Under the pieces are notes generated by a model. The model had not been told where the DNA came from and did not search any database. It was given only the letters and a program-made list of their open reading frames with translations. The translations under genes and the position numbers were made by a program. From an uncultured Clostridia bacterium (GTDB lineage: Bacteria; Bacillota; Clostridia; CALYAR01): DNA of 33,154 bases. This document shows positions 1-33,154 of the stretch, in pieces; positions within the stretch are counted from its first letter, which is position 1, and each line of letters opens with the position of its first letter. The stretch spans positions 1 to 33,154 of the forward strand of contig CALYAR010000103.1 in assembly GCA_944393585.1 (NCBI GenBank). Direction: 5' to 3'.

Positions 1-60
1 GCCTATTGCAGCAAGGCCCGAGAGGTTTATGAACAGTCCGAACGCGAAAAGGAGGAATAG
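1..60 (+). CDS. C-terminal end of an unidentified upstream protein (5' truncated by the window)
   Basis: The first 60 bases form an open frame from base 1 that ends at TAG (58-60) and encodes the tail AYCSKAREVYEQSEREKEE. Its stop lies two bases before the ATG at 63, and the AGGAGG ribosome binding site of the next gene falls inside its last codons, as expected for two genes of one operon. The fragment is too short to name. A sugar-related enzyme is possible from the neighbour, but this is only inference. Confidence 0.5.
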   Translation, partial: AYCSKAREVYEQSEREKEE

Positions 61-62
61 CG

Positions 63-773
63 ATGTATCATTTCAGTATTTGTCCGCCAAAAGAGTCTGC
101 GCCTACCTACGGCATTGCAAATTTAGAACTCAAAGACGGCTGTTTTGGCCTTCCCCTGTCCCAGCTCAGCGGAAAGCGCCTGGAGCTGATCCGCAACAAG
201 CTCATTGCCGATCGAAAGCGCATCGTCCTCTATACCCTCTCCATGCCGCTGTCGGAATATGAATCGTATTTAAGCGCATTTCGCGCCGCGCATCTTCTGC
301 GGATTGAAGCGGTTAAGCTGTGTCTGTGCACACTTCGGGAAGCAGACGGCAATACCTTCCGTCAGCTTTCCCGCATTTTGGAATTGGCAGAAGACTCCGG
401 CATTCGGGTTTTATGGGAGCCCAAGGCAGAGTATGATTTTTTTACGCCCGAGAGCTATAAGGCCGTTCGAACCGACTGGACCGGACTGATTTTCAATCCT
501 GCCGAATTTGCCAAACAGAGAAAAAAACCATTTTTGGACGTGTTATATAAAAGCAAATGGAAACATGACATCGCCATGATCCGGATCAATGACTGGGCCA
601 ATGAAGGCAGCTCCCCTGTTCTCCCCGGACAGGGAAATGCAGAACTCAAAGAATGCGTCTCTGCGCTCTTAGCACAGAATTTTGACGGATACTTTTCCCT
701 CATCCCCTATCTTGGAGAGCTGACGCAGGAGGACGTTTTAAACCAATTTACTTTGCTTTTGATGGAAATGTAG
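63..773 (+). CDS. Sugar phosphate isomerase/epimerase-like protein (xylose isomerase-like TIM barrel)
   Basis: The 236-residue protein resembles the AP-endonuclease-2/xylose-isomerase-like TIM-barrel family. The clearest match is near the C-terminus (about residues 178-220), where DWANEG, a PGQGNAEL stretch and FDGYFSLI follow the family pattern of a metal-site strand, PGxGxxD loop and GYDGYxxxE strand. The usual final Glu is not obvious, and the protein is shorter than the typical 260-290 residues. It may therefore be a divergent or reduced member. The start is fixed by AGGAGG about 7 bases upstream, and it is probably cotranscribed with the preceding gene. The substrate cannot be inferred. 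Confidence 0.6.
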   Translation: MYHFSICPPKESAPTYGIANLELKDGCFGLPLSQLSGKRLELIRNKLIADRKRIVLYTLSMPLSEYESYLSAFRAAHLLRIEAVKLCLCTLREADGNTFRQLSRILELAEDSGIRVLWEPKAEYDFFTPESYKAVRTDWTGLIFNPAEFAKQRKKPFLDVLYKSKWKHDIAMIRINDWANEGSSPVLPGQGNAELKECVSALLAQNFDGYFSLIPYLGELTQEDVLNQFTLLLMEM

Positions 774-823
774 CAGGTCAAATACTGTGCGGTCATTGTC
801 CAACTGGAAGAATTTGTTTGATT

Positions 824-869
824 AAAAAAAGCGGACGAATGGAAATTTGCCAATCGCCCGCTTTTTTAT
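824..869. terminator. Bidirectional intrinsic terminator
   Basis: An A-run and GCGG-CGA arm (about 824-838) pairs with TCG-CCGC followed by a T-run (854-868). The stem has a one-base bulge. It lies between the convergent isomerase-like gene and NUDIX gene, and the A- and T-tracts on either side let it work in both directions. Confidence 0.8.
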
Positions 870-933
870 AGGACACTCCAATGTTAATTCATATTTGACA
901 GACCGTTATGGCCATACCCTTTTTTGTCCTTTC

Positions 934-1386
934 TCAAAGGATCCTCGCTTTTTGGCCGTCTTCCTGATCGTAAATGATTTCGCTTAGTCCATCTTCCAGG
1001 AAAAGACGAAGCGTTGTTTCCAAATCGTGAGCGAGCGGATATTGGCCAATGTCTTTGAGAGGCACCCAAAATACCTCTCCCTCCTCCGAGGCGCAAAGCT
1101 CGCCTTGAAAATGATTAGTCTTGTAAAGGACCACTACATAACGGGCGCCGTCCTCTGTGATCCACTGCTTGAGCCCGCACAGCTGCAAATCCCAGATGGT
1201 AAGGCCGGTCTCCTCCTTTACCTCGCGGACGGCGGATTCTACAAAAGATTCCCCCCGCTCTACATGGCCGCCGGGAAACGCCACTCCGCCCCACTCTTTT
1301 TTCACCCTTTTTTCTACCAGAACATTGCCGTGACCGTCATACACCATACACAGGTTTCCCAGGATGACACGCTCTGACCGATCCAT
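934..1386 (-). CDS. NUDIX hydrolase (8-oxo-dGTP diphosphatase-like)
   Basis: This 150-residue protein has a complete Nudix box at residues 40-62: Gly40, Glu46, then REVKEETGL, matching GX5EX7REUXEEXGU. It is preceded by the FPGG that usually introduces the box. Family members hydrolyse nucleoside diphosphates linked to another group, using divalent metal held by the REUXEE glutamates. The EWGGVAFPGGHVERGE stretch and later YVVVLYKT strand resemble the MutT/YtkD-like branch, so 8-oxo-dGTP or a similar oxidised nucleotide is a plausible but unproven substrate. A GGGGG-rich ribosome binding site lies just before the ATG. It is monocistronic, with its own promoter and a shared terminator. Confidence 0.88.
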   Translation of the reverse strand: MDRSERVILGNLCMVYDGHGNVLVEKRVKKEWGGVAFPGGHVERGESFVESAVREVKEETGLTIWDLQLCGLKQWITEDGARYVVVLYKTNHFQGELCASEEGEVFWVPLKDIGQYPLAHDLETTLRLFLEDGLSEIIYDQEDGQKARIL

Positions 1387-1481
1387 ATTCTACCCCCTTT
1401 GCAGCCGGATTAAAAATAGGAAAGGACTCTTTGGGCGATCTGTCTTACAGTCTTTCCCTTCCAAGATTCCTTTCTGTTTCT

Positions 1482-1510
1482 ATCTTATGTTCTCATCCAT
1501 CGATTGTAAA
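1482..1510 (-). promoter_or_regulatory. Promoter for the NUDIX gene
   Basis: On the minus strand TTTACA (+ coordinates 1505-1510) is followed after exactly 17 bases by TAAGAT (1482-1487). Transcription would begin near 1475, giving a leader of about 90 bases before the NUDIX start. Confidence 0.5.
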
Positions 1511-1518
1511 ATGATTAA

Positions 1519-1793
1519 AACTCCCGCACTTTTTGTGCAGGAGTTCGGACTGTCGAAAAAGTATTGTAATTTAATAACTGGGGTTCGTTAAGGGGCAAAA
1601 GCCCCTTAACATGAGATTTGCGGATTTCAAGGACATGTGCCTTGAAATCCGCTCCTATCAAGGGCTGGCGCGGTGAGCGCCGCGCGAGCGTAAGCCCTTG
1701 TTTCAAAATAAAAGCATGAGCGAAGCGGGCTTTTATTTTGGCGTGTCGACTTTATCGACACGCTCAAACTCCCGCACTTTTTGTGCAGGAGTT
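1519..1793. repeat. Intergenic palindrome array bracketed by a repeated 27-base hairpin
   Basis: This gene-free stretch holds seven hairpins in a row. A 27-base hairpin with arms AACTCC.GCAC/GTGC.GGAGTT and a TTTTT loop occurs identically at 1519-1545 and 1767-1793. Between the copies are perfect stems at 1587-1596/1601-1610 (10 bp, AAAA loop), 1620-1632/1640-1652 (13 bp), 1659-1666/1693-1700 (8 bp, with an inner GGCGC/GCGCC hairpin), 1704-1715/1729-1740 (12 bp) and 1741-1749/1755-1763 (9 bp). The copy at 1767-1793 lies five bases beyond the tsaD stop and may terminate that operon. The remaining stems have no evident role; they could be a structured RNA or a repetitive element. Confidence 0.75.
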
Positions 1794-1797
1794 CCTT

Positions 1798-2802
1798 CTA
1801 TACCAATTCCATCGAAGCGCGTGCGTTTAAATGAAGATCCGCACGCGTTCCTTTTAAAAACTCATAATACCCTGCACAGCCAACCATTGCGGCATTGTCG
1901 GTGCATAAAACAGGAGCGGGATAATCCAGCGTATAACCCAATTCCTCCGCCTGTGCCTTCATTTGCGCACGAAGGGCACTGTTGCAGGCCACTCCTCCCG
2001 CCAACGCAATTTTGGTAATTCCCATCCGTTTGGCCGCTTCCAGCGTATGGCTGCATAACACATCGACAACCGCTTTTTGAAAGCTCGCCGCAACATCCGC
2101 CCGATCCCAGCTTTCTCCCCGCTGTTCGAGATTGTGTGTATAATTCATCACGGCCGTTTTGACGCCGCTGAAGGAAAAATCCAGACAGCCGTCCGGAAAG
2201 CGTACGCGCGGAAACTGCACCGCGTCCGGGTTGCCCTCTTTGGCAAGCCGGTCGACAAGCGGGCCGCCGGGATAGCCCAGCCCCAGGATGCGCGCGATCT
2301 TGTCAAACGCCTCTCCGGCCGCGTCGTCCCGTGTCCGCGCCAGTACCTCAAACTCCGTGTAATCCCGCACCAAAACAATGTGTGAATGGCCGCCGGAGGC
2401 CACCAAACAGACAAACGGCGGGGTAAGGAGCGGATTTTGGATAAAATTCGCACAAATATGGGCCTTAATATGGTGCACCGGAACCAACGGAAGATTTGCG
2501 GCATACGCAAATCCCTTGGCCCAGGACGTACCCACCAGCAGGGCGCCGATCAGCCCCGGCGCATAGGTCACGGCCACTGCGTCCAGCTCGTTTTGCTCGA
2601 TGCCTGCATTTTTCATCGCCTCTTGTGCAACCGCATCGATTACCTCAATATGCCGGCGCGATGCGATTTCCGGCACGACCCCGCCGTACACTTTATGAAT
2701 CTCAATCTGGGAATTGATGACATTGGACAGCACCTCTCGCCCGTCGCGCACGACTGCCACCGAAGTTTCATCGCAGGAAGATTCCACTGCCAGAATGATC
2801 AC
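1798..2802 (-). CDS. tsaD: tRNA N6-adenosine threonylcarbamoyltransferase TsaD (Kae1/Gcp)
   Basis: TsaD transfers the threonylcarbamoyl group from threonylcarbamoyl-AMP to A37 of ANN-decoding tRNAs (t6A) in the cytoplasm, normally with TsaB and TsaE. The 334-residue length is typical. Visible family marks are the N-terminal ASKHA strand [14 protein letters not shown], the metal-binding HHIKAH (residues 110-115, ligands His111 and His115), SGGHS, the GLGYPGGP loop, FSFSGVKTA, and the C-terminal [13 protein letters not shown] and CTDNAAMVG motifs. It is the last gene of the operon and overlaps rimI by ATGA. tsaB and tsaE are not in this window. Confidence 0.97.
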
Positions 2803-3248
2803 AGATAATGCACCTCGCTTCTGCTGCGTGTCATAATGAGCGCATCCTCCTCCGGCTTGGCATAAAATCCCGGCCGGATTCCCATTTCCAGGAATCCCGC
2901 CTTTTTATACACCTTCTGCGCCGTCTCATTGGATAGGCGCGCTTCCAGAGTAAGGGAATAAAGTCCTTTTTCCTGCGCCAGCTCGTCGGCCCGTTTCAGA
3001 AGCCTGCTCCCAATCCCCTGTTTTCTTGCGGAAGCGTCAACGGCAAAGCGGTTGATCTGCCCCTCGTCCAAAACGACCCACAGATTAAGATAGCCTTTTA
3101 TTTCTCCATTTTCTTCTTCCACAAAAGTAAAAGAACGCGGATTCTCCAGTTCTTCTTTCCAAACAGGCTCTGTCCACGCATCGGAAAAGCATTCTTTTTC
3201 CAATTTGGCGACCGCCTCTACATCCTCCACTGTCATTTCCCGAATCAC
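2799..3248 (-). CDS. rimI: Ribosomal-protein-alanine N-acetyltransferase RimI (GNAT)
   Basis: A 149-residue GNAT acetyltransferase. The acetyl-CoA pyrophosphate loop is seen as [20 protein letters not shown] (around residues 65-84), followed by [21 protein letters not shown] and a C-terminal EEDALIM, all in the order and spacing of RimI. RimI acetylates the N-terminal alanine of ribosomal protein S18. Its gene is often beside t6A genes, as here, where it overlaps both tsaC upstream and tsaD downstream by four bases. This arrangement implies translational coupling. Other GNAT substrates cannot be excluded. Confidence 0.9.
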
Positions 3249-4333
3249 TGGGTTCCCTCCTTTGTTTCTTCCATTGCCGGACGGTCTTCCTCCGTCCGGA
3301 TAATTCGATTTGCCGCGGCGCGGTACAACCGGTTGCGGACAGCCAGCGCCATATCGCCCGCTGGGATCAGCTGTGCAAACACCACGTCCGCTTTTTCCTC
3401 GTCAAACCGCCGCAAAAGGTCAAACAGGTGCGCCGCATACTCTTCCAGCGTCCTTCCGCCGTGGAACACCACATCGGCGCATGTCTCAAACGCTCTGCCG
3501 TCCTCCTGCTGGGCTAAAATTCCAATCCGCCTGCCGTGGGATTTACGAGCCAGCTCCACAATTTTTGCACAGGTTGCCTCTTCGCTTCCCTCTACGACGT
3601 AAACTTCCGCATCGGGCGCATAGTGTTTGTATTTCATCCCGGGCGAGCGAACCGGCCCCTGAGCCGAGGATAAGTCGATCGTCCGGCGGTCCACTTCGAT
3701 CCTGGGGAAAAACGGCTTTAATTCAGCCGGCCCGATCCGGCCCGGACGCAGTATGACCGGCACTTCGCCCGAAAAATCCACTACGGTGGATTCAATCCCG
3801 ACCGCGCACGGCCCGCAGTCGACGACCAGATCGATCCGTCCGTCCATATCCTCTTTTACATGCGCCGCCGTTGTGGGGCTGGGCTTTCCCGAACGGTTTG
3901 CACTGGGCGCCGCCACCGGCACGCCGGCCGCACGGATGACCGCCCGCGTGACGGCCTGATCCGGAATGCGCACCCCTACGGTATCAAGTCCCGCGCTCAC
4001 TACGTCCGGGATACAGGCTTTTTTCCGGAAAATGCCGGTGAGCGGCGCCGGACACAGCGCACGCATGGCCGCCTCTGCGCGCGGCGGCACTTCCTCCACA
4101 TAAGAATAGATGTCGTCAAAGTCCGCGATATGGACAATGAGCGGATTGTCGGCGGGTCTCCCCTTCGCCGCAAAAATTTTGTGCACTGCCTGCGCATCGA
4201 GCGCGTTCGCTCCAAGGCCGTAGACCGTTTCCGTCGGCAGGGCTACAAGGCCGCCGCGCTTTAAAACAGCGGCCGCCTTTTGAATGGACTCTGAATCCCG
4301 TTCGTCTGTAATTGTGATATATTCCGTCTTCAT
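3245..4333 (-). CDS. tsaC: Threonylcarbamoyl-AMP synthase, long Sua5 form
   Basis: This enzyme makes threonylcarbamoyl-AMP from threonine, bicarbonate and ATP, the first step of t6A synthesis. At 362 residues it is the long Sua5 type: an N-terminal YrdC domain (about 14-200) with GGLVALPTETVYGLG, Lys57 and Arg59 in AAKGRPADNPL, and Ser144/Asn146 in APSANRSG. A linker (RSPGMKYKHYAP) and a C-terminal Sua5 domain follow. Its ATG immediately follows the prfA stop and its end overlaps rimI by four bases. One oddity is residues 93-100, which read LCPAPLTG where most family members have a WPGPLT-type motif. The tryptophan and middle glycine are replaced although the frame is intact. Confidence 0.95.
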   Translation of the reverse strand: MKTEYITITDERDSESIQKAAAVLKRGGLVALPTETVYGLGANALDAQAVHKIFAAKGRPADNPLIVHIADFDDIYSYVEEVPPRAEAAMRALCPAPLTGIFRKKACIPDVVSAGLDTVGVRIPDQAVTRAVIRAAGVPVAAPSANRSGKPSPTTAAHVKEDMDGRIDLVVDCGPCAVGIESTVVDFSGEVPVILRPGRIGPAELKPFFPRIEVDRRTIDLSSAQGPVRSPGMKYKHYAPDAEVYVVEGSEEATCAKIVELARKSHGRRIGILAQQEDGRAFETCADVVFHGGRTLEEYAAHLFDLLRRFDEEKADVVFAQLIPAGDMALAVRNRLYRAAANRIIRTEEDRPAMEETKEGTQ

Positions 4334-5413
4334 TTATGCTTCTTCTTCCGCTGAATACTTGAGCTTTTCGCTTTGATCCGCCGTGATCAGCGCGTCGATT
4401 ACCTCGTCCAATGCGCCGTTCATCACATCCTCGAGCCGGTGGGAAGTAAAGTTGATCCGATGATCCGTCATACGGCTCTGCGGAAAATTATACGTCCGGA
4501 TCCGTTCATTCCGATTTCCGCGGCCCACCTGCGATTTGCGCTCACGCGCAATTTCCTCATTTTTCTGCTGCTCCAACATGTCATACAAGCGGGAACGCAG
4601 GATCTTCATGCCCTTTTCCTTATTCTTTAACTGCGACTTTTCATCCTGGCAGGAGACGACCAAACCGGTCGGAATGTGCGTAATCCGGACCGCCGAATCG
4701 GTCGTATTGACGCACTGTCCCCCCGGGCCGCCGGCCCGAAAGACGTCGATGCGAAGATCGTTGGGATTGATCTCCAGCTCCACTTCCTCTGCTTCCGGCA
4801 GGACCGCTACCGTCACGGTGGACGTATGGATTCTTCCCGCCGACTCCGTATCCGGAACGCGCTGAACCCGATGGACGCCGCTTTCAAACTTCAAACGGCT
4901 GTAAGCCCCTTTTCCTTCCACCATGAACGAAATTTCCTTATATCCGCCGATGTCGGTCGCATTGGAGCTCAACACTTCTACCTTCCAGCGGTGCGTTTCG
5001 GCATACATGGAATACATGCGGAACAGATCGGCGGCAAACAGTGCCGCCTCGTCGCCGCCGGCGCCGCCGCGGATCTCAATGATGACGTTTTTCTCATCGT
5101 TGGGATCTTTGGGAAGCATTAATATCTTCATTTCGTTCTCCAAAGGCTCCAGCTTCGCCTGCGCCGCTTTGAGCTCCTCTTCCAGCATTTCCCGAAACTC
5201 TTTGTCGGACTCGCTCTTTAGGAGCTCTTTGGATTCTTCTATGGTATCGAGCGCCTGCCGGTATTCCCGGTATTTTGCTACCAAAGGGGTAAGATCGGCA
5301 TGCTCTTTGCAAAGCGCCTGCCATTTTTCCGTATCTGCAATTACGGCAGGATCGGCAATCTGCTTTTCCAATTCGCGGTTTTTATCTTCAATAAAAGCTA
5401 ATTTCTCAAACAT
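4334..5413 (-). CDS. prfA: Peptide chain release factor 1
   Basis: RF1 recognises UAA and UAG and triggers peptidyl-tRNA hydrolysis on the ribosome. The 359-residue protein has the coiled N-terminal domain, the conserved [13 protein letters not shown] (115-127), the anticodon-mimic tripeptide PxT as Pro187-Asp-Thr189 in [10 protein letters not shown], and the catalytic GGQ at 231-233 in [18 protein letters not shown]. The PxT form separates it from RF2 (SPF). Start: AAGGAG eight bases before the ATG. It sits 10 bases after the alr-like gene and directly abuts tsaC. The RF1 methylase gene prmC, a common neighbour of prfA, is absent from this operon. Confidence 0.97.
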
Positions 5414-5423
5414 AACTGACTCC

Positions 5424-6509
5424 TTATCTATAGCTTCGTTCGATGGACGAATCGACGAGAATGGGATTCACCTCGAGCCGGACCTTGTCCCCCGGCTTTA
5501 CATCCGATCCCGTTACATCCGCAATGATGTTGTACATGCTGATCCGTCCGAGCAGAGGATAGCGTTTTTCCCCAATCCTGACATAAGTATGATTGTCTTT
5601 CAAAAAATATTGAAGCGCATGGTATGTGTAGCGCAGAATGTCCAGAAAACGGAAGGTGTCATTCTTCTTTTCCATTGCAAAGCCATCCGCATATCCCACA
5701 TAAATCACGGCTGTCTTCGTTTTCCGTTTCAGGCGGCAGGTATTGGCATATCCCACATTTGCGCCCGGCGGCAGCGTTTTGACATAACTGACGTACGCCT
5801 CCAGATACGCAAGCTTGGAAAGCGGAACCGGCGGCTCAATCGGGAGCCTGCCCAAAAACGCCGATCCCATCCGGACTGCGTCCAGGTGCATATCGTGAAA
5901 CCGCAGGGCGGCGGAGGAATTGCAGACATGTTTCATTGGGATCTTAACCCCGCCCGCTTCGATCTCCGACACGGCTTTCTGAAACCGTTCAAATTGAACC
6001 CGGGTGGTTTTATCCTTCCCAAATGCGTTGGAAAAATGGGTGTATGCTCCGGTAATGCGAAGGGATGGAATCTGTCCGCTTACAGCTAAAAACTCCTCCG
6101 CGCTGTTAAACCCAAACCGTCCGAAACCCGTTTCAATCTTAATGTGAACGTCAACGGTCACGCCCGCCTGTTCCGCCGCCTGGGATAAGGCGAGCGCGCC
6201 TTCCGCCGAGGCAATGGTAGCGGTCAATCCGCACCGAATAACGGTCCCTATTTCCTCCGGCAGCTCTGCCGCAGACAAAAGCAGGATTTCCTGTTCGAAT
6301 CCATGCTCCCGCAGAAGCGCCGCCTCGCCTGCATCGCTGACTGCAAAGCGGTCGATCCCGCATTCTGCCAGCGTCTGGGCAAATGGAATCATGCCCATCC
6401 CATAGGCATTGCATTTGAGCACCGCCCAAATGGGAATGCCATTCATGTACTGCTGAAGGGTCTTTACATTTTCACATAATTTTTGTTTTTCTACGACCAG
6501 CGCTTTCAT
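5424..6509 (-). CDS. alr: Alanine racemase-like PLP enzyme (fold type III), divergent
   Basis: A 361-residue alanine racemase family protein. The PLP-binding Lys32 and Tyr36 lie in [11 protein letters not shown] (family AVVKADAYGHG). Arg131 is in ETGFGRFGF, His158 in THFSNAF, and the catalytic Tyr254 in NVGYANTC. It diverges elsewhere: the usual GRxCMDQ motif reads GRISMYNII (321-329), losing the Asp, and residues 280-315 after GYADGF differ strongly from a standard Alr. It may racemise alanine for peptidoglycan or another amino acid such as serine; the specificity is not readable. It is the first gene of the alr-prfA-tsaC-rimI-tsaD run. No convincing promoter was seen in the 214 bases upstream (6510-6723). 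Confidence 0.8.
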
Positions 6510-6723
6510 GTTCCGTCCATCCTTTGTGCTAAGTTATGATCGTTCGATCTTTTCCATTTTGGGGGCTTCCATTTTCAAACAGGGGGAATCAATCCGGCTT
6601 GCAGAACAAACGAAATTGCAGCTATCTTCTTTCCCTTCCGCAGCTTACTGTTTTCGGCCGCCAGCAAAACCAAGCCCGAATTCCCATCTGTTTCTTTAAT
6701 CCCTGCATTGAAAAAGCCGTCCC

Positions 6724-7788
6724 CTATTTTTTACTGCCGGTCTCTTTGCGCAAAAACGACCGGTAGCGGAGCGCGCGGTAGGTTTTCTCTCCCTTTTCCA
6801 CGGCCCAATAGATAAACCGGTTGAAAATATAGTTGTACTCGCCGATAAACTCCGTGAATTCCCCGTTGAATCCTTTTTTAAAGCGGTAGAGCCCATAGAG
6901 CGGATTGGATTCATCCAAATCGCCGGAAACGCCGCGGAAATCATAAATATCGCATTTGCGCTCAATGGCCCAGCGGATCATCTCCCATTGAAGCAGGTAA
7001 TTCGGCATAACGTTCCGGTACTCATTGGAGCTCGCGCCGTAAACATACCAAACCTTGTTCCCATAGCAGACCGCCAGCGTCGCCGCAATGATTTTCCCTT
7101 CATAGCGGGCGACATAAAGGCGCAGCGCGTCCCCCAGCTCATCATACATCTTTTGGAAATACGAGAGCGGACGGGTGATAAACTTGTCCCGCTCGCCCGT
7201 CTCGACCATGATCTCATGAAAGCGGGGCAGGTCACCGCGCGTACCGATTTCCACCGTGACGCCCTTTCTTCCCGCCAGACGGACATTATAGCGGGTTTTG
7301 CTTTCGAAGTTCGCAAACACCTCGTCTTCCGTTTTCCCGGACACATCCAGGCGGAACACATATTTGGGCTGTACGCCCTCGAAATTTTTTCCCGCGTCGA
7401 GCAGTGTAAAGCCGAGCCCGGTTAAAATGGAGCCAAATTCCGTATCGTCCGATTTGACGTCCGGATCAATTTTGAGCACATAGCTTTTATACTTTTTGGC
7501 GAGTTCCTTTGCACCTTCTAACAGCTCGCCTATGGTTTCCCGGTCGTGGATGTCGCAGACAGGGCCGCGCGGCGAATACATCAGGGTATAAGGGAGATAG
7601 GGAATTTTCCGAATCAATACCGACATGGACGCGCGGATCTTCCCTTCGGAATCCAGGCAGAGAAGAACTTCGTTTTTCCAGCTGCCCTTTACCTTTCCCC
7701 ACATAGTGCTTTGTAAAAAATGCCCCTTTGGATGGGACTGTAAAAATGCGTCATATTCTGCATACCGATCCGGTGTCAATAAATTCAA
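6724..7788 (-). CDS. FemAB/FemX-type aminoacyl-tRNA-dependent peptidoglycan ligase
   Basis: The protein (354 residues) belongs to the FemAB family, which adds amino acids from aminoacyl-tRNA to the peptidoglycan stem lysine or interpeptide bridge at the inner face of the membrane. It shows the family order: FLQSTMWGKVKG (N-terminal GNAT-like domain), LMYSPRGPV, KTRYNVRLAGRKGV, AVCYGNKVWYVYGASS, NYLLQWEMIRWAIERKCDIYDFRGV, and LYRFKKGFNGEFTEFIGEYNY near the C-terminus. The start is set by the ribosome binding site: AAGGAGG at about 7797-7804 would be inside any longer reading, so the TTG at 7786-7788, seven bases downstream, is the likely start. It is monocistronic. Confidence 0.88.
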   Translation of the reverse strand: MNLLTPDRYAEYDAFLQSHPKGHFLQSTMWGKVKGSWKNEVLLCLDSEGKIRASMSVLIRKIPYLPYTLMYSPRGPVCDIHDRETIGELLEGAKELAKKYKSYVLKIDPDVKSDDTEFGSILTGLGFTLLDAGKNFEGVQPKYVFRLDVSGKTEDEVFANFESKTRYNVRLAGRKGVTVEIGTRGDLPRFHEIMVETGERDKFITRPLSYFQKMYDELGDALRLYVARYEGKIIAATLAVCYGNKVWYVYGASSNEYRNVMPNYLLQWEMIRWAIERKCDIYDFRGVSGDLDESNPLYGLYRFKKGFNGEFTEFIGEYNYIFNRFIYWAVEKGEKTYRALRYRSFLRKETGSKK

Positions 7789-7844
7789 AGCGCGATCCTC
7801 CTTCAAAAATCCGTTTCTTTTGTTTGTATCTATTCATTTTACCC

Positions 7845-7925
7845 AATTAGGACTAATTCTTACCTTTAACTTATTTATTTTATCGCATCGGAGCGCCCTT
7901 GTCAATGTATTGAGCCATTAGTCCT
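7845..7925 (-). promoter_or_regulatory. femX-like gene promoter with flanking palindromic sites
   Basis: On the minus strand TTGACA (7900-7905) and TAAAAT (7877-7882) are 17 bases apart, a near-consensus promoter. A perfect 14-base palindrome AATTAGGACTAATT (7845-7858) lies just downstream of the expected start site, and its core AGGACTAAT recurs on the minus strand at 7917-7925, upstream of the -35 box. Two related sites on both sides of a promoter suggest repressor binding, possibly with looping; the regulator is unknown. Confidence 0.6.
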
Positions 7926-7962
7926 GTTTTCCTTTTTACGAAAATCCCATTACAAATTAGAG

Positions 7963-7991
7963 TTGAAACCGGGAGCAGACAGAGCTATAAT
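7963..7991 (+). promoter_or_regulatory. Promoter for the small membrane protein gene
   Basis: TTGAAA (7963-7968) and a consensus TATAAT (7986-7991) are separated by exactly 17 bases. Transcription would start near 7998, about 44 bases before the ATG at 8042. Confidence 0.65.
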
Positions 7992-8041
7992 AGAATTATC
8001 GGCGAATTCTGTGTAGAGATACTGGGAAAAAACTTAAAGCA

Positions 8042-8230
8042 ATGGCGTGTAAAAACAGGGGGCTGTATCTTTTCATCCTCTCTGGATTTTTAGCGGACTT
8101 TTGCCATCTTACCGTCTTTCTGTTTCAGCAGGAACACTTTGGAAGGGGAGTTCTTATCATACTTATTGATCTGTCCCTTGTGTGGTTTACAGGCAGTTTA
8201 TATCTGAAACGAAAAAAGCGGCCAAGATGA
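8042..8230 (+). CDS. Small two-helix membrane protein, unknown function
   Basis: This 62-residue frame is not recognised. It predicts two hydrophobic helices, about residues 7-29 (LYLFILSGFLADFCHLTVF) and 35-55 (GVLIILIDLSLVWFTGSLYL). A strongly basic tail, KRKKRPR, follows and would sit in the cytoplasm. The ribosome binding site is weak (a GGGA 12-15 bases upstream), but the gene has a near-perfect promoter of its own. No neighbour suggests a role. The 242 bases that follow hold only the next promoter and one arm of an inverted repeat. Confidence 0.5.
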   Translation: MACKNRGLYLFILSGFLADFCHLTVFLFQQEHFGRGVLIILIDLSLVWFTGSLYLKRKKRPR

Positions 8231-8372
8231 TTGGATAAACTTCCCATTCTACTGAAAAACAACTCTTTTTCGGCAGGAAAAAACCTTATGCAAAATTACG
8301 GAGACTGGCGGGAATAATCTTTGCTGACACAGTGAATTAGAAAAAAGCAACGAGCGGTTCCCGCGTGGTACC

Positions 8373-8400
8373 TTGTATCCTTTCGCTGCCGTGATATAAT
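8373..8400 (+). promoter_or_regulatory. Promoter upstream of the disrupted acetyltransferase gene
   Basis: TTGTAT (8373-8378) is followed after 16 bases by TATAAT (8395-8400). The expected start near 8407 leaves a leader of about 65 bases before the ATG at 8473. This promoter may still transcribe the kinases inserted in the gene. Confidence 0.5.
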
Positions 8401-8472
8401 AGCCTTGCGCGATTTCTATCTCACCAAAATAAAATGGTTGCCATATAAACTGGATGATTATGGAGGAAAAGC

Positions 8473-8730
8473 ATGACAGAAAAAGAAAAAATGCTATCGG
8501 GGCAGCTGTATGACCCCGCCGACAAAGAATTAACCGAATTACGGCTCAAAGCGAGAAAACTTGCCCGAAAATACAACAATACCGACGAGGATCAAATGCA
8601 GGAGCGGCAGGCGCTTCTCTCGGAACTGGTACCGAACCGCGGGACGGGCACCACTTTTTTGGCGCCGATACACTTTGACTACGGCTGTTTTATTTCACTT
8701 GGGGAAGAGTGTTCTGCAAATTGGAATTTG
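8473..8730 (+). pseudogene. 5' part of a maltose/galactoside O-acetyltransferase gene, interrupted
   Basis: From the ATG at 8473 (GGAGG six bases upstream) the frame gives the conserved N-terminus of the Maa/LacA-type hexapeptide acetyltransferases: MTEKEKMLSGQLYDPAD, then LARKYNNT, QALLSELV and FDYGCFISLGEECSANWNL. At about residue 85 the family sequence stops. The expected continuation ([16 protein letters not shown]) appears instead at 10983, about 2.25 kb away. The reading frame runs on to a stop at 8844 with unrelated residues, so any product would be a truncated 123-residue protein lacking the left-handed beta-helix and most active-site residues. Confidence 0.85.
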
Positions 8731-8922
8731 AAACCATTAAAATCTTTGACTGTTACCACCCATTATATGGTGGATACTAAATTGCTCCAAAAGCTTCGAA
8801 ACGAAAGGGTTATCCCAGTTTGCTCGTTTTATCCTTTTATATGATTTCACTTGAAGTTATTCATGTTATGGTATACAGTAAGGAAAAAACAAGGGAAATT
8901 GGGGCAGGTAGGGATAAAGATT

Positions 8923-9843
8923 ATGAAAGACATGGCAGGAATTCCGGGATACAGTTTTACAAAAATGCGTCTTATTACAAAAGGATTGTCGGGCGATAAG
9001 AAATTTTATTTAGAAACAGAAGATAGACAGCGATTTTTGGCGCGGATTAGCGAGTGTTTAGAATACGAGCGAAAAAAGACCGCATACGAACTGCTGATGA
9101 AAGTGAGCAAAATCAGAATACCAGCACCTACGCCAGTGGGGTTCGGTTATTGCGAGGACAAAAGCAAAATCTATACTCTGCTTTCTTGGGTAGATGGAGA
9201 AGACGCGCAAAGGGTGCTGCCAAGATTTTCACAGGAGAAACAGTACCGATTAGGTATAGAGGCAGGCAGAATTTTGAGAGAACTTCACGATAATAGTCTG
9301 ATGGAGTGCAATGAAGATTGGCAGTTTCGGTATTTTTCAGTGATTGAGCCGAGACTGGAAGCTTACCGAAAAGAAGGTATACCGTTTGAAGGGAGCGACC
9401 AAATTCTGGATTACCTCAAAACTAATAAACATCTCCTCGCAAATCGACCGCAGACGCTTCATCACGGAGATTTTCACTTAGGGAATATGGTAATCGATAA
9501 AAATGCTCGACTTAGTGTAATTGATTGGGATACCGCGGATTTTGAGAATATAGGTGATCCGTGGTACGAGTTTAATCGGATCGGCGTTGAAAATCCTGCC
9601 TTTGCAACGGGACAAATTGATGGTTATTTTGAAAACGATATTCCCGATATGTTTTGGCGACTGTTCGCATTTTATCTTGCAGGAAGTGCTATTACTTCGA
9701 TTGTTTGGGCGAAATATTTTGCGCCCGATTGTATGGAAGAGATAATAAAACTGAATACAGATATTGTTCGTTGGTACGACGGAATGAAGAATACGATTCC
9801 TGCTTGGTATATCAAAAGCGTATGGCCTAGAACGGAAGAATAG
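8923..9843 (+). CDS. Aminoglycoside phosphotransferase-family kinase (first of a pair)
   Basis: The frame encodes a protein-kinase-like phosphotransferase of the APH/choline kinase superfamily. Seen are KGLSGDKKFYLETEDRQRFLARI (nucleotide loop and ATP-binding strand), the Brenner catalytic loop HHGDFHLGNMV near the middle, and VIDWDTADFENIGDPWYEF, in which the Asp of IDWD would bind metal. Such enzymes phosphorylate aminoglycosides or small metabolites; which substrate applies here cannot be read. The ATG at 8923 is preferred to earlier TTG frames because AGGTAGGG lies nine bases upstream and the family N-terminus begins there, giving 306 residues. A second kinase gene follows after 10 bases. 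Confidence 0.82.
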   Translation: MKDMAGIPGYSFTKMRLITKGLSGDKKFYLETEDRQRFLARISECLEYERKKTAYELLMKVSKIRIPAPTPVGFGYCEDKSKIYTLLSWVDGEDAQRVLPRFSQEKQYRLGIEAGRILRELHDNSLMECNEDWQFRYFSVIEPRLEAYRKEGIPFEGSDQILDYLKTNKHLLANRPQTLHHGDFHLGNMVIDKNARLSVIDWDTADFENIGDPWYEFNRIGVENPAFATGQIDGYFENDIPDMFWRLFAFYLAGSAITSIVWAKYFAPDCMEEIIKLNTDIVRWYDGMKNTIPAWYIKSVWPRTEE

Positions 9844-9853
9844 GAATGATACC

Positions 9854-10771
9854 ATGGAAGCAAACAAAATTTTGTCAATATTACAGGAAAACTATGATCG
9901 TAATATAACATGCATTGAATTTTTGCGAGATAGCGGCGGAACTACTTATATTGTAAACGGCAAATCACAAAAATATTTGCTGAAAACCGCGGGCAGAGCG
10001 TTTCTAGATACATTTCGGCAATCAGTGGATATCATGTGTTACCTCACCAACTTTGAATTTCCTGTTCCCGCTATTATTAAAACAAAATCCGGGTTGCCGA
10101 TATTGGAAATCTCAGAACAAGGGCAAGAGTATCTGTTTGTTCTATATGAGTATATCGAAGGAAAAGAACCTAACCTCTGCGTATGCTGTGAGAAAGTTGG
10201 AGATTTAGTTGGACAACTTCACGAATTGCTTCTTGCCTATACAGGGGAGTTGGTAGAACGGGATTTTCGATTTTTCATTAAACGCTATATAAACATACTA
10301 CGCAAAAAGAACTATCCGCAAGCAGATGCTTATGCCAATCTTGGAGCAAATCTTTGGGAGCGTGTCAAAGATTGTCCCGTAGGTGTCTGCCACGGTGATC
10401 TTCATCGTGGAAATCTGCTGGAAACAGTAGATGGCAAAATTTATCTGCTTGATTTTGATGCAATCTGCCGTGCGCCCCGTATGTTTGATGTGATGGTCAT
10501 GTGCGATATGACAGACTATTTTAATTTGCAGAACGATGACATCAAAACGACAAAAGCGGTCTACGAAAGTTTCTTAACTGGCTATACCCGACATATTGAT
10601 TTGAAAGAAACGGAATTAGCGTCTTTTAACGATTGGGTGGCTATCCGTCATTTTCAATTACAGGCTACAATCGTTGAGATATTCGGCATAGACTGTAATG
10701 ACAATCATTTTATTGACCAGCAGCTGGAGTGGCTTAAAAACTGGACTAAGCTATCGCACATCAAATCTTAA
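9854..10771 (+). CDS. Aminoglycoside phosphotransferase-family kinase (second of a pair)
   Basis: A 305-residue kinase-like protein of the same superfamily as its upstream neighbour but clearly different in sequence. It has the GGTTYIV nucleotide loop, YLLKTAGRAF (ATP-contacting Lys), VLYEYIEGKEP hinge, the catalytic VCHGDLHRGNLL and the metal-binding LLDFDAICRAP. The spacing resembles homoserine/spectinomycin-type kinases (APH(9), ThrB2-like) as much as classical APHs, so resistance is not assured. TAGGA upstream of the ATG is a modest ribosome binding site. It overlaps no gene and shares the AT-rich composition of the insert. Confidence 0.78.
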   Translation: MEANKILSILQENYDRNITCIEFLRDSGGTTYIVNGKSQKYLLKTAGRAFLDTFRQSVDIMCYLTNFEFPVPAIIKTKSGLPILEISEQGQEYLFVLYEYIEGKEPNLCVCCEKVGDLVGQLHELLLAYTGELVERDFRFFIKRYINILRKKNYPQADAYANLGANLWERVKDCPVGVCHGDLHRGNLLETVDGKIYLLDFDAICRAPRMFDVMVMCDMTDYFNLQNDDIKTTKAVYESFLTGYTRHIDLKETELASFNDWVAIRHFQLQATIVEIFGIDCNDNHFIDQQLEWLKNWTKLSHIKS

Positions 10772-10775
10772 AGAT

Positions 10776-10822
10776 GAAATACACTGAGTACAAACTGCAG
10801 GTTTGTGCGAGGAGTGTATTTC
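10776..10822 (+). terminator. Hairpin after the kinase pair, possible terminator
   Basis: Just after the second kinase stop, GAAATACACT (10776-10785) pairs perfectly with AGTGTATTTC (10813-10822), and TACAAAC/GTTTGTG pair inside it. There is no long T-run after it, so termination is only probable. The following 160 bases to the junction contain no gene. Confidence 0.45.
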
Positions 10823-10982
10823 GCTCTCAAACGCCGAGGGCTTTTCCTGCCGAAACGGATGGACTTAATGGATTCCCTTATTTCGATTCGTAAGGACAAA
10901 AACGAGGGAAAATAGATAAGGTTTGAGCATTTAACAGGCGAACTATCTTGAAATTACAGAGGTTTCAGAGAGTGATTAAAAT

Positions 10983-11344
10983 AAATTCTAATTTTACTGT
11001 CCTGGACTGCTGTCCTATCACGGTGGGAGATCACGTACTATTCGGTCCGAACTGCACACTGGCCGCTCCCATGCACCCTTTGTGCCCGCAGAAAAGAAAT
11101 CTCCGCAAACGGAAGCCTGTGCGCTCTGGAATATGCCAAGCCCATCGTGATTGGCAATGACTGCTGGCTGGCTTCCAATGTGACGGTCTGCGGCGGCGTA
11201 ACGATCGGAGAAGGCTGTGTCATCGGCGCGGGAAGCGTGGTAACGAGGGACATTCCCCCGCACTCGCTGGCGGCGGGCAATCCCTGCCGGGTGATCCGTC
11301 CAATTACCGAAGAAGATTTATTAGAGAAAACAGGCGGGAAGTAA
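10983..11344 (+). pseudogene. 3' part of the O-acetyltransferase gene, with an additional frameshift
   Basis: The family sequence resumes as [34 protein letters not shown], the hexapeptide-repeat domain with the catalytic-region His (MHP). Near 11090-11100 the frame changes: [32 protein letters not shown] and the rest continue one base out of phase, up to the stop at 11342-11344. The C-terminal part contains the typical [33 protein letters not shown]. The gene thus carries two independent lesions, an insertion and an indel, and is decayed. Confidence 0.82.
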
Positions 11345-11452
11345 ACTGGCTTAAATTGCCCGCCCGCTTCCTACGCCCGGATGGGAGTTCGAACCAGAGG
11401 CCCGTTTCATATCCGGAACAAAACAGACAATCGATTGCAAAGGAGCAGTACT

Positions 11453-11779
11453 ATGGCCAAGCATGAATTTGGAATCCTGCAAACAGACCCAAAACCCGGC
11501 CAGCGGTTTGACCATTATGAGCCGGAGCGTTACCGCTGCATATCGGTAGACGACGATTTCATTGAACCTTTGCTTTTCCAGCTGGATTCCATTGATTTTT
11601 ACTGGCATTCGCTGGACACGCCGGGCAAGGGGCTGGCCTACACCGGTATCACTTTAATTCCTCCCTCTTCTCTGGATTCCGTGATTGCACTGTTATGCCA
11701 CGAGGAACTGGAGGAATTAAAGCGGTTGCTGATGTACGCAAAGGATCAAAATAAATTTGTGATCCATTTTGGCATTTAA
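11453..11779 (+). CDS. Conserved hypothetical protein of 108 residues
   Basis: No family is recognised. AAGGAG (11440-11445) seven bases before the ATG at 11453 fixes the start. The protein is soluble and acidic, without signal peptide or membrane helix. It has a WHS and GKGLAYTGITLIPP central part and an amphipathic Glu/Leu-rich helix (CHEELEELKRLLMYAKDQNK) near the C-terminus, ending FVIHFGI. It lies between the decayed acetyltransferase gene and feoAB and has its own terminator, so it is probably transcribed alone. A role in any nearby pathway would be a guess. Confidence 0.7.
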   Translation: MAKHEFGILQTDPKPGQRFDHYEPERYRCISVDDDFIEPLLFQLDSIDFYWHSLDTPGKGLAYTGITLIPPSSLDSVIALLCHEELEELKRLLMYAKDQNKFVIHFGI

Positions 11780-11810
11780 GTATTCTATGGAAGAATTTGT
11801 TTTTGTATTT

Positions 11811-11848
11811 GACGAATTGGGCCGGAGCGATCCAATTCGTCATTTTTT
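11811..11848 (+). terminator. Intrinsic terminator of the 108-residue protein gene
   Basis: GACGAATTGG (11811-11820) pairs perfectly with CCAATTCGTC (11832-11841), with an 11-base loop, and is followed by ATTTTTT. Confidence 0.85.
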
Positions 11849-11851
11849 CTA

Positions 11852-11880
11852 TTGACTTCCCCCTTGGTTTTTTGTAACAT
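11852..11880 (+). promoter_or_regulatory. feoAB promoter
   Basis: TTGACT (11852-11857) and TAACAT (11875-11880) are separated by exactly 17 bases, starting three bases after the preceding T-run. No recognisable Fur or DtxR-type iron box overlaps it, so iron control is not visible. Confidence 0.65.
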
Positions 11881-11919
11881 AAATGAATAGAAATCTTGTT
11901 TTACGGAAGGGGCATTGGT

Positions 11920-12162
11920 ATGACATTGGATCAGTTAAAGCCCGGTGAGGGAGGGGTTATCACCTCGATTGGCGGAGAAGGGGCTCTGCGCCGGCACTTG
12001 CTGGATATGGGGCTGACTCCCAAAACATATGTTGAAGTTCGGAAGGTCGCGCCCATGGGCGACCCCATTGAATTGTTTCTGCGCAGTTATGTGCTCAGTC
12101 TCCGAAAGGACGACGCGGCTAAAATTACGATTGCTGAGGTAAAGCAGGTGAAAAAGCCATGA
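11920..12162 (+). CDS. feoA: Ferrous iron transport accessory protein FeoA
   Basis: An 80-residue SH3-like FeoA protein: MTLDQLKPGEGGVITSIGG, LRRHLLDMGLTPKTYVEVRKVAPMGDPIELFLRSYVLSLRKDDAAKI follow the family pattern almost throughout. FeoA is a small cytoplasmic partner needed for FeoB-mediated Fe(II) uptake. The ATG at 11920 is chosen because GGAAGGGG lies seven bases upstream and the family N-terminus starts there; a TTG at 11896 would add eight unrelated residues. Its stop overlaps the feoB start as ATGA, indicating coupled translation. Confidence 0.95.
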   Translation: MTLDQLKPGEGGVITSIGGEGALRRHLLDMGLTPKTYVEVRKVAPMGDPIELFLRSYVLSLRKDDAAKITIAEVKQVKKP

Positions 12163-14177
12163 AATACCTGCTTGCTCTGGCCGGAAACCAAAACAGCGGC
12201 AAAACAACCCTATTCAACGCGCTCACCGGCAGTAACCAGCACGTGGGCAATTTTCCCGGCGTTACGGTAGAAAAAAAGGAAGGCCAAATATTAAAACACA
12301 AGGATATGTCGCTGGTGGATCTTCCCGGCATCTACTCCCTGTCGCCTTATACCTCGGAGGAAGTTGTCACGCGCGACTTTATTTTAAAGGAAAACCCGCA
12401 GGCGATCATCAACATCGTCGACGCGACAAACATTGAGCGGAATCTCTATTTAACGCTCCAGCTCATGGAGCTGGGAAAACCCATGGTGATTGCCCTCAAC
12501 ATGATGGATGAAGTGCGCGCCAGCGGCAATTCCATCGACGTCAAAAAGCTGTCGGATCATTTGGGCGTACCCGTCATTCCCATTGCGGCCTCGAAAAATG
12601 AGGGCATTTCCGATCTTATCACGGAAATTGAACGGATTGCGTCCAACGGAACGCCGCCGCCCAAGCTTGACTTTTGCGTGGGCGAAGTTCACAAGGCCAT
12701 CCATTCCATTGCCCATATCATTGAAGATCAGGCAAAAAAAGCGGGCTATCCGCTCCGCTTTGCCGCGACTAAAATGGTAGAAGGCGACAGCATTACGGCC
12801 GATGTCCTGGGGATTACGCAATCGCAGATGCACATCATCCACCACATCGTCCGTTCCATGGAAACGGCGCTTCAGACAGACCGGGAAGCCGCTCTGGCCG
12901 ACATGCGCTATACCTATATTGAAAAAATCTGCGCGGAATGCGTGGTCAAGCACCAGGAAACGCACGAACAGCTGCGCTCGGAAAAAATTGACCGGCTTTT
13001 GACCCATAAATATCTGGGAATACCCATATTCCTTTTAATCATGCTGCTGATTTTTGCCCTGACGTTTTCCGTCATCGGGCCGCCGCTTCAGGATTTGCTG
13101 CAAATGGGAATTGATTTTATCACCGGCGTCCTGTCCGATACGATGCAGACGGCGAATGTCAGCCCCTGGCTCCGCTCGCTGGTCGTCGACGGCATCTGCG
13201 CCGGCGTGGGAAGCGTTTTGTCGTTTCTCCCCATTATCGTGCTGCTGTTTTTCTTTCTCTCCCTGCTGGAGGACAGCGGGTATATGGCGCGCGTTGCGTT
13301 CGTAATGGATAAGCTGCTGCGGAAAATCGGCCTCTCCGGCCGCTCCTTTGTTCCCATGCTGATTGGATTTGGGTGCAGCGTTCCCGCTATCATGGCGACG
13401 CGGACGCTCTCTTCCGACCGAGACCGGAAAATGACGATCGTACTGACGCCATTTATGTCGTGCAGTGCAAAGCTGCCCATTTACGGCATGATTACGATGG
13501 CATTCTTTCCCCATCATGCGGCGCTGGTCATGATCACCCTCTATGTGACGGGGATCCTGGTTGCCATTTTGTCCGGCCTGCTGCTGAAAAATACGCTTTT
13601 TAAGGGCAACTCCGTCCCCTTTGTGATGGAGCTTCCTGCTTACCGGCTTCCGTCCGGAAAAAGCGTGCTGCTGCACATGTGGCAAAAAGCCAAGGATTTT
13701 CTGCGCAAGGCCTTTACCATCATATTCCTTGCGGCTATCGTGATCTGGTTTTTGCAGAGCTTTGACTGGTCGCTCAATCTGGTGGCGGACAGTGCGGACA
13801 GCATTTTAGCTTCCATCGGCTCCGTTATTGCACCGATTTTTATTCCGCTCGGCTTCAATGACTGGCGCGCTTCCACTGCCCTGATTGCCGGCTTTACTGC
13901 AAAAGAAGCCGTGGTCAGCACCTTGACCGTGCTCACCGGCGCTGTGGGAGAAAGCGGGCTTTCCATGGCCCTGCAGGGAATCTTTCCTACTTCCCTTTCG
14001 GCTTTCGCGTTTTTGGCGTTTGCCATTTTGTATATGCCCTGCGTAGCGGCTTTTGCCGCAACCAAGCGTGAATTGGGCAGTTACCATGCCGCAATCGGTG
14101 CGGCGGCGTATCAAACCGGCGTGGCTTATGTAGTAGCCCTGCTGATTTTCCAAATCGGCCGGCTGTTTATTGGATAG
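12159..14177 (+). CDS. feoB: Ferrous iron transporter FeoB
   Basis: FeoB is a GTP-dependent Fe(II) transporter of the inner membrane. The 672-residue protein has an N-terminal G domain with G1 GNQNSGKTT (9-17), FPGVTVEKKEG (G2), DLPGIYSLSPY (G3) and NMMDE (G4), where family members usually show GNPNSGKT. It is followed by a helical GDI-like region and a C-terminal membrane domain with the Gate motifs GVGSVLSFLPIIVLLFFFLS, and GFGCSVPAIMATRTL with its conserved Cys. A second Cys lies in MSCSAKLPIYG. It ends normally for the shorter Clostridial form; no feoC follows. A strong terminator lies 23 bases downstream. Confidence 0.97.
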   Translation: MKYLLALAGNQNSGKTTLFNALTGSNQHVGNFPGVTVEKKEGQILKHKDMSLVDLPGIYSLSPYTSEEVVTRDFILKENPQAIINIVDATNIERNLYLTLQLMELGKPMVIALNMMDEVRASGNSIDVKKLSDHLGVPVIPIAASKNEGISDLITEIERIASNGTPPPKLDFCVGEVHKAIHSIAHIIEDQAKKAGYPLRFAATKMVEGDSITADVLGITQSQMHIIHHIVRSMETALQTDREAALADMRYTYIEKICAECVVKHQETHEQLRSEKIDRLLTHKYLGIPIFLLIMLLIFALTFSVIGPPLQDLLQMGIDFITGVLSDTMQTANVSPWLRSLVVDGICAGVGSVLSFLPIIVLLFFFLSLLEDSGYMARVAFVMDKLLRKIGLSGRSFVPMLIGFGCSVPAIMATRTLSSDRDRKMTIVLTPFMSCSAKLPIYGMITMAFFPHHAALVMITLYVTGILVAILSGLLLKNTLFKGNSVPFVMELPAYRLPSGKSVLLHMWQKAKDFLRKAFTIIFLAAIVIWFLQSFDWSLNLVADSADSILASIGSVIAPIFIPLGFNDWRASTALIAGFTAKEAVVSTLTVLTGAVGESGLSMALQGIFPTSLSAFAFLAFAILYMPCVAAFAATKRELGSYHAAIGAAAYQTGVAYVVALLIFQIGRLFIG

Positions 14178-14199
14178 CTTTTTCAAAACGGAACAATAT

Positions 14200-14250
14200 A
14201 ATTTCAGGCAGAAGCGGATGGACTTGATTTTATCCGCTTCTGCCTGAATT
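14200..14250. terminator. Bidirectional terminator between feoB and the permease gene
   Basis: An arm of about 19 bases (CAGGCAGAAGCGGAT core, 14205-14219) pairs with ATCCGCTTCTGCCTG (14232-14246), with AATT on both sides, then ATTTTAT on the plus strand. The convergent permease gene ends at 14257. Confidence 0.85.
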
Positions 14251-14256
14251 ATTTTA

Positions 14257-15354
14257 TCACGGCATGATGCAAAGAACTATGAGAAATGCCAGATTGCACA
14301 GGGTAAAGGTTAAGAAATACTTTTTCTTAAGCTGCGGATACTGGTTGGAAATCTGTTTATACGATATCAGGCTTGCCATCGAAGCGATGAGCGTCCCCAA
14401 TCCGCCGATATTGGTTCCAACAATCAGCTCCTTGATCTGATCGGTATAGGAAGACAGCAGCATGGCGGCCGGAACATTGCTGATCACCTGGCTGACCGCC
14501 ACACTGATCATTCTCTCGTGGTTTGCCAAAACATTTTGAATCAGCTGCTGTAGGCTTTCGACCTGCTTGAGGTTCCCGACAAAAACAAAGAAAAACAGGA
14601 ATGTGAGCAGAAGGGAATAATCGATTTGAACAAACAGCTTCCTGTTCTTCCAAAGCAGGCATACTGTTACTGCAATCAGCAAAACCACAGGCGGAACAAG
14701 CCCTGCTACTGCTAATACACAAAGAAGGAATAACGCCAGATAAAAAAATACCAGGCCGCGGTTTGATATTGGGACTATCTTCAAATCGACTTTCAGCTTT
14801 GCCTGCCGCCATCCAAAAAAGGCAAAGAGAATCAGTAGGACGGCCGACACAGCCGTATAGGGAAGCATGAAAAGAAAAAAGTCCCATATCTCCATGTTTG
14901 AGAGCGAAAACAGGTAAAGATTCTGCGGGTTGCCGATGGGCGAAAACATACTCCCCAGATTCCCTGCTATCGTCATCAGCGTTACCATCAGACACAGCTT
15001 CGGCCGCATTCCGGCCATTTCCAGAATCAGAATGCTGAACGGTACAAAGGTAATGAGCGCCACATCGTTTGTAATGAACATACTGCTGACAAAGCATAAG
15101 AAAATGAGCGTTAGGACAATTCCCCTTTTGGTCGTTACTTTCGTCAAAATCCGGTTTCCGATATAGGAAAAAAACCCTTCTCCCCGAAGCCCCTCTATGA
15201 TCAGCATGAGGCAGAACAACAAAATCAGGGTCTTAAAATCAATATAATCCAAATATTGAAGGCTGGGAGGCGCAATCAAACACGATAAAACCGCCAGGCA
15301 AAACGATACGCTTAATACAATGTCCTTCCGAAAAAAACGAATTATTTTTTTCAC
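14257..15354 (-). CDS. Ion-transporter-superfamily permease (citrate/arsenite/Na+-H+ antiporter-like)
   Basis: A 365-residue polytopic membrane protein with about ten hydrophobic helices. The family signatures of the IT superfamily (CitMHS, ArsB/NhaD, DASS) are visible: TNDVALITFVPFSILIL in the first half, IAGNLGSMFSPIGNPQNL as the first re-entrant hairpin, and SQVISNVPAAMLLS with GTNIGGLGTLIASMASLISYK in the second half. The two inverted halves fit an elevator-type secondary transporter. The substrate (citrate, arsenite, other anions) cannot be told. GTG start with GAGAGAGG upstream. It is shorter than the usual 400-430 residues but both signature hairpins are intact. It is apparently monocistronic. 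Confidence 0.8.
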   Translation of the reverse strand: MKKIIRFFRKDIVLSVSFCLAVLSCLIAPPSLQYLDYIDFKTLILLFCLMLIIEGLRGEGFFSYIGNRILTKVTTKRGIVLTLIFLCFVSSMFITNDVALITFVPFSILILEMAGMRPKLCLMVTLMTIAGNLGSMFSPIGNPQNLYLFSLSNMEIWDFFLFMLPYTAVSAVLLILFAFFGWRQAKLKVDLKIVPISNRGLVFFYLALFLLCVLAVAGLVPPVVLLIAVTVCLLWKNRKLFVQIDYSLLLTFLFFFVFVGNLKQVESLQQLIQNVLANHERMISVAVSQVISNVPAAMLLSSYTDQIKELIVGTNIGGLGTLIASMASLISYKQISNQYPQLKKKYFLTFTLCNLAFLIVLCIMP

Positions 15355-15460
15355 TTATGTAACCTCTCTCTGCATTCCGTGTAAATTTGAATCTTCGCCC
15401 GCTCCTTCCCCCAAAAGGATTCTCCCTCAATTTCCAATTCAGCGGATGGGAGGACATGCA

Positions 15461-15490
15461 AAAAGCGCACGGAACGTTCCGCGCACTTTT
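15461..15490 (-). terminator. Terminator after the VOC-family gene
   Basis: A near-palindrome AAAAG..GCGC..GGAAC/GTTCC..GCGC..CTTTT has two C.A mismatches. On the minus strand it follows the VOC gene stop by about 40 bases and ends in TTTTT. Confidence 0.6.
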
Positions 15491-15529
15491 CCGGAATCTC
15501 TGTCATCTTTTACCGGGATAACGTTCCCC

Positions 15530-15919
15530 TCATTCCTCTCCCAGAGCCTGGACCAGATCAATCCCGTTTCCGTCCGGATCTTTGATATGGAAAAACCGAA
15601 AGCCCCAAGGCAAATCCCGCGGCGCTTCTTCTGCTTTGATCCCCAAAGCGCAAATGCGCTCATACGCTCCATCCACATCGTCAACGCGGAATTCAAAGCC
15701 CTGGCAGGCGTGATAGGTCTGCTTTTGAAACCCGGCATCGTAATTTGCTACGATACAGACGGTGCTGTCATTCTTTGGGCCAAACCATATTTCGATCCGG
15801 TTTGGGCCGCCGTGGCTCTCTTCGATCTGCGCGCCTAACACGTTCTGATAAAATGCGGCGAGCCGTTTTGGATCAGCCGTTACTACATTGATGCAGACAA
15901 GCCGGTTATTTTGCTTCAT
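15530..15919 (-). CDS. VOC superfamily protein (glyoxalase/bleomycin-resistance/dioxygenase fold)
   Basis: A 129-residue protein with two beta-alpha-beta-beta-beta halves. VCINVVTADPKRLAAFYQNVLGAQI opens the first and FEFRVDDVDGAYERICALGIK the second, followed by WGFRFFHIKDPDGNGIDLVQ, where the Glu of the usual DPDGNxxEL is Asp. Members include lyases, epimerases and antibiotic-binding proteins, and the function here is open. The ATG at 15917-15919 with GGGGCGA upstream is preferred to an N-terminal extension reaching 15976, because the fold begins directly after it. It has its own terminator. Confidence 0.82.
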   Translation of the reverse strand: MKQNNRLVCINVVTADPKRLAAFYQNVLGAQIEESHGGPNRIEIWFGPKNDSTVCIVANYDAGFQKQTYHACQGFEFRVDDVDGAYERICALGIKAEEAPRDLPWGFRFFHIKDPDGNGIDLVQALGEE

Positions 15920-16037
15920 GTCATTCGCCCCTTTTTCAAGTATTTGGAATGGGAAAAGCTCCGCTCTTTGATTCACCTTATTATACTAAAATTCAAAAGA
16001 AAAGACAACTCACATTTTTGTAAAGAATGCGAAAGGT

Positions 16038-16066
16038 TTTGCACATCAAAAGTTTTGATGTGCAAA
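16038..16066. repeat. 29-base near-perfect palindrome
   Basis: TTTGCACATCAAAA (16038-16051) and its exact complement TTTTGATGTGCAAA (16053-16066) are separated by a single base. It lies about 120 bases upstream of the VOC gene start, and a related GCACGGCAAAAG stretch follows in reverse sense at 16069-16080. It could be an operator, a cruciform-forming site or a weak terminator. Confidence 0.7.
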
Positions 16067-16089
16067 TCTTTTGCCGTGCAAATCGAGGA

Positions 16090-16212
16090 AAATACTCCGC
16101 TTGGCGGAGTATTTACCCCCACGCCCCTGGCGGGGCTGGGGACCCCTGAAGGGCCTTTCTCGCGTGAGAAAGGCCCTTCACCCAAAGAACGCTCAAGGGG
16201 TTTCCCCTTGAG
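16090..16212 (+). repeat. Five-hairpin-type intergenic element, copy 1
   Basis: Perfect stems at 16090-16100/16104-16114 (11 bp), 16123-16127/16132-16136 (GCCCC/GGGGC, with outer CCCC/GGGG), 16148-16161/16166-16179 (14 bp, loop GCGT) and 16192-16200/16204-16212 (9 bp, TTT loop) are joined by linkers. The linkers CTGGGGACCCCTGAAGG and CCTTCACCCAAAGAACGC recur, nearly unchanged, in a second copy at 16535-16689 in the opposite orientation, whereas the stems differ in sequence but not in pairing. No coding function is seen. Confidence 0.75.
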
Positions 16213-16534
16213 AATCCCCAGGTGCAGAGACACCCAAAACACTCGGAAAAAATTTCTCAACTCGCTGGCGCTCAAACAATCGAAATTTTTTTGCCAAACG
16301 GTTGTTAAAAATGTGTTCTACAATAACTATTATCTCGTTTGGCATTCCCTCGGCTATTTCCCGAAAGTTTATTTCGCGGCGACCGGGTCGCCGAGGATCT
16401 TCTTGCGTAAGGCTGATTAGAATTCTGCTCTCGCCTTCCTGCGCTGAAACGAACTGGTGCAGCATATTAGAATAGAAAAGATACTAACTACTGCGTACTG
16501 TAAAAAGTAACAATAGGGCACGATGGGGAGGGTT
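16213..16534. other. Spacer between two hairpin elements; no convincing gene
   Basis: This stretch holds a GGTG/CACC hairpin (16221-16234), a 10-bp perfect stem AAAAAATTTC/GAAATTTTTT (16247-16256/16282-16291) and a GGCGAC/GTCGCC hairpin near 16378-16393. The loop of the 10-bp stem reads GAGCGCCAGCGAG on the minus strand. A minus-strand open frame of 90 codons crosses it but overlaps the repeat element and lacks a ribosome binding site. Confidence 0.5.
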
Positions 16535-16689
16535 CTTAGGGAGGGAGGCGCTTCGGGGAGGCCAATGGCCGAACCCGCCCTCCCTAAGCGCTTTTTAGGT
16601 GAAGGACCTTTTTTGCGTAAAAAAGGTCCTTCGGGGGTCCCCAGCCGCCAAAGGCGGCGCGGGGTATAACCGCCGTCCGCAGACGGCGG
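16535..16689 (-). repeat. Five-hairpin-type intergenic element, copy 2 (inverted)
   Basis: In plus coordinates the stems are 16535-16545/16578-16588 (11 bp, with inner GGCC/GGCC), 16601-16614/16619-16632 (14 bp), 16644-16649/16653-16658 (with outer CCCC/GGGG) and 16670-16677/16682-16689 (8 bp). Read on the minus strand the order of stems and linkers equals copy 1: CTGGGGACCCCCGAAGG before the 14-bp stem and CCTTCACCTAAAAAGCGC after it. The 14-bp stems of the two copies differ at three positions, and each change is matched in the opposite arm. Confidence 0.75.
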
Positions 16690-16789
16690 AACTCTCATGC
16701 GCGCCAAAAGATTGGTAAAGCAAATGTTTGCGTGTGCAATTCCGTTTGCAGAGACGCGGCCCGATGGTATGCGGATTTGCAGATTTATC

Positions 16790-16818
16790 TTGACATTGTG
16801 TCCGGCCTGTGTTACAGT
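16790..16818 (+). promoter_or_regulatory. tyrS promoter
   Basis: A consensus TTGACA (16790-16795) is followed after exactly 17 bases by TACAGT (16813-16818). The start near 16825 gives a leader of about 210 bases before tyrS. Confidence 0.75.
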
Positions 16819-16845
16819 GGTACAAATTGAAATGGAGAGAACCAA

Positions 16846-16941
16846 ATGAATCAATTTTTGTTAGTCATGATCCGTGCATATCAGAGCGAGTCTGTTTCTT
16901 ATTATTATGGAGACAGGCTTGGGCTGCTGTTGCAAAAATGA
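16846..16941 (+). CDS. Putative Tyr-rich leader peptide of tyrS (31 residues)
   Basis: The ATG at 16846 is preceded by GGAGAG (16834-16839), a good ribosome binding site at correct spacing, about 21 bases after the expected start site. It opens 31 codons ending in TGA at 16939-16941. The product starts MNQFLLVMIRAYQ and contains SYYYGDR: three consecutive TAT codons at 16900-16908, plus one more TAT at codon 12. Four tyrosines in 31 residues directly upstream of a tyrosyl-tRNA synthetase gene fit a sensor of Tyr-tRNA charge. The peptide itself probably has no function. It has not been matched to any known leader peptide. Confidence 0.72.
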   Translation: MNQFLLVMIRAYQSESVSYYYGDRLGLLLQK

Positions 16942-17001
16942 CGCGGTTGGATCCGGGTATTATGAGCGGCTTGAGCAGAATCTGCTTTCGCCGCTTTTTT
17001 T
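16889..17001 (+). promoter_or_regulatory. Predicted ribosome-mediated attenuator of tyrS
   Basis: Three competing pairings are visible. Hairpin 1:2 pairs 16889-16898 with 16910-16919 (10 bp, two G-U) and holds the three Tyr codons in its loop. A possible antiterminator pairs 16917-16928 with 16965-16976 in 12 consecutive pairs (four of them G-U). The terminator uses 16965-16970 with 16990-16995. A ribosome stalled at the Tyr codons would open hairpin 1:2 and free 16917-16928 to capture the terminator arm. A ribosome reaching the stop at 16939-16941 would cover that segment and let the terminator form. These pairings were found by eye and energies were not computed. Confidence 0.65.
16965..17001 (+). 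terminator. Intrinsic terminator in the tyrS leader
   Basis: AGCGGC (16965-16970) pairs with GCCGCT (16990-16995), with an inner AGCA/TGCT stem, and is followed by a run of seven T (16995-17001). It lies 35 bases before the tyrS start and inside its transcript, so it must be conditional. Confidence 0.8.
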
Positions 17002-17035
17002 ATTTTTTAAAAGTAAAATGAAAGGAGTCATTCAA

Positions 17036-18208
17036 ATGGACGTAATGCAAGTATTTGAAATTTTAAAGCGCGACTGCATTAATATGGTGTCACCGGAGGG
17101 GATTTTAGAAAAATTAAAGAGCGGAAAGCGGCTGAAAATCAAGCTGGGAGCGGACCCGTCCCGGCCGGATCTGCATCTGGGGCACAGTGTGGTGCTGCGA
17201 AAGCTGCGGCTGCTTCAGCAGCTGGGACATGAGATCATTTTTGTCATCGGCGATTTTACCGGCATGATCGGCGACCCGTCTGGCAAGAGCAAAACACGCC
17301 AGCCGCTTACCTTTGAGCAAACGCGCGAAAATGGAGAGACCTATTTCAAACAGGTGACGAAAATTTTAGATCCGGACAAGACCAGCATTATTTACAATTC
17401 CGAGTGGCTGTCCAAGATGAATTTTTCGGATGTGCTCAAGCTTGCCGGAAAATATACGGTGGCGCGGATTTTAGAGCGTGATGATTTTGCCAAGCGGCTA
17501 AGCGAGAATTCCGCCATCGGAATGCACGAGCTGTTTTATCCGCTCATGCAGGGCTATGATTCGGTCGCGCTCCATGCGGATATCGAGGTAGGCGGAAACG
17601 ACCAGACCTTTAATCTGCTGGTAGGGCGGGATCTCCAGCGCGATTACGGCCAGCCGCCGCAGGATGTCATTACATTTCCGCTGCTCCCGGGGCTGGACGG
17701 CGTGGAGAAAATGAGCAAATCTCTGGATAACTACATTGGCATTGATGAGCCTGCCCCGGTGATGTTCGAAAAATGTATGAAAGTGCCCGATGAGCTTTTG
17801 GGCGATTATTTCCGCCTGACAACCGATTTGCAGGAGGAAGAATATGGGCCGCTGCTGGAAACCGACATCCGCCGGGCCCATGTCCGCTATGCCAGGGAGA
17901 TTGTCTCGCTCTATTGGAGTGCAGAAGCCGCCGAAGAGGCCTTTCTGCGTTATCAGCGCGTGGCCTCCGGGGCCTTGCCGGAAGATATGGAAACGGTTTT
18001 TTGCGATAATCCTTCGGCCGATGTCGTCCATCTCCTGCGGCTGACCGGCCTGGCCGGCTCCAACGGAGAAGCGCGCCGTCTGATCGAAGGAAGAGGGATC
18101 AAAATCGACGGCAAAGTCGTGGAGAAAATCGGCCAAACTGCCGAAGGAAAACATGAAATCGTTTTGAGCAAGGGAAAGAACAAATTCGTCCGCGTGCGGT
18201 TTCAATAG
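17036..18208 (+). CDS. tyrS: Tyrosyl-tRNA synthetase (type 2, TyrZ-like)
   Basis: This class I synthetase charges tRNA-Tyr in the cytoplasm. The 390-residue protein has HLGH (47-50, the HIGH motif) in LGADPSRPDLHLGH, GDFTGMIGDPSGKSKTR, GGNDQTFNLLVGRDLQ and KMSKS (225-229). A C-terminal S4 RNA-binding domain (LLRLTGLAGSNGEARRLIEGRGIKIDG) follows. Length and motifs fit the type-2 branch typified by Bacillus TyrZ. The ATG at 17036 is used because AAAGGAG lies eight bases upstream and the frame before it runs through the leader terminator. It is transcribed alone behind a leader with an apparent Tyr-codon attenuator. Confidence 0.97.
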   Translation: MDVMQVFEILKRDCINMVSPEGILEKLKSGKRLKIKLGADPSRPDLHLGHSVVLRKLRLLQQLGHEIIFVIGDFTGMIGDPSGKSKTRQPLTFEQTRENGETYFKQVTKILDPDKTSIIYNSEWLSKMNFSDVLKLAGKYTVARILERDDFAKRLSENSAIGMHELFYPLMQGYDSVALHADIEVGGNDQTFNLLVGRDLQRDYGQPPQDVITFPLLPGLDGVEKMSKSLDNYIGIDEPAPVMFEKCMKVPDELLGDYFRLTTDLQEEEYGPLLETDIRRAHVRYAREIVSLYWSAEAAEEAFLRYQRVASGALPEDMETVFCDNPSADVVHLLRLTGLAGSNGEARRLIEGRGIKIDGKVVEKIGQTAEGKHEIVLSKGKNKFVRVRFQ

Positions 18209-18508
18209 CCGCATTTGAAAGGGCGAACAAGAGGCTGTTCTGCCGGCAAAAGCAGGCCGGAGAAAACACAGCAGACGCATGCCGCCTGCCGCAAAATTTA
18301 AAAATAACGGCGTCTTCGCAGATAAACCGGCTTCGTTTTATGGCGGCGGGGTCGCGGTCGATTATTTCCAGTAGCCAAACGGATAAGAATATGGTAGAAT
18401 ATGTCGGGCATAGAAATTTATCATTTTTATAAAGTAGGGGAACAAAGGGAATCTTCGCGCCCAAAGGCACAAAACAGATCGACTATCTTCTACAAAAAAG
18501 GGCATAAG
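18209..18508. other. Gap between tyrS and the MATE gene; weak promoter only
   Basis: No gene or clear terminator is seen in these 300 bases. TGGTAGAAT at about 18392-18400 could be an extended -10 box for the MATE gene, with a poor -35 (TAGCCA, 18372-18377). The rest contains GC-rich imperfect repeats (CCGGC, TGCCG) with no obvious role. Confidence 0.35.
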
Positions 18509-19846
18509 ATGTATCGGGATCTCACAAAAGGAAATATTACAAAGACAATACTGTTATTTGTACTCCCCATGATAGCGGGAAATCTATTGCAGCAATTCTA
18601 CAACATAGCGGATACACTGATTGTCGGCAGGTTCATTGGAAAGGACGCTTTGGCGGCGGTTGGTTCGGCATTCACCTTAATGACCTTTCTGACCTCCATC
18701 CAGCTGGGTCTTTCAATGGGAGCTGGCGCGGCGTTTTCCATCTATCAGGGGAAGGGAGACCAAAAGCGGCTCAAGTCGTCCATTCTGCATGCGTTCGGGC
18801 TGATTTTTGTCATAACGGTTTTGCTGAACACAGCGGTTTATCTGTTCATCGATCCGATTATGGGGTTTTTGAATGTGCCCGGCGAAGTATATTCGCTGAT
18901 GCGGGAGTATTTATGGATTATTTTTGCGGGTATCTTTGCGACATTTCTCTATAATTTCTTCTCCTGCCTGCTGCGCGCAATGGGAAATTCCTCGGTTCCG
19001 CTGATTTATCTCGGTATTTCCGCCTGTCTGAACATTGTATTGGATCTGGTATTTGTGCTGGTGTTTCACTGGGGAGTCGGCGGCGCCGCCATAGCCACCG
19101 TCATCGCACAGTATGTGTCGGGAATTGGGCTTGCGGGTTATACATTTTTCCGCTGCCGAAACTTGTGGCCCGGTTCGGATGACCTGAAGTGGGATCGGAA
19201 TATCCTGCGCGAGATTTGCAGCCTTTCCATCTTAACCTGCATACAGCAGTCGGTGATGAATTTTGGAATTTTGATGGTGCAGGGACTGGTAAACAGCTTT
19301 GGGCCGGCGGTCATGGCGGCATTTGCCGCCGCAGTGAAGATTGACTCCTTTGCGTATATGCCGGTTCAGGATTTCGGCAATGCTTTTTCCACCTTTGTAG
19401 CTCAAAACTATGGCGCCGGAAAAATGGACCGCATCCGTGCGGGGATCAAAAAATGTATTGTGCTGACGATTGTGTTCTGCATTCTCGTGTCGGCAGTTGT
19501 TGTAATTTTTGCACGCCCACTGATGCTGATTTTTGTTTTGCCGCAGGAGACAGAAATATTATCCATCGGCGTCCAGTATCTGAGAGTGGTCGGCGTGTTC
19601 TATTGGGGAATCGGATGCCTGTTTTTGCTGTATGGCCTGTATCGGGCGATCAAGCGGCCGGGCATGTCGGTTGTGCTCACTGTCATTTCGCTCGGCACGC
19701 GGGTGGCATTGGCCTATTTGCTGTCGGCCTGGATCGGGGTCATTGGAATCTGGGTTTCCATCCCCATTGGCTGGATCCTGGCGGATCTTGTGGGCGCGGT
19801 TTATTACCGGCTGCGCGTCAGAGGATCGCTTTCTTTGCGGGAATAG
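18509..19846 (+). CDS. MATE family multidrug/Na+ antiporter
   Basis: A 445-residue membrane protein with about twelve helices in two halves. MATE features seen: MYRDLTKGNITKTILLFVLPMIAGNLLQQFYNIADTLIVGRFIGKDALAAVG at the N-terminus, GLSMGAGAAFSIYQGKGD, RAMGNSSVPLIYLGISACLNIVLDLVFV at the end of the first half, and AFAAAVKIDSFAYMPVQDFGNAFSTFVAQNYGAG in the second half. MATE proteins export cationic compounds or drugs in exchange for Na+ or H+. The ATG at 18509 follows an AAAAAGGG tract and matches the family start; longer frames to 18401 add unrelated residues. It is apparently monocistronic with a strong terminator after it. Confidence 0.93.
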   Translation: MYRDLTKGNITKTILLFVLPMIAGNLLQQFYNIADTLIVGRFIGKDALAAVGSAFTLMTFLTSIQLGLSMGAGAAFSIYQGKGDQKRLKSSILHAFGLIFVITVLLNTAVYLFIDPIMGFLNVPGEVYSLMREYLWIIFAGIFATFLYNFFSCLLRAMGNSSVPLIYLGISACLNIVLDLVFVLVFHWGVGGAAIATVIAQYVSGIGLAGYTFFRCRNLWPGSDDLKWDRNILREICSLSILTCIQQSVMNFGILMVQGLVNSFGPAVMAAFAAAVKIDSFAYMPVQDFGNAFSTFVAQNYGAGKMDRIRAGIKKCIVLTIVFCILVSAVVVIFARPLMLIFVLPQETEILSIGVQYLRVVGVFYWGIGCLFLLYGLYRAIKRPGMSVVLTVISLGTRVALAYLLSAWIGVIGIWVSIPIGWILADLVGAVYYRLRVRGSLSLRE

Positions 19847-19866
19847 AGGTTACAGAAATAAAATGC

Positions 19867-19908
19867 GGGCCTGCGGCAAACCTTATTTGGTTTACCGCAG
19901 GCCCTTTT
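19867..19908. terminator. Bidirectional terminator
   Basis: GGGCCTGCGG.AAACC (19867-19882) pairs with GGTTT.CCGCAGGCCC (19889-19904), followed by TTTT on the plus strand and by TTTTATTT on the minus strand. It ends both the MATE gene and the convergent moxR operon. Confidence 0.9.
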
Positions 19909-19953
19909 GTATGAATCAACAAATTGTTTCCTTCTAATTTGACAATATATCAT

Positions 19954-22434
19954 TTAGAATCCGTTCAGCCAGAACAGTATCTTTTTCCGCAGAGAGAGCC
20001 TGCTTTTCGTTTCCATTCGGAGGCGCTGGTACTCCGCTTCCAGCTCACTGCGCTCCGAAGCTGAGATTTCATGATTGCTGAACTGTGCCTTGAGTGCAAG
20101 CTCATAAATATCTTCTGAAATCTTAAGGCCGCTGTACCCTGTCAGTTTGACCATATCGCTGTAGAGCGCCAGAGCGGCTTGATTGGGATTGGGCTGACCG
20201 AAGCGTTTTTTACGCCTGTATACGGCAAGCAGACGGATGAGGAAAGGCGAGGCAAGCAGGCAAACCGCCAGGAAAATATAAATGACGATTGGAGATAATA
20301 CAAAAGGCTCGGCTTCATCTTCCGCAGAAGGAGCTTCCGGGGAAGAAACGGAACTGCTGGGCTCCGGGCTTTCCAAATCCGGTGATTCTATAGGAGTGGG
20401 CGTGGGGGTCAGGCTTACCTCCGGCGTTTCCGTCGGGAGGGGCTCCTGCGTCTCTTCCGGCGCATTCGAGGATGAGTCCTCTTCCAGCGGCGCGGCGGAC
20501 GCACCGCCTGGAGTTGCTTCGACGGGGACCCAGCCCGTGCCGGGAACCCAGATTTCCGCCCAGGCATGCGCATTCTGCGAAGGAACCGTTGCCCAGCCGT
20601 CAGCGCCGAAGAGGGATTCTCCCACAACATAGCCTTCTACATAGCGGGCAGGAATGCCCAGGGCGCGGAGCATAACGGTTGCCGCACTGGCAAAATATAC
20701 GCAGTCGCCTTCTTTGCCCTCCGTTAAAAAATATTCTACGAAATCACGGTTATATGGCTGGGGGTCGGGAGTGGTGGTATAGGTACCGGCTTCACGGGCC
20801 TCCTGCGCGACGAGGCTTGCCGCATAGGCCCATTTCCAGTAGGGGACGATTCCGCCGGACGTCCCGTAAATTCTCTCCCAGTCAAGCGTTTCGCTTTCCT
20901 GTGCGGAGGGAGAAACACTCCTCCACCATTGCAGCATTGTTTCCTTCAATCCATCGGGAAGCTGGGTGTATTCCTCCATAATATACCGCATGTACTCCCA
21001 GTCCGGTTCCGAATCGGAATAAAACAGCGAGAAAGTGTCCACCTCTTCAGTTGGGTTGTAGAAAAAATCGAGAATGGACATAACGGTCTGATTGGGATTT
21101 CCGTCATACCAGGGGCCGTATCCCGAAATGACGGTAAAATCGTAATCTTCCTCTCCGTAGGGAATCCTGTACAGGGTGGCGTTGCGGGGGGTGAAGCTGG
21201 GATACCAGAGAGTCGTGTGACTGCCGGATATCAGATAACGGTCGGTAGAGGGCGCCAGAGTCTGGAACGAATAGCTCTGCTGTCCGTCGCCGGAAAGATA
21301 TGCGTCTCTCTCCCAGCGGGGAGCGGGTTCGGCTTCCATACCCGTAATGAGATAGGGCGTAAACAGGAAATTGGAGTTTCCAATCAGCGGCTCAATGATC
21401 ACCTCGCTCGAGTCGCTGTCTTCTAAAATTTGATTGGACAGGAACGTGAGCGGTTCAAACCCGAAGCCTTCAGACGGATATTGGTCCGAATCCGGCTGAA
21501 GCCACCGGTTTCCCGTATAAACCGAAGCGGAATAAGCCCGAAGATACAGCGTTGAAGGAGTCTCGCTGTAGACACGCAGGACATCCCGGCTGGAATTGCC
21601 GGAATACCAGGCATGATTTAAATTCACTTCGCCGGAGCTGTTGGCCAGCGAACCGCCGCCCGGAAGCATGGGACTTCCCTGAAAAAGGTCTGTGTCCCAG
21701 CGAATGTTGGAGACGGCCCGATCGATCTGCCCGCGCAGTACGGGCGCTCCCTCCCATGGAATATAGGATTGCGGCGACACGGCGGATACCAGGATCGCGA
21801 TGACACAGGCGCAGGCAAAGACCGCACCGAGGGGCACGGGAGATTTGGACCGAAATTTACGCAGAATTCCGGATTGAAGCACCATAGCGGTCCAAAATAA
21901 AACGCAGAATGCAAGAGAATGGACAGGAATTGCTGTGTATATATTCCAGGAAAATGCGACAATGGGAATGGTGAGCAGGAGACTCAGCCATGCACTTTTC
22001 CAATTCGTAACAACCCAGCTGAGAAGCGCAAGATAGGGAAGCAGCAGATAGAGGAAGGAATACATGACAATATCATACTCCGACATCCTAAGCGGAGGAT
22101 AATCAAGAACCGCTACAGGAAAATGCTGAACTAATGTAGGGATCAGGTATTCCCAGCAGCGGTATAAGCCCCACGCAATTTGCTGATAAAACCGTATCCC
22201 TAGAAATGTCCAAAGTACAAAGACCGCAATCCAAACCCATTTGCGCGATTTCTGCGGCAAAAAGGAAATGGACGTAAACAGAGCAGCGGCCAGCAGAGAG
22301 AGCAGCAGAATGTGTGTGGCTCCGGGCAGCTGATACTGGTTTAAAAATGCGCTTAACATGCCGTAAAGGCCGGAAAGCAGAACGAGCAGGTAGAAGATTT
22401 TGGAGGTAAGGATTTGCCGAATGTTTTCTTTCAT
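19954..22434 (-). CDS. TgpA-like membrane transglutaminase-core protein
   Basis: An 826-residue membrane protein. About six N-terminal helices (residues 1-200) precede an extracytoplasmic transglutaminase-like domain with catalytic Cys578 (EGDCVYFASA), His623 (NAHAWAEIW) and an acidic residue, Glu639, in WVPVEATPGG where the triad Asp is expected. A Pro/Ser/Thr/Glu-rich linker follows, then one more helix (FVLSPIVIYIFLAVCLLASPFLI) and a cytoplasmic DUF4129-like tail. Family members are thought to act on secreted or cell-wall proteins. AGAGGAGG precedes the ATG at 22432-22434, which overlaps the DUF58 stop as ATGA. It is the last gene of the MoxR-DUF58-transglutaminase operon, a widespread arrangement. 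Confidence 0.88.
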   Translation of the reverse strand: MKENIRQILTSKIFYLLVLLSGLYGMLSAFLNQYQLPGATHILLLSLLAAALFTSISFLPQKSRKWVWIAVFVLWTFLGIRFYQQIAWGLYRCWEYLIPTLVQHFPVAVLDYPPLRMSEYDIVMYSFLYLLLPYLALLSWVVTNWKSAWLSLLLTIPIVAFSWNIYTAIPVHSLAFCVLFWTAMVLQSGILRKFRSKSPVPLGAVFACACVIAILVSAVSPQSYIPWEGAPVLRGQIDRAVSNIRWDTDLFQGSPMLPGGGSLANSSGEVNLNHAWYSGNSSRDVLRVYSETPSTLYLRAYSASVYTGNRWLQPDSDQYPSEGFGFEPLTFLSNQILEDSDSSEVIIEPLIGNSNFLFTPYLITGMEAEPAPRWERDAYLSGDGQQSYSFQTLAPSTDRYLISGSHTTLWYPSFTPRNATLYRIPYGEEDYDFTVISGYGPWYDGNPNQTVMSILDFFYNPTEEVDTFSLFYSDSEPDWEYMRYIMEEYTQLPDGLKETMLQWWRSVSPSAQESETLDWERIYGTSGGIVPYWKWAYAASLVAQEAREAGTYTTTPDPQPYNRDFVEYFLTEGKEGDCVYFASAATVMLRALGIPARYVEGYVVGESLFGADGWATVPSQNAHAWAEIWVPGTGWVPVEATPGGASAAPLEEDSSSNAPEETQEPLPTETPEVSLTPTPTPIESPDLESPEPSSSVSSPEAPSAEDEAEPFVLSPIVIYIFLAVCLLASPFLIRLLAVYRRKKRFGQPNPNQAALALYSDMVKLTGYSGLKISEDIYELALKAQFSNHEISASERSELEAEYQRLRMETKSRLSLRKKILFWLNGF

Positions 22435-23453
22435 GCTACTACCTCCTCTGAGCCGCCGTTTTGGTAAAGGGTAACTGCCTCTGCCTCTACAACCAGCGAT
22501 CCCTCCGGAATCACCGGCAAAGCAGGGACGGCAGCCTCTTCTGCCGGGCAGGACTGCCCCAAAAGCTCCCACAACAGCGCCTCCAGTTCAGCCGCATCCT
22601 GTACAGCGGGAAATTCGTCCGAGCGGGCGCGAATAATTTGAAACCGGCAGCGAAAGCCGAGCTGGTGAAGCGTACGCAGCAGGCCGAATGCCTTTCCCAG
22701 TTTTCTTTCCAGCTGCGGCGCTGGTCCGGCCCATTCGAGGAATACCCAAATGGCAGCGCTTCCGGTTTCTTCAAATTCCCGTACGATCACCTGATCTCTG
22801 CGGGACGTGAGCTTCCAGTGAATATCACGCAGCAAATCGCCTTCGCGGTACTCTCGGATATCTTTCCATTCCCGTTCCCCATTCCCGTCTTTCACAAAAA
22901 TGGGTTCTGCCATCCCATTGGTACGAATATCATCGGCTTTGTCTTCCGGAAAGGGGATTGCCGCTGGAGTTAAAAGTACTCGAACCGGCTTAGAGACGGG
23001 AATCCGGATTGGAAAAAAGCGCAGAAAATCCCATGCAACAGCCTTAACCAGCCGGCATTCCATCACTCCCATTGAAGGAGAGGTATATTGACCCAGCTCG
23101 ATTGTGCCATTCTCATCCGGCGTGAGAAGAAGCCATTGACTTTTTATCTCGCCGGTAAAGAGATTCCGGATTTGCAGCCGGACCCGCACCATAGTCGGAA
23201 GAAGAGGCGCCGGGTAAGAAAGCGCCATCGAAAAGCCGTCTGATACATTTCCCAGATTCGGGCGGCAGAGCAGCGTGATCCGTCTGGCCCGAAGCAGAAT
23301 CAAGCTCAAAAGGTAACTGCCCACCGGCAGCAGGACAGCGGCTAAAAATAAAATCCAGGATAAGTAGGAAGTGACATAAATATAGTAAAAGCCGGCGGCA
23401 AGGAAAATGCCTGCATAGCAGGCCCGCCTCAGCCAAAGCCAAACCTGTCTCAT
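22431..23453 (-). CDS. DUF58 domain protein
   Basis: A 340-residue protein with two N-terminal membrane helices (residues 10-55) and the DUF58 signature in KDIREYREGDLLRDIHWKLTSRRDQVIVREFEE in its middle. The C-terminal part resembles a von Willebrand A-like fold. Its function is not established; it is almost always encoded with a MoxR ATPase, here immediately upstream with an ATGA overlap, and the pair is thought to act as a chaperone-like system on membrane or cell-envelope proteins. It overlaps the transglutaminase gene downstream by the same ATGA. Confidence 0.92.
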   Translation of the reverse strand: MRQVWLWLRRACYAGIFLAAGFYYIYVTSYLSWILFLAAVLLPVGSYLLSLILLRARRITLLCRPNLGNVSDGFSMALSYPAPLLPTMVRVRLQIRNLFTGEIKSQWLLLTPDENGTIELGQYTSPSMGVMECRLVKAVAWDFLRFFPIRIPVSKPVRVLLTPAAIPFPEDKADDIRTNGMAEPIFVKDGNGEREWKDIREYREGDLLRDIHWKLTSRRDQVIVREFEETGSAAIWVFLEWAGPAPQLERKLGKAFGLLRTLHQLGFRCRFQIIRARSDEFPAVQDAAELEALLWELLGQSCPAEEAAVPALPVIPEGSLVVEAEAVTLYQNGGSEEVVA

Positions 23454-24385
23454 GAGCGTGCCCCCAGTTTGGGCGGAGAAATGGAGTGCAGAAGCTGCGT
23501 GAGGATTTCCTCCGGCGCAGCCTTTTCCCGCTTTGCCTGCGGCGTTAAGATCAGCCGGTGCGCCACGCAGTCTATATAAACCGACTGCACGTCCTGGGGA
23601 ATGACATAATCCCTGCCTGCCACATATGCAGCAGCCTGCGACAGTGCGGTCAGCGCAACGCTGCAGCGGGGACTTGCCCCCTGCGCTACCTTTTCATGTG
23701 ACCGTGTAGCGCGGACCAGGTCTAAGACATATTGGTAAATCGAATCGTGCAGGAAAACCTCAGAAACCTGCTTCTGCATTTCGAGCAGGGCTTCGGCGTC
23801 GGCCGCCTGCTGGATTACTCCCGCAGAAGAAGCGCCGAACTTCTGAAGCAGCATTTTCCGTTCCATTGCCGCATCTGGATAACCGATGGACAGCCGGATC
23901 ATGAAGCGGTCGGTCTGCGATTCCGGCAAAAGCTGCGTTCCGGAGGAGCCGACAGGATTCTGGGTGGCAATGACCATGAAGGGGGTCGGAAGCGGGTGCG
24001 TTACTCCGTCCACTGTAACGGTATATTCTTCCATGGCCTCAAGCAGTGCCGACTGCGTGCGCGCAGAAGCGCGGTTGATCTCGTCGGCAAGCAGAAGGTT
24101 GCACATCACTGCGCCGGGCTGGTACACCATGGACCGGTCTTCCGGCCGCAGCATGGTATAGCCGGTGATATCCGACGGCATGACGTCGGGCGTAAACTGC
24201 ATCCGGTTGCAGCGAAGATTGAGAGCTTTGGCAAACGCCATGGCGAGCGTGGTTTTGCCTACGCCGGGAATATCCTCCAACAGGACATGTCCCCCGGCCA
24301 GGAGGGCATAGAGCACCTTTTGAATGATCTGCGGATTGCCCACAAAGGATTTTTGTATTTCCGTAATAATATCATTGGTTTTCAT
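23450..24385 (-). CDS. MoxR family AAA+ ATPase
   Basis: A 311-residue AAA+ ATPase. Walker A is GVGKTT (41-46) in LLEDIPGVGKTTLAMAFAKAL, Walker B is LLLADEINRA (about residue 105-114) and the sensor stretch is FMVIATQNPVGSSGTQLLPESQTDRFMI. Further conserved pieces are SPRCSVALTALSQAAAYVAGRDYVIPQDV. MoxR proteins assemble as hexamers and work with the neighbouring VWA/DUF58 protein. The ATG at 24385 has AGGAG upstream and matches the family N-terminus; a longer frame to 24496 would run through its own promoter. It is the first gene of the operon. Confidence 0.95.
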   Translation of the reverse strand: MKTNDIITEIQKSFVGNPQIIQKVLYALLAGGHVLLEDIPGVGKTTLAMAFAKALNLRCNRMQFTPDVMPSDITGYTMLRPEDRSMVYQPGAVMCNLLLADEINRASARTQSALLEAMEEYTVTVDGVTHPLPTPFMVIATQNPVGSSGTQLLPESQTDRFMIRLSIGYPDAAMERKMLLQKFGASSAGVIQQAADAEALLEMQKQVSEVFLHDSIYQYVLDLVRATRSHEKVAQGASPRCSVALTALSQAAAYVAGRDYVIPQDVQSVYIDCVAHRLILTPQAKREKAAPEEILTQLLHSISPPKLGARS

Positions 24386-24470
24386 TTGTATTTCTCCTGT
24401 GACCGCCGGTTTTGGCGGGGAATTTTTTGTTGATCCATCGAAAAAATCGATAAAATCTGTCATTTCTTCT

Positions 24471-24501
24471 ATTATATTACCTGGAGTGCACTCCATGTCA
24501 A
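24471..24501 (-). promoter_or_regulatory. moxR operon promoter with a palindrome in the spacer
   Basis: On the minus strand a consensus TTGACA (24496-24501) precedes TATAAT (24471-24476) by 19 bases, or TAATAT (24474-24479) by 16. The 14-base perfect palindrome TGGAGTGCACTCCA (24482-24495) fills the spacer, touching the -35 box. A dyad in a 19-base spacer is the layout of MerR-controlled promoters; with the 16-base reading it would be a simple repressor site. Confidence 0.65.
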
Positions 24502-24657
24502 GTATGATATGGAAATTTTAACTATATATTTACATTTTTGTAATATTAAATTTAGGTAAAATGGATATACCAAACCACCCAGTTTATTTATTTGCATGAA
24601 AAACAGAATAAAACAAGGGAATTTGGCAGAGAACGCATAGATCATGAAAGTTTTTGG

Positions 24658-24686
24658 TTGTTTCCAAAGAATCGGCGTGGTATAAT
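24658..24686 (+). promoter_or_regulatory. Promoter of the amidase gene
   Basis: TTGTTT (24658-24663) and a consensus TATAAT (24681-24686) are separated by 17 bases. The start near 24693 lies about 50 bases before the GTG at 24742. Confidence 0.6.
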
Positions 24687-24741
24687 GAAGATAAGAAACA
24701 ACATGCAGTTTTGGGCAAGACGAAAGAGAGGCGGCATATGA

Positions 24742-25320
24742 GTGAAGATTGTTGCGTCCATTTTAACCAAAAACCCGTGTTATCAGACGGGAGAGAAAAT
24801 TTCCGTCAGGGGATTGATGCTGCACTCTGTGGGCTGTCCCCGGCCTTCGGCAGAGGAATTTGCGGAAGAATGGAATGCGGAATCTTACGAGAGAGCCTGC
24901 GTTCATGCGTTCATTGACGGCGATACGGGCGTGGTGTACCAAACTCTTCCCTGGAATCACAGAGGGCGGCACGGCGGCGGTTCCTCTAACGGTACGCACA
25001 TCGGAATCGAAATGTGCGAACCCGCCTGCCTGACCTATACCAGCCAGTTTGCGTTTACCTGCTCCGATCTGTCTGCTGCCAGGGCTATGGCGGAGCGAAC
25101 CTATCGAGCTGCGGTAGAACTGTTTGCCTTTCTTTGCAGAAAATTCCAGCTGGACCCGCAAAAGGACGGAGTCATCCTCTCCCACACGGAAGGGCATCAG
25201 AGGGGGATTGCCTCGGATCATGCCGATCCGGAGCATTTTTGGAACCAGCTAAAGACGGGCTATACAATGGACGGATTTCGGAACGACGTGGCAAAAGCAT
25301 TGGAATCGCTGGAATGTTGA
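24742..25320 (+). CDS. N-acetylmuramoyl-L-alanine amidase (Amidase_2 fold)
   Basis: A 192-residue Zn-dependent amidase that cleaves the bond between MurNAc and the stem-peptide L-alanine. Metal and active-site candidates are His28 in LMLHSVGCP, Glu90 in THIGIEMCEP, and the histidines of LSHTEGHQRGIASDHADPEHFW (His148, His152, His160). The order and the VHAFIDG...YQTLPWNHRGRHGGGSSNGTHIG stretch match phage and clostridial members. No signal peptide is visible, as in phage endolysins and some clostridial lysins. The GTG at 24742 is the likely start (GAGAGG ten bases upstream); the nearby ATG at 24738 is out of frame. It is divergent from the moxR operon and monocistronic. Confidence 0.88.
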   Translation: MKIVASILTKNPCYQTGEKISVRGLMLHSVGCPRPSAEEFAEEWNAESYERACVHAFIDGDTGVVYQTLPWNHRGRHGGGSSNGTHIGIEMCEPACLTYTSQFAFTCSDLSAARAMAERTYRAAVELFAFLCRKFQLDPQKDGVILSHTEGHQRGIASDHADPEHFWNQLKTGYTMDGFRNDVAKALESLEC

Positions 25321-25367
25321 GCGGCTTCCGGTCCTGCTTACCTTTTCACGGTTCCCGGCAGCAAGGC

Positions 25368-25396
25368 TTGTAGGACGGCGGGTTTCGTGGTACAAT
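25368..25396 (+). promoter_or_regulatory. Promoter upstream of the purine genes
   Basis: TTGTAG (25368-25373) and TACAAT (25391-25396) are separated by exactly 17 bases. The leader of about 75 bases contains a weak AT-rich hairpin (25416-25423/25441-25448) but no recognised riboswitch. Confidence 0.55.
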
Positions 25397-25477
25397 GGAT
25401 ACGTTTGTTTTGGCGCAGAAAAAAGAAAAGGTGATATTGCTTTTTCTGTTATATTGACAAAGGATGTGTGTAAACTC

Positions 25478-26656
25478 ATGGCAAATGAATTGTTTTTGAA
25501 ATACGGCTGCAACCCCAATCAGAAGCCGTCGCGTATTTTTATGAAGGACGGGCGGGATCTTCCTGTAACGGTATTAAACGGCCGTCCCGGCTACATCAAT
25601 TTTCTTGACGCATTAAACGGATGGCAGCTCGTGCGCGAATTAACCCAAGCGATAGGGCTTCCTGCGGCGACGTCGTTTAAGCACGTCAGCCCGGCCGGAG
25701 CGGCGGTCGGCGTTGAGCTGGACGACACCATGCGGAAAATCTATTTTACCGGAAAGGGAGAACTTTCCCCGATTGCGAGCGCGTATGCGCGGGCCAGAGG
25801 AGCGGACCGTATGTCCTCGTTCGGCGATTTCATTGCGCTTTCCTGCGAATGCGACGAAGCGACTGCAAAACTGATCCATCGGGAAGTGTCCGATGGTGTG
25901 ATTGCGCCGTCTTACAGCGCGGAAGCTTTGGAAATTTTAAAATCCAAAAAGGGCGGGGCATACAATATCATCCAGATTGATCCGGATTATGTCCCTGCAC
26001 CGATTGAGCAGAAGGACGTATACGGCGTAACCTTTGAGCAGGGCCGAAATGAGCTCAAAATCGACGAAAGCTGTCTGAATAACATCGTAACAAGGCAGAA
26101 AGAGCTTTCGGATTCTGCAAAACGCGATCTCGTCATCGCGCTTATCACCTTAAAATACACCCAGTCCAATTCCGTCTGTTACGTCAAAGACGGACAGGCC
26201 ATCGGAATCGGGGCGGGACAGCAGTCACGGATTCACTGCACGCGCCTGGCGGGTTCGAAAGCGGACAACTGGTACCTGCGCCAGCATGAAAAGGTTTTGA
26301 ATCTGAAGTTTGTGCCCGGAATCCGCAGAGCGGATCGGGACAATACCATCGACGTCTATATTTCCGACGACTACATGGACGTGTTGGCGGACGGAGTATG
26401 GCAGCAGTTCTTTGCCGAAAAGCCCTCTGTGTTCACACGCGAGGAACGCAGGGCCCATCTGGATACCTTAAAGGGCGTCGCCCTGGGGTCGGATGCCTTC
26501 TTCCCCTTCGGCGACAATGTAGAGCGGGCGCACCGCAGCGGCGTGGAATACATTGCGCAGCCGGGCGGCTCGGTGCGCGACGATAACGTAATTGAAGTCT
26601 GCGACAAGTATGGAATTGCAATGGCATTTACGGGTGCCCGGCTGTTCCACCATTAA
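25478..26656 (+). CDS. purH: AICAR formyltransferase domain protein (PurH without the IMP cyclohydrolase domain)
   Basis: A 392-residue protein that covers the AICAR transformylase domain of PurH: LKYGCNPNQKPSRIF at the start, SFKHVSPAGAAVGVEL with the catalytic Lys-His pair, YARARGADRMSSFGDFIALS, and the C-terminal TLKYTQSNSVCYVKDGQAIGIGAGQQSRIHCTRLAGSKAD and AHRSGVEYIAQPGGSVRDD. It would transfer a formyl group from 10-formyl-THF to AICAR, the penultimate step of IMP synthesis. The N-terminal MGS-like IMP cyclohydrolase domain of ordinary bifunctional PurH is missing, so cyclohydrolase activity must come from elsewhere. ATG at 25478 is preferred over a TTG 24 bases earlier. purD follows after 108 bases. 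Confidence 0.93.
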   Translation: MANELFLKYGCNPNQKPSRIFMKDGRDLPVTVLNGRPGYINFLDALNGWQLVRELTQAIGLPAATSFKHVSPAGAAVGVELDDTMRKIYFTGKGELSPIASAYARARGADRMSSFGDFIALSCECDEATAKLIHREVSDGVIAPSYSAEALEILKSKKGGAYNIIQIDPDYVPAPIEQKDVYGVTFEQGRNELKIDESCLNNIVTRQKELSDSAKRDLVIALITLKYTQSNSVCYVKDGQAIGIGAGQQSRIHCTRLAGSKADNWYLRQHEKVLNLKFVPGIRRADRDNTIDVYISDDYMDVLADGVWQQFFAEKPSVFTREERRAHLDTLKGVALGSDAFFPFGDNVERAHRSGVEYIAQPGGSVRDDNVIEVCDKYGIAMAFTGARLFHH

Positions 26657-26764
26657 TAAACCCAAAAGGCAATAAAGCGGTTTGAGTTTTCCTGCTTTTC
26701 ATGTCACCATGAAGATTTTAAATATATGGGACAGCCAAACTGCTGTAAGAGAGGAAGAAACAGT

Positions 26765-28027
26765 ATGAAGGTTTTAGTAGTCGGTTCCGGCGGACGGGAA
26801 CATGCCATTGTATGGGCTATTTCCAAATCGCCGCGCATATCCAAAATTTACTGTGCCCCCGGCAATGCCGGAATTTCCAAACTGGCGGAATGCGTTCCGA
26901 TCAAGGTGCTGGAATTTGAGAAGCTGGCAGACTTTGCACAGGAGGAAAAAATCGATCTGATTATGGTCGCGCCGGACGATCCGCTCTGCCTGGGCGCAGT
27001 GGATTATTTCACCGGGCGCGGACTGCGCGCATTCGGCCCGGTCAAGGCGGCCGCGGAAATCGAGGGGAGCAAAGTCTTTGCCAAAAACCTCATGAAAAAA
27101 TACGGGATTCCAACCGCGGCCTACGAAGTATTTGACGACAGCATGGCGGCGAAGTCCTATCTGCGCAGCCGAAACACCTATCCGGCAGTTATCAAGGCAG
27201 AGGGCCTTGCGCTGGGCAAGGGCGTTATCATTGCACAGTCGGAAAAAGAGGCCTTTGAAGCGGTGGAAGAAATTATGGAGGACCGCAAATTCGGCGAGGC
27301 GGGAAGCCGCGTGGTAATCGAGGAATTTTTAACCGGCCAGGAAGTGAGCGTGCTGGCGTTTACGGACGGAAAAACCATCGTTCCGATGGTCTCCGCGCAG
27401 GATCACAAACGTGCCTACGACGGCGACGAAGGCCTAAACACCGGCGGAATGGGGACGTTTTCGCCCAGCCGGCTCTACACAAAGGAAATTGCAGAAGAAT
27501 GTATGCGCAATATCTTTCTTCCGACGATGCAGGCCATGAATGCAGAAGGACGCACCTTCCGCGGCGTTTTGTACTTTGGGCTCATTATGACGGAACAGGG
27601 AGTCAAGGTAATCGAATACAATTCCCGGTTCGGCGATCCGGAAGCGCAGGTTGTCCTGCCGCGGCTGAAAACCGATTTGCTCGATATCTTTGATGCGGTC
27701 ATCGACGGCCGCCTGTCTGAACTCGACATAAAATGGAACGACGAAGCGGCAGTCTGCGTCGTGCTGGCCTCCGGCGGCTATCCGGAGCAGTATGAAACGG
27801 GATATCCCATTACCGGCTTGGAAGAAGCGGAAAAGCTGGGTGCAATTTTATTCCATGCCGGAACAAAGCTCGATGCGGAAGGAAGATTTATTACGGCGGG
27901 CGGCCGTGTGCTCGGGGTCACTGCCATGGGGGAAAATCTGGATAAGGCGATTGCAAATGCGTACAAAGCAGTCAAAAAAATCCACTTTGAAAAGATGCAC
28001 TACCGCACGGACATCGGCGTAAAATAA
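26765..28027 (+). CDS. purD: Phosphoribosylamine-glycine ligase (GAR synthetase)
   Basis: An ATP-grasp ligase of 420 residues that joins glycine to phosphoribosylamine in step two of purine synthesis. Motifs: MKVLVVGSGGREHAIVWAI, KAEGLALGKGVIIA (ATP-grasp strand), GQEVSVLAFTDG, GLNTGGMGTFSPS and the metal-binding IEYNSRFGDPEAQVVLPRL. The loop reads VAPDDPLCLGAVD instead of the commoner GPExPLxxG. GAGGAAG precedes the ATG at 26765. A 19-codon frame (26709-26768) upstream ends by overlapping this ATG, but has no clear ribosome binding site. Confidence 0.96.
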   Translation: MKVLVVGSGGREHAIVWAISKSPRISKIYCAPGNAGISKLAECVPIKVLEFEKLADFAQEEKIDLIMVAPDDPLCLGAVDYFTGRGLRAFGPVKAAAEIEGSKVFAKNLMKKYGIPTAAYEVFDDSMAAKSYLRSRNTYPAVIKAEGLALGKGVIIAQSEKEAFEAVEEIMEDRKFGEAGSRVVIEEFLTGQEVSVLAFTDGKTIVPMVSAQDHKRAYDGDEGLNTGGMGTFSPSRLYTKEIAEECMRNIFLPTMQAMNAEGRTFRGVLYFGLIMTEQGVKVIEYNSRFGDPEAQVVLPRLKTDLLDIFDAVIDGRLSELDIKWNDEAAVCVVLASGGYPEQYETGYPITGLEEAEKLGAILFHAGTKLDAEGRFITAGGRVLGVTAMGENLDKAIANAYKAVKKIHFEKMHYRTDIGVK

Positions 28028-28093
28028 GGGCGGCGTGTCTGTGCTTTAATATGTTTGCTTTGCAAACGAAGCGTACTGAATCTGCATGCAGAG

Positions 28094-28116
28094 GCCTGTT
28101 TTTTGACGGGCTTTTT
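28094..28116 (+). terminator. Possible terminator between purD and purL
   Basis: GCCTG (28094-28098) pairs with CGGGC (28107-28111), with an eight-base loop, then five T. The stem is short. A GTTTGC/GCAAAC hairpin lies upstream at about 28052-28066. If active, it would reduce readthrough from purD to purL. Confidence 0.45.
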
Positions 28117-28166
28117 GCATGAGCATGAGGCGATGGAATGGAACAAACAGAGGGAGGAATGATCCT

Positions 28167-31100
28167 GTGAATCAAGTCAGGCGAGTCTTTGTAGAAAAGA
28201 AAGAGGGCTTCCGCGTAGAAGCGGATGCGCTTTTAGCCGATTTAAAAGAAAATTTGCAGCTGGACGCTTTAACCGGAGTCCGGCTTGTCAACCGTTACGA
28301 CGTTGAGGGGCTCAGCGACGAAGAATTTGAAACTGCAAAAAAGCTGGTGTTTTCCGAAGCGCCGGTCGATACCTGCTGGGAAGAGACGCTTTCGCCGGAA
28401 GCGGGAGACTGGTGCTTTGCAACCGAATTTCTGCCCGGCCAGTTTGACGCGCGGGCGGATTCTGCGGAGGAATGTATTTCCATTATTACGCAGAAGGCGC
28501 GTCCCCGTGTCCGCTATGCCAAGGTGTATCTGCTTTCCGGCGCGCTGTCGGAGGAGGATTTGGAAAAAGTCAAACGCTATATCATAAACCCGGTGGAATC
28601 GCGTGAGGCGAGCCTGGAAAAACCGGCCTCTCTTGCAGAAGAGGCGGCTGTGCCGGACGATGTGGCAACCGTAGAGGGCTTCATCTCCAAAAGCCGCGGC
28701 GAAATGGAAGCGTTTGCCCGTCAAATGGGCTTTGCCATGGATTTGGACGACCTGCTCTTCTGCCAGGACTACTTTCAGAATGTAGAGCGCCGCGATCCTA
28801 CGGTGACCGAAATGCGCATGATTGACACCTATTGGTCGGATCATTGCCGCCACACCACCTTCGCAACCCGTTTGAATGAAATCACGATCCCGGACGGCAA
28901 GTACGCGCAGCCGATTCGAAACGCCTATCAGGCATACCTGTCTGCGAAAGCTGAAGTGGGCAATGCGGACCGGGATACGTGCCTGATGAACATTGCAACC
29001 ATGGCAATGAAGAAGCTGAAAAAAGACGGCGTTTTGACGAAGCTGGATGAATCGGAGGAAATTAACGCATGCAGCATCCATGTGGATGTAGATGTGGATG
29101 GAAAGATAGAAAAATGGCTGCTCCTGTTCAAAAATGAGACGCACAACCACCCGACGGAGATCGAACCGTTTGGAGGAGCGGCGACATGTCTGGGCGGCGC
29201 GATCCGCGATCCGCTGTCCGGCCGCGCTTACGTTTACCAGGCGATGCGTGTGACGGGAAGCGGCGACGTGCGCGCTTCCATGGCAGAGACCCTGCCCGGC
29301 AAGCTCATGCAGCGCAAGATCAGCAAGACGGCGGCGGCGGGCTACAGCTCCTACGGCAACCAGATTGGTCTGGCAACCGGGCAGGTAGCGGAGATCTACC
29401 ACGAGGGCTATGTGGCAAAACGTATGGAGATCGGCGCGGTCGTGGGCGCAGTGCGCGAGGACGCAGTGGTCCGCGAGACGCCGGAGCCGGGGGATATCGT
29501 GATCCTGCTCGGCGGGCGCACCGGCCGTGACGGCTGCGGCGGGGCGACCGGCTCTTCCAAAGCGCATGACGAAAACTCCGTGCTTCAGTGCGGCGCTGAA
29601 GTGCAGAAGGGCAACCCGCCGATTGAACGGAAGCTCCAGCGTCTGTTCCGCAATCCGGAAGTGACGCGCATGATCCGCCGCTGCAATGACTTCGGCGCGG
29701 GCGGCGTTTCCGTCGCCATCGGCGAGCTGGCGGACGGGCTCTCCATCGACCTCGACCGCGTACCCAAAAAATACGAAGGCCTCGACGGGACGGAGCTCGC
29801 GATCAGCGAATCGCAGGAACGTATGGCAGTCGTCATCCGCAAAAAGGACTATGAGGCATTTTTGGCCTATGCCAAAGAGGAAAACCTGGAAGCTACCTAT
29901 GTGGCCGACGTCACTGCCGATGCACGGCTTACCATGCGCTGGCGCGGCAAAACGATCTGCGATATTTCCCGGGAATTTTTAAATACCAACGGCGCGACAA
30001 AAAATGCGGACGTTGCAGTAGAACTTCCGGATGAGACAAAGAATTATTTTGCAAAGCCCGCCGTTTCGGACGTGAAACAGCAGTGGCTTTCTACGCTGGG
30101 AAATCTCAATTCCTGCTCGCAGAAGGGACTGTCGGAGCGATTCGACTCGACCATCGGCGCGAACACGGTTTTGATGCCATTCGGCGGAGCATATCAGATG
30201 ACCCCGAACGAGGCGATGGTAGCAAAGCTCCCCGTCCTCACGGGCGAGACGGATACGGCCAGCGCAATGGCGTATGGATTTGATCCGGACCTGTCCTCCT
30301 ACAGCCCGTTCCACGGCGCGCAGTACGCAGTGCTGGAATCCGTGGCAAAACTGGCGGCTACCGGCGCACGGGTGGAGGATATGTATTTAACCTTCCAGGA
30401 GTACTTTGAAAAACTGGGCGCCGACCCCAAACGCTGGGGCAAGCCCTTTGCCGCCCTGCTCGGCGGCTTTACCGCTCAGCTCGGCTTCAACATTGCCGCC
30501 ATCGGCGGAAAGGACAGCATGAGCGGCAGCTTCAACGATCTGGATGTTCCGCCGACGCTGGTGTCGTTTGCCATTGCGCCGGTCAAGGCTTCGAAGGTCA
30601 TTTCCAATGAGCTCAAAGCCACGGACAGCGCCCTGTTCGTACTGACCGTGCGCCGGGACGAATATGACCTGCCGGATTACGAACATGCGAAAAAGCAGTA
30701 CCAGGTACTTTCAGATCTCATCGCAGCAGGAAAGGTGCGCGCGGCTTCGGCTGTACGCCGCGGCGGAATCTGTGAGACGCTGTCCAAGATGGCAGTCGGA
30801 AACCGCATTGGCTTCACGATCGGTGACAGCGTAGATCCGGCCTCTTTGTTTACGCCGGATTACGGGAACATTGTACTCGAACTGGCAAGTGCTGACGACG
30901 CGAAAGGGCTGGACGGATTTGCACTCGGAACAGCGAATGCGGACGGCATGATCCGAATCGGTACGGCGGCCTTTACCATGGACGAGCTGTGGAGCACCTA
31001 TGAAAGCCCGCTGGAGAAAATCTATCCCACGCGCGTTCCGGCGGCGAAAGAAGATATTCCCACATTCTCCTATGAGGCAAAGAGCTTATACGTCTGCCGG

Positions 31101-31910
31101 AATAAGACGGCAAGGCCGCGGGTGTTCATTCCTGTCTTTCCGGGTACCACCTGCGAATACGATACGATGCGCAAATTCCGCGCGGCAGGGGCTGACTGCG
31201 ATATCTTTGTGCTGAAAAACCTCACGCCGGCAGACGTGACGGAAACCATGCAGATGATGGCAGAGAAAATTGCCGCCGCGCAGATTATCATGATTCCCGG
31301 CGGCTTCTCCGGCGGGGACGAGCCGGACGGTTCCGGCAAATTCATCACGGCCGCGTTCCGCAACCCGGCGGTTTCGGAGGCAGTGGCGGATCTTCTGCAA
31401 AAGCGGGACGGGCTTATGCTCGGCATCTGCAACGGTTTCCAGGCACTGATCAAGCTGGGGCTTCTGCCCTACGGCGAAATCCGCGAGACCCTGCCGACCG
31501 ATCCCACGCTGACGTTTAACACCATCGGCCGCCACGTATCCCGAATCGTAAACACCCGCGTGGCTTCGAACAAGTCGCCGTGGCTTTCCCGCGTTTCGGT
31601 GGGCGACGTCCATGCCGTTGCGGTTTCGCATGGGGAAGGGCGCTTTATTGCCAATGACGAGTGGATCAAAACGCTTGCGGACAATGGCCAGATTGCGTTC
31701 CAGTATACGGATGCGGACGGAAAGCCGTCTTATGAGACGGAAGTGAACCCCAACGGCTCGGTGATGGCCATCGAAGGCATTACCAGTCCCGACGGGCGTA
31801 TTCTGGGCAAAATGGGTCACAGCGAACGCGCCGGCGTGAATGTGTTTAAGAATATTACAGGCGAAACAGACCAGCACATTTTTGAAGCGGGCGTTGAATA
31901 TTTTCGATAA
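28167..31910 (+). CDS. purL: Phosphoribosylformylglycinamidine synthase, single-chain PurL
   Basis: A 1247-residue FGAM synthase, the large one-polypeptide form that uses glutamine to convert FGAR to FGAM. It has the N-terminal PurS-like part, then two AIRS-like halves (VTEMRMIDTYWSDHCRHTTFATRL, FKNETHNHPTEIEPFGGAATCLGGAIRDPLSGRAYVYQAMRVTG, and IGGKDSMSGSF). A C-terminal class I glutamine amidotransferase has Cys1088 in GICNGFQALIKLG and His1155 in VSHGEGRF. The GTG at 28167 has GGGAGG eight bases upstream; an ATG 48 bases earlier is in frame but lacks a ribosome binding site and sits next to a terminator-like hairpin. Large PurL occurs in many Clostridia. Confidence 0.97.
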   Translation: MNQVRRVFVEKKEGFRVEADALLADLKENLQLDALTGVRLVNRYDVEGLSDEEFETAKKLVFSEAPVDTCWEETLSPEAGDWCFATEFLPGQFDARADSAEECISIITQKARPRVRYAKVYLLSGALSEEDLEKVKRYIINPVESREASLEKPASLAEEAAVPDDVATVEGFISKSRGEMEAFARQMGFAMDLDDLLFCQDYFQNVERRDPTVTEMRMIDTYWSDHCRHTTFATRLNEITIPDGKYAQPIRNAYQAYLSAKAEVGNADRDTCLMNIATMAMKKLKKDGVLTKLDESEEINACSIHVDVDVDGKIEKWLLLFKNETHNHPTEIEPFGGAATCLGGAIRDPLSGRAYVYQAMRVTGSGDVRASMAETLPGKLMQRKISKTAAAGYSSYGNQIGLATGQVAEIYHEGYVAKRMEIGAVVGAVREDAVVRETPEPGDIVILLGGRTGRDGCGGATGSSKAHDENSVLQCGAEVQKGNPPIERKLQRLFRNPEVTRMIRRCNDFGAGGVSVAIGELADGLSIDLDRVPKKYEGLDGTELAISESQERMAVVIRKKDYEAFLAYAKEENLEATYVADVTADARLTMRWRGKTICDISREFLNTNGATKNADVAVELPDETKNYFAKPAVSDVKQQWLSTLGNLNSCSQKGLSERFDSTIGANTVLMPFGGAYQMTPNEAMVAKLPVLTGETDTASAMAYGFDPDLSSYSPFHGAQYAVLESVAKLAATGARVEDMYLTFQEYFEKLGADPKRWGKPFAALLGGFTAQLGFNIAAIGGKDSMSGSFNDLDVPPTLVSFAIAPVKASKVISNELKATDSALFVLTVRRDEYDLPDYEHAKKQYQVLSDLIAAGKVRAASAVRRGGICETLSKMAVGNRIGFTIGDSVDPASLFTPDYGNIVLELASADDAKGLDGFALGTANADGMIRIGTAAFTMDELWSTYESPLEKIYPTRVPAAKEDIPTFSYEAKSLYVCRNKTARPRVFIPVFPGTTCEYDTMRKFRAAGADCDIFVLKNLTPADVTETMQMMAEKIAAAQIIMIPGGFSGGDEPDGSGKFITAAFRNPAVSEAVADLLQKRDGLMLGICNGFQALIKLGLLPYGEIRETLPTDPTLTFNTIGRHVSRIVNTRVASNKSPWLSRVSVGDVHAVAVSHGEGRFIANDEWIKTLADNGQIAFQYTDADGKPSYETEVNPNGSVMAIEGITSPDGRILGKMGHSERAGVNVFKNITGETDQHIFEAGVEYFR

Positions 31911-31924
31911 TAAAAAAATCATAT

Positions 31925-32020
31925 AAGGCCTGCTGCAAAACAGTTGGGTGAAAAGTCAAAACTGCGTAAAACGCATTTTCAAACGGCTTTCACTCATTTG
32001 TTTTGACAGCGGGCCCTTTT
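31925..32020. terminator. Long imperfect hairpin (possible bidirectional terminator or MITE-like relic)
   Basis: An arm starting AAGGCCTGCTGCAAAACA (31925-31942) pairs with the region ending TGTTTTGACAGCGGGCCCTT (31999-32018) and continues as GGGTGAAA/TTTCACTC, about 30 bp with a few bulges. A TGCG/CGCA hairpin flanked by AAAA/TTTT lies at the tip. TTTT follows. It separates the convergent purL and TetR-type genes. Confidence 0.7.
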
Positions 32021-32045
32021 CATTTTATAGAAATAAACAGGGGAT

Positions 32046-32642
32046 TCAGCGTTCGATCAGTCCGTAGAGCAGAACGTGCAGGGCACGGCGGCAGATTTCT
32101 TCATGCCGGTTAGTTCGACTTTCGGGAGATTCTGCGGCGGCGAGAGAAACATGGACAAAATCCTCAAACAGCCTTAATTGATCCACAGCGTCCTGCAGGG
32201 TCAGGCCGCCGGCCAGGCGGTGCTGACTTAAAATCGCCGCAAGACAAGCGTCGTTCCATTCGTCAAATGCCGCGCGGCAGGCACGGATTTCTTTGTCAAG
32301 ATGCGGGATTTTCGTAATGACGGCGGCGCAGAACAATTTCAAATGGTAAGGATGCTGGCGGAAAAATTCCAGCCGCACGTCAAAATACGATTCCGGCGTA
32401 ATCCGGTTTAGATCAATATGGGCCTTGAGATACTCTGTCAGATCCTGAAAACAGCGCTGGACACAGGCTATATAGAGAGCGTCTTTGCCTTTGTAATAGT
32501 GATATAAGATTCCCTTTGATATATTTCCGCTGGAACAAATTGCGTTGGTGGAAGCGGCGGAATATCCATGTTCGGCAAATTCTGCAAACGCATGGGTTAA
32601 AATATTTTCCCGGCTTCTGCGGTTTCGTTCCTCTTGTCTCAT
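32046..32642 (-). CDS. TetR/AcrR family transcriptional regulator
   Basis: A 198-residue repressor-type regulator. The N-terminal helix-turn-helix is visible: RENILTHAFAEFAEHGYSAASTNAICSSGNISKGILYHYYKGKDALY (about residues 11-57). A divergent all-helical ligand domain with RLEFFRQHPYHLKLFCAAVITKIPHL follows. The ligand cannot be predicted. GGAGG precedes the ATG at 32640-32642. It is divergent from an SLH protein gene, and 20-base and 14-base palindromes lie in the shared promoter region, so it probably represses itself and perhaps its neighbour. Confidence 0.92.
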   Translation of the reverse strand: MRQEERNRRSRENILTHAFAEFAEHGYSAASTNAICSSGNISKGILYHYYKGKDALYIACVQRCFQDLTEYLKAHIDLNRITPESYFDVRLEFFRQHPYHLKLFCAAVITKIPHLDKEIRACRAAFDEWNDACLAAILSQHRLAGGLTLQDAVDQLRLFEDFVHVSLAAAESPESRTNRHEEICRRALHVLLYGLIER

Positions 32643-32664
32643 TTTGTATCCCTCCTAATTCATA

Positions 32665-32698
32665 AGTATAGTATAACAAATTGATTACAGTTTGTCGA
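32665..32698 (-). promoter_or_regulatory. TetR gene promoter with a palindromic operator
   Basis: On the minus strand TCGACA (32693-32698) and TATACT (32670-32675) are separated by 17 bases. The palindrome ACAAATTGATTACAGTTTGT (32676-32695, one mismatched pair) fills this spacer, so a bound dimer would block the promoter. An overlapping second TATACT lies at 32665-32670. Confidence 0.62.
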
Positions 32699-32703
32699 AA
32701 GAA

Positions 32704-32752
32704 TTGACGGCTTTCAGTAAAGTGTGATACTATAATTTAGACTGATTAGTCT
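32704..32752 (+). promoter_or_regulatory. Promoter region of the SLH gene with a palindrome
   Basis: TATAAT (32731-32736) is consensus but the best -35, TTGACG (32704-32709), is 21 bases away; GATACT (32726-32731) would give 16. Directly after the -10 box lies AGACT-GATT-AGTCT (32739-32752), a perfect inverted repeat at the expected start site, with the same TGATTA centre as the palindrome in the tetR promoter. Confidence 0.5.
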
Positions 32753-32771
32753 GCTTTAAGGATGGTGTAAC

Positions 32772-33154
32772 ATGAAAAAATTATTGGCTTTAGGTTTAAC
32801 TGTTGGTTTGTTATTTTCCTCTGTTCCCGCGCGCGCTGATGCGCAGTGGCCGCAGTGGGCGGAGGATGCAAAGCTGTGGGCGGAGAAAGTGCAGATTGAC
32901 GACAGCTTTTTGTCATCTCCGGAAGCGGCCGTTACAAGGGAACAGGCAGTGCAATTGCTGTACGAAGCGGCCGGAAGGCCGGAAGTATCTGCGCTTCCGC
33001 CGTTTTCGGATGTATCGGGAGAGTATGCCGCTGCGGTCAGCTGGGCCGCAGAGCAGGGCTTTATCAAAGGCTGCGGGGACGGAACCTTCCGCCCGCACGA
33101 TGTGCTCACGCGGCAGGAATTCGCTTCGGTGCTGTACCAGAAGGCGGGAGCACC
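32772..33154 (+). CDS. SLH-domain secreted or surface protein (3' truncated by the window)
   Basis: The frame opens with AAGGATGG upstream and ATG at 32772 and is open to the window end (127 full codons). Residues 1-22 form a signal peptide (MKKLLALGLTVGLLFSSVPARA with an AxA-type cleavage site). Then follow one degenerate SLH unit (about 25-70: WAEDAKLWAEKVQI...TREQAVQLLYEAAGR) and a clear one (about 78-127: FSDVSGEYAAAVSWAAEQGFIKGCGDGTFRPHDVLTRQEFASVLYQKAG). SLH domains hold proteins on the cell wall of Gram-positive bacteria through secondary polymers. The rest of the protein, and so its function, lies outside the window. Confidence 0.88.
   Translation, partial: MKKLLALGLTVGLLFSSVPARADAQWPQWAEDAKLWAEKVQIDDSFLSSPEAAVTREQAVQLLYEAAGRPEVSALPPFSDVSGEYAAAVSWAAEQGFIKGCGDGTFRPHDVLTRQEFASVLYQKAGA

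Follow-up and report, generated by a model that had tools for sequence, protein, structure and literature searches.

Classical transcription attenuators, represented by the E. coli trp, his and pheST leaders, are composed of a promoter, a short open reading frame (ORF) with tandem codons for the sensed amino acid and the hairpins 1:2, 2:3 and 3:4, and the pheST attenuator also controls a synthetase. The locus analyzed here shares the promoter, the ORF with a codon run, the 1:2 hairpin around the codons, the 2:3 antiterminator and the 3:4 terminator, while its tyrosine codons, its target tyrS and its Clostridia host are different. In Firmicutes, His leader peptides precede hisS* and hisZ in bacilli (PMC2965389) and the his operons of the B. 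cereus group, Peptostreptococcaceae and Erysipelotrichales (PMC9413887). In these leaders, as is proposed for the present locus, leader-peptide attenuation stands in place of a T-box, and in the bacilli (PMC2965389) it is similarly situated before a duplicated synthetase gene, whereas the amino acid is histidine and the genes and lineages are other ones. The S. aureus ilv operon has a leucine-rich attenuator peptide (PMC5794164). This is again a Firmicute leader peptide containing codons for the amino acid that is sensed, but the operon is a biosynthetic one and the codons are those of leucine. Classical attenuators before synthetase genes of Gram-positive bacteria are described for Streptomyces trpS and leuS (Seliverstov et al. 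2005, PMC1262725), with Trp and Leu codons and in Actinobacteria; in the same work, tyrosine genes in other species are RNA-regulated by T-boxes. The tyrS gene of Enterococcus durans is under a T-box (PMC3315439; Rfam RF00230). Such tyrS leaders have the same target, and premature termination is likewise relieved when tRNA-Tyr is uncharged, but there no ribosome takes part, the tRNA being sensed by the T-box RNA itself, and a T-box is absent in our locus. Among the open-access papers searched, none was found to describe a tyrosine leader peptide, and as subscription journals fell mostly outside this scope, novelty is unproven. The original prediction had called such a sensor unusual and possibly undescribed; its Tyr specificity is apparently undescribed in the literature covered, while leader-peptide attenuation in Firmicutes is already known (PMC2965389, PMC9413887, PMC5794164). 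The mechanism class is old, and the tyrosine specificity and the replacement of the T-box here appear to be new.

The window, i.e. the whole stretch of 33,154 nucleotides analyzed, contains between 16790 and 17036 a promoter, a short ORF with a ribosome site, a TAT run, a hairpin and a terminator in this order, followed by tyrS. Together with the position of the Tyr codons in the hairpin loop and a mutually exclusive antiterminator, this is the classical ribosome-mediated attenuation layout that had been proposed. The features are as follows.

16790 to 16818, forward strand: sigma-70-type promoter, TTGACA-17-TACAGT, 10/12 matches, TG before the -10 (extended -10)
16833 to 16838, forward strand: Shine-Dalgarno sequence GGAGAG of the leader ORF, from the sequence
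16846 to 16941, forward strand: leader peptide ORF of 31 codons, MNQFLLVMIRAYQSESVSYYYGDRLGLLLQK followed by a stop, from the sequence
16887 to 16921, forward strand: anti-antiterminator (1:2) hairpin of 13 bp, 16887-16899 with 16909-16921, from folding
16900 to 16908, forward strand: three tandem Tyr codons (TAT), TATTATTAT, the exact 9-nt loop of the 1:2 hairpin, from folding
16917 to 16928, forward strand: region 2, the antiterminator 5' strand, GCTTGGGCTGCT, from pairing, sequence kept in relatives
16965 to 16976, forward strand: region 3, the antiterminator 3' strand and terminator 5' arm, AGCGGCTTGAGC, from folding and pairing
16965 to 17001, forward strand: intrinsic terminator, stem 16965-16995 with an internal loop, seven T at 16995-17001, from sequence and folding
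17036 to 18208, forward strand: tyrS, assigned as type-2 tyrosyl-tRNA synthetase (TyrRS), 390 aa, by TIGR00234 (344 bits) and PF00579

Promoter scan of the window located TTGACA at 16790 and, after a spacer of 17 nt, a TACAGT ending at 16818, in agreement with the predicted consensus promoter. It is the sole strong promoter of the scan and is situated upstream of 16846, the position beyond which a transcription start would speak against the leader. The predicted 31-codon ORF was also found, with its GGAGAG ribosome site and three TAT codons. Among 1114 window ORFs of 15-60 codons, nested starts counted, YYY is present in one, which is the leader ORF, via three nested starts. It does not occur in the 8018 codons of the 18 larger window ORFs taken as genes, and the probability of a chance YYY in 31 codons is about 0.0014 (3.6% Tyr). 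On the 5' side of the promoter, several strong inverted repeats follow each other in a row at 16535-16700 of the window, for example AAGGACCTTTTTTGCGTAAAAAAGGTCCTT and CCGCCGTCCGCAGACGGCGG; they probably serve to terminate the preceding region or else represent repeat elements.

The hairpin with the Tyr codons in its loop is present as predicted, except that it has 13 bp instead of 10 bp. The possible 12-bp antiterminator helix was found to form 12/12 standard pairs between 16917-16928 and 16965-16976, with an energy of -19.5 kcal/mol. A duplex equally strong was obtained with 12 of 1000 shuffles of region 2 and with 5 of 1000 shuffles of the region 3 arm. The intrinsic terminator with seven T before tyrS was recovered by folding and missed by a pattern scan, probably owing to the internal loop in its stem. 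Positions 16917-16921 are common to the 1:2 hairpin and the antiterminator, and 16965-16976 are common to the antiterminator and the terminator. The antiterminator, which takes up part of the hairpin with region 2 and the terminator 5' arm with region 3, therefore excludes both other structures. When the Tyr run was covered by a ribosome and the RNA ended at the terminator loop, the antiterminator was the minimum-energy fold of the window leader (-23.8), and likewise of the leaders at three related loci (L092, L095 and L096). If the ribosome holds the second Tyr codon in its A site, the uncovered RNA starts exactly at the first antiterminator base in the window and in L095. In the complete RNA at equilibrium, folding of the window, L095 and L096 leaders favoured the terminator despite the stalled ribosome. 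The decision of the switch must therefore fall co-transcriptionally, as in classical attenuators.

On the basis of this layout, stalling, termination and induction are proposed to take place in the following way. RNA polymerase would start at about 16825, and a ribosome would translate the leader ORF behind it. With ample Tyr-tRNA, the ribosome would clear the Tyr run, reach the stop codon (16939) and cover region 2; alternatively, it would depart at the stop and the 13-bp 1:2 hairpin would re-form. Region 3 would then fold as the terminator, and transcription would stop short of tyrS. Under a shortage of charged Tyr-tRNA, the ribosome would stall at TATTATTAT, with a footprint which holds the 1:2 hairpin open and ends immediately 5' of region 2. 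The antiterminator would then form from regions 2 and 3 while the 3' arm of the terminator is still to be transcribed, leading to read-through into tyrS. Judged from sequence and folding, tyrS is very probably controlled by such a Tyr-specific ribosome-mediated transcription attenuator.

The order of the window is represented by a single genome in the set, and comparisons were made across families of one class. The same plan, in largely different sequence, was found before type-2 tyrS in three other families of this class. The leader of L092 (G027), whose TyrRS is 70% identical to that of the window, reads MNDILLKVIYYYLPVYPNRPGLLRPFSRG with YYY; that of L095 (G023, 65%) reads MKKRSLESNGSRAYVYAYSYYYGSGLGSPLPYGTGCFM with YYY; and that of L096 (G143, 62%) reads MAVNRQHSSNMYYYNYYYLNRLGLLLS with YYYNYYY, each ending in a stop. 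All three possess a promoter and a terminator. A further leader, MYQSLHSNEYMYMYYYGRICL with YYY and a stop, is present in G391 (L080, identical with L158), whose TyrRS is 46-49% identical to that of the window. TTGACA promoters are located in the same place in L092, L096 and L080, and each of them is followed by a short ORF that has a ribosome-binding site. The L095 leader has no clear Shine-Dalgarno sequence. Its ORF starts near position 3022 of L095 (minus strand), a few bases past the predicted transcription start, and it may therefore be translated as a leaderless mRNA. The Tyr codons are situated in the hairpin loop region in L096 and L095 and just 5' of the hairpin in L092. Region 2 is GCYTGGRYT-like in L092, L095 and L096, and each terminator 5' arm pairs with its own region 2, as given below for region 2 and region 3 of each locus.

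Window: GCUUGGGCUGCU with AGCGGCUUGAGC
L095: GCUUGGGUCGC with GCGGUUCAGGC
L096: GCUUGGGCU with GGCUCAGGC
L092: GCCUGGAUU with AGUCCAAGGC, one bulge

The leader ORF of the window with its Tyr run, and likewise the pair of antiterminator and terminator, recur in these three relatives. As MAFFT alignments of the leaders place region 3 out of register, the pairs were counted in per-locus registers. With these registers chosen by eye and G-U allowed, 41/41 positions pair over the window, L092, L095 and L096, with bases changed on both strands; at pair 7, for example, G-C is replaced by A-U in L092. The antiterminator duplex of L095 was no stronger than its shuffles (219/1000 as good), and in a cross-pairing test, heterologous region 2/3 duplexes often matched the cognate strength. 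Compensatory change had been suggested as a check on the helix; pairing is kept despite base changes, but with G-U frequent and heterologous duplexes often equally stable, covariation is supportive rather than decisive and lends the antiterminator modest support. The G391 switch has its own long antiterminator, unlike the other four in sequence. In folding, the antiterminator strand of this switch binds the Tyr-codon region as long as the RNA is free; with a stalled ribosome and an incomplete transcript, it pairs with the terminator arm instead. L012-L016, near relatives of the same clade, carry no leader, and the gene follows close behind another gene in most of them.

The comparison also bears on whether tyrosine is the signal at all. 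The attenuator might be driven by a protein antiterminator or by a general slowing of translation with the Tyr run incidental, and overlapping antiterminator/terminator pairs are indeed also known in protein-controlled systems. However, Tyr runs occur in five loci whose peptides are otherwise unlike, always before a TyrRS gene, and runs of other amino acids do not recur, save LLL in two of the same leaders. A trigger other than Tyr stalling is thus considered very unlikely.

No T-box was visible in the sequence at first inspection, and Rfam is in line with this: no T-box was detected in the window, and none up to E = 10 within 16600-17100. At gathering scores no Rfam family matched the leader region, and the T-box model (RF00230) gave no match at any of the other leader loci. 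By the same model, seven T-boxes are present elsewhere in the host genome, at proS, valS, leuA, pheS, serS, trpE and ileS; the host therefore uses T-boxes widely, though not for type-2 tyrS. About half of the related tyrS loci (49/99) also have a T-box by motif. These numbers would speak for a divergent T-box, or another tRNA-sensing riboswitch, missed by Rfam. Against it, the T-box motif is absent as well as any Rfam match, the roughly 140 nt from transcription start to terminator are mostly ORF, and the Tyr codons are in frame within an ORF having a ribosome site, which makes a riboswitch of this kind highly improbable.

Between the T-box (where present) and tyrS, many related Clostridia possess another, highly conserved short ORF with the consensus MTQxFxMKTIIxGFFYExSYN, in front of which a strong ribosome site of the AGGAGGTGAT type is often present. 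It was observed at 3665-3989 of L021 and at matching places of L022, L024, L026, L027, L029, L030, L034, L036, L039, L040, L041, L044, L050, L052, L054, L055 and L057. No Rfam family was found for it in three loci scanned. ACCC...GGGT stretches in this ORF could form a hairpin.

The specificity of the run was analyzed in 99 non-redundant tyrS upstream regions. When the regions had to contain a short ORF in which one amino acid occurs three times in succession, a terminator between this ORF and tyrS and no T-box, Tyr runs were found in 4 loci, Leu runs in 2 of the same leaders and runs of other amino acids in none. The G391 leader lies outside this filter, being too far from its own terminator. 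When the terminator requirement was dropped, the Tyr count in these regions was no longer exceptional. The pattern TATTAYTAYN{0,30}GGCYTGGRYTG matched in 4/391 genomes of the class, three of the matches being tyrS leaders; the match at L152 (G373) was rejected as antisense inside tpiA. L049 and L089 have YYY ORFs, but a terminator was not found after them, and L023/L091 have a terminator before tyrS without a Tyr leader. A phylum-wide sample was also compared with the G391 enzyme, and no YYY leader was found at its 30 best-matching loci.

Triple Ile or Leu runs do arise by chance in some tyrS upstream regions, so the ORF could be a chance one before an ordinary terminator, without regulation. 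Such an accident has very little to recommend it, since YYY occurs in that single window ORF, the plan is conserved in four families, and a gene which a terminator separates from its sole strong promoter needs some means of read-through. Short ORFs are common just upstream of genes, but a leader ORF acting as a translational antenna which boosts re-initiation at tyrS has a negligible chance of being correct, as the leader stop is 94 nt before tyrS with the terminator between, and the antenna model covers ORF-gene distances of about 10-16 nt (Korolev et al., PMC4833913).

The proposed Tyr-specific attenuator precedes a gene whose product is, by sequence, a type-2 (Thermus-like) TyrRS. Its best solved relative is 1h3e of T. 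thermophilus (394 bits), and with the type-1 structures of B. stearothermophilus/S. aureus it scores 116 (1jii) and 110 (2ts1) bits. The predicted target was therefore correct as a TyrRS gene, but it is not the sole tyrS, the genome having a second, type-1 TyrRS. The type-1 gene is divided, with one piece at the start of contig C95 (11-427) and the other at that of C92 (17-775), apparently as a result of an assembly break. Upstream of it, neither a T-box nor a Tyr leader was seen. In the small numbers of genomes compared, type 1 and type 2 occur together in 5/5 leader-bearing genomes, and both single-TyrRS genomes examined (L012 and L013) have type 2 without a leader. As tyrS is the second TyrRS beside a type-1 gene without visible leader, the simplest reading is that the type-2 enzyme is probably an inducible supplementary synthetase.

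Two further two-copy genomes, G083 and G208, show other upstream features. In G083 (L093, minus strand), a Tyr-rich ORF, MYMYRNYAPIDCYIIDSYINADRG followed by a stop, with 5 Tyr in 24, ends a few bases before tyrS without a terminator and is perhaps a translational version of the Tyr sensor. In G208, a group II intron end (RF00029; L094 2684-2764, minus strand) is located directly upstream of type-2 tyrS, and a leader beyond the intron is not visible because the contig ends about 1.3 kb upstream.

To the evolution of the leader, a tree of 66 type-2 TyrRS enzymes was applied. It grouped the window, L092, L095 and L096 in a single clade of 11 rows with support 90, in which no T-box occurs. G391 branched elsewhere on a long branch, among T-box-bearing Clostridium sequences, and this placement is uncertain. 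The most economical reading of the tree would be one origin, a loss in the L012-L016 group and an independent origin in G391, where the YYY leader and its different-looking switch appear to have arisen independently. It is a tentative suggestion, rather doubtful at present, that the Tyr-codon attenuator evolved at least two times in Clostridia-like Bacillota, replacing the T-box and making type-2 TyrRS an inducible back-up.

If the attenuator operates as proposed, tyrosine would join the amino acids sensed by leader-peptide attenuation. Some Clostridia would then control this gene family by a T-box and others by a sensor based on translation, the leader of G391 being a probable independent repeat. 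The timing of the sensor swap would become testable in a single gene tree, with the leader linked to the presence of a second synthetase. On the tentative back-up reading, in which the Tyr attenuator senses charging and not tyrosine, blocking the housekeeping type-1 TyrRS would in itself induce the type-2 paralogue.
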